A stretch of DNA of 64,000 nt from Deltaproteobacteria bacterium (GTDB lineage Bacteria; Myxococcota_A; UBA9160; UBA4427), in assembly GCA_002719955.1 (NCBI GenBank), contig PBFW01000071.1, forward strand, positions 1 to 64,000, in the 5' to 3' direction. This document shows positions 1 to 64,000 of the stretch, in pieces. The stretch's first letter is position 1; each line of letters opens with the position of its first letter. The position numbers and the translations under genes were made by a program. Under the pieces are notes generated by a model that was not told the origin of the DNA, ran no database searches, and was given only the letters and a program-made list of their open reading frames with translations.

Positions 1-598
1 GACCCGAGTGGCGCGCTGCCTGCAGGGCAGCGAGTGCCCCCGCGGCCGCATAGGTACCCGATACGTACTCGCCGAGGCGTCCGCCGGCGCCCAGGGGCAT
101 CCGATCCGGATAGCCGCGGGCGTCCGTCGAGCCCAGCTCCGCTTGCAGGGTGAATTCTGTTGCCGGACGCGCAGCCCAGGGGCCGTCCTGGCCGAAGGGC
201 GTAATCGAAACCAGCGAGAGCGCTGCATTCGCGGCCGACAGTGTCGCAAGCGATAGGCCGAGTTCGGCCATGCGTCCCGGCGCAAAGCTCTCGACGATGA
301 GATCTGCGGAGGCGGCGAGACCGAGCAGGGCGTCGCGACCCTTCGACGTTTCCAGGTCGAGGATGAGGCTGCGTTTGCTCGCGTTGAGGAAACGGAAGAG
401 CGCGCCGTCTTCGTCGTCGGGGAGCGGCTCGGATTCAGCCAGCTGTGCGGAGGCCTTCCAGCGTCGCAATGGATCACCGGTGGGTGCCTCGATTTTCACC
501 ACGTCCGCACCCGCGTCGGCGAGCAGCTTCGTGGCATAGGGCCCGGCTACCTGGGTCGACAGATCGAGTACACGCACACCATCCAACGGAATCGCCAC
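1..598 (-). CDS. CaiB/BaiF family CoA transferase, N-terminal part (runs off window start)
   Basis: Reverse-strand reading from GTG at 598 gives VAIPLDGVRVLDLSTQVAGPYATKLLADAGADVVKIEAPTGDPLRRW..., typical class III CoA transferase N-terminus; not in ORF track because of GTG start. Confidence 0.85.
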   Translation of the reverse strand, partial: MAIPLDGVRVLDLSTQVAGPYATKLLADAGADVVKIEAPTGDPLRRWKASAQLAESEPLPDDEDGALFRFLNASKRSLILDLETSKGRDALLGLAASADLIVESFAPGRMAELGLSLATLSAANAALSLVSITPFGQDGPWAARPATEFTLQAELGSTDARGYPDRMPLGAGGRLGEYVSGTYAAAGALAALQAARHSG

Positions 599-895
599 GG
601 CTCACACCTCGGGCTGAAGGGTTTCTTGATCGTTTCTCAGGGGCCGTCCAAGATCCGCGGAGGTCATTAGCATACGCGACTTCCAGCGAAGGAGACTCTA
701 CGAGATTGCGAGACTTGTTCCCACCGCCCGCTGCAAAGATGCGCGCCGGCTCGCCCAGGCACCCGAGGTGTCCGGGCTCGGGGAGGCCGCTCTGCAGAGG
801 CTGGGACGATCCCGGCCATCGTTGATCCCCTGTTTCGGACGATTCTTCGAGGACTCGTAGGGCATCGGATCCGGTAGACCCGGTCGAAGCGGTCC

Positions 896-1696
896 TTGCA
901 CAAGAGCGCCCTGTCCCTGCTATGCCTGATGGTTATTTCGAGAACGGCCATAGCCGCCGCACCGGACCTCTTTGGGGTGGCCATCGCATGGGATGACCTC
1001 GCCGCTGGCCGCAGATTCGTGGGTTTCATCGACAACGAGGCGCCGACGGAGTTCGGGCAGCCGCCGATCGAAGTGCCCGGCGACGGGCTGGTGAGGTTTG
1101 CCCTCGAGGACGTATTTCACGTGAGTCGCGAGGCGGGTGTCATCACGCGAATCGATGCCCAAGGTTGGCAGATCGAGCGCATCTACTCGTTGGGCGCCTC
1201 GGCCGAGCCACGTGATATTGCGGTCGTCGACCCGACTACTGCCTACGTTTCCGATCGAAGTCTGCATCGGCTGATACGCCTGGATCTCGTGACGGGTGCC
1301 CTGGTCCAGGCCGTCGATCCGCGCCCCCTCGGTGTTTCCGCCGGCGTGTTGATGCCGGAGACCATGCTCGTAGATTCGGGCCGCCTCTATCTCCAATTGA
1401 GGCGTCCGCTCGGGTCGAACCAGGTGAGTGGCGTAGCGGTCATCGACCTCGCGTCGGAAGCGATCGTCGACGCCGACCCCGTGCAGCGGGGAGAACAATC
1501 GATCGCACTCGCCGGAAGTGAACCGCGTTTCAAGATGCAGATCATTCCAGAGACGAATCGACTGATGCTGAGTGCAACGGGTGCTCTGCTGGATGCGGGG
1601 GGACTGGAAACCATCGATCTCGACACACTTCAGTCCGAGGGTCTCGCTCTTGAGGACCAGAGGGGGGGGTGGGTGTCAACGACCTCGGCTCCTTGA
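896..1696 (+). CDS. Secreted beta-propeller-like hypothetical protein, possibly frame-truncated at its C-terminus
   Basis: Signal-peptide-like start MHKSALSLLCLMVISRTAIA, repeated propeller-like segments; ORF ends soon after a G8 run. Confidence 0.5.
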   Translation: MHKSALSLLCLMVISRTAIAAAPDLFGVAIAWDDLAAGRRFVGFIDNEAPTEFGQPPIEVPGDGLVRFALEDVFHVSREAGVITRIDAQGWQIERIYSLGASAEPRDIAVVDPTTAYVSDRSLHRLIRLDLVTGALVQAVDPRPLGVSAGVLMPETMLVDSGRLYLQLRRPLGSNQVSGVAVIDLASEAIVDADPVQRGEQSIALAGSEPRFKMQIIPETNRLMLSATGALLDAGGLETIDLDTLQSEGLALEDQRGGWVSTTSAP

Positions 1697-1823
1697 CGCT
1701 CGTCATCTCTCTTCTCCTTCTGGCGCTCATCCCGTTTTTTTCGCGCGGATCGCGCTGGCGGGCGGACCGAGCGCAAGATCTCCACTTCTTCGACCAGGAA
1801 TCCGTTGTGTGGCCGCGCCTCGT

Positions 1824-3017
1824 TCAGCGGAATTCGACCGGGACGGATAGAATCGTCTCGCTGAGGGCGCTCTCACCCCTGATGACTCTCCCGCCCCATG
1901 CCAGACGAAGATCGGGTAGTCGGTCGAGAATGCGGCCGAGGACGACGGCGATCTCCATTCGGGCGAGGTTTGCGCCCATGCAGTGATGCGCGCCGTGGCC
2001 GAAGCTGAGGTGTTCGTTGGGCGTCCGATCGATCTTGAAGGCGGTCGGATCTTCGAAGACGCGCTCGTCCCGGTTGGCTGAGGTGAAGCTCATCACGACG
2101 GATTGGCCCCGGCGCAGCGTCTTGTCGCCGAACTCGGTGTCGGTGCCGACCCAGCGCCTCAACGCGCGGACCACCGTTGTGAAACGGAGGATCTCGTCGA
2201 CCGCGAGTGGCATGAGGCTGCGGTTGTTGCGAAGCCGCTCGAGTTCGCGCGGGTGATCGAAGAGCGCGAGCACACCCCCTGAAATCGCATTGCGGGTCGT
2301 CTCGTTGCCGCCCATCACGAGAAGCATTGCGAACTGGAGTAGCTCGTCAGCTGCCAGGCCTTCGTCTTCGCCGAAGGCGCCCCCGTCTCGCGCCCGCACC
2401 AGCCTCGAGAGGAGATCCTCGCCCGGTGCGAGGCGGCGCTTCTCGATGAGCTCTGAGAGGTGGCCAACCATTCGTGCGCCGGCTTCCATGGAACGCTGTT
2501 CGCGTTCGGAACCCGATGGGGCACCGATTCCCTCCGTGATGCCGTCGCACCAATCTGAGAAGGTGGCGAGGTCAGCGCCTGCGATTCCCAGCATGTGAGC
2601 GATCAGGCGTGAGGGCACCGGGACAGCGAGGTCCGCGACGAGATCACAATGCCCCTTCGATTCGACGCGGTCGATGGCCTCGTCGATGAACTGACCTGCG
2701 AGCGTTTCGAAATCGCTCACCATGCGCGGTGTGAAGAGGCGGCTCACGAGGTTGCGGATGTGGATATGTCGTTGTCCATCGAGATTTTCGATCGAGCCGC
2801 CATCGGTCTCGAAAGAATGCCAAGGGCCGCCAGGCCCATTGGTAAAGCGTTCGTTGTCTTTGGCCAGACGTCGCACGTCGTCGTAGCGGGTCAGGAGCCA
2901 GAATCCGTTTCTCTCGTCCCAGTGGACCGGGTCGTGATCCCGTAGCCAACGCAGCGCGCGGTCGCGTTCATCGCGCGGAAGGCTCAGGTCGTTGATATCA
3001 TAGAGATCGGATTTCAT
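1824..3017 (-). CDS. Cytochrome P450
   Basis: MKSDLYDINDLSLPRDERDRALRWLRDHDPVHWDE...; heme loop FGHGAHHCMGANLAR; GGNETTRN I-helix; ETILR-like motif ILRFTTVVRALRR. Confidence 0.95.
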   Translation of the reverse strand: MKSDLYDINDLSLPRDERDRALRWLRDHDPVHWDERNGFWLLTRYDDVRRLAKDNERFTNGPGGPWHSFETDGGSIENLDGQRHIHIRNLVSRLFTPRMVSDFETLAGQFIDEAIDRVESKGHCDLVADLAVPVPSRLIAHMLGIAGADLATFSDWCDGITEGIGAPSGSEREQRSMEAGARMVGHLSELIEKRRLAPGEDLLSRLVRARDGGAFGEDEGLAADELLQFAMLLVMGGNETTRNAISGGVLALFDHPRELERLRNNRSLMPLAVDEILRFTTVVRALRRWVGTDTEFGDKTLRRGQSVVMSFTSANRDERVFEDPTAFKIDRTPNEHLSFGHGAHHCMGANLARMEIAVVLGRILDRLPDLRLAWGGRVIRGESALSETILSVPVEFR

Positions 3018-3922
3018 CTCCGACTTTCCAGGTAGTCGAGCGTGCGTGCTCTGCTCCCCTCTTCGAAGTCCAGAATATTCGCGTTGAAGTCGGTCACTCC
3101 GATATTTCGGAGTCGCCCGAGCCCTGCGTCGAGCGACTTCTCGTCGCCGATGATCGCGAAGCTCGACGGCGCAAGGCTTCCCTCGATCTCGATCATCGAT
3201 CGGTAGCTCGGCATCATCTGATACTGCTCGAGCATCTTGTTCATGCGTTCGTTCGCAGAATCCGCATTCGATGTCAGAACGATATGCATTCCCGCGACGA
3301 TGCGCGGATCCGGTCTTCCCGCTTCCTTCGCATAGCCGTTCAATTTGGGTACGATATGCCGCTCGATTGCGCCGAACCCCGTCGTCCACAGGATCGTTCC
3401 CGCGGCCTCACGACCCGCGATCGCCAACATGTGGTCGCCGAGTGCAGCGATCAAGATGGGAACGGGCTGGGCATCGGGCACTTCGACCGTCATCGCGACG
3501 CGATATTCCTCGCCCTCGAATTTCGTGGGCTCACCGCGTAGCAAGGGGTTGAGGACCGCCATGTATTCGCGCATATGTTTCGCTCGGCGCGCATAGGAGA
3601 GCCCGAGCATCTGTTCGATCACAGAAGGATGCGAGAGACCGATGCCGAGCGTGAATCGCCCGCCGCAAGCGGCGCCCGCCGTGAGCGCCTGCTGGGCGAG
3701 TGCGGTCGGGTGGCGCGGGTAGGTGGGAACCACGGCCGTTCCCAGCTCGATTCGGTCGGTCTCGCGACCGAGCAAGGAGGCCAGGTTGATGGCATCGTGT
3801 CCGAAGACGTGCGGAACCCACATCGTATCGATTTCGCGCGACTCCAGATCTCGCGCGATCTCCACGTATCCCGCCAGGGGGATGCGGCTTCCGTACCCGC
3901 CGACCATGACTCCGATTCGCAT
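3014..3922 (-). CDS. LLM class (luciferase-like, probably F420-dependent) oxidoreductase
   Basis: MRIGVMVGGYGSRIPLAGYVEIARDLESREIDTMWVPHVFG...; 4-bp overlap with P450 start. Confidence 0.85.
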   Translation of the reverse strand: MRIGVMVGGYGSRIPLAGYVEIARDLESREIDTMWVPHVFGHDAINLASLLGRETDRIELGTAVVPTYPRHPTALAQQALTAGAACGGRFTLGIGLSHPSVIEQMLGLSYARRAKHMREYMAVLNPLLRGEPTKFEGEEYRVAMTVEVPDAQPVPILIAALGDHMLAIAGREAAGTILWTTGFGAIERHIVPKLNGYAKEAGRPDPRIVAGMHIVLTSNADSANERMNKMLEQYQMMPSYRSMIEIEGSLAPSSFAIIGDEKSLDAGLGRLRNIGVTDFNANILDFEEGSRARTLDYLESRR

Positions 3923-4141
3923 TTCGTTCTCCTTATCCGATACGGCTCTACCGTCTGCCATTTTTGGGGAACGCAGTCTACAGGATGCGATGGGTAGGCA
4001 GGTGCTCCGCTACCCCAGATGTGGACATGTGTTGCGGCTCGAATGAGTGGGGAAGGGGGGCGGACCCCATTCCCTCGATGCGGGAGCTGGTGCAAGCGGA
4101 TTTTCTCATCGCCAAGGGTGTCCGGCAATGCCCCGCGTGAA

Positions 4142-5563
4142 CTATGGATTCGAGAGGGTGGATCTTGATACTGCCTCTTCGACGGCCGTTTCTGCAAAAA
4201 AATCTGGGTTAAGCTGCGTGTGAAGCCGAACGACCTCGTCGAAGACGAAAGCGCGGTAATCGTCCTTCGACATCCGGCCGCGGTCGAGAAGCTTGTAGCT
4301 GTTGGGAAGCGGCTCATCGAGCTGGGGGACATCCCAATGCCCGATATCCGATGAAAATACGGGTCTGAGCCGGACATCCATCGGATTGCCCGGCCCATCG
4401 AGCGCGCGATGGACGGTGACGTCATCGGATTCACAGCCGAAATAGAACTGCTCGCCGAAGATGCGAGCGAGGTCCTTTTCGCTCGCGAGCCCTGAGTCCT
4501 CGAACTCGTTCCGCGCCCAGGGTGATCGGTCCTTCTCACCGACCATCTCGGGGGGGTCGGCGGGGAAGCCGTAGCGCGCGAGAATCGATTTCAACTCGCC
4601 GACGTCGAGTCGCGCCGGGTCGTAGTTGGCGAGTCCGTCCGGTCCACGCTTTTCGTAATGCTCCTCCAAGGCGCCAAACATCTCGATCGCCCAGGCCGCC
4701 CCGCCCTCGAGGAAACAGAAGGGCAGGTTGGGAAAACGCATCGGTACGCCCGCGTAGACGAGCGATCGGCAATATTCGCTCTGTAGATAACCGTGGCCCA
4801 GCACATGGTTGTAGGAGTAGTTGGTCGGGGAGCCGCGACCGCCCGGGAGATAGTTCAGCCCGACGGCGCCGTGTGAGGTCACGGCGAAGCCCATCTCCTC
4901 GAAAGTTCGCCAGACCGGGTCGTAGTCAAATTCGGAATCGATTCCGTACCGGTCCGTATGCGCCAGAAGGGGAAAGAGGTCGGGATGATTCGCGAGAGGC
5001 CGTGCCACGCCGGGCGGGATCATCGCCGCTTTGAAACCGAGATCGTGCACGAAGCGAAGCTCTTCTATGGCTTCTTCGGGTGTGTGCATCGGAATCACCG
5101 CGGAGGGCGTGATCACTCGGGAATGTTCGCGGGAGATCTCTTCGACCATCGTATTCAGGGCGCGTATCGATGCACGCCGGATCTCCGCGTTCGGGAGTGT
5201 GGGCAATGCGAGCCCCAGCGACGGATAGAGAACCATGAAGTCGAAGCCGATTTCTTCGAGTCGTTCCGCCAGGAGCGCGGGGACCATGACTGTCGCTTGA
5301 TAGAGCGCGTCGGTCGTCGAAGGCCACCAGGGACCTCGGGGCGTGCCTTCCTCGAGCGATCCCGCTCCCGTAAAGAGGTCCGGGATCGCGCGGCGGAGGT
5401 CGGCGGCCGTATCGCTTCCTGCGATGCGCACGACCGTGTCGAAGAGCATCGGTACCGATTCGAGTAGATGACCGTCCCCGTCGATGATCGGATGATCGAG
5501 GCTGCCGCGAATGGCTTCGATCTTGGCGCGGTTCGTAACGGAATGATCTGAATGGGTCGGCAT
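4142..5563 (-). CDS. Amidohydrolase_2 (TIM-barrel metal-dependent hydrolase) family protein
   Basis: MPTHSDHSVTNRAKIEAIRGSLDHPIIDGDGHLLES...; SSDIGHWDVP motif. Confidence 0.85.
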   Translation of the reverse strand: MPTHSDHSVTNRAKIEAIRGSLDHPIIDGDGHLLESVPMLFDTVVRIAGSDTAADLRRAIPDLFTGAGSLEEGTPRGPWWPSTTDALYQATVMVPALLAERLEEIGFDFMVLYPSLGLALPTLPNAEIRRASIRALNTMVEEISREHSRVITPSAVIPMHTPEEAIEELRFVHDLGFKAAMIPPGVARPLANHPDLFPLLAHTDRYGIDSEFDYDPVWRTFEEMGFAVTSHGAVGLNYLPGGRGSPTNYSYNHVLGHGYLQSEYCRSLVYAGVPMRFPNLPFCFLEGGAAWAIEMFGALEEHYEKRGPDGLANYDPARLDVGELKSILARYGFPADPPEMVGEKDRSPWARNEFEDSGLASEKDLARIFGEQFYFGCESDDVTVHRALDGPGNPMDVRLRPVFSSDIGHWDVPQLDEPLPNSYKLLDRGRMSKDDYRAFVFDEVVRLHTQLNPDFFAETAVEEAVSRSTLSNP

Positions 5564-5657
5564 GGATGTCCCCCCCCTCGAGTCCTGACGATATCTCGCT
5601 CGACGGGGATGGCTCGCGTGGAGCTCCTCGATTCGCGAGCGGGATTTCGAATGCAAA

Positions 5658-5689
5658 AAGGCCCCGCCAAGAAACCTTGGCGGGGCCTT
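5658..5689 (-). terminator. Rho-independent terminator of the cold-shock gene
   Basis: Perfect 14-bp inverted repeat AAGGCCCCGCCAAG-AAAC-CTTGGCGGGGCCTT, followed on the minus strand by a T run. Confidence 0.9.
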
Positions 5690-5712
5690 CGATCTTGCTG
5701 AGCCTGGGATCG

Positions 5713-5919
5713 CTAGATCACCACCAGGTTTTCAGCGGCCGGACCCTTTTGGCCGTCGACCACATCAAACTCGACCCGCGCACCTTCGGCCAGGGTCTTG
5801 AAACCCTCGCCCTGGATCGCGCTGTGATGACAGAAGACGTCTTTCTCGCCGTCGTCACGCGTAATAAAGCCGAAGCCTTTTTCGTCGTTGAACCATTTCA
5901 CTGAACCTACCACTCGCAT
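5713..5919 (-). CDS. cspA: Cold shock protein (CspA family)
   Basis: [71 protein letters not shown]1/RNP2 motifs. Confidence 0.95.
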
Positions 5920-6544
5920 TTTACTACCTTTTCTTTCATCGTTTTCTGTTGGAAGACGGTTAAATACCCGTCCTGCCCGCTGTCGGATGGGTTGAATCCA
6001 TCTCGAACCTGTTTTCTTAGAATCCCGCTTCTAGCTCGTCACGCGCGTATATATACAGAGTCGATCCACGACTGGTCATTCTTCGATCATTGGGTGGAGG
6101 CTGGCTCTATCTGCTGGCAACTGCTCTTGCGATTCGTTCCGCTGGGTGAACGCAACCGTGCGCACGCCCTTCGATCCAGATGATACGGCAATCCTCTGAT
6201 TTAGACAGACCGCGCACCCCGGTGTGAAGGGCGAAGAATACCAAATCGGGGCGGCGACCTGTAGGAGTCCCGCTAGATTCCTCCGAGGGGACGACGCGCT
6301 CCGCTGATCATTCCGATCCCCTGAGACCCCGGCGAGGGCTGTGGGGAGTGTATCAGCGACCTGAGCTGCGTAATTGGGGCTTTTAAACCCCGGCCATCGG
6401 GAGGCAACGGAGCCCTGTGGGTTCGGAGCAGCCTCCTGGCTGGAACTGGGCGGGGGCGGCCGGATCAGCCGGCGCCGCGCGGTCGCCGTTGGGAGCGGGT
6501 GCGATCACGCCCCATGGCCCGCTTGTTCGGTACGCTCGCCGGCG

Positions 6545-8071
6545 ATGTTCCGCGATCCCGATGACGAAATCGAATCCGCCGACTTCGAGCGCCATCTGGG
6601 GTGGCTCGAAGAGATTGCGGATGAGTTAGGAACTCTGCACGACCTCGAACCGGCGCTTCTGACGCGTCTGCGGATCGCGGCGGGGCGAATCGCTTTGCCC
6701 GATCGGCTGGAGCGGCGTCGCTTCAATCAGACCCGTCGCCGGGCCTCTACCCGGAAAAAGCGCGAGCGTGACGAGGCGGCGCTGGAAGCGACGAGCAACC
6801 GGGCGAGGAAGCGGGCGCTGGCCTTTCCCGTGGCCCCGGCGGATGTCGAAATGTCCGACGGGCATCGCCGGCTCCTCGAATATCAGTCCCGGCGACGGCG
6901 GGCCGATGCAAGCGCCGATCGCCTGCTCGAGCCCCGCACCTGTTATGTGTGTAAAACGGAATTCAGCGAGCTCCACCATCACTATGACTCGATGTGCCCG
7001 ACCTGCGCGTGGTTCAATTGGGGCAAACGCACGCAAACGGCGGATTTGAGTGGGAGAGTCGCGCTCGTGACGGGGGCGCGGGTCAAGATCGGCTTCGAAA
7101 TCGTCCTGATGTTGTTGCGGGCGGGGGCGCGGGTCTTGGCGACGACGCGTTTTGTGGTCGATGCCGCCGAGAGATTTGAAGGGGAGGGGGATTTCGAAGA
7201 CTGGGCGGATCGGTTGGAGTTGCACGCGCTGGACCTTCGGAATACGCCCGCCGTCGAGCATTTCTGCGCCGAACGGCTCGAGAGTGAATCGCGCCTCGAC
7301 TTCCTGATCCACAACGCCTGCCAGACCGTTCGGCGTCCCCCCGCTTATTACGAGGAAATGGTGGCGGCAGAGGACTCGAAGCGACTTCCAGCCGCAGCTC
7401 GTCGATTGCTCGAGCGGCCGCCCTCCTCGCGATCGGCGGCGTCGCAGAACGCCGCTTTGACCACCGCGGCGCCGACCGAGGTGGCCGCTCTGAGCACCCT
7501 CGATCTACTGGGGGAGGGGAGTTTGAAGCCGCTCTTCCCAGAGGGAATACGCGACGGGGAGGGGCAGCAGCTCGATCTACGCGAAAAAAATTCCTGGCGC
7601 ATGGACCTGCACGAGGTCTCGGCGCTCGAGCTGATCGAAGTCCAACTCGTGAATGCGATCGCTCCCTTCGTGTTGAATGCCCGGCTGAAGCCCCTGATGG
7701 TTTCGGTCCTCACCCACGACAAGCATATCGTCCACGTCTCGGCGGTGGAGGGGCAGTTCTACCGAACCTTCAAGACGACGCGGCATCCGCACACCAATAT
7801 GGCCAAGGCGGCGCTGAATATGATGACGCGGACCTCAGCCGCGGATTTTGCTCGGGATGGAATCCATATGAACAGCGTCGACACCGGTTGGGTGACGGAT
7901 GAGGACCCCTTCGAGAAGACCGTCGAGAAAGAGGAAACGCAGCGTTTCTCCCCCCCGCTGGATGCACTGGATGGCGCGGCGCGTGTCCTCGATCCGATCT
8001 TCTCGGGATTCAACAGCGGCGAGCATGCCTGGGGGCAGTTCTTGAAGGACTATACACCCACCCGGTGGTAG
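6545..8071 (+). CDS. SDR family oxidoreductase with N-terminal CxxC...CxxC zinc-ribbon-like region
   Basis: RTCYVCKTEFSELHHHYDSMCPTCAWFNW followed by DLSGRVALVTGARVKIGFEIVLMLLRAGARVLATTR. Confidence 0.8.
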   Translation: MFRDPDDEIESADFERHLGWLEEIADELGTLHDLEPALLTRLRIAAGRIALPDRLERRRFNQTRRRASTRKKRERDEAALEATSNRARKRALAFPVAPADVEMSDGHRRLLEYQSRRRRADASADRLLEPRTCYVCKTEFSELHHHYDSMCPTCAWFNWGKRTQTADLSGRVALVTGARVKIGFEIVLMLLRAGARVLATTRFVVDAAERFEGEGDFEDWADRLELHALDLRNTPAVEHFCAERLESESRLDFLIHNACQTVRRPPAYYEEMVAAEDSKRLPAAARRLLERPPSSRSAASQNAALTTAAPTEVAALSTLDLLGEGSLKPLFPEGIRDGEGQQLDLREKNSWRMDLHEVSALELIEVQLVNAIAPFVLNARLKPLMVSVLTHDKHIVHVSAVEGQFYRTFKTTRHPHTNMAKAALNMMTRTSAADFARDGIHMNSVDTGWVTDEDPFEKTVEKEETQRFSPPLDALDGAARVLDPIFSGFNSGEHAWGQFLKDYTPTRW

Positions 8072-8767
8072 AAGAGGCGATTGCCGGGGGCTGAAATTCC
8101 CCGGGTCCAAATGATGATCTCCGAATACGGCGGGCCGGCCTTTCGGCAAAGGGAGTGCTGATCGCCGCAGTGGGCCGGCCGGCCGGAATCCGAATCGACG
8201 CTCTGCGCGCGCGCGCTGGCTGGATGAAAGTGCGTGTCGAGGCGCGTTCTTTCTGACGCCGGGAGTGAATGTCGGGCGGATAGTGGATTCCGCCGCCGGA
8301 CGACGTGGAACGGGCGCCCTCGGGAATGAAACCGGATTGATTCAAGGGCGCTTGAGCGCGCCGTCACAGACGAGTCTGGGCCTTCGGCGACCACGCGACG
8401 ATCCATCGAGATTTTTTTTGCAAACGGCGATTTTTTTTCGCCACTAAAGGATCTGAAGAGCGTAGGATAGCAAAAGATCTGGGAAGGTTGGGGCGAACGC
8501 AGCAATGCGGGTGCCCTGGAGGAATTCGGCTTTGGGTCTCCTTGTGAGATCCTTCCGGGTCCTTGCGAAACGGCGGAGGCGTTGGGAAGCGCCTTCGGAA
8601 AGCCGTGTCGTATTGGAACCCGGGGATCCCCCTCCATTTTCAGGTCGACTCTGTGCAGCTCCGGCGCGTCTTGCCGCGAGCGAGTTCGTTCCGGAGCTGC
8701 GCATTGTATTTCGACAATTTTTGGGGTCGTCTCGAGTAAGCGAGCGCCCGGCTGAACGTGGAGGCGC

Positions 8768-9511
8768 ATGATAATGATTCGATTGACGCGGTATTTTGGA
8801 CTAGCAGCAGCATTGATGATGGTGATTCCCATTTCCGCCCAGGCACTGTCGATCAATGTCGTGAACGCGTGGGGCTCGGGGGCGAGCGCCACCCTGCTGA
8901 TGCCCGGTGACACGATCACTGTCGATCTGACGGTGGAGAACGCCGGAGGGCTCGGCGTGTACGGACTCGGGCTTGGCGTCCGGGGGTACGACGCCAACAC
9001 GAACGGGCAAGTCGATGACGGTCTCTCGTACGTCAGCGGTCAGAGCGCTGAGAGCGTGTTCAATGTTGTTCGACAAGCTTTACCGCTGCCGTCCTTGGGT
9101 GGCCTAAGTAATTTGGTTGCATCTGCCCCCGCGCCGCTTGAGCAAGGTTTCTTCAATCCGGTCACTTTTGCGAGTGAGGAAAAGCGCGTCCTGATCTTCA
9201 ATGGTGTCGACGTTTCTCCTCATCCCGGGCTTGGCACGGACGACGTCGGGATCGGCGGTGGATATACCGACGGCATCGGCAATGATGTCCATTTCCGGGT
9301 GGTGTTCCAGGCGACTCCGGTTCAAGTCGCCACGAAAGAGTTTACCCTCGTCTTCGGTACGATGGCCGAATTCGGTGCGGTCGCGGTGGGCGCATCTGGG
9401 GTGACGGCCTTCGGGAACGACAGCCTCACCTTTTCGGTGATTCCGGAGCCGGGTACAGCGCTTCTCATGGGCCTCGGCCTGATCGGACTTTCGTCGTCGC
9501 GGCGCCGCTAG
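8768..9511 (+). CDS. PEP-CTERM sorting domain-containing protein
   Basis: N-terminal signal peptide; C-terminus VIPEPGTALLMGLGLIGLSSSRRR. Confidence 0.9.
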   Translation: MIMIRLTRYFGLAAALMMVIPISAQALSINVVNAWGSGASATLLMPGDTITVDLTVENAGGLGVYGLGLGVRGYDANTNGQVDDGLSYVSGQSAESVFNVVRQALPLPSLGGLSNLVASAPAPLEQGFFNPVTFASEEKRVLIFNGVDVSPHPGLGTDDVGIGGGYTDGIGNDVHFRVVFQATPVQVATKEFTLVFGTMAEFGAVAVGASGVTAFGNDSLTFSVIPEPGTALLMGLGLIGLSSSRRR

Positions 9512-9550
9512 TTTCGTATCGGTCCCGGATCGGTCTATTCGACTCGACCG

Positions 9551-9588
9551 GAAAGCCGCTTCCCGCCATTGGCCGGGGAGCGGCTTTC
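9551..9588 (+). terminator. Rho-independent-like terminator downstream of PEP-CTERM gene
   Basis: GAAAGCCGCTTCCC...GGGGAGCGGCTTTC stem followed by TCATTCTT. Confidence 0.75.
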
Positions 9589-9638
9589 TCATTCTTACGC
9601 TTCGTCTCTGCTTGGTTCGGGCCCTTCGGATTCGATCG

Positions 9639-10520
9639 TCAGGGCGGGAAGCTCATTCCTCGCAGCGGATCTCCGGCGTCCTCCTCCGGTCGGGGCAGGA
9701 TGCGGCGAAGGTGATCCGTGAATCGCCAGCCGCGCCGTTCTTCGCGCGTTCGCCACTGGTCCGGATAGCCCAAGGAGACCTCCTCGAATCGAACGCCGTC
9801 CAGATAGCGCGTGCAGGGGATGTGGAGATGTCCAGAAACGACGATTTCGGCTCGAAATCGCGAAGGCCACGTCTCCGTCAGGCGAGTGCCGCACCAGACC
9901 ATGAAGCGCGGGATGAGCGGCAGCACGGCGTGCTCCTGGCGTAGCGGAAAATGGGCGATCAGCACCGCCGGATGTGGCGATTGGGCGAGCGCCCGCGACA
10001 GGCGTTTTTCGGACTCCCGGACACGTGCGGCGCACCACTCGACGACGCTCCCGTAGGGATCGGTATGGAGCAGTGCCTCGTCCGTGCAGAGCACGTCTCG
10101 CTCCCGTGCCCAGGCAACGGATTCTTCGACGGGAACGTGGTCGGGTCGAAAGCTGTAGTCGTAGAGGACGAAGAGCGGCGCCAATAAATGTGGGCCACCC
10201 TCACCCGGCCAGATGGGAAAGGGGTCCTCCGGCGTCAGCACGCCATACCGTCGACAGAGGTCGACGAGAGCCTCGTAGCGAGCCACGCCCGCCAGCCCCG
10301 TCCTGCGGGGCAGGGCCCAGAGTTCGTGATTGCCCGGAACCCAGATCAGTTGAGCGAATTTGGGAACGAGTAGCCGGAGCGCGAGTTCGAGCTGGTCGAG
10401 ACGATCGCCCACGTCTCCACACAGGATCAACCAGTCTTCGGGATGGGCCGGAAGCTCACCGATCGCGATCAGGTTCTCCTTGTGGCCTACGTGGAGATCG
10501 CTGATGGCGTAGAGCTTCAT
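9639..10520 (-). CDS. Metallophosphoesterase
   Basis: MKLYAISDLHVGHKEN...LILCGDVGDR...WVPGNHELW...VSGHLHIP. Confidence 0.9.
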   Translation of the reverse strand: MKLYAISDLHVGHKENLIAIGELPAHPEDWLILCGDVGDRLDQLELALRLLVPKFAQLIWVPGNHELWALPRRTGLAGVARYEALVDLCRRYGVLTPEDPFPIWPGEGGPHLLAPLFVLYDYSFRPDHVPVEESVAWARERDVLCTDEALLHTDPYGSVVEWCAARVRESEKRLSRALAQSPHPAVLIAHFPLRQEHAVLPLIPRFMVWCGTRLTETWPSRFRAEIVVSGHLHIPCTRYLDGVRFEEVSLGYPDQWRTREERRGWRFTDHLRRILPRPEEDAGDPLRGMSFPP

Positions 10521-11686
10521 GATGTCGCGCTGGCGGTTTCGATCCCGTACGCCTCGGTATAGGGGCGGAAGCGTTCCGCGATCTCGCTAGCGGTGAGTCC
10601 CCACTGGTCCGCGCGATAGGCGTGGGCGCCGTGCTTTCCCTTTGGATTCTCAGCGCGGAATTCACGAATCGAGCGATTCGCCGCCGGCGTGAAGTCGAGA
10701 CCAAAATAGGCGTAGATCTCATCGATTGCGGCGGGGGGATCGCTCACGAAACGATCGAAGGGCAGGTCGAAGAACTGTTTCGGGTCGCGCCCTTCGCGTG
10801 TCTTCATCATCGCGAAGATGCTGTGCTCCCAGAGCGCGAGCGTCGAACGCCCGAAGCGCGCCATATCCATGCCCTCGTTGAGCGCATCCCGAGCCGACCA
10901 GCAGAGACTGCAGACCGAGGGAATCGCTTGGACCGGATCGCGGTGGGTCTGAACGATCATCGCGTCGGGATAGGTTTCGAAAAGCGCGGCGAGATCGAAG
11001 AGGTGGGTTGCGTCCTTGAAGAGCCAGCGCTTCTCGGGCTCACGGTGCCCCACGAGCTGGGCGGTTCGTCGGTGTCTCCGGTAGACGGGGGTCATGTCGC
11101 TCTGAATCCACCACTGCGCGTATTGCCGGACATCGGCGTTCGCTTCATAGGAACTGTGGACGAAATTCTGCGAGAAAGTATTCCAGCACTCGTCGGGCAG
11201 GTGGGCCTCGATTTCGTGAATCGCGCGCATGTCGGGGCTGCGGGAAAACATCATGTGCACCCGCTCGACCGAGGCGAGGTAGTCGGGATCCTCTTCCCAG
11301 TCGGCGCGCGGCGGACGCGGTTTGGGGGTTCGCTGGATCCAGTGTTCGAGGGCTTGGATCGCCGGATCCTGGCCGATCAGATGGTGGAGCGCGGTCGTTC
11401 CGGTCCGGGGTAGCCCCACGATGACGAGAGGGCGGTCGATCCGCGCGTCCTCCGCTTCGGGGAATTGCTTCCAGCCCGCCTCGACCATCAGCCGGGCCTG
11501 GAGTGCATCGGTGATCATCGCCTGGATCGCGGTTTCGCCGATCGGCGTGAGGGTCGTGTCCTCGTCGAGCGAGAGGCAGAGCATCTCGAGTGCTTCGCGG
11601 TAATCATCCTCACCAAAATCGTCGAGCCCGCGCGCATCGCGAGCGGTCTGGTGAAATTCTTCGATCGATTCGCTGAAGCGAAACAT
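10517..11686 (-). CDS. Sulfotransferase family protein
   Basis: PLVIVGLPRTGTTALHHLIGQDP (PAPS-binding P-loop-like), THRDPVQAIPSVCSL; overlaps metallophosphoesterase by 4 bp. Confidence 0.9.
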   Translation of the reverse strand: MFRFSESIEEFHQTARDARGLDDFGEDDYREALEMLCLSLDEDTTLTPIGETAIQAMITDALQARLMVEAGWKQFPEAEDARIDRPLVIVGLPRTGTTALHHLIGQDPAIQALEHWIQRTPKPRPPRADWEEDPDYLASVERVHMMFSRSPDMRAIHEIEAHLPDECWNTFSQNFVHSSYEANADVRQYAQWWIQSDMTPVYRRHRRTAQLVGHREPEKRWLFKDATHLFDLAALFETYPDAMIVQTHRDPVQAIPSVCSLCWSARDALNEGMDMARFGRSTLALWEHSIFAMMKTREGRDPKQFFDLPFDRFVSDPPAAIDEIYAYFGLDFTPAANRSIREFRAENPKGKHGAHAYRADQWGLTASEIAERFRPYTEAYGIETASATS

Positions 11687-11793
11687 CCCCGTCCTCCGCG
11701 CCGCGGACGATAGGGGAAACTCGCTCACGAGGCCGTTCCGACGGGCTATCGTCGATCGATATTCTTGTTCTGTGCGCAAGGCGGGAGGTTTCG

Positions 11794-13026
11794 ATGATCG
11801 GTCGGGTGATGTGGGTCGCGCTGGTGGGTTCGTCGGTCTGGATTCTCGGGTGCGAATCGGGAAAGCCGGAGGCAACCGATCTCCCGGCGCTGGTGGCGAA
11901 GGACGAGAATCCCTATCGCGCGCTCCAGAGCGTCCAGGCCTTCGAGCGCTTGCAGGCGACCCTCGAGGCGTTGAAGGAGACGGTTCTCGAAGATGCCGAG
12001 ACGGAGCGCGAGGCGTCCGAGGGAATGCGGGCGATCTTGCGGGTGCTTTCGATGTCGAGCGATGTGACCGGCGATGCGAATCCCAAAGCGCCGCATTTCG
12101 CGCGGATGGATACGAAGATTCGCAAGGTCGGCGGCGACAACCCCGACGCGGAATACGACAATATCGGTCTCGATCATCGCTGGGACTATGTCATTCGCGG
12201 AAATGTCGGGAGCGTGAGCCACGTCAGCTTCACGATCACCGGTTCACGCGCGGCCAGTGGTCGGGCCCCCATGATCGGCTATTTCAACGAGCGAACGCTC
12301 GCGCCCGATGAGCGGGGCGACTTCGAGATTCATCTGACGAAGAAGGACGATGGAGGTCCCAACTGGGTCGATACGTCGTCGGGCATCAGTTCGATCCTGA
12401 TTCGCCAATATATCGGCGATCGCGGCAGTGAAACCCTTGCGACCTATGAGATTGCCGTCGTCGGGCGCCTGCCCGATAGCGAGATTCCCTATTCGACCGA
12501 CGCGGAAGTCGCACGCGGCATCGCGGGGACGGTCTACAGCACGCAATACATGATGACGATGCATCGCACGATCATGCCCGAGCTCTTCGATCACCCAAAC
12601 CGTTTCTCGCGCTTGAACTCCGATGATTTCGGCGCGGATATCAGCGGCACCGACAATCTCTATATGTTGGCCACGTTTCAGATCGAGGAGGACGAGGCGC
12701 TCCTCATCGAAACCGTCCCACTCGATGTCCGCTACTGGAATATTGCGATCGAGTCCCGTTGGCACGAGAGTGTCGACTATCTGACCCGGCGGACGCATCG
12801 GAGCTTGAGTGACGCGGTTGTCGACGTGGATGGGAAGCTACGTTTCGTGCTTGCTCACGGGAAGACGCCGCATCCGAATTGGCTCGATACGGGTGGGCAC
12901 AACGAGGGCTTCATGACTTTTCGCTGGGTTGGAGAACGCGAGACGGAGGCCCCGGTTCCGACGGTGATTCGGATGAAGCGAAGCGAGGTCCCGGCTGCAT
13001 TGGCCGACCGGATAGCCGCTCGATGA
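11794..13026 (+). CDS. Probable lipoprotein, DUF1214-like
   Basis: Lipobox-like VWILGC; YDNIGLDHRWDYVIRG ... WNIAIESRWHES. Confidence 0.6.
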   Translation: MIGRVMWVALVGSSVWILGCESGKPEATDLPALVAKDENPYRALQSVQAFERLQATLEALKETVLEDAETEREASEGMRAILRVLSMSSDVTGDANPKAPHFARMDTKIRKVGGDNPDAEYDNIGLDHRWDYVIRGNVGSVSHVSFTITGSRAASGRAPMIGYFNERTLAPDERGDFEIHLTKKDDGGPNWVDTSSGISSILIRQYIGDRGSETLATYEIAVVGRLPDSEIPYSTDAEVARGIAGTVYSTQYMMTMHRTIMPELFDHPNRFSRLNSDDFGADISGTDNLYMLATFQIEEDEALLIETVPLDVRYWNIAIESRWHESVDYLTRRTHRSLSDAVVDVDGKLRFVLAHGKTPHPNWLDTGGHNEGFMTFRWVGERETEAPVPTVIRMKRSEVPAALADRIAAR

Positions 13027-14123
13027 AATTCGGGATCTTTCACGAGCTGGCGGCGCCGCGCCCCTTTACGGCCGAGTCGGAGTCCGCGGTCGTCCACAAC
13101 GCGCTCGAACAGGTTCGTGTCGCGGACGAGGTCGGGTTCGACGCGGTCTGGGCAGTCGAGCACCATTTCCTCGAGGGCTATTCGCATTTGAGTGCGCCGG
13201 AGGTCTTCCTGACCGCTTGTGCAACGCAGACCGAAAGGATCCGGATCGGGCACGGCGCGGTGGTCTGCGTGCGTGAGATGAATCATCCGATTCGTGTCGC
13301 CGAGCGTGCGGCGATGCTCGACATCATTTCGAATGGGCGCCTCGAATTCGGAACCGCCCGCTCATCGACCTGGACGGAACTCGGCGGTTTCGAAGCCGAT
13401 CCGGATCGCACCAAGCAGGATTGGGACGAGTTCGTGCGCGCGATCCCGGGGATGTGGACACAAGAGCGTTTCTCCTGGAAGGGCAACTGTTTCTCGATGC
13501 CCGAGCGGGCCGTGCTCCCCAAGCCGGTTCAGAAACCGCATCCGCCGATGTGGGTCACGGTCACGAGCGCCGGAACCGAGCTCGATGCGGCCGATCGCGG
13601 TCTGGGCTGCCTGGGTGTCGCGACGGCGAGTCTTTCCGAGCAGGAGCGCCGGACGAAAAACTATCACCGACGGATTCAGCAGAGCAATCCGATGGGCGAG
13701 GTGAACGATCGGGTCGCAACCCTCAACTTCATGTATTGCCACGAGGATCTAGAGACGGCCGCGACACGGGGGATGAGTTTTCTCGGCATGTTCGGGATGT
13801 TGAATTCGCAGCTGCTCTTCACTCGGGAGGCCTATCCGACGACGGGCTACCAGTCGCTGGGTGGGGTGGCCGCACCGACGAGTTCGAAGGGGAGCGGGAA
13901 TCCGGGAGCTCTTTACGGCGTCCCCGACGGTGTTTGCATCGGCGATCCGCCTGCGATCATCGAGGCGATCAAGCGCTGGGAGTCAGTGGGGGTCGATCAG
14001 GTGAATTTTCTCGTAAACGCCTGCGAGATCCTGCCCCAGGATCAGGTGCTCGAGAGTCTGCGAATGTTCGCGCGCGAAGTGATTCCCGCTTTCGAGGGAT
14101 CGATTCCGGGAGGGGCGAGCTGA
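13023..14123 (+). CDS. LLM class flavin-dependent oxidoreductase (luciferase-like)
   Basis: MKFGIFHELAAPRPFTAESE...DAVWAVEHHFLEGYSHLSAPEVFL; ATGA overlap with previous CDS. Confidence 0.9.
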   Translation: MKFGIFHELAAPRPFTAESESAVVHNALEQVRVADEVGFDAVWAVEHHFLEGYSHLSAPEVFLTACATQTERIRIGHGAVVCVREMNHPIRVAERAAMLDIISNGRLEFGTARSSTWTELGGFEADPDRTKQDWDEFVRAIPGMWTQERFSWKGNCFSMPERAVLPKPVQKPHPPMWVTVTSAGTELDAADRGLGCLGVATASLSEQERRTKNYHRRIQQSNPMGEVNDRVATLNFMYCHEDLETAATRGMSFLGMFGMLNSQLLFTREAYPTTGYQSLGGVAAPTSSKGSGNPGALYGVPDGVCIGDPPAIIEAIKRWESVGVDQVNFLVNACEILPQDQVLESLRMFAREVIPAFEGSIPGGAS

Positions 14124-14866
14124 TGTTGGTCGGGACGGGAGATCCCGCGGATTATGAAATCGGTGCACCCGAGATGTCGTCGTTCGATGCGGGGGCGATG
14201 ACCCTGTCCGATAGCGTCTTCTTGCAGGCGCTCTTCGAGATTCGCTCGCAGGGAATGTGTGAGATGTTGCCGCCGGGGCTTCATCCGACACTGCCGCCAG
14301 TCGCTGGCTTTTCGGTCTTCGACGTGCCGGATTCCGAGTGGGGTGCCTTTGCGATGGCCCAATTGCGGATCGAGTGCCGGAGTGGCTTGCGCCCGCGTGG
14401 AATGCTCGTGTCGGCGGTGATCGACAACGAGGCCGCGGGCGACGGACTGGCCCGGCGCTTCGGCTTCCGCGTGGTGGCGGGTCGCATCGAATTGGCGCGG
14501 GCCTACGACGAGACCCGGGTCTCGGTGGAGGTGGCGGGACGGACCTGGCTGCGAACGTCGATGCGGGGACCCGAGCGGATCGGTGAGGGCGATACGCAAT
14601 TCGTTTCGAGCGTCCACCCGGCCAGGACGCCGAGGGGATTTCGGCTGGTCCAGGTGGATACGCGTCATACGATTCATCGCGTCGAGCGCGCACCCCTCGA
14701 AATCGAGATATTCGAGGGGGCGGCCTGGGGGCAGGAACGAATCGTTCCGAGTCTTCCGCTGCCGGGCGTCGTGGGGATCGCCGATATTGCAATCGACCCG
14801 ATTCGCTTCGTTTGCCGGCCGGACGTGCTCGCGTTCGAAGGGACGGAGCCCGTTCAGGAATCCTGA
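14123..14866 (+). CDS. Acetoacetate decarboxylase-like protein
   Basis: MLVGTGDPADYEIGAPEMSSF...EMLPPGLHPTLPPVAGFSVFDVPDSEWGAFAMAQLRIECRSGLRPRGML. Confidence 0.6.
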   Translation: MLVGTGDPADYEIGAPEMSSFDAGAMTLSDSVFLQALFEIRSQGMCEMLPPGLHPTLPPVAGFSVFDVPDSEWGAFAMAQLRIECRSGLRPRGMLVSAVIDNEAAGDGLARRFGFRVVAGRIELARAYDETRVSVEVAGRTWLRTSMRGPERIGEGDTQFVSSVHPARTPRGFRLVQVDTRHTIHRVERAPLEIEIFEGAAWGQERIVPSLPLPGVVGIADIAIDPIRFVCRPDVLAFEGTEPVQES

Positions 14867-14902
14867 CCTGCTTTGCGTATGTGGCCCGTCAGAGCCTCCC
14901 TT

Positions 14903-14937
14903 CCTCTGCGCCTCTGCGCCTCTGCGGAATCTCTGCG
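14903..14937. repeat. Short tandem repeat, CCTCTGCG x3 plus a partial copy
   Basis: cctctgcg cctctgcg cctctgcg gaat ctctgcg read directly. Confidence 0.85.
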
Positions 14938-15030
14938 CGGTCCGTTCGGGCGCCTCGACACGCGTGCTGGACAGACTACGATCGAGGTCACCCTTGCGGG
15001 CTTGGCCCGTATCCAGGAGGAGATTCTGTC

Positions 15031-15396
15031 ATGGATCCCGATCGCATCGTTCGCGACTTCTGCGCCGCTTGGGGCAGCGCCAATCTAGACACCATTATGG
15101 ACGCCTTCAGCGAAGACGCTGTCTACCACAATATCCCGATGGCCCCTACGAAGGGCAAAGCCGAAATCCGAGCCTTCATCGAGGGATTCCTCAAGATGAG
15201 CCCGAAGGGGATCGACTTCGAGATCCTGAATCAGGTCGCCGCCGGCCGCGTAGTCTTCAACGAGCGGATCGACACCTTCGAGAACGAAGGAAAAACGACT
15301 GCGGCGCCGGTCTGCGGGGTCTTCGAGGTCGATGACGCCGGCAAGATCGCCGCCTGGCGAGATTATTTCGACATGGGCGCGTTCCAGGGCGGTTGA
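15031..15396 (+). CDS. Limonene-1,2-epoxide hydrolase / SnoaL-like (NTF2-fold) protein
   Basis: MDPDRIVRDFCAAWGSANLDTIMDAFSEDAVYHNIPMAPTKGKAEIRAFIEGFL. Confidence 0.85.
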   Translation: MDPDRIVRDFCAAWGSANLDTIMDAFSEDAVYHNIPMAPTKGKAEIRAFIEGFLKMSPKGIDFEILNQVAAGRVVFNERIDTFENEGKTTAAPVCGVFEVDDAGKIAAWRDYFDMGAFQGG

Positions 15397-15482
15397 GCCC
15401 GGGCTCCGCTCGGTCTGGTGGCCCACGGCAGCCAAGTGGCGATGGCCCTGACTGCTTCCAGATCGCAGAGTGGAGGTTTCCG

Positions 15483-16206
15483 ATGCCCGATGGGAAAACG
15501 ACGGACGGGAGCGAACCCTTTCGCGCGATGCTGGTCGAGTTCGCGGAGAGCGGCGAGGCGGGCAAGGTGGAGGGGCTCGACCTCGACGACCCCAAACGGG
15601 CGATGCGCGCGCCGGGCGCGGTCGAGACGGTGATGGCGATCCAGGCGATGGAGGCGGATTTCCGGGCCGGTCCCGGCCAGCCCGCGCCAGATTTTACGCT
15701 TCCCTACCTGCCTGGACACGGTGGTTTCGAGGGGAGAAGGTCCGCCTGTCGGAGCGTTTCGAGAATCGGCTCGTGGCGCTGATCTTCGGAAGCTATACCT
15801 GATCGCCTTTTCGGGCCCAGGCTGGGGCCCTCAATCGGACCTACGAGGCGTACAGGGATCAGATCGAATTTTTCACGATCTATTTCAAGGAAATTCATTC
15901 GACCGATGGCTGGCAGGTCGATGAGAACGTCGCGGATGGTGTGCTCATTCCACAGCACCAATCCTTCGAGGAACGCACCGAAGTGGGTCAGAGCTGCATG
16001 ATCAAGCTGGCGCTCGAGACGCTCGCCCTCGTCGACGAGATGAATGATGAAGTGGCTGTGCGGCCTATGCGGCCATGCCGGAGCGACTCTATCTCATCGC
16101 CCGGGGTGGCAAGATCGCCTATCGGGGTGGGATGGGGCCGATGTTCTTCCGGCCCGTCGAGTGAGAAGAGGCGATCGTGATGTGCCTGGAAGGGCAGGAC
16201 TCCTGA
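15483..16206 (+). pseudogene. Iodothyronine deiodinase-like selenoprotein (TGA Sec codon at 15800-15802), disrupted by apparent frameshifts
   Basis: Stitched translation: MPDGKTTDGSEPFRAMLVEF...PAPDFTLPYLPGHGGFEG/EKVRLSERFENRLVALIFGSYT-U-SPFRAQAGALNRTYEAYRDQIEFFTIYFKEIHSTDGWQVDENVADGVLIPQHQSFEERTEVGQSCMIKLALETLALVDEMNDEV/AYAAMPERLYLIARGGKIAYRGGMGPMFFRPVE-tga-EEAIVMCLEGQDS. Resembles deiodinase landmarks FGSCTUPSF, EEAHASDGW and YAALPERLYII. Confidence 0.8.
15803..15830 (+). promoter_or_regulatory. Candidate bacterial SECIS element
   Basis: After TGA (15800-15802): 10-nt spacer, GGGCCC stem, AGGCTG loop, GGGCCC stem; loop begins 16 nt after TGA with G at second loop position. Confidence 0.65.
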
Positions 16207-16297
16207 GCGGGACGATCCGGAGTAGGGAGGACGGCCCGCATCTCTCTTCTTCTCTTCTATCTCCTCCCCCCATGCACCCGCCCCGCGCAGCGTGGCT

Positions 16298-18664
16298 CTA
16301 TAAGCCCTTCGGCTTGGTTCCGATCACCTCGTCCACTTCTAGCTGGGCGATCTCTTCCGCGGACAATCCGAGTTCTGAAAGGATTTCGTGGTTGTGCTGT
16401 CCCATGGTCGGGCAGGGCGTTCGGTTCCAACGGTCGACCGTCGCGAACCGGAACGGCGGTCGAACGACCGGATGGATCCCGACGACCGGATGATCGACGT
16501 CTTCGAAGAAGCCGCGCGCGATAAATTGCGGATGCTTGGATTGGATTCGGGCATCCCACACGCCGGCCGCGGGAATCCCGACGGCCAATAACGCGGCGAC
16601 CGTCTCATCGAGCTCGCGGCCAGCGCACCAGCTGGCGAGCGTCTCATCGATCACCTGGTGCTTTCGTCGGCGCCCGGCATGGGTCGCGAACTCTTCGTCC
16701 TCGGCCCAGGTCGGGTTGTCGAGCAGGCGCTTGAGGGCCGCCCATTCCTCGTCGTCACGCACGACCAGGGCGAGCCATTTTTCGTCTCCGGCGCAGGCAT
16801 AGATGTTCTGTGGTGCGCCCTGGGGACCGCGATTGCCGTCGCGATTCAATTCGACGCCGTTCGCCGACCATTCGACCGCGAGCTCGGCGGCCGCATTGAG
16901 CGCGCCTTCGATCATTGTGCATTCGAGGAGATGTCCTCTGCCGCTGTGCTCGCGCTCGGCTAGTGCGACCAGGGTCGCGAAGGCCGCGTGCATGCCGGCG
17001 AGCGGGTCACAGGGGCCGCGTTGGATGCGCGGCTGGTCGTAGTCGTGCCCAGTGATCCAGGCGAGCCCCGACATCTGTTCCATCGTTTGGGCAAAGCCGA
17101 CGTTGTCACGCCAGGGGCCGGATAGGCCGAAGGCCGGCATCCGAACGACGATGCATTTCGGATTGATCTCGTGGATATGCTCCCAATCGAGACCGAAATT
17201 CTCGACCACCCGCGGTGAGAAGTTCTCGATGAAGACGTCGCATTCCTTGATCAGCTCCTTGCAGAGCTCGAGTCCCGTGGGATCCGTGAGGTTGAGGGTC
17301 AGGCCGCGCTTATTCGTGTTGGCGGAGAGTGTGATCGCGCTGCGCTCCCACCATTCGCTCTCGCTGATGAACATGCCCCCCGCCATACGCATGCCATCGG
17401 GGCGTTGGATCGCTTCGACCTTGATCACGTCGGCGCCGAGAGAGGCGAGCATCTGGCAGGCCGAGGGGCCGGCCCACCAGGCCGTCGTGTCGAGGACTCG
17501 GATTCCAGCGAGGGGTAGGTTGGGTTTCGCGGCGGCGGACGGTGTTGTCCCCGCCTTGGGGCGCATGCGGGGCTCGATCGCGTCGGTGTGTTCACCGATC
17601 TCAGGAACGGCCTCGAAGGGACGCGGACCCTCGTTGTCCAGGAGATAGGGCGGGCGCGGCTGCAGAAAACCGCCGGTCGGGTTCTTCTTGAAGACGCCTC
17701 GCTCCTGAAGATGAACGTGATCGAAGACCGTCTTGCCACTGTTGACGGGTGCGACGGGAATTCGCAGGAGAGAGGCGCGTTCGACGACCTCGGCGGTCGT
17801 GTGTTGGGTCGTCCAGGCGCGGACGATCTCGTTCCACTCATCCATCCGGGCCATGCGCGTCTGCATCATCGCCCATTCGGTCTCGGCGAGGAGATCGGGT
17901 CGTTCGATCAGGAGCAAGAAGTCGGTGAATTGTTGATTGGTATTGGTGTTGAACCCGACCCAGCCGTCGAGGGTGGGTTCGATCGAGGGCAATTCGACCG
18001 AGCGCGGACCACCGATCGGCTCGGGTCGCCCATTCAGGTGGTCCATCAGGTCGACGTAGGTGGTCGATCCGATATTCATGACCTCGCAGAGCGAGAAATC
18101 GATGTGTTCGCCTTGCCCGGATTTGCGTGCGCCACGTGTCGCTGCCAGTGCAGCCACCGCCGCGAAGGTGCCACCGATCCATTCGGTCGTTTGACCTCCG
18201 CACATCACGGGTGGCTGACTCTGGAGGCCACGCGTCGAAACCGCGCCGCTATTGGCCTGGATCGTCAGGTCGGCACAGGGCTGACCGGAGAGCGGTCCGT
18301 CGAGCCCATAATCGGAAATCGAGAGCACGACGAGTCCGGGAAATCGCTCCGCGAGCGCACGCCCGTCGAGGTCAGCGTTTCCCGAAGTTTCGATGGCGAG
18401 GTCGGCGCCCGTGAGGAGCGCGTCGACATGCGGATCACCGGGCTCGCCGATGACCGATTTCTTCGAAGTATTGAGGAACTGGAAGAGGGGGCCATCCTTG
18501 CCCTGGAGATCCTGACCGCTCGCGCTCCATCGTCGCAGGCGCTCTCCCTCGGCGGGCTCGACCTTGATGACCTCCGCATGGGCGTCGGCCAGGAGCTTGG
18601 AGGCGTATGCTCCGGCGATGCGGTGACTGAAGTCGACGACGCGCAGCTCGCGCAGTCCTTGCAT
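16298..18664 (-). CDS. Double-domain CaiB/BaiF CoA transferase
   Basis: Two CoA-transferase III N-termini in one ORF: LRELRVVDFSHRIAGAYASKLLADAHAEVIKVEP and LAGIRVLDTTAWWAGPSACQMLASLGADVIKVEA. Confidence 0.9.
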   Translation of the reverse strand: MQGLRELRVVDFSHRIAGAYASKLLADAHAEVIKVEPAEGERLRRWSASGQDLQGKDGPLFQFLNTSKKSVIGEPGDPHVDALLTGADLAIETSGNADLDGRALAERFPGLVVLSISDYGLDGPLSGQPCADLTIQANSGAVSTRGLQSQPPVMCGGQTTEWIGGTFAAVAALAATRGARKSGQGEHIDFSLCEVMNIGSTTYVDLMDHLNGRPEPIGGPRSVELPSIEPTLDGWVGFNTNTNQQFTDFLLLIERPDLLAETEWAMMQTRMARMDEWNEIVRAWTTQHTTAEVVERASLLRIPVAPVNSGKTVFDHVHLQERGVFKKNPTGGFLQPRPPYLLDNEGPRPFEAVPEIGEHTDAIEPRMRPKAGTTPSAAAKPNLPLAGIRVLDTTAWWAGPSACQMLASLGADVIKVEAIQRPDGMRMAGGMFISESEWWERSAITLSANTNKRGLTLNLTDPTGLELCKELIKECDVFIENFSPRVVENFGLDWEHIHEINPKCIVVRMPAFGLSGPWRDNVGFAQTMEQMSGLAWITGHDYDQPRIQRGPCDPLAGMHAAFATLVALAEREHSGRGHLLECTMIEGALNAAAELAVEWSANGVELNRDGNRGPQGAPQNIYACAGDEKWLALVVRDDEEWAALKRLLDNPTWAEDEEFATHAGRRRKHQVIDETLASWCAGRELDETVAALLAVGIPAAGVWDARIQSKHPQFIARGFFEDVDHPVVGIHPVVRPPFRFATVDRWNRTPCPTMGQHNHEILSELGLSAEEIAQLEVDEVIGTKPKGL

Positions 18665-18859
18665 GGTCTCTCCCTCGATCGTTGTCGCGTTCGCCCGACG
18701 GGCGGTTTGCTCGATTTGATTCGCCGCGAGAGGGGTCTCGGGCATCACGATAATAATAGGGCGAATCAGCGGGCGAAAAAGCGCTCCGGAAAATTCATGG
18801 CCCCGGGGATGCAACCGGCAAGATGCGCGCAGTTGCCCCTGCCAGCATCGAAATGGGAG

Positions 18860-19303
18860 CTAGAAAACGGTCCAGTCCTTTGGCAGATCGGTGGTGGCTG
18901 CGAGCGTGAAGCTCAGGAGCTCGAAACGCCACCCGTCGGGGGTGCGAACCATTTGGTCATCGTAGATGCCGACATGCAGTTTCGCCTGATTCTCGGCGGT
19001 GACCGCCAGTACGGCGTGCCAGCGAGCGGTCGCCCGGTTACCGTCCACCTCGATCAATGGATTGGAGATATGGTGAAAGGCGAAGGGCATGATCGCTTCC
19101 CCCGTCGCCATATACTCGCGGATCCCGGCGTGTCCCTGGCCTCCACCGAAGGCACCGCCGTCCCACGCGCCGTCCTCGGTGAAGAGCGCGAGGACGGCGT
19201 CGGCATCGTGGGGTGTAAAACCCGTCCAGCCGCCGTCGACCGCGTTGGAATAGCGTGCCTTGAGTTTCTCGATCTCATAGACGTCCTCGATCACTGATGC
19301 CAT
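18860..19303 (-). CDS. SnoaL-like / NTF2-fold nuclear transport factor-like protein
   Basis: IEKLKARYSNAVDGGWTGFTPHDADAVLALFTEDGAWDGGAFGGGQGHAGIREYM. Confidence 0.85.
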   Translation of the reverse strand: MASVIEDVYEIEKLKARYSNAVDGGWTGFTPHDADAVLALFTEDGAWDGGAFGGGQGHAGIREYMATGEAIMPFAFHHISNPLIEVDGNRATARWHAVLAVTAENQAKLHVGIYDDQMVRTPDGWRFELLSFTLAATTDLPKDWTVF

Positions 19304-19479
19304 GGATTTTCCTCGTGCTGTCCAGGGGCGGATCAGATTAACCCACTGGACGGGGCTGCAAACGGTCCGGTCGGGTGCCCGCGAAGCTCTGTGGCCGGGC
19401 GTAATTTCTGCGGAAGAGCCCCGTCAGATCGTTTATGCTGGTCGGGTCGACACGTCGCGACACCAGGAGCGCCACCTCT

Positions 19480-21699
19480 ATGTCTTCGCCCCCGTCCCAG
19501 TCCACGCCCTCTGAAGTGCGTGATTCTTTCTGCAGATTCTGCCACGCCGCCTGTGCGATCAAGGTCAGCGTGGAGGGGGGGCGTCCGGTCTCGGTGATCG
19601 GGGCGAAGGACAACCCAGTCTATCACGGGTACACCTGCGCGAAGGGCCGCGCGCTCCCAGATCAGCACCTGAATCCACATCGACTGCTGCATACGATGAA
19701 GCGGGGTGCCGATGGCAAGCATCGGCCGATTCCGGTGGAGCAGGCGATGGAGGAGGTCGCTGCCAAGATCTCGCAGATCGTCGAGGAGCATGGGCCGCGT
19801 TCGGTGGCGCTCTATACGGGAACCTACTCCTTCCCCTATCCGGCGAGCGCACCGATGGCGGTCGCCTGGATGACGTCCCTGGGGTCGCCGATGTTCTTTA
19901 CGAGCGCGACGATCGACCAGCCGGGCAAGATGATCGCACCTGCGCTGCACGGAAGGTGGGGGGGGGGACCTTATCATTTCGATGCGGCAGATGTCTGGAT
20001 GCTCGTGGGGGCCAATCCGACGATCGCGAAGTCAATCGGGATTCCCTGCATGAATCCCGCGAAGCGTCTGCATGACGCGCTGAAACGGGGGCTCGAATTG
20101 ATCGTGATCGATCCCCGCCGCAGTGAGACCGCCAAGGTCGCCACTGTCCACTTGCAGCCGAAGCCCGGAGAGGATCCGACGATTCTGGCCGGCATGATCC
20201 GCGTGATCCTGACCGAGAACCTGGCCGATGACGCATTCCTGTCCGCGCATACGCGAGGGTTCGAGGGGCTGCGTGCTGCGGTCGATCCCTTCCGCCTCGA
20301 TTATGTCGAGCGGCGCGCGGGCGTGCCGGGCGCGGAGGTGGAACGTGCGGCCCGGATTTTTGCGGCGCACCGCAACGGGGGTGGGAATGTCGGGACCGGT
20401 CCGAATATGGCGGCGCGGGGCAACCTCAGCGAATACCTCACTCTCGCGCTGAATACCCTGGTGGGGCATTGGCGCCGAGAGGGCGAGCGAGTGCCGAACC
20501 CGGGCGTCTTGATGGCGGCTGGGCGTGCGAAGGCGCAGGCCACCCCCCCCTATCCGGGATGGGGCTTCGGCGAATCGATGCGCGTTCGGAATCTGACCAA
20601 TACTGTGGCCGGCCTGCCGACGGCGGCGCTGGCCGACGAGATACTGCTACCGGGGGAGGGGCAGGTGAAGGCGCTCTTCAGCCTGGGCGGCAATCCGATG
20701 GCCGCGTGGCCCGATCAGCACAAGACCCTGGCCGCGATGAATGCGCTCGAATTGAACGTCTCCCTCGATATCAAGATGTCGGCGACCGCTAGGCTCGCCG
20801 ATTACGTGATCGCACCAAGGCTCTCCCTCGAAGTGCCGGGGATGACGTTGGCGACGGAATCGCTGACGCCCTACGCGATGGGATACGCGGAGCCCTACGC
20901 CCAATACTCGCCGGCCGTGGTGGATCCGCCGGAGGGTTCGGACGTGATCGAGGAGTGGGAGTTCTTCTACGGACTGGCGCAGCGGATGAAGCTTCCCCTC
21001 TCTATATCGGCCGCCTACGAGTGGGGACCGGATACAGAGCGTCCTGCGCGCACTGAGATCGACATGCAGAACAAGCCGTCGAATGATTCGCTCTTCGCGG
21101 CGCTGACCCAGGGGTCGAGGATTTCGCTCGACGAAGTGAAGAAATATCCCGAGGGTCGAATCTTCGAGGATCCCCCCGCTGTGGTGGCAGCGGGCGATCC
21201 CGATTCGAACGCGCGAATGGAGCTGGCGGACCCGAGAATGATTGCGGAACTCGCGGAAGTCGCCGCGGAGCCGATCGAACGAGACACCGAATTCGCCTAT
21301 CGGCTTGTCAGTCGGCGCCTGCCCGACGTGCATAATTCAGCGGGCCGTGATCTTCCGCAGCTGCTTCGGAAATACTCCTACAACCCGGCCTTCATGAATC
21401 CCGTGGATCTCGATCATCTCGGGCTCGCACCGGGGGATGTCGTCGAGATCACGTCGAGTCACGCCTCGATTCTCGGTGTCGTGGAAGCCGAAGAAGCGAT
21501 CCGCATCGGGGTGGTTTCAATGGCACACGCTTTCGGGGACGCCCCCGGTGGTGATCAGGACAAGGATGTCTACACCTTTGGAAGCAATACGGGTCGCCTC
21601 TCGAGCGTGGACCGTGACTTCGATCCCTATAGCGGGATTCCACTGATGAGCGCGATCCCCGTGAATGTCGAGCGGGCGCTCGACTCGGCGCTGGGCTGA
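19480..21699 (+). CDS. Molybdopterin-dependent oxidoreductase (bis-MGD family, 4Fe-4S)
   Basis: RDSFCRFCHAACAIKVSVEGGRPVSVIGAKDNPVYHGYTCAKGRALPDQHLNPHRLLHTMKR. Confidence 0.92.
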   Translation: MSSPPSQSTPSEVRDSFCRFCHAACAIKVSVEGGRPVSVIGAKDNPVYHGYTCAKGRALPDQHLNPHRLLHTMKRGADGKHRPIPVEQAMEEVAAKISQIVEEHGPRSVALYTGTYSFPYPASAPMAVAWMTSLGSPMFFTSATIDQPGKMIAPALHGRWGGGPYHFDAADVWMLVGANPTIAKSIGIPCMNPAKRLHDALKRGLELIVIDPRRSETAKVATVHLQPKPGEDPTILAGMIRVILTENLADDAFLSAHTRGFEGLRAAVDPFRLDYVERRAGVPGAEVERAARIFAAHRNGGGNVGTGPNMAARGNLSEYLTLALNTLVGHWRREGERVPNPGVLMAAGRAKAQATPPYPGWGFGESMRVRNLTNTVAGLPTAALADEILLPGEGQVKALFSLGGNPMAAWPDQHKTLAAMNALELNVSLDIKMSATARLADYVIAPRLSLEVPGMTLATESLTPYAMGYAEPYAQYSPAVVDPPEGSDVIEEWEFFYGLAQRMKLPLSISAAYEWGPDTERPARTEIDMQNKPSNDSLFAALTQGSRISLDEVKKYPEGRIFEDPPAVVAAGDPDSNARMELADPRMIAELAEVAAEPIERDTEFAYRLVSRRLPDVHNSAGRDLPQLLRKYSYNPAFMNPVDLDHLGLAPGDVVEITSSHASILGVVEAEEAIRIGVVSMAHAFGDAPGGDQDKDVYTFGSNTGRLSSVDRDFDPYSGIPLMSAIPVNVERALDSALG

Positions 21700-21707
21700 G
21701 TCCGGCG

Positions 21708-22481
21708 GTGGGGCTGCTCGATCTCTCCGGCCGAAGCGCTCTGGTCGTCGGCGCGGGCATGGGCATCGGTCGCGCGACCGCCCGCATGCTGGGCGCCGCC
21801 GGCGCCCATACGGTCGTGCTCGATCGTCATGGCGATCGTGCGGAGGAGGTCGCCAATGTGATTAGGGAGGCAAGGGGGCGGGCGGAAGTGATCGTTGCGG
21901 ACGTGACCGCATCCTCCGACGTGGTCGAGGTGGTCGATGAGGCCGATCGGCTCTCCGGAGGCATCGATATCCTCGTCAACATCACGGGCTCTGCGACGTG
22001 GATCCCACTGCTCGAGCTCGATGACGCCACCTGGGACCGCGACTTCGCGATCACCCTCGAACAGCACCGCTATGTGAGCCGCGCGGTGACGCGGCGGTGG
22101 GTCGATCGCGGACGTCCGGGTGTCGTCTGCGTCGTCGCTTCGATCTCCGGGCTTTTCGGTTCGTCGATGCATGGCGCCTACGGGGCGGCCAAGGCGGGGT
22201 TGACGAGTTTCGTGCGCAGCGCCGCCGAGGAATGGTGGCCGTTGGGCATCCGCGTGAACGCGGTCGTCCCCGGATCCGTTCGCACACCGCGGATCGAAGC
22301 GACCCTGATGAAGAATGAGAGCCTGGCGCCGCTGCCGGAAGGGATTGCGCGGATGGCGATGCCCGAGGATATTGCAGGGCCGATTGCCTACCTCGTCTCG
22401 GACCTCTCGAAAAAGGTGACCGGGCAGACGATCATCGTCGATGGTGGGACGACGACCCGATTTCCTTACGCCCTGACCTAG
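21708..22481 (+). CDS. SDR family oxidoreductase (GTG start)
   Basis: MGLLDLSGRSALVVGAGMGIGRATARMLGAAGAHTVVLDRHG...YGAAK...IIVDGGTTTRFPYALT. Confidence 0.9.
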   Translation: MGLLDLSGRSALVVGAGMGIGRATARMLGAAGAHTVVLDRHGDRAEEVANVIREARGRAEVIVADVTASSDVVEVVDEADRLSGGIDILVNITGSATWIPLLELDDATWDRDFAITLEQHRYVSRAVTRRWVDRGRPGVVCVVASISGLFGSSMHGAYGAAKAGLTSFVRSAAEEWWPLGIRVNAVVPGSVRTPRIEATLMKNESLAPLPEGIARMAMPEDIAGPIAYLVSDLSKKVTGQTIIVDGGTTTRFPYALT

Positions 22482-22606
22482 GCGGGCGGGGAGGGCCGCC
22501 GCCCTTCGGCTCGGTTGGGCCCGAAATCGAGCGACTCGTGGCGGCGGGTGATCGCACCAGCGGCGCTGCACTAGTATTCGACTGATCTCGGTTCTTCGAA
22601 AAGGAT

Positions 22607-23389
22607 ATGCCATTCATGTCGATTCTTGATCTTTCCGGGCGCGGAGCGCTCGTCGTTGGCGGTGGGCAGGGAATGGGCAGGGCGACAGCCCTGCTCCTCG
22701 CGCAGGCGGGGGCGAACGTGGTGATTCTCGATGCCGACCTCGAGCGCGCCGAGAAGGTCGCGTCTGAAATCGAAGCGCTCGGTCGCAAGTCGGGGGCGAT
22801 CGCTGCGGACGTGACCCGGTCCGACGCGGTGGAAAGTGCCGTCGCGGCCGCGGAGCAGGCGAGCGGAGGACTCGACATCGTCGTGAATATCGTCGGCGGC
22901 GCCTCCTGGGCCCCGCTGCTCTCGGTCGACGACGAGACCTGGGAACGCGATTTCGCCGTCAATCTGAGGCATCACCTCTACGTCGGTCGCAGCGCTGCGC
23001 GGAACTGGATCGATCACGATCGTCCGGGAGCCCTGTGCGTCGTGGCTTCGGTTTCGGGGATGTTTTCCTCTGCCCGACACGGCGCCTACGGAGCCGCCAA
23101 AGCGGGTCTTCTCAGCTTCGTTCGGACGGCGGCCGAGGAGTGGTGGCCGCACGGGATTCGCGTGAACGCCGTCGTGCCCGGTGCGGTTCGCACCCCTCGC
23201 ATGGAAGCGGAATGGGCGGCCGGGACGACGCCACGGCCGGCGGATATTCTGCTCGATCGTCTGGCGGATCCCGAAGATATCGGAGGAGCGATCAGCTTCC
23301 TCGTTTCGGATCTCGCGAAGAAGGTGACCGGGCAGTCGATCATCGTCGATGGCGGCTGGACGACCCGGTTTCCATATGCATTGACGTGA
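22607..23389 (+). CDS. SDR family oxidoreductase, paralog of the preceding gene
   Basis: SILDLSGRGALVVGGGQGMGRATALLLAQAGANVVILD...YGAAK...SIIVDGGWTTRFPYALT. Confidence 0.9.
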   Translation: MPFMSILDLSGRGALVVGGGQGMGRATALLLAQAGANVVILDADLERAEKVASEIEALGRKSGAIAADVTRSDAVESAVAAAEQASGGLDIVVNIVGGASWAPLLSVDDETWERDFAVNLRHHLYVGRSAARNWIDHDRPGALCVVASVSGMFSSARHGAYGAAKAGLLSFVRTAAEEWWPHGIRVNAVVPGAVRTPRMEAEWAAGTTPRPADILLDRLADPEDIGGAISFLVSDLAKKVTGQSIIVDGGWTTRFPYALT

Positions 23390-24009
23390 GCGCGGTCTGA
23401 GCCTGAGGAAGAGCGCCCGGAATTATTTCCGCGGGGGTCGCGGTTCGACGCGGTGGCCCGGACGAGCGTTTTGTCATGCGCGATTGGAGCGAAAACTCTG
23501 ATCCCGATGGGAAGGCGCCGTCGCGACGGCGCCGGCTTCTGGAATCGTTGAGTCGACCCCAGGAGGGGTGGCGTTTCGCCTCGGCCGCGCGAATGCGACA
23601 TCTGTCTGCTGCCGCTCGGGTTCGGGGAATATCCGAGTCCTTGCGATCGCCGCGTGGTTGCCCCTGGAAGAGAGATGCCCTCGATTGCGTCCTGACGTGG
23701 GGGTCGTGTCGACGACACCAAATTGTGATTGACATCGCGGGATGTCGATATACGTTGGAAGCGTACGTCGCCGCATGGTCGTGGAGGACCGAGGTTCTGC
23801 CCTCATCGACCTTCGACGGTCGGCGTCGCGATGGCCCGGGAAACCTCCGCAGAGGTGCTTTCGAGTGGTCGCGAAATCGACCTCGAGACGACCGAAACAA
23901 CCGCCGTGCAGGTGTGCGTACCCGGCTTGAATCGCCGGTGAAGGGTCCGGGATGGGGGCGGGTCGATCCCGCTTGGGACGATGGTTTCCGCGATCGGGCC
24001 ACACGGTCG

Positions 24010-24027
24010 GTTGATGTTGATGTTGAT
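24010..24027. repeat. Hexanucleotide repeat (GTTGAT)x3
   Basis: gttgatgttgatgttgat read directly. Confidence 0.8.
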
Positions 24028-24573
24028 GGTGACGTCGGCATTGAATTCGACCGGGTCGGCCGAGTGCTTGAGACACGCCCGGGAGGCGTTCGCCCTCGAC
24101 GGATGATTCGTTGAGGTCAGAACGATCCGATCCAGAACTCCATGCGGGAAGGTCGCGAGCGTTCGACTCAGCCGGTGGGCTTTCGCCCGCAGACCGGTTT
24201 TGCCGATGGTCTTTAGCGGGAAGCCGACGCGCCAGCAGGACGAGTGTGGAGATTCTGCCGACCCCGGGAACCTCTCCAAAGAATGGGCCTAGAAGTTCGA
24301 GGAACGTGGCCTCCCGGCCACCGACTGTCGGTTACGCATGTTGCGGTTCCGCAACCCCCTCATCGATGCGTGGACTCCAGTGACCTCTGTGACCCTCTTC
24401 CGCTCCCCACGAGGAAAAAGGCGGTCGGGTCGCTTCGAATAAGCCCGAAGTGTTCTGTCGGAGGGTCTGTGGAGTCGATCGCCGCCTCGGTCGAGCTTGG
24501 GAAGACGCCCGGGCGAGTTCTCGCTGCGCGCAGCGAGAGAGACGCTCTGGGTGGCGCAGAAGAGGAGACGAAT

Positions 24574-25062
24574 ATGGCCATCGCGAAGCGTCTGGAGTGG
24601 TATCTGGAAGAGGCGGGCATCGACTACGAAGTCCTTCCTCATCCGCGTTCTCACTACAGCGCGCAGACCGCGCGCCGATCTCGGGTTCCACTCCATTGTC
24701 TCGCGAAGCCCGTTCTGCTCGAGGATGAATTCGGGTACGTGATGGCGGTCGTTCCCGCCGCCCGCCGCGTCGATATCGAGCTTCTAGGCCATCAGCTCCA
24801 CCGCGAACTCGAACTCGCCACCGAGGCCGAGGTGGACGATCTCTTTCAGGACTGCGAACAGGGGGCGATGCCGGCGCTCGGCACGCCCTATCGGATTCCG
24901 ACCGTCTACGACGATTCGCTATCCGGCCTGTCGGATATCTATTTCGAGGCGGGAGATCACGACGACGTCGTTCATATGAGTGGTGACGCCTTCCTCGAAT
25001 TGCTCTCGGGTTCGCTTCATGGGCGTTTTTCCAAGGCGCTCCGAGGTGTTCCTGAACGTTGA
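24574..25062 (+). CDS. YbaK/ProX-type aminoacyl-tRNA deacylase-like protein
   Basis: LEEAGIDYEVLPHPRSHYSAQTARRSRVPLHCLAKPVLLEDEFGYVMAVVPAARRVD. Confidence 0.85.
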   Translation: MAIAKRLEWYLEEAGIDYEVLPHPRSHYSAQTARRSRVPLHCLAKPVLLEDEFGYVMAVVPAARRVDIELLGHQLHRELELATEAEVDDLFQDCEQGAMPALGTPYRIPTVYDDSLSGLSDIYFEAGDHDDVVHMSGDAFLELLSGSLHGRFSKALRGVPER

Positions 25063-25131
25063 GGTTCGCGACCGGAGTCCGTCCTGATCGACGTGTCTTC
25101 GATGCGAGCCTCAGACCAGGAGGAGCGCGCG

Positions 25132-26022
25132 ATGTCCCTTGCCCACACACTCGAGTCCTTTCTCTCGGATCGCCATGTGCCCTACTCGACTCAGAGCCAC
25201 CCGGCTTCGACCTCGAGTCTGGGGACCGCGCATAGCGCTCATATCGCTGAAGAGAATCTCGCGAAGTCCGTCCTTCTGGAGGACGACCATGGATTCTTGT
25301 TGGCCGTCCTGCCGGCGTCCCGACGACTCGAACTCGATCGCTTGCGAGACGAATTGGGTCGATCGCTCCATTTGGCGCCCGAGGGCGAGATGGGCCGACT
25401 CTTTCCAGACTGCTGCACCGGGGCGGTGCCTCCGGTGGGTGCGGCGTATGGGCTTCCAACCGTGCTCGATGCGAGTCTCGAAGATCGAGAGGAAGTGTTC
25501 TTCGAGGGGGGCGATCACAAAACACTGGTCCGCATGGATGGCGGCACCTTCCTCGATCTCCTCGAGAGTGCGGAGGTCGTGGAGATCGCGAGCGAATCTC
25601 CGAGCCTGTGTGCGGCACTCGTCGTTCGTGAGCGGCTCTACGACAGCCTGCTCGCCCTGGGACGCGCGATCGCGGTGCCGGTCGCGAGCGGCGCTCGTTG
25701 GAATCGTCGTCTCGAGCGCGCGGTCGTGCGGCTGGCGCTCGCACTCGACGAGCACGTCATCGAAACGGAGGGGCCATCCGGACTGCTCGCTGAAATCGTC
25801 GATCAGGCTCCCCGGCTGTGGCGCGAAGTCGACGGGCTTCGGAATGAGCACGGAGAACTCGCGGAGGAATGCGGCAGGCTCCTCGAGCTGATCGAGTCCG
25901 GCGCATCGGGGCTCTCGTTGCGCAGGCATGCTCATGTTCTCGTCGGGCATTTCGAACACCATCGTCATCGCGGAGCCGACCTCGTTTACGAGTCTTTCGG
26001 CGTTGATGTCGGCGGCGGTTGA
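25132..26022 (+). CDS. YbaK-like deacylase fused to a hemerythrin-like (HHE) domain
   Basis: N-terminal YbaK-like SLGTAHSAHIAEENLAKSVLLEDDHGFLLAVLPASRRLELD; C-terminal DEHVIETEGPSGLLAEIVDQAPRLWREVDGLRNEHGELAEECGRL...HVLVGHFEHHRHRGADLVYESFGVDVGGG. Confidence 0.75.
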   Translation: MSLAHTLESFLSDRHVPYSTQSHPASTSSLGTAHSAHIAEENLAKSVLLEDDHGFLLAVLPASRRLELDRLRDELGRSLHLAPEGEMGRLFPDCCTGAVPPVGAAYGLPTVLDASLEDREEVFFEGGDHKTLVRMDGGTFLDLLESAEVVEIASESPSLCAALVVRERLYDSLLALGRAIAVPVASGARWNRRLERAVVRLALALDEHVIETEGPSGLLAEIVDQAPRLWREVDGLRNEHGELAEECGRLLELIESGASGLSLRRHAHVLVGHFEHHRHRGADLVYESFGVDVGGG

Positions 26023-26066
26023 AAATATTCATCGGCCGGGTGCGGGCGACGACCGGCGAAATCCGC

Positions 26067-27500
26067 TCAACGCCGGGCTGCCGCCCGACCGGCTCGGCGC
26101 CCAAAGAAGGTTCCGTCGCCGAGAGAGAGTCCGCTGCTATATCCACCGACCGCGAGGCCCGAGGTCGAACGGCCGGCGCCATAGAGCCCGGGGATGATGC
26201 GTCCTTCCGGGTCGAGGATATGGCCGTCGATGTCGGAAGCCAGCCCGCCGAGCGTGAAGACGGCGTAGCGAGCATTCTCCGTCGTGCAGTCGACCGCGCC
26301 GAAGGGCGGTGTCAGGAGCGGCTTCAGATAGGGTTCCCGCTTTCCGAAGAGCGGATCTTCGCCTCGTTCGGCGTGCCGGTTGAAGACTTCGATCGTCGAT
26401 TCCAGGGCGCCCTCGGGCAGGCCGATTTCGCGGCCGAGTTCCGCCGGCGTCTCGCCGACCGCCGCGAGATCGTAACCGTATTCGGGTTCGACATAGAACC
26501 CGTCATCGACGATCAGCCAGCAGCGGCCATCGTGTCGTAAGAGCGCGTAGTCTCCGAGTCGGCCGTAGTAGGCATCCTCGTTGATGAAGCGTTGTCCCTG
26601 GGCATTCACGAGCAGGCCCGCTTTGAGATCCCACGGCTGGGTGACGGGAAGCGAAACCGACACTTTGTCGAGATGCCGGGTTCCGGCACCGGCGGCCATG
26701 CCGAGGCGAATTCCGGAACCGTCATCGCCTTCCGCCGCGACCCGCAGCGAGCATTTCCGGGCTTCGGGGCGATAGGCGAGCAGCATTTCGTCGTTGAGGA
26801 TGAAGCCACCGGTCGTGATCGCGACGCCGCCTCGCGCGCGGACATGGCGGTTCTCACCGAATCTCTCGAGACGCACGCCGGAGATCGCACCATCTCGTTC
26901 CCGATAGAGCGCGCTGCAGCGGGTATTGAAAGCCGTTCTTGCCCCCGAGGCCTCGACGGCTTTGCAGAGTGCGCTCATGACCTTGGGGCCCGCCACGCCG
27001 GGCATGGCGGCGACATGGCCGCGCGGAGCCGGGCGTGCGATGTCGCGGAAGGGGTGCACATTCTCGGAACCAGACCAGACCAGCCCGTCGTCGGTCGGCG
27101 GCTCACCGGATTGGCCGTAGTAGAAGGTTTCCTTGTAGGGGATGCCTTGAGCGACGAGCCAATCGAAATGTTCGACGGTCCCATCGCAATAGACTTCGAG
27201 TTTTGCATCGTCGCGGCCCGCGCCGATCGACGCCTGCAGGTATTTGAGCATTTCCTCGGCCGTATCCTCGAACCCGCAGGCCTTCTGGAGCGCCGTTCCA
27301 CCGCCCAGGTAGATCACGCCCCCTGACATCGCAGAGGTGCCGCCCCCCCCGCCGGCGCGCTCGACGACGAGCGTCTCCGCGCCGGCTTCGACGGCTCCGA
27401 GCGCGACGGACGCGCCAGCGCAGCCGAGGCCGATGACCACGACGTCGACCTCTTCGTCGTAGCCCGCGATCGATCCGGCATCCAGCACTTCTGTCTTCAT
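26067..27500 (-). CDS. FAD-dependent oxidoreductase (fumarate reductase / 3-ketosteroid dehydrogenase-like flavoprotein)
   Basis: EVDVVVIGLGCAGASVALGAVEAGAETLVVERAGGGGGTSAMSGGVIYLGGGT; C-terminal GRIIPGLYGAGRSTSGLAVGGYSSGLSLGDGTFFGRRAG. Confidence 0.92.
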   Translation of the reverse strand: MKTEVLDAGSIAGYDEEVDVVVIGLGCAGASVALGAVEAGAETLVVERAGGGGGTSAMSGGVIYLGGGTALQKACGFEDTAEEMLKYLQASIGAGRDDAKLEVYCDGTVEHFDWLVAQGIPYKETFYYGQSGEPPTDDGLVWSGSENVHPFRDIARPAPRGHVAAMPGVAGPKVMSALCKAVEASGARTAFNTRCSALYRERDGAISGVRLERFGENRHVRARGGVAITTGGFILNDEMLLAYRPEARKCSLRVAAEGDDGSGIRLGMAAGAGTRHLDKVSVSLPVTQPWDLKAGLLVNAQGQRFINEDAYYGRLGDYALLRHDGRCWLIVDDGFYVEPEYGYDLAAVGETPAELGREIGLPEGALESTIEVFNRHAERGEDPLFGKREPYLKPLLTPPFGAVDCTTENARYAVFTLGGLASDIDGHILDPEGRIIPGLYGAGRSTSGLAVGGYSSGLSLGDGTFFGRRAGRAAARR

Positions 27501-27567
27501 CGGAGCCCCTGTGGTTTCGAGTTCGCGTGAGAGGCTTCGGGCCGGACGCCCCCTTCCGCGCGGGACC

Positions 27568-28767
27568 TCACGATAGCCCGAGAATCCGCGCGGCGTTGTC
27601 GCGCATGACCCGCCGAGTCGCCGCCTGCGACAGGCCTTCGATCAGCTCGACGAAGGTATTCGGTTCAGCGAGGCCCTCCGGATGTGGGTAATCCGAGCCG
27701 AAGAGAACGCGATCGTCGCCGAGCGTATCGATGATGGCCCGAACATCATCCTCTGGGTAGGGCGTCAGCCAGAGGTGGTGCTTGAGGACCTCACTTGGAC
27801 GCCCCTTGAAATAGCCACCGGGCCAGGGCCCCTGCCGGCCCATCCCCTTTTTCTTGTCGAGGTGCTTGAGGAGATAATCGACCCAATCAGAGCCGTTCTC
27901 TAGGGAGACGATCTGCAGATTCGGAAAGCGTCCAAAAAGATTGTGATAGGTGAGGGCGCCGAGGGTCTCCATGATGGGCCGGTCCCCGTGCATGAACGCC
28001 CACTGGAAAGCGGACATCGCGCGTACCGGGGGGTTGGCTTCCTCGCCCCACGCGGTGCCAAAGAGCGCGTTGTAGCCCGAATCCCCGATATGGTAGGCGA
28101 CGGGAATCCTCGCTTCGTTCACGCGGGCCCAGAAGGGATCGAAATGGGGGTCTGCGGGCGAGCGGCCATCGATCGGGCCCGCCTGAAGGTGAACCATGCG
28201 GGCTCCGGCTTCGAGGACGCGCTCGAGTTCTGCGCAGCCCGCTTCGAGATCCCTCAGGCCGATCAGGGGAACACCGAAGATGCGATCTCGATAGGCATAG
28301 CCCCATTCGTCTTCGACCCAGCGATTGAAGGCGCGCAAGACCGCCGCCGAGAGGGCGGGATCGTGTCGCAGGGGATGTTCGACACAGACGGCGAAACTCG
28401 GAAGCAGAACCGCCGCTTCGATGCCCTGGCGATCCATGAGCTCCAACCGGGCATCGCGATTCTGGAACGCCGGCAGCATTTCGTCTTCGCTGAACCTGCT
28501 CGAGTAGCTGCGCTTCGTCGGGTCACGGAGCGATTCGACCAGGGATCCGGGTGGGTTGGTCTTCTCGAATTTGACCGGGGCGAAGCGGTAGGGTGTCTCA
28601 TCGACCAGAAAGACTTCCTCGTCCTCGACCATCGTCGTGTGGACCGAGCGGTCGCGATAGCGTGATTCGATATGCCGCGTGAAAGCGTCTCGTGTTTCGT
28701 AGTAGTGGTTGTCTGCGTCGACCGTGAGGTAGGGCGGGGTCGCGCCGGGTCGTGATTGGTTCGGCAT
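27568..28767 (-). CDS. Amidohydrolase_2 family protein
   Basis: TVDADNHYYETRDAFTRHIE...DRVLFGSDYPHPEGLAEP...NAARILGL. Confidence 0.9.
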   Translation of the reverse strand: MPNQSRPGATPPYLTVDADNHYYETRDAFTRHIESRYRDRSVHTTMVEDEEVFLVDETPYRFAPVKFEKTNPPGSLVESLRDPTKRSYSSRFSEDEMLPAFQNRDARLELMDRQGIEAAVLLPSFAVCVEHPLRHDPALSAAVLRAFNRWVEDEWGYAYRDRIFGVPLIGLRDLEAGCAELERVLEAGARMVHLQAGPIDGRSPADPHFDPFWARVNEARIPVAYHIGDSGYNALFGTAWGEEANPPVRAMSAFQWAFMHGDRPIMETLGALTYHNLFGRFPNLQIVSLENGSDWVDYLLKHLDKKKGMGRQGPWPGGYFKGRPSEVLKHHLWLTPYPEDDVRAIIDTLGDDRVLFGSDYPHPEGLAEPNTFVELIEGLSQAATRRVMRDNAARILGLS

Positions 28768-28820
28768 TTCGACTGATCTCCTGGGTTGATCGCTCGCTAA
28801 TCAAAGGGAGGATTCGTTCT

Positions 28821-29741
28821 CTATGCGTGATTTCGCATGGCACAGATTCGGGCAAATTCCTCCCGGAAAACTCTTTTGCACGGTCCGACGATTTCGCGGA
28901 TTCGCTTGGTATCGACGACCCCGCCCTTGGCGACACCCGGTGCGTTCGAAATCTGATAGGTCGGTGTCTTGCCCAGGATTTCGCCTGCCAGCTGCGCCAT
29001 CTCCTGGACCGTGAAGATCTCGTCCGAGGCCCAGTTCAGGATCGTTGCGGGAATGGACGCCGCGTCGAGAAGGGCCGGAATCTGTTCGCACATGTCATCG
29101 ATATGGATCGGCGAATAGGGTTGCGGATCGTGGGCGGCGAAGACCGGTCGATCCTCGAGGACGGAATCGAGGATGAGCGTCGTGACGTCGATGGACAATC
29201 CATAGGGCACGCTCGGGCGGACGATCGTCATCGGGAGATCGAAGGCCTCCGCGCAGAATCGCGCGGTCGACTCAAGGGTGACTTTCGAGACGGGGCTCGA
29301 CGGCCCCCAGGGCGCGCGGACGAAGCCGATGTCGTCCCCTTCGCGATAGGCGTAGAAGGGGTCATCATGAATCGAGTAGAGCGTTGCGGCGGAGACGATC
29401 AGTGCCGCCTTCGCGTGGCGGCATCTCTTCAGGACGTGACCCGCGGCGATGGCGTTCACATGGGTTGCCTCTCGAAACTCGCCGGAGGGGCGGCGTGTGT
29501 AGGCGTAGTGGAGGATGATCGAGACGTCCTCGGGGATCGCCTCGAGGTCGTTCTTTTCCAGATCGATCGTCGCGGTGTGAACGCCCGCGTCTTCGAGCCA
29601 CCCGCGCAGTGCGGGGTCGGTGAAGCGCGCGGCGCCCCAGACTTCGTTTCTCGCCGCCAGGAAACGCGCGACTGGCAGGGCCGCTGCGCCCGTCGCGCCG
29701 GTGATCAGGATCTTTTCGCCTTCGAGGGGCGCGCTGGACAT
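28821..29741 (-). CDS. NAD-dependent epimerase/dehydratase family protein
   Basis: KILITGATGAAALPVARFLAARNEVWGAARF...YSPIHIDDMCEQIPALLDAA. Confidence 0.85.
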   Translation of the reverse strand: MSSAPLEGEKILITGATGAAALPVARFLAARNEVWGAARFTDPALRGWLEDAGVHTATIDLEKNDLEAIPEDVSIILHYAYTRRPSGEFREATHVNAIAAGHVLKRCRHAKAALIVSAATLYSIHDDPFYAYREGDDIGFVRAPWGPSSPVSKVTLESTARFCAEAFDLPMTIVRPSVPYGLSIDVTTLILDSVLEDRPVFAAHDPQPYSPIHIDDMCEQIPALLDAASIPATILNWASDEIFTVQEMAQLAGEILGKTPTYQISNAPGVAKGGVVDTKRIREIVGPCKRVFREEFARICAMRNHA

Positions 29742-29785
29742 CGATCTCTTCCTTCGTCGCTCGTCGCGATTCGTTGACCGCCCGG

Positions 29786-30565
29786 TCAGAGTCTGTAGCC
29801 GCCGTCGACGCCGACCACCTGTCCCGTGATGGGTGCTCCCCCCGCGGAAGCGAGCAGGACGCAGATCGGTCCGAGTTCCGCGGGCTCGAGGATTCGTCGT
29901 TGAGCGCTCTCGTTCTCGGCGTTGCGCTGGGCCTCTTCGGCCGAGAGTCCTTTGATTTCTCCCATCCGTTCGAAGGAGACGAGGTCGGTATTCATCCATC
30001 CGGGACAGATACAGTTGACCGTGATCGAATGGCGTGCGAGGTCCTGTGCGAGTTGTTTGGTCAGGCCGATGATTCCGTGTTTGGCAGCGGTGTAGGCAGG
30101 GCTCGCGGTGGCATGCCTGGATGCTCCGGAGCCGATATTGATCACGCGACCGCCGCCGCGCTCGCGCATCGAGGGGACGGCCGCCTTGGTCGGCCAATAG
30201 GCGGTCGTCAGGTTGAGCCGCAGGTTGGCTTCGAAACCATCATCGGTGTCGGCCTTTCCGGCGAAGAGGTCCGGGTTGCCGCCGGCATTGCCTCCGACGT
30301 TGTTGACGAGGATGTCGATTCCGCCGAATCGCTCGATCGCCTGGCGGATGGGCTCGCCCGCCTCCGCGATCTTCGTGGCGTCGGCGACGACCGGCGTTGC
30401 ATCGATTTCGGTCGCCGTCTTCTTGAGGGATGCTTCGTTGCGTCCCGAGATCACCACCGTTGCGCCCGCAGCGGACAAGGCGCGGGCTAGGCTCGCGCCG
30501 ATGCCTCGGGAGCCGCCTGTCACGACCGCGATTCGATGCTCGAGAGGATGGCCGAATTCGGACAT
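29786..30565 (-). CDS. SDR family oxidoreductase
   Basis: HRIAVVTGGSRGIGASLARALSAAGATVVISGRNEASL...YTAAKHGIIGLTKQLAQDLARHSITVNCICPGWMNTDL. Confidence 0.92.
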   Translation of the reverse strand: MSEFGHPLEHRIAVVTGGSRGIGASLARALSAAGATVVISGRNEASLKKTATEIDATPVVADATKIAEAGEPIRQAIERFGGIDILVNNVGGNAGGNPDLFAGKADTDDGFEANLRLNLTTAYWPTKAAVPSMRERGGGRVINIGSGASRHATASPAYTAAKHGIIGLTKQLAQDLARHSITVNCICPGWMNTDLVSFERMGEIKGLSAEEAQRNAENESAQRRILEPAELGPICVLLASAGGAPITGQVVGVDGGYRL

Positions 30566-30839
30566 GGGTGGGGTCTCCGCGCGGTCGGGTCAGCGTGCCC
30601 CCGAAACGCGGTGTTGCATTTCGGGCCCTTGAATCGGTAGCGGATCCGGAGGGGCCAGAGTAGCCCTCGCCGCTCGGTCGGGAGTCTATCCCAATCTCCT
30701 CGGTTGTGATTCATGCGTCTTCGGCCCGATCGCCCGGCTGCGCGAAGTCTTGAAGTCGTGACGGCCAGACCGCGATTTCGAGCCTTGAACTCAAGCCGGA
30801 TTCACGTGGATCATTCGGTTGGCGGTTTTGGGACGGGCT

Positions 30840-31256
30840 CTAAGCCGGTGTGTGCTCAAGGGGGGATTTGTAGTAGCGCGCGACGTCCGCCTCGACGACA
30901 TAAACGACCCGAGTCGACCATTTTCGACGTGGGAAGGGTTTGCTCAGGTATTGATGCGAGAGGCGATCGAGTATGACGAGTTCGTTGTCGTCTCGGGTTT
31001 CGATGACCCGACCGCGGATCAAGGCTTGCTCATAGGGGTTGCCGAAGTCCGTGATCGAGAGCGCGACGCGTTTGTCGAGTTCGAGATTCTTTCCCTTGAC
31101 TCCCCGGCGATCGGTCGCGATCAGGATATGGTCTCCCTCGCGACCGACCCAGATCGGTTCGACCTTGGGAGATCCATCGGGCATGAGTGTGGAGAGGGCT
31201 GCGAAATTGGGGGCGTCAAGGAGGCGACGCACATCGGCGTCCAGGCTTTTTGACAT
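30840..31256 (-). CDS. Pyridoxamine 5'-phosphate oxidase family (possibly F420-binding) protein
   Basis: LDAPNFAALSTLMPDGSPKVEPIWVGREGDHILIATDRRGVKGKNLELDKRVALSI. Confidence 0.88.
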   Translation of the reverse strand: MSKSLDADVRRLLDAPNFAALSTLMPDGSPKVEPIWVGREGDHILIATDRRGVKGKNLELDKRVALSITDFGNPYEQALIRGRVIETRDDNELVILDRLSHQYLSKPFPRRKWSTRVVYVVEADVARYYKSPLEHTPA

Positions 31257-31266
31257 GGATTGAACC

Positions 31267-32067
31267 TCAAGCGCGACGGCAGCTCACCGAGAGCGCCTCG
31301 CCGGTCATATAGCTCGAATAGTCTGATGCCAGGAAGACGGCGGCGTTGCCGATCTCCCAGGTTTCGGCCCCGCGGCCGAGGACTTCGTTCTCCCGAACCA
31401 TTTTCGCGAGGAACTCGGGGCTCGAGACTTTTTCGAGATGGGGATGAATCGCGAGACTCGGAACGAGCGCATTGATTCGCACACCGGATTCCGCGGATTC
31501 CATCGCCGCACATCGTGTCAGCGCGAGCACGCCCGCTTTCGAAGCGCCATAGGCCGATTGACCGGCCTCGGCGCGCCAGGCGCAGATACTCGATAGGTTG
31601 ATGATCGAACCCGAGCCGCGCTCGATCATCGCGGGCAGGGCGGCGCGCATCGTGCGAAAAGGGCCCTTCAGATTGATGTCGAGCAAGCGCAGCCATTCTT
31701 CGCTCGAGGTATCGATGATCTTTCGGGTCATGCCGAGTCCGGCATTGTTCACGAGGACATCGATTCCCCCGAGTTCCGACTCCGCTCGCGTCACGAGAGC
31801 GGCGACCGCATCACTCGATCGGATATCGCATAACGCGCGCGGCACGTCTTGGCCGACCAATTCCGCTAATTCGTCGGCGCAGCGTTCGAGCCGGCCCTCG
31901 TGGATATCCGAGAGCATCACGGTCGCGCCCTCCTCGGCACATCGCTTCGCGGTTGCGAAGCCGATGCCCGTTCCGGCGGAAGCCGTCACGAGGACGGACT
32001 TGCCGGCGAGAAGGTTTCGACCCTCGGGATAGGGCGGTGCGGACGTTGATTCGAAGACGCCCGTCAC
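31267..32067 (-). CDS. SDR family oxidoreductase (GTG start)
   Basis: LLAGKSVLVTASAGTGIGFATAKRCAEEGATVMLSDIHE...YGASKAGVLALTRCAAMESAESGVRINALVPSLA; overlaps next gene by 4 bp. Confidence 0.88.
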   Translation of the reverse strand: MTGVFESTSAPPYPEGRNLLAGKSVLVTASAGTGIGFATAKRCAEEGATVMLSDIHEGRLERCADELAELVGQDVPRALCDIRSSDAVAALVTRAESELGGIDVLVNNAGLGMTRKIIDTSSEEWLRLLDINLKGPFRTMRAALPAMIERGSGSIINLSSICAWRAEAGQSAYGASKAGVLALTRCAAMESAESGVRINALVPSLAIHPHLEKVSSPEFLAKMVRENEVLGRGAETWEIGNAAVFLASDYSSYMTGEALSVSCRRA

Positions 32068-32843
32068 GCGAGCAGGCCACCGTCGACGATCATCGTCTGC
32101 CCGGTCATGAAGGAGGCGGCCGGGCTCGAGAGAAAGCGCACGGCACGCGCGATCTCTCTCGGTTCCGCCAGCCGACCCATCAGGTTCTGACTCGCCATTT
32201 CCGCTTCGAAAGCGTCGCGTTCGCCCGGGTCCTTCGGCAGGATCATCTCTGTCGCCACCGAGCCCGGGGTGAGCGCGTTCACACGGATGCCGTCCTTCGC
32301 CCATTCCTGGGCCAGGGTCGAGGTAAAATTGATCATGGCGGCCTTGGAGGCACAGTAGGCACCGAGGCCCGCAATCGGACGATGGGCACAGGCGGCGGTC
32401 AGGTTCACGATCGCGGCCGATTCGCTCCGGACGAGCAGGCTATGCGCCTCCTGACAGAGGAAGAGGGCGGCTCGGGTGTTGATGCCGAAGACTTCGTCGA
32501 ACTCGGCCTCGCTGAGTCGGCCCACCCTGTGCGGGCGCAGAATGGCCGCGTTGTTGACGAGGATGTCGAGCTTTGAGACATGCGCCGAAAGGGCCGCGAT
32601 CAGATCGTGCGCCGCACCTGGAACGCCCGCCTCGTAGGCGACCGCATGGCAGACGGCGCCCGCCTCGGCGATCCGATCCGCCACCGCCTGCGCCTCCTCC
32701 CGGCTGCGACCCGTGATGATCACCTCCGCGCCGGCCTCCGCGAACTCCTCGGCGATCGCGGCACCGATGCCGCGTGTGCTGCCCGTAATGAGCGCCACGC
32801 GGCCGGCTAGTTCGAAATATTCGTTAGCGGAGCCAGCGGTCAT
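32064..32843 (-). CDS. SDR family oxidoreductase
   Basis: ELAGRVALITGSTRGIGAAIAEEFAEAGAEVIITGRSREEA...YCASKAAMINFTSTLAQEWAKDGIRVNALTPGSV. Confidence 0.92.
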   Translation of the reverse strand: MTAGSANEYFELAGRVALITGSTRGIGAAIAEEFAEAGAEVIITGRSREEAQAVADRIAEAGAVCHAVAYEAGVPGAAHDLIAALSAHVSKLDILVNNAAILRPHRVGRLSEAEFDEVFGINTRAALFLCQEAHSLLVRSESAAIVNLTAACAHRPIAGLGAYCASKAAMINFTSTLAQEWAKDGIRVNALTPGSVATEMILPKDPGERDAFEAEMASQNLMGRLAEPREIARAVRFLSSPAASFMTGQTMIVDGGLLA

Positions 32844-32930
32844 GGCGTTCTCCGGGCAGCAGGGACTGGAATCGCAGGGAATGGGATCGGAAGATGAGGG
32901 TGGGCGGTCGTGGCCGGGGGGCGAGGTGGA

Positions 32931-33707
32931 TCAGTCGCTCGCCGGCCGTGGGATCGTCGGAGGCCACTCGCCGCCGCCGTAGACTTCGAGGGCGGCACCG
33001 GAGACGTAGCTCGAGTCCCGCGCTGCGAGGAAGAGCACACCATGGGCGATCTCCTCTGTGCTGGCGAAACGTCTGGCGGGGATCGCCTCAATGATCTGGT
33101 CCTTCGTGCTGTCGTCGCCGTAGTGATCCCCCGTCAGCTCCGTGACGACGAGCCCGGCAACAACGCAATTCACTCGGATCTTCGGGCCCCATTCGACGGC
33201 GAGCGACGTGGTCGCATTCATCAGGCCGGCTTTGGCTGCGCCATAGGCGGCGCCGGTGGGCGTGGGTCGTTGCGAGCTAATGCTCACGATGTTGACGATC
33301 GATCCGCCGTGCTCGCGGTCGACCATGTGCTGATGGACCTGAGTGGAAAGGATCAGCGGCGCGTTCAGGTTCAGCGCGAGGATCTTGTTCATGAGCCTGG
33401 GGGAAGCTTCGGCGCTCGCGACCGAGGGGGCGCCGCCGGCGTTGTTCACGAGGACATCGATTCCGCCACTTGCCTCCGCGCAGCGAGCGAGCCAGGAAGT
33501 CGTTGCATCCGGATCCCGGACATCCACGCTCGCACATTCGATCCGATCGGAGTCAAAGGGCGTCTCGGGTGTGCGGCGACTGCAAGTGAAGACTCGGGCG
33601 CCCGCTTCGGCGAAGGCTTTGCAGATCTGACGGCCGATTCCGCGCGAGCCGCCGGTCACGACGACAGTCTGGTCAGTAAAATCGAATTGGGTCTTCCCTG
33701 AACTCAC
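32931..33707 (-). CDS. SDR family oxidoreductase
   Basis: FTDQTVVVTGGSRGIGRQICKAFAEAGARVFTCSR...YGAAKAGLMNATTSLAVEWGPKIRVNCVVAG. Confidence 0.92.
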   Translation of the reverse strand: MSSGKTQFDFTDQTVVVTGGSRGIGRQICKAFAEAGARVFTCSRRTPETPFDSDRIECASVDVRDPDATTSWLARCAEASGGIDVLVNNAGGAPSVASAEASPRLMNKILALNLNAPLILSTQVHQHMVDREHGGSIVNIVSISSQRPTPTGAAYGAAKAGLMNATTSLAVEWGPKIRVNCVVAGLVVTELTGDHYGDDSTKDQIIEAIPARRFASTEEIAHGVLFLAARDSSYVSGAALEVYGGGEWPPTIPRPASD

Positions 33708-33889
33708 GTGGTTTCTCTTGGTGGTCTCGATCGGCGATCTCGAGGGTTGAGAGGGGCCGCTCCGTGGCGGCGCCGGGGATTGTAGTGCTTCGTTTCCGGC
33801 TGTAATGGGGCGCCACCCCGGACTCGTCTTCGCTATAACGACTCGGGGGGCACCACCCCGCAGCCGCCCAGGATTCGAAGAGGACCTCC

Positions 33890-34390
33890 ATGCCGAGCGA
33901 CGCCGAGAAGGACCCCGCGGACAGTTTCATCGTACGGCTCGTGACCAATCCCGTCACGACCTGGCTGATCCGCAAGATTGCTGCGCCCCTCGATCCCTAT
34001 GTCTACAAGGCTACGAATGGGCGCTTTTCGACCATGGGGCCCGGGAGCGAGACCATGGTAACGATCACGATGACCGGAAGGAAAACGGGCAAGCCACGAT
34101 CCGTGCACCTCGCCTGCGTTCCCGATGGGGAGGACATCCTGCTCGTCGCGAGCGCGATGGGACAGCAGAAGCACCCGGGCTGGAGATTCAATCTCGAGGC
34201 GAACGCCGATTGCGAAGTGCAGACGAAGGGCGAGTCCTATCGAGCGCGCGCGCGGGTCTTGAGCGACGACGAAAAGGGAGAGGTCTGGGACAAGATGCAC
34301 GAGCATATTCCGATGATCTTCGTTTACGAGAAACGGACGAATCGGAATATTCGCGTGTTCCGGATCAGCCGGGTCGAATCTGGATCGTGA
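33890..34390 (+). CDS. Nitroreductase/deazaflavin (F420)-dependent oxidoreductase, DDN-like
   Basis: YKATNGRFSTMGPGSETMVTITMTGRKTGKPRSVHLACVPDGEDILLVASAMGQQKHPGWRFNLEANADCEVQ. Confidence 0.88.
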   Translation: MPSDAEKDPADSFIVRLVTNPVTTWLIRKIAAPLDPYVYKATNGRFSTMGPGSETMVTITMTGRKTGKPRSVHLACVPDGEDILLVASAMGQQKHPGWRFNLEANADCEVQTKGESYRARARVLSDDEKGEVWDKMHEHIPMIFVYEKRTNRNIRVFRISRVESGS

Positions 34391-34406
34391 TCGCATGGGC
34401 GGTGGT

Positions 34407-35171
34407 TCAGGTCCGCGGCTTGCCGACGAGGACTCCACCGTCGACGACATAATCCGCACCCGTACAGAACGAGGCTTCATCGCTCGCTAGGAATACGACG
34501 ACTTCGGCGATCTCCGACGCGTCGGCCATACGACCGAGGGGGTAGCCGCCATAGGCCTCGTTGTACTGCTCGTCGCTCCATCCCCTGCGCTCGGTCATCT
34601 TCGTTTTCGTCGGGCCCGGGATCACCACGTTGACGCGAATTCCCTTGGGCCCGAGCTCGATGGCGGCGCTCTTCGAGAGACCCCGGATGCCGAATTTCGA
34701 AGCGGCGTAGGCCGACATGCCCTCCCGCCCCTCGAGGCCCTGGACAGAAGAAAAATTGATGATCGAACCACCGCCCCGGGTCTCCATCGGGCCCATCACG
34801 GCGCGGATTCCCAGGAAGGTCCCCACGAGGTTCGTGTTCACGACCTTCTGGAAGAGCGCGAGATCGGTCTTCTCGAGCGGCGCCACGCGGATCATCCCCG
34901 CGTTGTTCACGAGCACGTCGATTCGGCCGAAGGCGGCGGTCGTCTGGTCGGTGGCGGTCTTCCAGGCCTCTTCGTTCGAAACGTCGAGTTCTGCGAAAAC
35001 CGCTGAGTCGGCGCGCTCGGTGTTGAGTTGTGCGGCGAGGGCTTTGCCTTCGTCGACACGGCGATCGGCGATTGCTACCCGTGCTCCTTCGGCGACGAAG
35101 CGTCTTGCGGTGGCGGCGCCGATTCCCCGAGCCGCTCCGGTGATGATCGCGGTCTTGTCCAGAAGCCTCAT
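34407..35171 (-). CDS. SDR family oxidoreductase
   Basis: LDKTAIITGAARGIGAATARRFVAEGARVAIADRR...YAASKFGIRGLSKSAAIELGPKGIRVNVVIPGPTKT. Confidence 0.92.
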   Translation of the reverse strand: MRLLDKTAIITGAARGIGAATARRFVAEGARVAIADRRVDEGKALAAQLNTERADSAVFAELDVSNEEAWKTATDQTTAAFGRIDVLVNNAGMIRVAPLEKTDLALFQKVVNTNLVGTFLGIRAVMGPMETRGGGSIINFSSVQGLEGREGMSAYAASKFGIRGLSKSAAIELGPKGIRVNVVIPGPTKTKMTERRGWSDEQYNEAYGGYPLGRMADASEIAEVVVFLASDEASFCTGADYVVDGGVLVGKPRT

Positions 35172-35923
35172 CGGGTGATCACTCGCTCGCCGCTCACGAA
35201 GGCGTCGCGCGCGGTTTCTCCGTCACCCATGATATTGAGTTGGTAGGTGTAGCCCTGTTCCATGCGGTAGTTGCTATGCATTTCGAACACGTCGAGATGA
35301 TTGAGTGCGGCCTTCGCGAATCGTACAGCGGCGGGGGGCTTCTGGAGAATCTGTCCCGCGATCTCGCGGGCCTTCGACATCAGATCATCCGGCTCCGTGA
35401 CGTAGGCGACCGTCCCCCAGGCGTGAAGCTCGTCGGCGGTCGCCGGCTTACAGGTGAGCGACATTTCCCGTAGTTTCATCGGGGCCACGAGTTTCGCGAG
35501 ATGCGAAGCGCAGCCGAGCGCGCCGTTGTCGACTTCGGGGAGTCCGAAGCGGGCCCGGGAAGAGGCGACGATCATGTCGCAGCTCGCGACCAGGCCAATT
35601 CCGAGGCCCATGCAGAAATCATTGACAGCGGCGATGACGGGCACTCGGGTGTTGTAGACCTGATCAAAGGTCGCGTAACAGGCCTCGCCGGAGCCCAGGA
35701 GGTGATCCCAGCCCTCGACGCTCTGCATTTCCTTGATGTCGATACCCGCGTTGAAGCCCTTGCCCTCGGCGGTCAGGATCACCACTCGGACCTCGTCGTT
35801 CTCGTCGATTTCCTTGAAGGTGTCGCGGATTTTCCAGGTATCAGCGACGGTGAGGGCGTTGACGGGCGGGTGACTCATCACGATTTCGGCGACGTGATTC
35901 TCGATTTCGCATCGGATCGTCAT
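35168..35923 (-). CDS. Enoyl-CoA hydratase/isomerase family protein
   Basis: MTIRCEIENHVAEIVMSHPPVNALTVADTW...AEGKGFNAGIDIKEM...AAVNDFCMGLGIGLVASCDMIVAS; overlaps SDR by 4 bp. Confidence 0.92.
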   Translation of the reverse strand: MTIRCEIENHVAEIVMSHPPVNALTVADTWKIRDTFKEIDENDEVRVVILTAEGKGFNAGIDIKEMQSVEGWDHLLGSGEACYATFDQVYNTRVPVIAAVNDFCMGLGIGLVASCDMIVASSRARFGLPEVDNGALGCASHLAKLVAPMKLREMSLTCKPATADELHAWGTVAYVTEPDDLMSKAREIAGQILQKPPAAVRFAKAALNHLDVFEMHSNYRMEQGYTYQLNIMGDGETARDAFVSGERVITR

Positions 35924-36023
35924 GGCTGGGGTCCTCTGTTTCGGGGCGGCTGCGCGCCGTGGATCTTGCCCCGCCATATTTCCATATTTGAATATTCTGT
36001 GCAAATTAGTAAAATTAATACTG

Positions 36024-36641
36024 ATGACCTGTTCTTCGATCAGCCGAGACGATCTCCAGCGCCGCCGAATTCTCGATGCCGCTGGGCGCTGCATTGCCAA
36101 GAGCGGCTTCAAGGGCGCGACCGTCGACGAGATCGCCTCGGCGGCCAGTCTTTCTCGCCCCCTGATCTACAAACATTTCGACGGCAAGGAAGCGTTGATC
36201 GATGCGGTGCTCGACACCACTTTTGATGAGTGGTTAGAAACCCACGCTGATTCGTCGGAAACGGGCGAGATGGATTGCCTGGCCCAGCTCGGAAGCAAGA
36301 TTCGTCGCAGCGTCCGTTTCGCGGCCGAGAGGCCGGTTCTGCAATCGATCCTGCGGCAGGATCCCCGGGTGCTCGTCGCGGGGCACGCCGCGAGCTTCAG
36401 CCGTTGTCATGAACTCTCACTCAAGCGGACGGCGGCGCTTCTCGAGGCCGGCCTCCGGGATGGGGAGGTGCGAGCGGATCTCGACCTGGCGAACGCGTCG
36501 CAGGCGGTCGAGATGGTTCTTTTCGCGCTGGTCGAGCGGGCCATTGGAATTCGCGCGGATTATCCATTCAGCGAGGACCTGATGGAGTCGTCGCTCGAGA
36601 TCCTGTTTGACGGCTTGCGGGCGCGGCCCAGTCGAGCATGA
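36024..36641 (+). CDS. TetR/AcrR family transcriptional regulator
   Basis: RRRILDAAGRCIAKSGFKGATVDEIASAASLSRPLIYKHFDGKEALIDAVLD. Confidence 0.93.
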   Translation: MTCSSISRDDLQRRRILDAAGRCIAKSGFKGATVDEIASAASLSRPLIYKHFDGKEALIDAVLDTTFDEWLETHADSSETGEMDCLAQLGSKIRRSVRFAAERPVLQSILRQDPRVLVAGHAASFSRCHELSLKRTAALLEAGLRDGEVRADLDLANASQAVEMVLFALVERAIGIRADYPFSEDLMESSLEILFDGLRARPSRA

Positions 36642-36722
36642 TCTCGACTCGTGTGCAGTACGGGACGATCGCGATTGGAGGAGAATGTGGCCGAGAAGAA
36701 GGGGGCGGTGAGTTCCGCCATC

Positions 36723-37898
36723 ATGCCGAGAATCATCAGCGTCGACGACCACGTCGTCGAGCCGGCGGATATCTGGGAATCGAGGCTACCGGCTCGATTC
36801 AAGGACGAGGGGCCGCGCATCAAGATCCTGCCCCGGGGTGCGCCGACGCTCGTCGATGGGGTCTGGATCGAGGAACCCGGTGATACCGACGAGATGGCGG
36901 CCTGGTGGCATTACGAGGACCATCGCTATCAGCTTCGCTTGATGATCGCGTGCCCCGGAATTCCGCCGGAGGAGGTGAAGCCGATCGGTGTCACCTTCGA
37001 TGACATCGCGCCGGGCTGCTGGCAGCCCAAGGCACGGATCGCGGATATGGATGAGAACCATATCGAGGCCTCGCTCTGCTTTCCAAACTACCCGCGCTTT
37101 TGCGGACAGATCTTCGCCGAGCGCAAGGACAAGGAACTCTCGAAGCTCTGTGTCGAGGCCTACAACGATTGGATGGTCGAGGAGTGGTGCGGGGATAGCG
37201 AGGGGCGCCTGATCCCGCTCTGCCTGGTTCCGCTCTGGGACGTTGAACTCGCTGCTGCAGAGGTTCGCCGCAACGCCGCCCGGGGCGTCCGTGCCGTGGC
37301 CTTTTCAGAGATCCCGGTCTGGCTGGGCCTGCCCTCGCTCCATAGCGACTATTGGGACCCCTTCATCCGTGCCTGCGAAGAGACCGGGACCGTGATCTGC
37401 ATGCATATCGGGTCGGGGACCCGGACGGTCCGGACAGGCGAGGATGCGCCGACGATCTTGTCCGCGAATATTATCGCGCTCAACAGTGCGGCTTCGCTCC
37501 TCGATTGGATCTTTTCGGGAAAGCTCGAGAAATTCCCCGGGCTGAAGCTGCTCTACGCGGAGTGTCAGATCGGTTGGATTCCGTATTTCGTGGAGCGCGC
37601 CGACGACACCTGGCAGACCCATCAATGGGCGCAGGGCGAGGATCGTCTGCCGAGGCCGCCCTCGGAATATTACCACCAGAGCATCTACAGCTGTTTTTTC
37701 AAGGACACGGTCGGTGTCGATCTGATCGAGCGAATTGGTGTCGATCAGGTGATGTACGAGACCGACTACCCGCACCAGGACGGGACCTTTCCACATACGA
37801 AGGAGGTGGCGAGCGAACTCTTCGGATCCTTGCCGCAGGAACAGGTGGACAAGATCGCGCGGACCAATGCGATCGATCTCTTCGACCTCGATCTCTGA
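36723..37898 (+). CDS. Amidohydrolase_2 family protein
   Basis: MPRIISVDDHVVEPADIWESRLPARFKDEGPRI...QVMYETDYPHQDGTFPHTKE. Confidence 0.9.
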   Translation: MPRIISVDDHVVEPADIWESRLPARFKDEGPRIKILPRGAPTLVDGVWIEEPGDTDEMAAWWHYEDHRYQLRLMIACPGIPPEEVKPIGVTFDDIAPGCWQPKARIADMDENHIEASLCFPNYPRFCGQIFAERKDKELSKLCVEAYNDWMVEEWCGDSEGRLIPLCLVPLWDVELAAAEVRRNAARGVRAVAFSEIPVWLGLPSLHSDYWDPFIRACEETGTVICMHIGSGTRTVRTGEDAPTILSANIIALNSAASLLDWIFSGKLEKFPGLKLLYAECQIGWIPYFVERADDTWQTHQWAQGEDRLPRPPSEYYHQSIYSCFFKDTVGVDLIERIGVDQVMYETDYPHQDGTFPHTKEVASELFGSLPQEQVDKIARTNAIDLFDLDL

Positions 37899-38117
37899 CG
37901 CGGGTCCGCGCGGCTGACCCGACCGCTACGACAATATCAGGACTGCCGCCAGAACCGCGTTTCGACCGAAAGATCCCGGTCACGGACCCGAGGACGAGGT
38001 CGCTCCCTGCGGCCCGTGTAGCTTCTGGTCTAGAAGACGGGATGCGGAAGCGGGCAGCCCTGTTCTAGCCTAGGGCCGCCGGACCCCAGTCGATCATTTC
38101 GCACGAGGAATCGAAGC

Positions 38118-39083
38118 ATGTCACGAGCCCACACTCCCGCCGACCTCATCCCCGCTCTATCTCTTCAGCCTGCCAATTTTTCCGCAGAGGATCCGGGCGT
38201 GGGCGGCTGGCGGCATCTCCTCGATCAGGGAACGGGTGCGGACAAGGCGGGCATCGACCGGCTGGTCGTCTCCGACCACGTGATCCTGGGCGAGAATCTC
38301 GAGGTCTACGGCGATCCAAAGGCCGGCGGAATGGAGGGGGGCGTACAGCCGACGGGGCCGGATGGTCATTGGCTCGATCCGCTCACCGTGATTGCGATGT
38401 GGGCGGCACGCACGACTCACGCGCGTTTCTTGACGGCCATCCTGATCGCCCCGCTTCGCCGTCCAGCGACCCTGGCCAAACAACTCGCGACGATCGACGT
38501 CCTCTCCGAGGGGCGGCTCGATATCGGCGTTGGTGTCGGATGGCAGCGTGAGGAATACGAAGCCAATGGTGTCGAGTACGCCGGACGCGGACGCCTCCTC
38601 GACGAGACCCTCGAGATCTGCCAAGCGTTGTGGACGCAACAGGCCGCCGCCTTCCATTCGGATCGGGTCCAGTTCGAGAAGATTCATCTGAACCCGAAAC
38701 CACTGATCCCCACCGGCGTACCGCTCTGGATCAGCGGCACACTGAACAAGAATGTTCTGCGGCGCATCGCCCGCTTTGGTAGCGGCTGGATTCCGTGGGG
38801 TCCCGATGCGATGGATCCCATTGGCGGTATAGCGAAGATCGCCGAGGTCATGGAGAAGGCCGGTCGCGACATGAAGGGTTTTCAGACGACGAGCTATCTG
38901 CAGATCGCCGAAGAGGGTGGCAAGATCGACGCCGCGAAGACGATGGCGCTCGTGGGACCGATGGCGGAGGCCGGAGTGACAGATTTTCGCGTGACGCTGA
39001 ATCTTCCGAAGGAGGAAGCTGCGGTCGAAGCATTTCTTTCGCCCCTCGTCGAGGCCTTTCGCAAAGAAGCCGGGCGCACTTGA
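38118..39083 (+). CDS. LLM class (probably F420-dependent) oxidoreductase
   Basis: GIDRLVVSDHVILGENLEVY...RFLTAILIAPLRRPATLAKQLATIDVLSEGRLDIGVGVGWQREEYEANGV. Confidence 0.92.
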   Translation: MSRAHTPADLIPALSLQPANFSAEDPGVGGWRHLLDQGTGADKAGIDRLVVSDHVILGENLEVYGDPKAGGMEGGVQPTGPDGHWLDPLTVIAMWAARTTHARFLTAILIAPLRRPATLAKQLATIDVLSEGRLDIGVGVGWQREEYEANGVEYAGRGRLLDETLEICQALWTQQAAAFHSDRVQFEKIHLNPKPLIPTGVPLWISGTLNKNVLRRIARFGSGWIPWGPDAMDPIGGIAKIAEVMEKAGRDMKGFQTTSYLQIAEEGGKIDAAKTMALVGPMAEAGVTDFRVTLNLPKEEAAVEAFLSPLVEAFRKEAGRT

Positions 39084-39119
39084 TCTGAGACGCCTAGCGT
39101 ATCGCCAGGCTGATTGGAT

Positions 39120-39620
39120 TCAGCGGATCTCGAGAATTTTCAGGGTACGCTGGCCGCGCGGTGTGTGAACCGTCCCTTCGTCTCCCTTGCCCAGGCCTAG
39201 GAGCGTCCGGCCGAGGGGCGAGGCCGGCGTCAGTGTCCGAATTCGCTCGCTCGAGTCCTCGAGTTCCAGTCCCCCCGCGCCGGGTACGAGGAACCAGGTT
39301 TCCCGGGTCGTTACGTCTACTGCGTCGTCCTGGCTCGCAATGAGGACGAGCGCGCTGACAGCAATGGAGTCGCCGGGCTCGAAGTCTCGGAGCTCGAGAC
39401 GCGTGAGGGCGGTCAGGGTTCGTCGCAGGTCGGTGACGCGCTCCGCCAATCCACGAGCGAGATAGCCCTGCTCGGTCGCCCGTGTGTCCTTGGCATGCTC
39501 CGCGCGACTCTCTTCATGGGTCGCCCCCTCCTGCGTATCTCTTTGCCGCCTTTCGAGGGATTCGAGATCGGCTGTGACCTGATCGCATAGCACCTCGAGC
39601 AATTCGGCTTTGTCGATCAT
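39120..39620 (-). CDS. GreA/GreB family elongation factor-like protein
   Basis: Coiled-coil-like N-terminus; C-terminal LASQDDAVDVTTRETWFLVPGAGGLEL...RIRTLTPASPLGRTLLGLGKGDEGTVHTPRGQRTLKILEIR. Confidence 0.75.
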   Translation of the reverse strand: MIDKAELLEVLCDQVTADLESLERRQRDTQEGATHEESRAEHAKDTRATEQGYLARGLAERVTDLRRTLTALTRLELRDFEPGDSIAVSALVLIASQDDAVDVTTRETWFLVPGAGGLELEDSSERIRTLTPASPLGRTLLGLGKGDEGTVHTPRGQRTLKILEIR

Positions 39621-39748
39621 CTCTCCGCTCGCATCGTGTCCTTCGATGCCTCGCTGGTCCGGGCGAGGCGCCTTGGATATCGTCGCGGCCGACGGCGGCC
39701 GGGGCCCTTCGGGCCGCTTCGCAGACTCATTTCAGAAGGACTCTCGTC

Positions 39749-40366
39749 ATGAAGCTCCATCATATTCCCGGTTCCCGTTCCTGCCGAGTTCGCTGGCTTC
39801 TTGAGGAGCTGGGAATCGAATACGAACTGGACCAGAAAACACTCGGAGACGGCTCGCTGCGCAGCGAGGCGTACCTTGCGAAGAATCCCAATGGGAAGGT
39901 GCCGACCCTCGAGGACGAGGGCGTCGTCTTCCACGAATCCGGGGCGATCGTACAATATCTTCTGGAGCGCTATGGCGAGGGCCGCCTTGCTCCCGCCGTC
40001 GGGACGCAGTCACGACCGATCTTTCTGCAGTGGCTCCACTGGGCCGAAGCCACGCTGATGCCGCCGATGGGCGCCATCATGGCGAATCGATTCGTACTCA
40101 AGGGAGAGGATCGAAGCGAGGCCGCGCTCAGCGTAGGGCGGCGGCAATTCGCGAACGCGCTGCGCATCCTGGGAGAGGCCGTCGACGGAAAACAATTCCT
40201 GGTCGACGACGCGTTCAGCGCTGCGGACATCATGGCGGGCTACAGCCTCTCGCTCGCAAGGGGAGTTGGCGAGTTGCCCGAAGAACCGAAATCCCTCGCC
40301 ACTTGGCTCGAGGGGCTCGCGTCGCGTCCGGCGTATCAGCGTTCCTTCGAGGGCGGTTTCGGCTGA
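39749..40366 (+). CDS. Glutathione S-transferase family protein
   Basis: MKLHHIPGSRSCRVRWLLEELGIEYELDQKTLGDGSLRSEAYLAKNPNGKVPTLEDEGVVFHESGAIVQYLLERYG. Confidence 0.93.
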   Translation: MKLHHIPGSRSCRVRWLLEELGIEYELDQKTLGDGSLRSEAYLAKNPNGKVPTLEDEGVVFHESGAIVQYLLERYGEGRLAPAVGTQSRPIFLQWLHWAEATLMPPMGAIMANRFVLKGEDRSEAALSVGRRQFANALRILGEAVDGKQFLVDDAFSAADIMAGYSLSLARGVGELPEEPKSLATWLEGLASRPAYQRSFEGGFG

Positions 40367-40395
40367 ATCCCGAATCGATCGATCCCCCCTGGCTT

Positions 40396-41085
40396 CTAGG
40401 GCTTGGGCCCGAAGAGATTTCTCTTGGCTTCGTCATCGAGGCCCCCATCCATCCCCTCGACCAGGTCCAATCCCGCTTCGAGCCCCCGCGCGAAGGCGGG
40501 TCGCGCGTGGAGTTCTTCGAACCAGCGCCGCAGATCTGGCAGATCATCGAGGGTCTGCGCGTGGTGGTCGCGCAGATGAACCCAGGGCCAGCACAGGATG
40601 TCGGCCATCGAAAATTCTTCGGCGAGGTAGGGGCGGTCGCGAAGTCGCTTGTCGAGGACCTCATAGAGCCGTCTCGCCTCTCGGGTGTAGCGGTCGATCG
40701 CGTAGTCGATCGGGTTGGGCGCGTAGTTTCGGAAGTGGCCGGCCTGACCGCACATGGGTCCCTGGTTCGCCATCTGCCAATGCATCCATTCCATCGCCTG
40801 GACGCGCCGTCGCGTGTCGCTGGGCAGCAGCCGACCGGTCTTGTCTGCGAGGTATTGCAGGATTGCGCCCGATTCGAAGACCGAGATCGGTTCACCGCCG
40901 TCGGTCGGGTTCCGATCGACGATCGCGGGCATCCGGTTGTTCGGGCTGATCGCGAGGAAGGCGGGTTCGAATTGCTCGCCGCGGGCGATATTGCAGCCGA
41001 CGATGCGGTAGGGCAGTTCGAGTTCTTCGAGCGCGATGCTGACCTTCCAGCCGTTCGGGGTCGGGAAATAGTGGAGGTCGATCAT
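40396..41085 (-). CDS. Glutathione S-transferase family protein
   Basis: MIDLHYFPTPNGWKVSIALEELELPYRIVGCNIARGEQFEPAFLAISPNNRMPAIVDRNP...FESGAILQYLADKTG. Confidence 0.93.
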   Translation of the reverse strand: MIDLHYFPTPNGWKVSIALEELELPYRIVGCNIARGEQFEPAFLAISPNNRMPAIVDRNPTDGGEPISVFESGAILQYLADKTGRLLPSDTRRRVQAMEWMHWQMANQGPMCGQAGHFRNYAPNPIDYAIDRYTREARRLYEVLDKRLRDRPYLAEEFSMADILCWPWVHLRDHHAQTLDDLPDLRRWFEELHARPAFARGLEAGLDLVEGMDGGLDDEAKRNLFGPKP

Positions 41086-41490
41086 TGCGCGAGGATATCA
41101 TTGCGCGTGGTCAACCGGTGCGGACTCGACGGGTGGTTTTGTGGAATCGACCGAATCGACTCGGTTTCTTGATCACGAGTGAGAAATATTGTTATCGGTG
41201 GTGCGTGAGGAGGCGGCCAGGGGCGGCACGGGCGCTCGAGCGGTCCCATTTCAGCTCGGAATCGCTAAGATGCCGCCGGCCCGCCGGCGCCTCCGCGCCG
41301 TCTTCGGCCTTCTCCGGTCGAGCACTGGAATGGGCGCGTCCGGAGCTTTTCCCAGCCCAGACTCCCACGCTGCGGCGGTTGCGCCGTGGGGGTGTGGTGT
41401 TGGATCCACCCATCGATTTCGCGCCGGACGCGGATCGCGCGAGGAATCAGGGACAAACGTTCGCACTGCGGACACGGCCCGGGAGTAAAG

Positions 41491-42570
41491 ATGGATTTTG
41501 GATTGAGTGAAGAGCAGGAGATGCTCCAGGAGACGATTCGGGGATTCGCGCAGAACGAATGCCCGACCACGCGTCTGCGCGAACTCTTCGACGAGGGGGA
41601 GGGCCATGATCCCACGCTCTGGTCGGCGTTGGCCGAGATGGGTGTGGCCGGTCTGATCGTGCCCGAGGAGCAGGGTGGCGCTGGAATGGAGCTGCTCGAT
41701 CTGGCCCTGGTGGCCGAGGTGCTCGGGGAGTTCGCGATGCCCGGCCCCTTCTTGGCTCATTCCCTGGCGGTGCAAGGCGTAATGCTGCGCGGCAGTCAGG
41801 CGCAGCGCGAGGCCCTCTTGCCGGCCCTCGCCGGGGGTGATCAGATCGCGACCGTCGCGTTCCAGGAGAGCGACACCGCTTGGGCGCCTGCGGACTGGAC
41901 GGCGAAGCTCGATGGCGATCGCCTCTCGGGCGTCAAGACGGCGGTCTCTCATGCGACGTTGGCCGATCGGATCCTCGTCGGCGTTCAGGATGATGAACTC
42001 GTCTGGGTCGACGCGAAGGCGCAGGGCGTTCGGATCGAGTCGGTGGACGGCATCGACCGGACCCGTCCGCTTGCGACGATCACTTTTACCGGCGCGCCGG
42101 CGGAGCGACTCGAGGGCGGTTCTGGAACCGCGCAGCAGTTGCTCGACGCGAGCGCCGTATTGCTGGCGGCGGACGCCTTCGGCGCCGCTTCGAAGCTGAT
42201 CGATCTCGATGTTGCCTACGCGCTCGACCGGGAACAATTTGGCCAGCCGATCGCGCAGTTCCAGGCGATCAAACACACGATCGCGCGGCTGGCCACGGAG
42301 ATCGAACCCACCCGCGCACTCTGGTGGTACGCGGCGCACGCGCTCGATCACCTGCCGGACGAAGCTCCGCGCGCCGCGTCCGTGGCGAAGGCCCATATCA
42401 CGGATCGCGCGATGAACGCCGCCCGGCAATCGGTCGAACTCCACGGTGGTTACGGTTTCACCTGGGAATGCGAAGTGCAGATGTGGTTCAAGCGGATCAT
42501 GTTCGATCGAGTCATGCTCGGGACGCCCGACCAGCACCGCGAACGAACCGCCGAAATCGGAGGCTACTGA
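41491..42570 (+). CDS. Acyl-CoA dehydrogenase family protein
   Basis: MDFGLSEEQEMLQETIRGFAQNECPTTRLRELFDEGEGHDPTLWSALAEMGVAGLIVPEEQGGAGM...HGGYGFTWECEVQMWFKR. Confidence 0.93.
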   Translation: MDFGLSEEQEMLQETIRGFAQNECPTTRLRELFDEGEGHDPTLWSALAEMGVAGLIVPEEQGGAGMELLDLALVAEVLGEFAMPGPFLAHSLAVQGVMLRGSQAQREALLPALAGGDQIATVAFQESDTAWAPADWTAKLDGDRLSGVKTAVSHATLADRILVGVQDDELVWVDAKAQGVRIESVDGIDRTRPLATITFTGAPAERLEGGSGTAQQLLDASAVLLAADAFGAASKLIDLDVAYALDREQFGQPIAQFQAIKHTIARLATEIEPTRALWWYAAHALDHLPDEAPRAASVAKAHITDRAMNAARQSVELHGGYGFTWECEVQMWFKRIMFDRVMLGTPDQHRERTAEIGGY

Positions 42571-42571
42571 G

Positions 42572-43780
42572 ATGGATCTCGAATACAGCCAGGAACACGA
42601 ATCCTTTCGCACCTCCGTTCGGACCTTTTTGAAGGGCTGGCCTCTCCAGGGAAACGAGGCGCAGCTTCCGATCGAGCAACAGGAGACACTCTTTCGCAAA
42701 CGCGGGATCGATGCCGGTTTCGTGTATCGCAAGGTGCCGAAGAAATACGGCGGTTCTGAGCAGGACGACGACGCGATCAAGGATCAGATCATCCAGGAGG
42801 AATTCCATGCGGCCCAGGCGCCGCGGGATCTATCGACACAGGGTGCGGGTATGCTCGTTCCGACGCTGCTCGAGTTTGGTACCGAGGCGCAGAAAGAACG
42901 CTATATCCCGCCGGCGCTCTTTGGCGAGGAGAACTGGTGCCAGGGATATAGTGAGCCCGGATCCGGCAGTGACCTGGCGTCGCTTCAATGTCAGGCGCGT
43001 CTCGAAGGGGATGAGTGGATTCTGAACGGCCAGAAGATCTGGACGAGTAGCGCGCAGCGGGCGCAGATGATGTTCGGCCTCTTCCGAACCGAGCCCGACG
43101 CCAAGAAACACGCGGGCATCTCCTATCTGCTCGTGCCGATGGACACGCCAGGACTCGAGGTTCGGCCCCTTCGCGAAATGGGTGGCGGCCACGAGTTCAA
43201 CGAAGTGTTCTTCACCGATGCCCGCATTCCCGCCGGCAATATCGTGGCTTCTCGCGGTCAGGGCTGGCAGGTCTCACGCGCCACCCTCGTGCACGAACGC
43301 AACCTGATCGGGAATCCGAACATGATGCGCGAAGCTTTCGGCGATCTCCTCAATCTGGCGCGCACGCGTCAGATCGAGGGGCGCCCCGCGATCGAAGATC
43401 TCGGGTTTCGCCGCCGCATCGCCGAGATCGAGGGCTATGTGCAGACCGGCGAACTCTCTGGCATGCGTCAGTTCACGGCGGCCCACCGCGGTGAGATGGC
43501 GAAGGTCATGCGCCCCATGATGATGAACAAGGTGTCCTCGACGGACACGATGCAGATGATCATGAAATGCGCCTACGACCTCCTCGGAGGCGACGGCGTG
43601 CTCGCGCCGACGGAGGAAGAACTGGACAATTGGGGTCGCACGACGACCTCGTCGGGTTGGGTGCTCCAGTACATCTTCTCGATGGGGCCGGCGATCGCCG
43701 GGGGGGCGACCAACATCCAGCTCAATATCATCGGTGAGCGCGGCTACGGGTTGCCCCGGGACCTGCGCAAGGCGAACTGA
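42572..43780 (+). CDS. Acyl-CoA dehydrogenase family protein
   Basis: MDLEYSQEHESFRTSVRTFLKGWPLQG...NWCQGYSEPGSGSDLASLQCQARLEGDEWILNGQKIWTSSAQRAQMMF. Confidence 0.95.
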   Translation: MDLEYSQEHESFRTSVRTFLKGWPLQGNEAQLPIEQQETLFRKRGIDAGFVYRKVPKKYGGSEQDDDAIKDQIIQEEFHAAQAPRDLSTQGAGMLVPTLLEFGTEAQKERYIPPALFGEENWCQGYSEPGSGSDLASLQCQARLEGDEWILNGQKIWTSSAQRAQMMFGLFRTEPDAKKHAGISYLLVPMDTPGLEVRPLREMGGGHEFNEVFFTDARIPAGNIVASRGQGWQVSRATLVHERNLIGNPNMMREAFGDLLNLARTRQIEGRPAIEDLGFRRRIAEIEGYVQTGELSGMRQFTAAHRGEMAKVMRPMMMNKVSSTDTMQMIMKCAYDLLGGDGVLAPTEEELDNWGRTTTSSGWVLQYIFSMGPAIAGGATNIQLNIIGERGYGLPRDLRKAN

Positions 43781-45013
43781 GGCGCGGCACCCGGGGCGGG
43801 AGTGTCCGCTGCTGGCCGCGCCGGGGCCCCTCAAGCCTCTGACCGAGACCGCCGATCGGGTCAGCATGGAATCGGGACTGCAGCGCGCATTCGTGAAGGC
43901 CGGTCCCGGGGCGATCGGAGGGTTCGCCTCGGGTCCCACCGCGATTGGCCCTCCGCCACCGGATCCGGCTTCGATCGTGAAGGTTCCGTTCCAGAACAGC
44001 TACTCGGAGTTGGCCACGCAGACCGGTGCCTCGCTCGCCGCGCCCGGTCTGCTTCGGGCCATCGCTGAAATCGACTCGCTGACGGCGGTCTACGCCCGGA
44101 TCGAGGAGCGGATTCGAGAGGTGGGGGCCGCTCTGGCCAACGGGGAGGCCGCTTCGTCGACGCCCCGGGGAATTCCCCGAGGCAGAGACAAGGGCCACTC
44201 GGACGAGGGATCAGATGGTCGCGACACCCGGCGGGGCTTGGGTCGCCCAGGCCAATATCTCAGCGAGCACAGCATTCGCTCTCCTGCGTGAGTAATCGGC
44301 ACAGGGAATGCGCTCCTCCTTCGGGCAGGGGCAATACGTGTGCATCGGAGCTCCACGAGGACGTGCAGGGGGAAGAAATCGAGGTTTTCCTGAAAGGGGC
44401 GCGCCACGTCAGCCTCGAATGGGTCACTTATCTCTATGACACGGGGGGGCCCTGTCAATTTCTGGGATTCGGAACAAGGCTACGCGCTTGTGCTGCGTGT
44501 GAGCGATTGCCGCTCTTTGTCCGCCGTTCGGTCTGTGTGCCGGCGCGGGGACCTGAGCTTGTGCCTGCGGGCATGCTGACGAGCCAACAACGATAGAGTT
44601 GGCACGCTGGCTTGTGGACTGGGTGCATGCAAGAGTGCAAAGTGGCCAATTGATCAGGCCAGGGTGCAAGGTCGCCCCGTAGCCAGCTCCTTATAGACCG
44701 TTCATAGAGGGTGGATGAAGCCTTGGCGCTCCTCGACGGGCCCGTGGATGGGTCCATCGTCGATCTGCCATCAGACTTTTTCTGCGCGCTAACGGCCGCG
44801 ACAGGGAAGCTGTATCCGCAGACACGAAACACATGACAGCAGAAGTGCGTATTCGCAGCGTCGCGAAGGCTCAATCAAGAGTTGGGAAGGCGTTGTGAGG
44901 GAGTTGCTGTTGTGTCCCGCACGTCCGCTGCTGCGGCGTTCGTCATTGGTGACGTTCACGCCGCATATGTTGAACCTGACGAATCTCCGGATTGCATCCA
45001 ATCGATCGCTCTG

Positions 45014-45694
45014 ATGAGGATGGGGCCATCCCCATTATTGGACGAGTCGCCATTGGACGAGTCGCCGACTGAATTCGGTGAGCCATCCGGGCCACCTGAT
45101 TTCGCTTCGATGAGCGATCAGGAACTGCTCGACGGAATCCGGGCTAAGAGCGAGGTCCATTTCGCCGAACTGTATCGTCGATATTTCCAGAGGATCTACA
45201 ACTTCGTCTACACGCGTATGCGAAATCATGCTGAAACGGAAGAGGTGGTTCAGGAGACCTTTCTCGCCGTGTTCAAGTCCTTCGAGAATTATCGCGGTCA
45301 GTCGTCGTTGCTTTCCTGGGTGTACGGGATCGCGAAGAATACGACGAATAACAGCCTGCGGCGAACGAAGAAACAGAGCGAGCGAATCGAATTGGCTGAC
45401 GATGAGGATCTGATCCCGCGCGCGTCGATCGAACTCGCGATGCCGGATGAACAACTTGATCTTCACCGCTTTCGGGAGCAGTTGAGCGAGAGATTGGACA
45501 CGCTTGCGACCTGGCAGGCCGAGATCTTCGAGATGCGGCATTTCGAGAATCTCTCGATTCCCGAGATCTCTGAGCGGACCGCGCGTTCGAGTGATGCCGT
45601 CCGCTCGAGTCTCTACCGCGTGAAACGGATGTTCTTCGACGCCGCAGAGGCGAGCGGCGGTGTTGCGCTCGCCGTCGGAGGTGGCCGCGGATGA
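45014..45694 (+). CDS. RNA polymerase ECF-type sigma factor
   Basis: FAELYRRYFQRIYNFVYTRMRNHAETEEVVQETFLAVFKSFENYRGQSSLLSWVYGIAKNTTNNSLRR ... sigma-4-like NLSIPEISERTARSSDAVRSSLYRVKRMFF. Confidence 0.9.
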   Translation: MRMGPSPLLDESPLDESPTEFGEPSGPPDFASMSDQELLDGIRAKSEVHFAELYRRYFQRIYNFVYTRMRNHAETEEVVQETFLAVFKSFENYRGQSSLLSWVYGIAKNTTNNSLRRTKKQSERIELADDEDLIPRASIELAMPDEQLDLHRFREQLSERLDTLATWQAEIFEMRHFENLSIPEISERTARSSDAVRSSLYRVKRMFFDAAEASGGVALAVGGGRG

Positions 45695-46002
45695 AACGCA
45701 CCAACGAGGATGTTGTGGGACGTCCCAGGACGCGCGAAACAAGGCGGGACGCCGCCGGAATGGCAAATTCGACTCCGGTCCTGGATGTCGCGTCGTTCCG
45801 ACATGCGCTCCACGATCCGATGGGAACGGAGCAGGACGATGCCGAGTGGCTCGCCGAATTCACAGACTTCATGACTGGGGACGCGGAGATCGAGATGGCC
45901 GAGTTGCTACCGCCGGATCCGGTCTTCCGTGAGCGTCTGCGCCGCCGCCTCTGGCGAACGCATGTGATGACCCGTCCGGATGATGGGGGAGGGACGCACT
46001 GA
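45691..46002 (+). CDS. Small protein translationally coupled to the sigma factor (putative anti-sigma or regulatory)
   Basis: ATG overlaps sigma stop by 4 bp; 103 aa, no recognised domain. Confidence 0.55.
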   Translation: MKRTNEDVVGRPRTRETRRDAAGMANSTPVLDVASFRHALHDPMGTEQDDAEWLAEFTDFMTGDAEIEMAELLPPDPVFRERLRRRLWRTHVMTRPDDGGGTH

Positions 46003-46162
46003 GTTTTCGCGGATAGAGCCCGCCCCCTCTCCGATCCGGTCGCCCGCGGGGTAATGACTCGATCCCACGGTTTCTCCTCGCGCGCTCCTGGATGGCTGGC
46101 GTCCCGGCAGGATTGGGGCAAGATGGGAGCTAGAAAATTTGTACGAAGGGAGTCCCTCATCC

Positions 46163-46753
46163 ATGACGATCGCCATTCCCGGAAATCAGAATCGTGGCAG
46201 CCAGATTGATGTGAGCGACGAGATCGAGCATGACGAGGCGTATTTCGATGACGCTTCGGGGCGTGCGCGCAGCTTCGATTCCCGTCTGCTCGAAGAACCG
46301 CTGACGTTGCTGCCGAGTCGTCCGCCGCTCGCGATGTCCGAGGCCGCCTCGGTGACGGACGCGATGCACGCGATGAAGCGCCGCCACCGGGGCTGTGTGC
46401 TGATCACGCAGGAGGGTTCGCTGGACTCTCCCCTGATCGGAATCTTCACCGAGCGCGACGTGCTTTTGAAGATCATCGACTGCGGTCGCAATCCAGCCAC
46501 CATCGGACTCGGCGAGGTGATGACGCGTGACCCCGAATCTCTGGCGATCGACGCGAAGCTTGCGTGGGCGCTGAATATGATGTCGGTGGGCGGATTCCGG
46601 CATCTCCCCGTGACGGACGAGCGCGGTTGGCCGGCGTTCATCCTGTCGGTTCGCGACATCGTCGAGTTCCTGGTGGAGTCTTTTCCTTCGGAAATCCTCA
46701 ATCTTCCACCTGATTTCCGCCGGGCAAAGAGCCTAGCTCGCGACGGGGCTTGA
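46163..46753 (+). CDS. CBS domain-containing protein
   Basis: SVTDAMHAMKRRHRGCVLITQEGSLDSPLIGIFTERDVLLKIID ... VMTRDPESLAIDAKLAWALNMMSVGGFRHLPVTDERGWPAFILSVRDIVEFL. Confidence 0.9.
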   Translation: MTIAIPGNQNRGSQIDVSDEIEHDEAYFDDASGRARSFDSRLLEEPLTLLPSRPPLAMSEAASVTDAMHAMKRRHRGCVLITQEGSLDSPLIGIFTERDVLLKIIDCGRNPATIGLGEVMTRDPESLAIDAKLAWALNMMSVGGFRHLPVTDERGWPAFILSVRDIVEFLVESFPSEILNLPPDFRRAKSLARDGA

Positions 46754-46849
46754 GAGCGCCCATCTCGACCCCAACCCACGTTGTCCCCCCCCCTCCTCCG
46801 AATAACTTGAGTTAATCGCCGACCGGACGTTATTGTATCGCGAGGCCGT

Positions 46850-48072
46850 ATGTCGACGGAATCTGTGGATGAGTTCTTTCTGAGCCGCCAGCCGATCATT
46901 GCAGGCGAGCGCCGACTGGTGGGTTGGGAGCTAGCCATCACCTCCGCGGCCGGTCGGGAGTTGACGGATTCGGAAGAGTCGGGCGAAGACGGCGAACTGG
47001 GACTCATTGTTATGCGGCGGACGCGCACTGCTCCCCGTTGGCCGGCGAGTCATTTTCGGCGACGTCTTCGAACATTTGCCGCGCAATCGTTTCCTGTTGG
47101 GTCTCTCCCCGTGTGACGAGGTCGATGCGAGTTTTTTGAATCGGCTCTACGATCTACATAGTCGGCAGGGGATCCGGTCGCTCTTCTTCGACTATTACCC
47201 GTCGAGATCCGCGCGAGCAGTTGCTCGAGCTGGCCGACGCGGTCCACATCGACATTCTTGAGATGGAAGAGAGACGTCGCGCGCTCCTGGTGCGACGAGC
47301 CCAACGTCGAAACCTGCAGGTCCTTGCGTCGTCGGTTGAATACGACGCCGATTTCGTCCGCATCCGCGATTCCGGATTCGAACTCTTTACGGGCGGGAGC
47401 GATTCGGACGGATCGGACAACGAAGAGACCAAGGCCACGGCGGGGGGAAGGGTCCTGCTCCAGCTTCTCGTGGAGGCTCAGGGCGAACTCGAGATCGAGC
47501 CGGTCACGCGTCAGATAGAAGCCGTGCCCGCGCTGGAAGAAGGGCTCCTGCGACTGGTGAATTCTCTGGAGCTCGCGCGGGCTCAGAAGATCGAGAACAT
47601 CGGACAGGCGCTGATCCTGATCGGCGCCAAGGGCCTGAGCGGCTGGTTGGATCTGCTGCTCTTCCAGATTGGCAGCGCACACGGGACGCGCGGCCCCCTC
47701 TTTCGCGTCGCGGCGCCAGGGGCGCGTTTGATGGAGGTCATCGTCTCCTCATCCGCTGGTGCGGAAAGCGCGGATCCCCTCGTCACAGCGAAGGGTGAGA
47801 CGGCTTTTCTGGTCGGGATCCTGTCGCTCGTCCACGCATTGCTCAGAATCGATCGCAAGAAGGCGAGTTCCGGGCTGGTGATGCCCGACGAGATGGGCAG
47901 GGCATTGCTGAAATACGAGGGTGAACTGGGTCGCCTGCTTCGGCTCAGCGAATGTCTCGACTCTGGTGAGTTCGCGGAGGTCGCGAGGATTGCTCAGGCA
48001 TTGTCGCTGACCCCGGGAGAGATCTGGGCCCACCAGACCGATGTCTTCGATCGGGTCATGCAGATGATCTAG
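46850..48072 (+). pseudogene. EAL/HDOD-type (YuxH-like) signalling protein split over three reading frames
   Basis: MSTESVDEFFLSRQPIIAGERRLVGWELAI (frame 1), GRRVIFGDVFEHLPRNRFLLGLSPCDEVDASFLNRLYDLHSRQGIRSLFFDYYP (frame 2), DPREQLLELADAVHIDILEMEERR...HDOD-like remainder (frame 3). Confidence 0.65.
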
Positions 48073-48112
48073 CGAGGCGGGGCCGACGCCCACCGGCTCT
48101 CGAGGCCGAGCT

Positions 48113-48664
48113 TCAGGTCACTTCCAAAGCGCGCGTCATCACGATCTTTCCCGATCGGATCAGCTCGATGATCTTCTCCTCGGGGAAGAGGGCGATCATT
48201 GCATCGAGCTTGTCGCTGTCCCCGTAGACCCGAAGAATGATGCTCTGCGCGGCGTAATCGACGACCTTGGCGTTGAAATGCTCTGCGATCTCGAGCGCTT
48301 CCCGGCGGAAATCCCCTTCGCAACGAATCTTGATGAGCGCGATCTCGGTCTCGAAGCGATCCGAGGTCGTGTGGTCGAGGGCGTGTACGACGTCGACCAG
48401 CTTGGCCAGCTGCTTGATCATCTGCTCGAGAATCGAAGGATCCCCGGAACAGGTTACCGTCATGCGCGAGAAGCCTACTCGAGCGGCCGGGCTGACGACC
48501 AGGCTCTCGATATTGTAGCCCCGGCGCGAAAAGACCATCGCGACGCGGACGAGAACACCGGGCGCATCGCGGACCAGGAGCGAGATCGTGTGGAGGTCCT
48601 TGGATTTGTCGGCGGTGGGGTCTGGGCTCTGGTCGAGCTGGGCAGTCGAATTCAGGTCATTCAT
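48113..48664 (-). CDS. ilvN: Acetolactate synthase small subunit
   Basis: HTISLLVRDAPGVLVRVAMVFSRRGYNIESLVVSPAARVGFSRMTVTCSGDPSILEQMIKQLAKLVDVVHALDHTT. Confidence 0.95.
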   Translation of the reverse strand: MNDLNSTAQLDQSPDPTADKSKDLHTISLLVRDAPGVLVRVAMVFSRRGYNIESLVVSPAARVGFSRMTVTCSGDPSILEQMIKQLAKLVDVVHALDHTTSDRFETEIALIKIRCEGDFRREALEIAEHFNAKVVDYAAQSIILRVYGDSDKLDAMIALFPEEKIIELIRSGKIVMTRALEVT

Positions 48665-48774
48665 CGTTGGGGATCCTTGGCTGGCTCGGGCTCGTTCGGT
48701 CGAGGAAATCGATGTCGATCGGGCGGGGCCCGCAATCGCGGCGGGAATCACCCGACGCCTGTGCCGGAGCGCGG

Positions 48775-50493
48775 TCAGGTGCTGCCCGTCGGTTTGGCCA
48801 TCTGCTCTTTTGGCTTCTCGATGATCATTCCGCTGAGCGGAGCGCCCGCCGGGATCATCGGGAAGACGTTGTCCTCCTTGACGACCTCGGCGACGACGAT
48901 GCAAGGTCCTTCGTCGTAGGCGTGGGCCTCGGCGAGGATCCGGTCGACATCGGAGGGGCGCCGGATCCGCAACGCCTTGATGCCATAGGCTTGCGCGAGC
49001 TTCACGAAATCGGGGTTGCCCACCAGATCCACCCCGGATAACCGGTTCTCGAAGAAGAGCTCCTGCCATTGCCGGACCATGCCCAGGAAATTGTTGTTGA
49101 TGATCAGGCATTTTGTCGGGAGCGAGTGGATCGCTGCGGTCGCGAGTTCCATCTGGGTCATCTGGAAACCACCGTCGCCGACCACGGCCCAGACCTTCTT
49201 GTCGGAACAACCGAGCTGAGCGCCGAGCGCGGCCGGGAAGCCGAACCCCATCGTTCCGGCGCCGCCCGAGGAAATCCAATGGCGATTCGTTGTCGCGAGG
49301 CAGAACTGGGCCGCCCACATCTGGTGTTGGCCGACATCGGTCGTGATGATGGCGTTGCCCTCGGTTACAGCGTTCAATCGATCGAGCACGTGCTGTGTGC
49401 GCAGTCCTCCCTGCTTGGCGTATTTGAGCGGGTAGCGCTTTCGCCAGGCCTGGCACTGCGAGAGCCACTCATCGGTGTTGCCCGATCGTACCTGCGGAAT
49501 CAGTTCCTCCAACACGAGTCGCGCATCACCGGTGATCGCGACATCGGGTGTCACCATCTTGCCGAATTCGGAGGGGTCGATGTCGATGTGGATCTTCGTG
49601 GCGTTGACGCAGAACTCATCGAGTTTGCCCGTAATGCGATCGTCCCAGCGCGCGCCGATGGCCATGAGGCAATCGCACGCATCCACGGCCTTGTTGGCGT
49701 AGGCGGTCCCGTGCATCCCGAGCATGCCGAGATGGAGCGGGTGGGTTTCGTCGGCGGCGCCCTTGCCGAGCAGGGTGTTGACGATCGGGGCACGAAGTTT
49801 CTCGGCCAGCCGGACGACGGCCTTGCCGGCGTTCGAGATGACCGTGCCATGGCCCACGTAGAGGAGGGGGCGTTGCGCGGCGTTCAGGAGGTCGGCCGCC
49901 TGCGCGATGGCGTCGGGGGCACCGTGCGTCGGCACCGCGTATCCGGGGAGGTCGACATCATCCACGAAAGCGGCCTCGCAAGGTCCCTGGGTCACATCTT
50001 TTGGCAGGTCGATCAGGACGGGTCCGGGTCGACCTGTGGTCGCGATATGGAAGGCCTCGCGGGTGGCTTTGGGAATGTCGGCCCCGTTCTTCAGGAGATA
50101 GCTGTGCTTGACAACGGCGTAGGTGATTCCGGTGACGTCGGCTTCCTGGAAGCCATCCTTGCCGAGCATTGGGCTGATCGTCTGGCCGGTCAGCACGATC
50201 ACCGGGACGGAGTCCATCTGCGAGGTCAGGAGGCCCGTCACCGTATTCGTGGCCCCCGGTCCCGAGGTCACCAACACGACGCCCGGCTTTCCCGTCGCAC
50301 GCGCGTAGCCGTCCGCCATATGCACGGCACCCTGCTCGTGGCGGACCAGGATCAGTTTGATGTCCGAATCGACCAGCGCATCGAAGATCGGCATCGCCGC
50401 GCCGCCCGAATAGCCGAAGATATATTCGACCCCCTCGCGTTCCAGACATTGGATTAGCTTTTCTGCACCCGTTGGGACTCTATTTTCCGTCAT
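48775..50493 (-). CDS. ilvB: Acetolactate synthase large subunit
   Basis: TGAEKLIQCLEREGVEYIFGYSGGAAMPIFDAL...HEQGAVHMADGYARATGKPGVVLVTSGPGATNTVTGL...GDGGFQMTQMELATA. Confidence 0.97.
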   Translation of the reverse strand: MTENRVPTGAEKLIQCLEREGVEYIFGYSGGAAMPIFDALVDSDIKLILVRHEQGAVHMADGYARATGKPGVVLVTSGPGATNTVTGLLTSQMDSVPVIVLTGQTISPMLGKDGFQEADVTGITYAVVKHSYLLKNGADIPKATREAFHIATTGRPGPVLIDLPKDVTQGPCEAAFVDDVDLPGYAVPTHGAPDAIAQAADLLNAAQRPLLYVGHGTVISNAGKAVVRLAEKLRAPIVNTLLGKGAADETHPLHLGMLGMHGTAYANKAVDACDCLMAIGARWDDRITGKLDEFCVNATKIHIDIDPSEFGKMVTPDVAITGDARLVLEELIPQVRSGNTDEWLSQCQAWRKRYPLKYAKQGGLRTQHVLDRLNAVTEGNAIITTDVGQHQMWAAQFCLATTNRHWISSGGAGTMGFGFPAALGAQLGCSDKKVWAVVGDGGFQMTQMELATAAIHSLPTKCLIINNNFLGMVRQWQELFFENRLSGVDLVGNPDFVKLAQAYGIKALRIRRPSDVDRILAEAHAYDEGPCIVVAEVVKEDNVFPMIPAGAPLSGMIIEKPKEQMAKPTGST

Positions 50494-50706
50494 GGCACCC
50501 TCTTTGCCGGGGATTCTGGGACCGAATGGGATCCGGAGAAGATTCCGTCTCATTCGAGGTGAATGGAATTCGCGAGAATATGGTATTGATCGTCAAATAT
50601 CATATTGAATACATGAATTATGTACTGATAACATCGTTTTGATACGTATTTATTGATCATTATTGAAGACGAGTAATAGTAATCGACAGTCGAACCATTA
50701 ATAAAT

Positions 50707-50722
50707 AGCTTTCTGGAAAGCT
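50707..50722. promoter_or_regulatory. Perfect palindrome in ilvB-upstream AT-rich region (candidate operator)
   Basis: AGCTTTC-TG-GAAAGCT. Confidence 0.5.
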
Positions 50723-51016
50723 TCATGAATATATATTAGATTCCTGTAGAGTAGGAATGAATCTCGAGGTGAGGGGTGTGAGGCGGGGGCGAGCCCGTGT
50801 GCCTGTGCCCCTCGGGCAGCGAGCGGAGTGACCCGTTAAGCTGCGCCGGGTGCGTCCCGATTTGAGTGGACGAGCCTCGGGCTCCGCGTGTGGGCGGCTG
50901 GTGTCTCAGTCAGACGTGGGAATCCCGGAGGTCGCTTGCGGGGGGCGGACATGTGCGCGGCGGTCGGTCGTGATCTGTGTGGACCCCTTCTGAAGCACAT
51001 CAGTGAGGAGAATAAG

Positions 51017-51295
51017 ATGCGACGAGAAGAGACGAGCGATGGGGTCGGCGGGCTGCGTCGAAGAAGGCGACGTGGGGGGCGCTGGATGGCTGCGGCTGCG
51101 GCTGCGCTGGTGATGGCCATGGCGAGCCCGGTGGCTGCCGACGAATACGGCTCGAGCGAAGCGGGCCACCCGCTACGGATCGTTGCATACGTACTCCATC
51201 CGATCGGCCTCGCCCTCGACTACCTTCTGCTGCGGCCCGCGCATTGGTTGGTGAGCCAAGAACCCTTCAAGACCGCGTTTGGCCACGAGGACTGA
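51017..51295 (+). CDS. Small conserved membrane/secreted protein upstream of lpt genes
   Basis: N-terminal Arg-rich then hydrophobic signal MAAAAAALVMAMASPVAA; GHPLRIVAYVLHPIGLALDYLLLRPAHWLVSQEPFKTAFGHED. Confidence 0.65.
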   Translation: MRREETSDGVGGLRRRRRRGGRWMAAAAAALVMAMASPVAADEYGSSEAGHPLRIVAYVLHPIGLALDYLLLRPAHWLVSQEPFKTAFGHED

Positions 51296-51304
51296 CTCGA
51301 TTCC

Positions 51305-51844
51305 ATGAAGATGTGGAGGGCCATGACCGTCCTGTTCGCGCTCGCCTCGCTTCTCGCTGGCGGACGGACGGCGGTGGCCGAGGTTCCGGATCACGGATGG
51401 CTGGAGGGTGATCTCGGACAGATCCTGCACGTGACGGGGATGATCTTCGTCGCGAGTGAAGGGTCGGCGAACGAGATCCTGATTCGCGCTGAAACCGCCG
51501 AATTCTATCCCGAACGCGAGGTGGCAGATCTCGACGAGGTCGAGGTCCAAGTCGCGCCCGGCAAAGGTCGATTGGGCTTTCAGATGCGATGTGACGAGGG
51601 GCGGCTGAACCTTGAGACCCAGGCTTTCGTGGCCGAAGGCCACGTGGTTGGGACGATCGAGGGCAACCGGCAGTTCGAAGCGCTCTGGGTGGCCTATGAT
51701 GAGGGCGAGGGGGTGCTCTACACCGATGACCCCGTCCTGATCGTGGATCGGGCCGGTCGGTATCGGGGGGGCGGCTTCCGCTATTTCGTGAACGAGGAGC
51801 GCTTCCGGCTCGAAGGAGGCGCCACGGTCGTACAGGATCCATGA
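51305..51844 (+). CDS. Secreted LptC/OstA-like protein
   Basis: Signal peptide; LEGDLGQILHVTGMIFVASEGSANEILIRAETAEFYPEREVADLDEVEVQVAPG; directly upstream of lptA-like and lptB. Confidence 0.6.
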   Translation: MKMWRAMTVLFALASLLAGGRTAVAEVPDHGWLEGDLGQILHVTGMIFVASEGSANEILIRAETAEFYPEREVADLDEVEVQVAPGKGRLGFQMRCDEGRLNLETQAFVAEGHVVGTIEGNRQFEALWVAYDEGEGVLYTDDPVLIVDRAGRYRGGGFRYFVNEERFRLEGGATVVQDP

Positions 51845-52920
51845 AGCGCAACTGCCCTGGCACCCGCGGCTCGATATTCCGAACGTTCCACCGGTTCGTT
51901 TGGGTGATCACCGCTGCGTGGGCGACGATTTCTTTGGTTGTCGGCTCGGCCGCCGCCGACCCTCTTCGGATCGCGGTGGCTCCCTTCGCCGGCGGCGAGC
52001 ACGCTACGCGCGCGGCGCAGGCGATCGTCGATGAACTCCGTCGACATCCTCTCGATCGCTTGATCGCACCGGGCAGTTTCATCGCCGAAGCAGGCCTCGA
52101 ACCCACTGCCGAGAAGATTCGGCTCTGGGCCTACAACGCCTCCGTCGAGACCATCGTGTTGGGACGCATCCTCGCGATGAGCCCGGATCCGGACGATTCG
52201 AAGGAAGAATATCGGCTCGAGATCGTCCTGCGCTCAGGCCATTCCGGAGCAGAACTCGCGCGACACGAAACGGTCGTGAGCGATCCCGGGCGCCTCGCGG
52301 GCGTGGGGACGCGCTTCGCGAACGCGATTCTCGAGGACCTCGGCTACACGGAACCCGTGAACGCCGGGGGCGATTCGGGGCATCCGATTCATCGGGTCGG
52401 CTCGCTCTCACCGGATGTGTCCGCGGCTCCGGGGGGACAGGTCGGAGGGGGCAGAGGGTTGGATGCGAGCCTCGATCGGGCCGGGTTCGACAACGATGCT
52501 CCGATCGAGATCGAGGCGGAGGAAGCGGAGATCATCAATCGCGACGACGGGCGTGACCTGGTCTTTCATCGCAACGTGCTCGTGCGACAAGCCAACGTCG
52601 TGCTGCGCACCGAATATCTCCGGGCTTCCTATCTGAAGGGGGAATCCGAACCCGAGAAGCTCGATGCACGCGGTAAGGTCTTCGTCGATCAGGGCGGTCG
52701 TCGTGCCAGATGCGATCGAGCCGTGTATCTGCGCGAGGCCAAACAATTGACGTGTACGGGGCACGCAGAACTTCTCCAGGGCTGCGATACCGTGCGCGGT
52801 GAGTCGATTCAGTTCGATCTGGGGCAGGACAGAGCACGGGTTCAGGGGGCCGCGTCGATCGTGATCCTGCCCGAGGGAGACACCCCGAGGGCCTGTGAAT
52901 CCGCTGGAGGTGTGTTGTGA
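51841..52920 (+). CDS. lptA: LptA/OstA-domain protein with an extra N-terminal domain
   Basis: C-terminal PIEIEAEEAEIINRDDGRDLVFHRNVLVRQANVVLRTEYLRASYLKGESEPEKLDARGKVFVDQGGRRARCDRAVYL; N-terminal ~180 aa unrelated region. Confidence 0.75.
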   Translation: MKRNCPGTRGSIFRTFHRFVWVITAAWATISLVVGSAAADPLRIAVAPFAGGEHATRAAQAIVDELRRHPLDRLIAPGSFIAEAGLEPTAEKIRLWAYNASVETIVLGRILAMSPDPDDSKEEYRLEIVLRSGHSGAELARHETVVSDPGRLAGVGTRFANAILEDLGYTEPVNAGGDSGHPIHRVGSLSPDVSAAPGGQVGGGRGLDASLDRAGFDNDAPIEIEAEEAEIINRDDGRDLVFHRNVLVRQANVVLRTEYLRASYLKGESEPEKLDARGKVFVDQGGRRARCDRAVYLREAKQLTCTGHAELLQGCDTVRGESIQFDLGQDRARVQGAASIVILPEGDTPRACESAGGVL

Positions 52921-53648
52921 GCGGGCGAGTGCTCGTGGCATCGGGGTTGGTGAAGCGGTACGGCGAGAAAGAAGCGGTGCGAGGCGTCGATCTCGAAGTC
53001 CGAAAGGCCGAGGTGGTCGGTCTGCTCGGTCCCAACGGGGCGGGCAAGACGACGATCTTCAACATCATGGCGGGCAGCGTTCGCCCGAGTCTGGGGCAGG
53101 TCTTCCTCGGGGACGAGGACATCACTGAACTGCCGATGTATCGCCGCGCGCGAATGGGGATCACCTACCTTCCGCAGGAGGCTTCGATCTTTCGCAAGCT
53201 CACCGTGGCGGACAACGTCGGGGCGATTCTCGAGACCGTCGAACCGAATCGAAAGCGACGAAAGGAGCGCTTGGCAGAACTCCTGGCGGAACTCGGTCTG
53301 ACGGAAAAGGCGAATCGGAAGGGTGCGGATCTCTCCGGCGGCGAACGCCGCCGCGTCGAGATCACTCGGGCACTGGTTCTCGATCCGCAATTCATGATGC
53401 TGGACGAACCCTTTGCGGGGGTCGACCCGATCGCGGTGATCGATATCCAGAAGATCATCGAACAGCTCAAGAGCCGAGAGATCGGCGTGATCATCACGGA
53501 TCACAACGTGCGCGAAACGTTGTCGATCTGCGACCGCGCCTACATCATCAAGGACGGAACGATCCTGCGACTTGGGACACCAGCGGAAATCGCCGAGGAT
53601 CCAGAGGTTCGCGAAGTCTATCTTGGGAAGAATTTCAGTTTGAATTGA
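52917..53648 (+). CDS. lptB: LPS export ABC transporter ATP-binding protein
   Basis: LLGPNGAGKTTIFNIMAGSVRPSLGQVFLGDEDITELPMYRRARMGITYLPQEASIFRKLTV ... LSGGERRRVEITRAL. Confidence 0.97.
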   Translation: MSGRVLVASGLVKRYGEKEAVRGVDLEVRKAEVVGLLGPNGAGKTTIFNIMAGSVRPSLGQVFLGDEDITELPMYRRARMGITYLPQEASIFRKLTVADNVGAILETVEPNRKRRKERLAELLAELGLTEKANRKGADLSGGERRRVEITRALVLDPQFMMLDEPFAGVDPIAVIDIQKIIEQLKSREIGVIITDHNVRETLSICDRAYIIKDGTILRLGTPAEIAEDPEVREVYLGKNFSLN

Positions 53649-53856
53649 TCGCGACCCGGTGGCGCCCGTCGGGTCGGTGCCCGTGGGGTTACGGGTCACT
53701 CTGTGGTTCGGTTCCCGATGACGGGCTTTCAGTGGGCTGTTTAGGGCATTCTTCATCTCAAGAAATCGGCCCAAGAGGACGCGAAGTAGAGTGGGCGTAG
53801 TGCGGCGCGCGCCGAGGGGGGGCGCGCCGGGTGAGCGGAAAAGGATCTTTGCCCCG

Positions 53857-55407
53857 ATGGCCATCGAACTGAAACAACAACTCAGGATCTCGCAGCAGCT
53901 GGTGATGACGCCCCAGCTGCAGCAGGCGATCAAGTTGTTGCAGTTGAATCAGCTCGAACTAGTCAATCTTGTGCAACAGGAGCTTCAGGAGAACCCGGTT
54001 CTCGAGGAATCCGACGTCGAGGAGGAGACTCAGGCAGAGCGCGAGGACGCGACGGTCGATGGCTCGGGGACCGGCAACGAGTCGAGCGAAACGGAGGGGG
54101 CGACCGACGAGCCGCTAGCCGGTTCCGAACTGGCCGCCGACGAGACGCCCGCGGAGGAGGTCGGGCCGACGGACGCCGAGAAGATCGCCGACGTCGAGTG
54201 GGAGCAGTATATCGAGAGCCATCCGATGACCGGCCTCGAAAGCGGGGGAGGGGCGGGTGAGGATGATCGTCCTTCACTCGAAGCGACCTACGCTCGGCGC
54301 CCCAGCCTTGCCGAACACCTGGAGTGGCAGCTGCAGGTGACCGATCTCGACGCGGCGGCCCTCGAGATTGCCCGTTGGGTCATCGGCAATATCGACGACC
54401 GCGGTTTCCTGCGGTCGACGGTCGAAGAAATCTCGTGCCAGGCGGGGGCGGAGGAGAGCGAGGTCGAGCGTGTGCTCAGCGCGATCCAGCGTCTGGACCC
54501 GATCGGTGTCGCCGCGCGTGATCTGCGCGAATGTCTATTGCTGCAGATCGATGCGGGGAAGATCGGCAACGCCTTGGTTCGCGTTCTGGTGGACGAACAT
54601 GTCGACCTGCTCCAGAGGCGGGATTTCCGTGGTCTGGTGCGGGTGACGGGCGCAACGCTCCAGGAGGTAGCGGACGCCGCGAGAGTGATCGGCGGACTCG
54701 AGCCGCGTCCCGGCCGCGGATTCGGTGGGGAGGATCCCGTCTACATCACCCCCGATATCTACGTGTACAAGGTGGGCGATGATTTCCACGTTCTTCTGAA
54801 CGAGGACGGACTGCCGAAGCTGAAGATCAATTCGATCTATCGAGGCGTCCTTTCGAAGGATCGCGAGGCGGGGGCTTCGGATTCGTTTCGGAGCGCCGAG
54901 CTCGGTGAAAAGGACACGAAGAATTACGTCCACGACAAGGTTCGGTCCGCGATGTGGCTGATCAAATCGATTCATCAGCGCCAGCGAACGATCTACAAGG
55001 TGATGGAGAGCATCATCGAGTACCAGCGCGACTTCTTCGAACACGGCGTCGCTCACCTCAAGCCGCTCAACCTGCGAGATGTCGCCGATGACATCGAGAT
55101 GCACGAGTCGACGGTCAGCCGCGTGACGACGAACAAATACGTGCACACGCCCCAGGGTATCTACGAACTCAAGTATTTCTTCAATTCGAGTATCAGTCGT
55201 TTCGACGGCGAGGCTCTGGCTAGCGAGAGCGTGAAGGAAAAGATCCGCCGAATCATCGAAAACGAGGATTCAGCTAGGCCGATGTCCGACCAGCGGATCG
55301 CCGAAATGCTGAAGGCCGGCAACATCGACATCGCCCGTCGTACGGTCACGAAGTATCGAGAGGCGATGAATATTCTCTCCTCGACCAAGCGTCGGCAGGT
55401 CTGCTGA
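53857..55407 (+). CDS. rpoN: RNA polymerase sigma-54 factor
   Basis: MAIELKQQLRISQQLVMTPQLQQAIKLLQLNQLELVNLVQQELQENPVLEE ... RPMSDQRIAEMLKAGNIDIARRTVTKYREAMNILSSTKRRQ (RpoN box ARRTVTKYRE). Confidence 0.98.
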   Translation: MAIELKQQLRISQQLVMTPQLQQAIKLLQLNQLELVNLVQQELQENPVLEESDVEEETQAEREDATVDGSGTGNESSETEGATDEPLAGSELAADETPAEEVGPTDAEKIADVEWEQYIESHPMTGLESGGGAGEDDRPSLEATYARRPSLAEHLEWQLQVTDLDAAALEIARWVIGNIDDRGFLRSTVEEISCQAGAEESEVERVLSAIQRLDPIGVAARDLRECLLLQIDAGKIGNALVRVLVDEHVDLLQRRDFRGLVRVTGATLQEVADAARVIGGLEPRPGRGFGGEDPVYITPDIYVYKVGDDFHVLLNEDGLPKLKINSIYRGVLSKDREAGASDSFRSAELGEKDTKNYVHDKVRSAMWLIKSIHQRQRTIYKVMESIIEYQRDFFEHGVAHLKPLNLRDVADDIEMHESTVSRVTTNKYVHTPQGIYELKYFFNSSISRFDGEALASESVKEKIRRIIENEDSARPMSDQRIAEMLKAGNIDIARRTVTKYREAMNILSSTKRRQVC

Positions 55408-55659
55408 CGCGTCGCATTTTCCGGCCATTCTCAATCGGTTCGCCGAAATGCTCGCCGGCGGATCTCGGTAGAACCGTCCGATCTGCGGCATCTGGATGCT
55501 ACAGATTCGAGCATCTGGGACCGAAGTCGCCGTGGGTGGATTTTTCGTTGAACCCGGGATGCCCCGGGGAGGATTTCCGAAGATGTGGAGCGATCGTGCG
55601 CGGGGATAGCGAGAGGCGGGCGGGCTGGGTAGAGTGCGCCCCGCATATCCGGAGCCCCG

Positions 55660-56121
55660 ATGAAGATCACTGATATTCTCGTGCGCGAGGCCTCGATCCT
55701 CGATCTGGCAGCGACGGCCAAGGAGGACCTCCTCGCCGAGCTCGCGGGGGCCCTCTCGGCCGCGGAGCCGGCGCTCGATCGCGCCGATCTGCTGACCGTT
55801 CTGCGCGAGCGCGAGGCGCTCCAGAGTACGGGAATTGGAGAAGGTGTCGCGATTCCCCATGGGAAGGTGCAGGGGCTCGACCGGCTGGTCGCGACCTTCG
55901 CCCGGAGCAAGGGTGGCGTCGATTTCGAATCGATCGACGGACAGCCCACGCAGCTCTTCTTCCTGCTGGTCGTGCCCGAACAATCAGGTGGGCAGCACCT
56001 GAAGGCGTTGGCTCGCATTTCGCGATTCTTCCGGGATGCCAGTTTCCGCGAGAAGTTGATCGGTGCCAGCGATCTCGACGAGATCTTCAGGGCGATCGAA
56101 GAGGAAGACGCGAAGTTCTGA
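55660..56121 (+). CDS. ptsN: PTS IIA-like nitrogen regulatory protein
   Basis: LLTVLREREALQSTGIGEGVAIPHGKVQGLDRLVATFARSKGGVDFESIDGQPTQLFFLLVVPEQSGGQHLKALARISRFF. Confidence 0.95.
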   Translation: MKITDILVREASILDLAATAKEDLLAELAGALSAAEPALDRADLLTVLREREALQSTGIGEGVAIPHGKVQGLDRLVATFARSKGGVDFESIDGQPTQLFFLLVVPEQSGGQHLKALARISRFFRDASFREKLIGASDLDEIFRAIEEEDAKF

Positions 56122-56285
56122 GGTCCGTCCCTTTTGCGGGCTGGCGCTCGGCGAGAGAGGAATGCTGATCGGTCCGCATGAACCTCCGCCGGCGTCTCCG
56201 ATTCCTGTCTCGCCGATCGCTGTGCCAACATCTCTGACGAGCCGGTGCGCGAACCCCCCCCGCGCCCGGCCCGGGAGTCGAGCCA

Positions 56286-56891
56286 TTGTCCGATGAAGCA
56301 TCCTCCTCCAGATCCGGGCACGCGGCTGGCGCCGGCGAGGGGCCGACCGAGCAGATCCATGGATCGCTCGTCGAGGTCGGCGGGCTCGGGGTCCTCATCC
56401 TAGGACCGAGTGGGGTTGGCAAGAGCGAATGTGTGATCGAGCTCGTCCGCCGCGGACAGCGGCTCGTCGCGGATGATGTCGTTCGGTTGCGAGCCGATTC
56501 CGGGACGGGTCGTCTGAAGGGTTGGGCGCCGGGGCATATCCGGCATTTCATCGAGGTGCGCGGGCTCGGTCTGATGAGCGTGTCGGATCTCTTCGGTGCG
56601 GAGGCCACCCTGGACGAATGTGAGGTGGGCTTTGTCGTGCGGCTCGAGGACTGGGGCACGGGCCTTCAGTTCGATCGAATCGGGCTCGAGCGCCAGCGTG
56701 AGACGCTGCTCGGAATCGAGATTCCGACTGTGCGACTTCCGGTGCACGCGGCGAGCAATCTCGCGACCCTCGTCGAACTCGCGATTCGCGACTGGCAGCT
56801 CAGACTGCAGGGGGTGAATGCGCCGAAGCGGCTGGATGAGCGGTTGCGGGCAAGGGGTGGCATCCTCGATGGCGAGGGGGAGGACGCTTGA
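56286..56891 (+). CDS. hprK: HPr kinase/phosphorylase, C-terminal-domain-only form
   Basis: GVLILGPSGVGKSECVIELVRRGQRLVADDVVRL ... GHIRHFIEVRGLGLMSVSDLFG. Confidence 0.9.
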   Translation: MSDEASSSRSGHAAGAGEGPTEQIHGSLVEVGGLGVLILGPSGVGKSECVIELVRRGQRLVADDVVRLRADSGTGRLKGWAPGHIRHFIEVRGLGLMSVSDLFGAEATLDECEVGFVVRLEDWGTGLQFDRIGLERQRETLLGIEIPTVRLPVHAASNLATLVELAIRDWQLRLQGVNAPKRLDERLRARGGILDGEGEDA

Positions 56892-57760
56892 TCAGGGCCA
56901 GCTCGCAACAGATCATCTTCGTGGGTGGTCTCTCCGGTTCGGGAAAGACGACGGCGATGGCGGCACTCGAGGACCTTTCCTTCTATTGCGTCGACAATCT
57001 GCCCGTGCAGCTCGTTCAGCAGTTCCTCGCACTCTGCACGACCTCCTCGACGTCGATCGGGAAGATTGCCCTTGCACTGGCCGCGCTCGAGAAGGATTTT
57101 CTCGAGAGCCTCCCCGAGGTCGTCGCCGAATTGCGGGGCCAGGGCGCATCGGTGGAGGTGCTCTTCCTGGACTGTGCGAACGAGACCCTCGAGCGGCGCT
57201 ACCGAGAGACCCGCCGGGTGCATCCGCTCTCTCCCGAAGGCTCCGTGATGGAGGGAATCGAGCGCGAGCGCACGCTCCTCGACCAGGTCGTCCGCCTCGC
57301 GGATCTGAGTATCGACACGACCGCACTCAACGTCCACCAGTTGAAGGGCTCCATCGTTAGGCACGTCTCCGGGGCGGGGCGGGAGACCGTGATCAATCTC
57401 GTCTCCTTCGGGTATCGTCATGGCACCCCGGGTACGGTCGAGCTGCTCTTCGATGTGCGTTTTCTGCCGAATCCCTATTTCGAGGAGGCGTTGAGGTCGG
57501 AGTCGGGACTCGATGCGCTGGTAGCGGACTATGTTGTGGAGAGTGAGCGCGGCCAGGAATTCGTTCATCGCCTCGAAGGATTCATCGATTTTCTGCTCCC
57601 CTTCTACGACGAAGAGGGCAAGGCGTATCTGACCATCGGCGTGGGCTGTACCGGCGGACGGCATAGGTCGGTCGCGGTCATCGAAGTGATCGCGGCGCGC
57701 CTGCGTGAGCAGGGCCGCGAGGTGAATGTCTCACACCGAGACGTGGAGAGACCCTTTTGA
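56888..57760 (+). CDS. rapZ: RNase adapter protein RapZ family
   Basis: IIFVGGLSGSGKTTAMAALEDLSFYCVDNLPVQLVQQF ... TIGVGCTGGRHRSVAVIEVIAARL. Confidence 0.96.
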   Translation: MIRASSQQIIFVGGLSGSGKTTAMAALEDLSFYCVDNLPVQLVQQFLALCTTSSTSIGKIALALAALEKDFLESLPEVVAELRGQGASVEVLFLDCANETLERRYRETRRVHPLSPEGSVMEGIERERTLLDQVVRLADLSIDTTALNVHQLKGSIVRHVSGAGRETVINLVSFGYRHGTPGTVELLFDVRFLPNPYFEEALRSESGLDALVADYVVESERGQEFVHRLEGFIDFLLPFYDEEGKAYLTIGVGCTGGRHRSVAVIEVIAARLREQGREVNVSHRDVERPF

Positions 57761-58233
57761 AAGCGGAAAAAACAGCAGACAAGAAGGCGGGAAGACCGGA
57801 GCTTGTATCCGGGGGGCGGGGATTGGAGATCGGCGTCCTGATCGTGACCCATTATCGGTTGGGCGAGGAGTTTCTGCAGGCGCTGCGCCTGATCCTGCCC
57901 GAGGCGCCGAGCTGGGACGCGGTGTCTGTCGATCCAAAGATGCCTGTCGAGGAGGTGCGCGGGGCGATCGCAGCGGGACTCAAGGCCTCCGACAAGGGGG
58001 ATGGGGTCCTGATCCTGACGGACATGTTTGGTGGGACACCATCGAATATGAGCCTGTCTTTTCACGATGAACATCAGGTTGAAGTCGTCACCGGGATGAA
58101 CCTGCCGATGCTCATCAAGCTTGCGACCTTGCGAGACGAAAAGCCGCTCGACGAACTCGCCGCGTTCATCAAGGCCTACGGGCAGAGAAATATCTCGGTC
58201 GCGAGCGAGCTGGTCCCGGAAGCGGACGGATGA
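57757..58233 (+). CDS. PTS fructose/mannose-type EIIA component
   Basis: IGVLIVTHYRLGEEFLQALRLIL ... GDGVLILTDMFGGTPSNMSLSF ... VEVVTGMNLPMLIKLATLR. Confidence 0.93.
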   Translation: MKAEKTADKKAGRPELVSGGRGLEIGVLIVTHYRLGEEFLQALRLILPEAPSWDAVSVDPKMPVEEVRGAIAAGLKASDKGDGVLILTDMFGGTPSNMSLSFHDEHQVEVVTGMNLPMLIKLATLRDEKPLDELAAFIKAYGQRNISVASELVPEADG

Positions 58234-58526
58234 GTGCAGCCCCCACCGTCGAGAAGCAGTTCACCGTTCGATCTGAGCTTGGCCTGCATGCGCGCCCGGC
58301 CGGTCGCTTGGCGTCGATCGCCGGCCGATTCGAGTGCGAGATCACCCTCGGGCGGGGCGACGAGTGGGTGAGCGGATCGAGCGTGCTGTCGATTCTGTGC
58401 CTGGCGGCGATTCAGGGCACGACGCTGCGGGTACGGGCGATCGGGGCGGACGCCGAGCAGGCCGTTATGGAGCTCGGCGCGCTGATCGAGTCCGAGGACG
58501 ACGAGGCTAATTCGGGCTCGGCCTAG
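58230..58526 (+). CDS. HPr family phosphocarrier protein
   Basis: [71 protein letters not shown]. Confidence 0.95.
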
Positions 58527-58654
58527 GTCGCAGCGCGCTCGGCCAAGGGGCACGCGTCACGAACCCGCCCGAATCCCCGAAAAGCAGAGATCGCCCGTTT
58601 GATCCACGGGGACCAAACGTCTACCCTGCGGCGCTCAACGAATTGGAGGTCCCG

Positions 58655-59818
58655 ATGGGATCGCGTTTGATGTTCACTTCTGAATCCGTGTCGATGGGAC
58701 ATCCCGACAAGATGTGCGACCAGATTTCGGATTCGATCCTGGACGCCATGTTGGCCCAGGATCCGAAATCCAGAGTCGCGTGTGAGACGGCGACGACGAC
58801 CGGCCTTGTACTCGTCTGTGGCGAGGTGACGACAGCGGCGCAGGTCGATATTCCGTCCCTCGTTCGAAACGTGGTTCACGATATCGGTTATACGAGCTCC
58901 GACATGGGCTTCGACGCCACGTCCTGCGCGGTCCAGGTCGCGCTAGGTCGGCAGAGCGCGGATATTTCCCAGGGTGTGAGCGAAGGCGAAGGGCTTCATA
59001 AAGAACAGGGTGCCGGCGATCAGGGAATGATGTTCGGCTACGCCTGCGATGAGACGCCGGAGCTGATGCCCGCGCCGATTCGCTATGCGCATCAGCTGAT
59101 CGAGCGTCATCGCGAGCTCTTCGAGAGCGGCGAACTCGACTATCTCCGCCCGGATGCGAAGAGTCAGGTTACGATCGAATACGACGACGACGAACGACCC
59201 CAACGGATCGGTACCGTCGTGCTTTCGACACAGCACTCTCCCGATGTGGCCCACGACTTGCTCCGCAAGGAGATCATCGAAAAATGTATCCGCTCCACCC
59301 TGCCTTCCGAGCTGGTGGATGACGATACGATCTTCCACGTGAACCCGACCGGCCGATTCGTCGTCGGCGGGCCGATGGGCGACGCTGGCCTGACCGGCCG
59401 CAAGATCATCGTTGATACCTACGGTGGAATGGGTCGTCACGGCGGGGGGGCCTTCTCCGGCAAGGACCCGTCGAAGGTCGATCGCAGTGCGGCCTACGCG
59501 GCGCGTTATGTCGCTAAGAATCTCGTGGCCGCGGGGGCGGCCAGCCGGGCCGAAGTCCAGCTCGCCTACGCGATCGGGGTCGCCGAACCGGTCTCGATTC
59601 GGGTCGACACCTTTGGTACCAGCTCACTGGATCGGAATCGCCTCGAACAGATCGTACGAAAGCATTTCGATCTGACGCCGCGTGGAATCGACGAGGCGCT
59701 GGACCTGCGTCGACCGATCTATCGGGCGACGTCATACCACGGCCATTTCGGTCGGGAAAACGTAGGGTTGCCGTGGGAGTCCACGGACAAGGCCGAGGCC
59801 ATTCGCTCGGATTTTTGA
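58655..59818 (+). CDS. metK: S-adenosylmethionine synthetase
   Basis: [27 protein letters not shown] ... [12 protein letters not shown] ... [35 protein letters not shown] upstream. Confidence 0.98.
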
Positions 59819-59925
59819 GATTGTTCATCGCTCTTCGCCTGGCTCGAAGGGTCGGCTCACGAGGCCGACGCGGTCGATCGGCAGCCGAAGATCGGTCGAG
59901 AACCAACGCGATCGTGCGAGATGTG

Positions 59926-61125
59926 ATGGGAGAAGAGTTGCCGAGCAAGCGTTGGCGAGGACGCGTATTTCGCGCCCGGCGGGCCGCTTGGGTCGGCCTG
60001 ACCGTTGCCGTTCTGATCGGTGGTGGACCCCTGGGTTGTGCAGCGGCCCGGGCGGGGGGCCCCACCGAGGTCCGAGTCCTGATCTACGACGGCACTGATC
60101 CGATTGCGATCGGTGCGCGGGAGTTGAACACGGAAGTGGCCCTCTCGGGCGAAGCACTCGTCGTCGACGGCCGGGAGGTCGGGAATCGCTGGTCGCCGCG
60201 CGGAGCCGGTCCCTGGAAGGTCGGTTCGCGGAAGCTGCGCGGTCAGATCGTGTTGCGGGCCGAAGCGGGGCGGATCCAGGTGCTCAACCGCGTCGATCTC
60301 GAGGATTATGTGACATCGACCGTCGGTGGGGAGATGTCCCCGAACTGGCCGCGCGAGGCGCTGCGGGCGCAGGCCGTCGCCGCTCGCACCTACGTTCTGC
60401 ATGAAGCCGCGAAGCGTCGAGCCTCGGGGTGGGATGTTCGCGCCACCGCCGCCAGCCAGGTCTACCGCGGGATCGCCGCCGAGAGCGATGAGACGCGTTC
60501 GGCGGCGCGCTCGACCCGGGGCGAAGTGCTCACGTACCGCGGGGAGCCGATCCTCGCGGTGTTTCATTCGACCGCGGGCGGGCGCACGGCCACCGCGGGC
60601 GAAGTCTGGGGTCAGGATCTTCCCTACCTGCGCGTGCTGGAGGTCGAGGAAGAAGACGAGGCGCCGCACACCTATTGGCGGACGCTCTTCTCGGCAGAGG
60701 ATCTGTCGGAAGTGCTGGCGGCGGCGTCCGTCGATGTCGGGTCGCTTGGCGGCGTTTCGGTCACTCGGCGGTCGCACAGCGGCCGCGTCGAGCGGATCGA
60801 AGTGAGGGGAACGACCCAGATCGTCGAGCTGCGCGGGTCCCGCTTGAAGGGCTTCGTGGGGAGTCTCGGGTTGCGGAGCACGCTCTTCGATATCCGCCGA
60901 ACCGCGCAAGGATACGCCTTCGTGGGCTCGGGGTTCGGGCATGGCGTCGGGATGAGCCAGTGGGGTGCACGGGCGCTGGCTGAGCGCGGATCGTCGTATC
61001 AGCGTATCCTCGCGCGCTTCTATCCCGGTACCCGCTTGGAAAACTGGAGTTCGCGGCGAATCGCCGTTCCGGCAATATCGTTTGGTGGTTCCCCGGAAGG
61101 GGCGACCGGAGGACAGGTGAGATGA
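59926..61125 (+). CDS. SpoIID/LytB domain-containing protein
   Basis: LNRVDLEDYVTSTVGGEMSPNWPREALRAQAVAARTYVLHEA ... GSGFGHGVGMSQWGARALAERGSSYQRILARFYPGTRL. Confidence 0.93.
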   Translation: MGEELPSKRWRGRVFRARRAAWVGLTVAVLIGGGPLGCAAARAGGPTEVRVLIYDGTDPIAIGARELNTEVALSGEALVVDGREVGNRWSPRGAGPWKVGSRKLRGQIVLRAEAGRIQVLNRVDLEDYVTSTVGGEMSPNWPREALRAQAVAARTYVLHEAAKRRASGWDVRATAASQVYRGIAAESDETRSAARSTRGEVLTYRGEPILAVFHSTAGGRTATAGEVWGQDLPYLRVLEVEEEDEAPHTYWRTLFSAEDLSEVLAAASVDVGSLGGVSVTRRSHSGRVERIEVRGTTQIVELRGSRLKGFVGSLGLRSTLFDIRRTAQGYAFVGSGFGHGVGMSQWGARALAERGSSYQRILARFYPGTRLENWSSRRIAVPAISFGGSPEGATGGQVR

Positions 61126-61496
61126 GTTCGGTCGGTTTTGTTCCGCTCCAGGCCCAATCCGGGGGCGCGGACTTCTCCTTTTTCCTGATGATGGGCGCGA
61201 TCTTTCTCATCTTTTACATGCTGGTCATCCGTCCACAACAGAAACAGCAGAAGGAGCGCGAGGCGTTCCTCGCCACGGCCGCCAAGGGCGATGAGGTCGT
61301 GACCCAGGGAGGAATCCACGGCAAGGTGATGGCCGTGGACGGCGAAACCCTCGAGGTGGAAGTTGCGCGGGTCCGCGGGGAAAAGGTGAAGCTAAGGATC
61401 GCCCTCGGGCGCGTCGATCAGTTGACCAAGGCGGGGCAGGCCGGGGCCGGTGGTGGTTCCGATTCCGACGACAAGACCTCCAAGAACGCGAAATAG
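61122..61496 (+). CDS. yajC: Preprotein translocase subunit YajC
   Basis: FFLMMGAIFLIFYMLVIRPQQKQQKEREAFLATAAKGDEVVTQGGIHGKV. Confidence 0.96.
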   Translation: MSSVGFVPLQAQSGGADFSFFLMMGAIFLIFYMLVIRPQQKQQKEREAFLATAAKGDEVVTQGGIHGKVMAVDGETLEVEVARVRGEKVKLRIALGRVDQLTKAGQAGAGGGSDSDDKTSKNAK

Positions 61497-61518
61497 GCAG
61501 GGCAAGGGAGAACGCATC

Positions 61519-63108
61519 GTGGATGGTTCGACTCGTTTCAGGGCAATAGGCGTCGCGGCGCTGCTCGTCTTCTTTTCGTTCATTGCGGCCGCGAATTTCG
61601 TGCCCAAGGCGGAGCGAGTCGCGAGCGATTTCTGGCCCGATGATGGTCTTCGACTCGGGCTCGATCTGCGTGGCGGGATTCATTGGGTCCTCGGCGTCGA
61701 ACTCCAAGAGGCCGTGACCCGGGAGCTCGAATTCGTTCGCAAGTCGATCGAGGAGCGCCTCAAAGCGGAAGAAACCACGCTCGCGTCCTCAGGCGTCGAA
61801 GCGGGTGAACTCGTCCTGGTGCTCGCGAGGGAGGGGGATCGCTCGAAGACGATCGCCGAGGCCGATGACACGACGGTGCTCGAGAGCGCGGGCGGGACGG
61901 GGCTGGAACTCCGCTACCGCCTGACCGAGGACTGGAAGGACGACGTGCGCGAGCGGACGATGTCCCAGGTTCTCGAGGTGATGCGCCGCCGCATCGACGA
62001 TCCCCAGACAGGCGTTCCAGACTCGGTCGTCACGCGTCAGGGCAATGACCGCGTGCTGGTGCAGATCCCGGGCGAACAGATCGACCGTTTGCGCGCGCGC
62101 GCCCTGGTCGAGACCACCGGCTTTCTCGAGTTCAAGATCGTGGTCGATTCGGACAACTCCGAAGAGGCGCTGCGCGCACGCTATCCCGATGGCATCGGAG
62201 CGGATCGGGCGATCGTTCCCCAGATCGACCCGGAAACGGATGCGGTCATCGCGGTCTTCCTCGTTCCCCGGGTCGCGGATATTACCGGCGATTACCTCGA
62301 GGATGCACGCCTACAATTCGATCAACAGCAGCGCCCGGTCGTCGAGTTTCGCTTCAACCCGGCGGGCGGTGAGATCTTCGGCGAATTGACCGCTGCGAGT
62401 ATCGGGAAGCCGCTCGCTATCATCCTCGACGAGGAGGTCTATAGCGCGCCGAATATCCAAGGCCGGATCTCCACTCGTGGCCAGATCACAGGCAACTATA
62501 CTTCGGAGGAAGCGGCCAATCTCGCCGTGATTCTGCGCGCCGGATCGCTTTCGGTTCCGGTCGTCATCGAAGAGGAGCGTACGGTCGGGCCCGGTCTCGG
62601 GCAGGACTCGATCGAAAGCGGTGCGCGCGCTTGCCTGATCGGCTTGGTCATCGTGCTTGCCTTCGCCATTGCCTACTACCGATTATCCGGGGGGTTTGCG
62701 GCGTTCGCGCTGCTGGCGAACCTGGTCTTCCTGGTCGGTCTGATGTCGGTCTTCGAAGCGACGCTCACGTTGCCGGGAATCGCGGGGCTCGTACTCACGG
62801 TCGGGATGGCGGTCGATGCCAACGTGATCATCTTCGAGCGAATCCGTGAAGAGTTGAGATCGGGCAAGGCCGTTCGGGCGGCGATTGCGACCGGTTTCAG
62901 CAAGGCAACGCTGACGGTGCTCGACGCGAATCTGACGACGCTCTTTACGGCGGTGATTCTCTTCGAGTTCGGCACCGGACCGATCAAGGGGTTTGCGGTC
63001 ACCCTCAGTGTGGGCATCGTGACCAGCGTCTTTGCTGCGCTCGTCGTGACGCGACTGCTCTTTCAGCTCTATCCCGGCAACCGCAACGTTTCTTCTCTGT
63101 CGATCTGA
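61519..63108 (+). CDS. secD: Protein translocase subunit SecD (GTG start)
   Basis: DGLRLGLDLRGGIHWVLGVEL ... TLPGIAGLVLTVGMAVDANVIIFERIREELRSGKAVRAAI. Confidence 0.97.
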   Translation: MDGSTRFRAIGVAALLVFFSFIAAANFVPKAERVASDFWPDDGLRLGLDLRGGIHWVLGVELQEAVTRELEFVRKSIEERLKAEETTLASSGVEAGELVLVLAREGDRSKTIAEADDTTVLESAGGTGLELRYRLTEDWKDDVRERTMSQVLEVMRRRIDDPQTGVPDSVVTRQGNDRVLVQIPGEQIDRLRARALVETTGFLEFKIVVDSDNSEEALRARYPDGIGADRAIVPQIDPETDAVIAVFLVPRVADITGDYLEDARLQFDQQQRPVVEFRFNPAGGEIFGELTAASIGKPLAIILDEEVYSAPNIQGRISTRGQITGNYTSEEAANLAVILRAGSLSVPVVIEEERTVGPGLGQDSIESGARACLIGLVIVLAFAIAYYRLSGGFAAFALLANLVFLVGLMSVFEATLTLPGIAGLVLTVGMAVDANVIIFERIREELRSGKAVRAAIATGFSKATLTVLDANLTTLFTAVILFEFGTGPIKGFAVTLSVGIVTSVFAALVVTRLLFQLYPGNRNVSSLSI

Positions 63109-63164
63109 TCGCGGATCGACCGACCCTGAACCGCTCCAATCGCAAAGCCATCTAGGAGAATCCC

Positions 63165-64000
63165 GTGCCCTTCGAACTCGTTCCCCCCGGCACGAATATC
63201 AACTTTCTCGGCCAGCGCCGAGTCAGCCTGGCGATTTCGGTCGGGCTGATCGTGCTCAGCGCGATCTTCGCTCTGCCCTCGATGAACGGCATCAAGGTCG
63301 GATTGGATTTTGCCGGCGGGACCGAAGTGCAGCTTCTCTTCGGGGAGGGCACGTCGGTCGACGAATCCGCGCTTCGGGAAGTGGCGCGGGCGGCGGGTTT
63401 CGTGGATGCGTCGGTCGTTCGCTTCGGCGAGGTCGAGGAACGCGAATTTCTGATCAAGTTCACCGATGCCTCGGGTGTGGCGCCACCGGACGAAGAGATC
63501 CCGGACGGACTCGCCGCCAACACCCAGGTGATGTTGCTCGAAGCTGCCATCCAGGGTGCCCTCGGTGATTTCACGGAGCAGCGTGTCGAATTCGTCGGTG
63601 CGCGGGTGGGCGCCGAATTGCGCGAAGACGGAACGAAGGCGCTGCTCTATTCGGCGATCGCGATTCTGGCCTACGTGGCCTTTCGCTTCAGTTCCCGCTT
63701 CGCACCGGGGGCGGTCGTCGCGGTCGTTCACGATCTCACCATCACCGCCGGAATTCTCGTCATGATGGGCGAAGAATTCGACCTGCAGATCCTGGCGGCG
63801 ATGCTCGCGATCCTCGGGTATAGCCTGAACGACACGATCATCATATACGATCGGATTCGTGAGAATATGCAGCTGCACACGGCGGTCGATCTGGAAGACG
63901 TCCTGAACACGAGCGTGAACCAGACGCTCTCGCGGACGGTGCTCACGTCGCTGACCACCACGCTGGCGTTGCTCTCGCTCTATTTTCTGGGCGGGGAAGT
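63165..64000 (+). CDS. secF: Protein translocase subunit SecF (GTG start, runs off window end)
   Basis: VPFELVPPGTNINFLGQRRVSLAISVGLIVLSAIFALPSMNGIKVGLDFAGGTEVQLLF ... LAAMLAILGYSLNDTIIIYDRIREN. Confidence 0.96.
   Translation, partial: MPFELVPPGTNINFLGQRRVSLAISVGLIVLSAIFALPSMNGIKVGLDFAGGTEVQLLFGEGTSVDESALREVARAAGFVDASVVRFGEVEEREFLIKFTDASGVAPPDEEIPDGLAANTQVMLLEAAIQGALGDFTEQRVEFVGARVGAELREDGTKALLYSAIAILAYVAFRFSSRFAPGAVVAVVHDLTITAGILVMMGEEFDLQILAAMLAILGYSLNDTIIIYDRIRENMQLHTAVDLEDVLNTSVNQTLSRTVLTSLTTTLALLSLYFLGGE

Follow-up and report, generated by a model that had tools for sequence, protein, structure and literature searches.

Bacterial deiodinase-like selenoproteins were first described in 2005 from the Sargasso Sea, together with bacterial SECIS elements (Zhang et al., PMC1088965). 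A possible redox role in bacteria was proposed by the authors, as thyroid hormones are unexpected in such organisms. The family was also found in later surveys (GOS 2008, PMC2398784; review, PMC13188914), and the review, from 2026, describes the functions of the deiodinase-like group as largely unknown (PMC13188914). Since the family was described in 2005, the locus reported here does not represent a new kind of gene.

We analyzed a locus in a 64,000-nucleotide stretch of DNA (the window) for which an initial annotation had proposed an unannotated deiodinase-like selenoprotein gene. The deiodinase homology and the Sec TGA of that proposal stand, but the notion of a merely unannotated gene does not, given two uncompensated frameshifts, a Trp-to-TGA change and relaxed constraint. 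Our results favor, at a probability of about 0.86, a bacterial deiodinase-like selenoprotein gene that has recently become a pseudogene.

Reading frames and homology of the locus

The features of the locus are as follows.

15471-15475, + strand: probable Shine-Dalgarno sequence GGAGG, 7 nt ahead of ATG 15483 (sequence)
15483-15734, + strand: N-terminal part of the deiodinase-like gene in the original frame, MPDGKTTDGSEPF...LPYLPGHGGFEG (frame translation, tblastn)
15732-15735, + strand: frameshift 1, one base fewer than in the orthologs (MAFFT DNA alignment with L032 and L019)
15737-16056, + strand: central thioredoxin-fold part in the second frame, holding the Sec codon (PF00837, NF038285)
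15780-15782, + strand: TGA closing translation from ATG 15483, ahead of the Sec codon (translation)
15800-15802, + strand: predicted ancestral selenocysteine codon TGA (TGA in 18/18 subgroup relatives examined)
15813-15830, + strand: retained hairpin resembling a bacterial SECIS, GGGCCC-AGGCTG-GGGCCC, -13.8 kcal/mol (stem also found in relatives, with little synonymous change across it)
16057-16060, + strand: frameshift 2, TG duplicated, +2 relative to the orthologs (DNA alignment)
16057-16206, + strand: C-terminal part in the third frame, YAAMPERLYLIARGGKIAYRGGMGPMFFRPVE-stop-EEAIVMCLEGQDS-stop (PF00837, NF038285)
16162-16164, + strand: nonsense change TGG to TGA (protein and DNA alignments; Trp in 18/18 subgroup relatives)

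The initial annotation was built on ORF 15470-15802, which indeed ends with VALIFGSYT at TGA 15800-15802. Its reading of a continuation past this TGA was confirmed by translation: the same frame yields SPFRAQAGALNRTYEAYRDQIEFFTIYFKEIHSTDGWQVDEN, the peptide after the TGA running SPFRAQAG...EIHSTDGWQVDEN, and YAAMPERLYLIARGGKIAYRGGMGP is encoded downstream of the read-through part in another frame. The GTG at 15470 was rejected as the real gene start because the conserved N-terminus sits in the frame of ATG 15483; the 15470 ORF is out of the deiodinase frame over its first ~88 codons, and the relatives match the frame opened by the ATG. In tblastn comparisons with homologs of the same genus, the N-terminal part shows 68% identity to L032 (genome G001; residues 3-84) and 58% identity to L019 (genome G006). 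The presence of the deiodinase N-terminus in this frame implies a 1-base deletion upstream of the Sec codon. With one base missing near 15732-15735, translation from ATG 15483 (MPDGKTTDGSEPFRAMLVEFAESGEAGKVEGLDLDD...PDFTLPYLPGHGGFEG) therefore ends at TGA 15780-15782, and the resulting product of 99 residues stops upstream of the catalytic site. The two indels (-1 and +2) leave a net shift of +1, so that neither cancels the other. The ATG 15483 frame, the 1-base deletion, the 2-base nature of the downstream insertion and the in-frame TGA 16162-16164 had been overlooked in the initial annotation.

Deiodinase homology was found on both sides of TGA 15800-15802, as had been claimed. Pfam PF00837 (T4_deiodinase) matched 15737-16060 with an E value of 1.9e-15 (57.2 bits; cut-off 27) and 16057-16206 with an E value of 8.1e-6 (25.7 bits; cut-off 27). 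NCBIfam NF038285 matched the central piece (E 6.4e-31, 108.1 bits) and the C-terminal piece (E 1.1e-12, 48.1 bits), scores that lie below its curated cut-off of 250 bits, as does that of the intact relative L019 (189.5 bits). A whole-genome search gave a deiodinase match with an E value of 2.7e-12 at this locus, the sole such locus in the host genome. Collectively, these three lines of evidence indicate that the original observation was correct and not due to chance. An intact homolog from the same genus matched the structure of deiodinase III (4tr3) with an E value of 1.4e-24 and that of deiodinase II (9h48) with an E value of 5.3e-20.

The selenocysteine codon, the hairpin and the Sec machinery

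The TGA had been placed at the U position of deiodinases, and 18 relatives carry TGA at the same codon, with intact homologs coming from the same genus, family and order. The motif around the Sec codon in the extracted relatives is GSYTUPPF. Sec deiodinase-like genes are common in the order of the host: PF00837 matches occur in 29 of 80 genomes, and almost all of the full ones have exactly one TGA. Such genes would be overlooked wherever TGA is annotated as a stop.

Codon usage around the TGA was compared in 19 rows, namely the window copy, L032 and 17 relatives with intact genes. Synonymous use is frozen in the 30 bases after the TGA (Arg CGG in 17/19, Gln CAG in 19/19), including codons just 3' of it (Ala GCT in 17/18, Gly GGG in 18/19), and the codons directly upstream of the TGA show freer synonymous variation than the downstream ones. 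The hairpin at 15813-15830 has an apical loop, AGGCTG, that contains a G, and a consensus fold is found in the relatives. The stretch after the TGA thus looks like a bacterial SECIS element. The subgroup sequences are related and the hairpin shows little covariation, and support for it is accordingly drawn from synonymous constraint and from its fit to the known element. A search with Rfam at gathering thresholds gave no match within the window.

The initial annotation had suggested a check for Sec machinery, and selA (C9:23728-25077), selB (C9:339407-341302), selD (C38:20451-21362) and tRNA-Sec (C15, anticodon tca) were all found in the host genome. tRNA-Sec scores above the gathering threshold in eight of the nine genus members, and the ninth, G004 (76% complete), lists only a lower-scoring match. 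The conserved TGA, the retained hairpin and the presence of selA, selB, selD and tRNA-Sec together argue that TGA 15800-15802 is an ancestral Sec codon, descended from a genuine one. In intact relatives, Sec would be inserted at the TGA by SelB and tRNA-Sec, directed by the hairpin just downstream. The intact members may be Sec-dependent redox or dehalogenating enzymes with a thioredoxin fold, and the ancestral product of the window locus would have been an enzyme of the same kind, acting in redox chemistry or reductive dehalogenation.

Probable decay of the copy and alternative readings

The window copy and L032 group together in the tree (100/93), and these two group with L019 (99/95). The same CoA-transferase gene lies downstream of both the window copy and L032, and L032 is, on tree and gene order, the syntenic ortholog. 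Of 64 alignment columns that do not vary among 17 intact relatives, six are changed in the window copy (P105L, P116S beside Sec, I128T, P189L, D196N and the W235 stop, in alignment numbering) and none in L032. Unique amino-acid changes number 22 in the window copy versus 13 in L032, a difference that is not decisive alone. The dN/dS ratio between the two copies is about 0.19 (0.132/0.710), compared to about 0.09 (0.078/0.851) for the neighboring CoA-transferase, which indicates a mild and recent relaxation of constraint. Since the ratio is still low, either decay set in recently or some of the lesions could be assembly errors.

The second of these possibilities, taken to its full extent, is that the gene is intact and functional and that errors of sequencing or assembly account for the frameshifts and the extra TGA. 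The host assembly, a draft, comprises 77 contigs and has an estimated contamination of 8.6%, and the low overall dN/dS and the retention of the Sec codon and hairpin are in line with such errors; the ortholog in G001 also carries a 1-base frameshift near its C-terminus, as drafts sometimes show. However, two separate indels and a stop substitution occur within about 430 bases, and the duplication of a TG dinucleotide is not a homopolymer slip. Errors also poorly explain the substitution of five other invariant residues, none of which is changed in the ortholog. Neighboring genes and CoA-transferase paralogs served to gauge how frequent indels are across the genome. Six neighboring genes match their Pfam families, each in one open frame, and each of the 30 CoA-transferase paralogs listed for the host genome has a single-frame alignment covering at least 378 of 400 residues, in a list that is biased toward unbroken copies. 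Outside the locus, the window shows an orderly coding profile. The three lesions in about 430 bases, combined with the invariant-site substitutions, favor true decay, and we consider assembly error an unlikely explanation.

Expression by recoding, with two programmed frameshifts and one or two TGA codons read as Sec, could draw on the Sec machinery of the host and the hairpin kept after the first TGA. It is nevertheless very improbable: the shifts needed would be unique to the window copy, whereas the relatives use one frame, and the -1 and +2 lesions restore no single frame. Moreover, the second TGA stands in place of an invariant Trp, and the fold downstream of it is weak (-8.2 kcal/mol). 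Equally hard to credit is that TGA 15800-15802 is an ordinary stop followed by the relic of a Cys-type deiodinase. Cys forms do occur in the order (L034, with TGC), but all 18 close relatives have TGA and neither TGC nor TGT, a conserved hairpin follows it, and tRNA-Sec is retained in the genus.

A recent pseudogene remains the best explanation, with the low dN/dS between the window copy and L032, the intact SECIS-like hairpin and the draft state of the genome counted against it. In the host genome, the gene would have lost one base ahead of the Sec codon and gained a 2-base duplication after it, along with the Trp-to-TGA change and several invariant-site substitutions. The full protein is probably no longer made by the window copy, which would have lost its function. 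The initial annotation had taken the absence of all Sec machinery as an argument for a relic; the machinery is present. The copy is best called a pseudogene. The locus would be a small, clear case of a selenoprotein gene decaying in a host that retains its Sec machinery, in which the Sec codon and a SECIS-like hairpin outlive the reading frame. A convincing TGA and Sec motif is no proof of a working selenoprotein gene.

Distribution and comparison with known systems

PF00837 matches are absent from six of the nine genus members, and in G003 the neighboring SnoaL-like gene directly adjoins the CoA-transferase gene, without a deiodinase gene in between. This patchy occurrence of the gene in a genus that retains tRNA-Sec is mildly interesting. 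The frameshift of L032 (1960-2050 of G001:C94, in the nearest genome) follows YLIA, unlike the lesions of the window copy, and is due to decay of its own or to an error in the draft. A family III CoA-transferase fragment (window 16298-18814) has 85 matches in the host genome, G000, a large expansion.

Elsewhere in the order, two genomes contain neighboring deiodinase-like pairs in opposite orientation (G074:C238:16582-17698 and G032:C473:141-1086), and three matches are listed in each of G064, G075 and G078. A second Sec subgroup (L031, L033, L037, L080, L081) has a hydrophobic N-terminal region, the motif GSYTUPPFSxGT, and a differing sequence after the TGA with a weak consensus hairpin only. 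The Cys form L034 (G053:C2) is distant and reads GSYSCPLF. A peptide-pattern scan of genome contigs returned only DUCN01000054.1 (labeled Myxococcales bacterium), an intact same-genus relative, probably because the patterns were not the most conserved ones; the relatives were drawn from the genome search instead. Plasmids were searched as well and yielded no match.

Compared to NCBIfam NF038285 (deiodinase_rel), the C-terminal deiodinase domain is alike: the window copy matches profile positions of about 195-345 and intact L019 spans 177-344, leaving the N-terminal ~175 model positions unmatched. Vertebrate DIO2 and DIO3 (PDB 9h48, 4tr3) share the GS-x-T-U-PPF, E-x-H-x-x-DGW and ERLY motifs in identical order. 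Vertebrate deiodinases remove iodine from iodothyronines, and a different role in bacteria, perhaps a redox one, is argued for in PMC1088965; the vertebrate SECIS lies in the 3' UTR, whereas the bacterial genes carry a SECIS-like element inside the coding region. The closest system is the bacterial deiodinase-like selenoprotein of PF00837, with which the window copy shares the T4_deiodinase match, the position of the conserved Sec TGA within GSYTUPPF, the SECIS-like hairpin just downstream, Sec machinery in the genome and, by homology, the thioredoxin fold. Intact relatives, in a single open frame save for the Sec TGA, occur at the level of genus, family and order, whereas the window copy is broken by two frameshifts and the nonsense change at 16162-16164.
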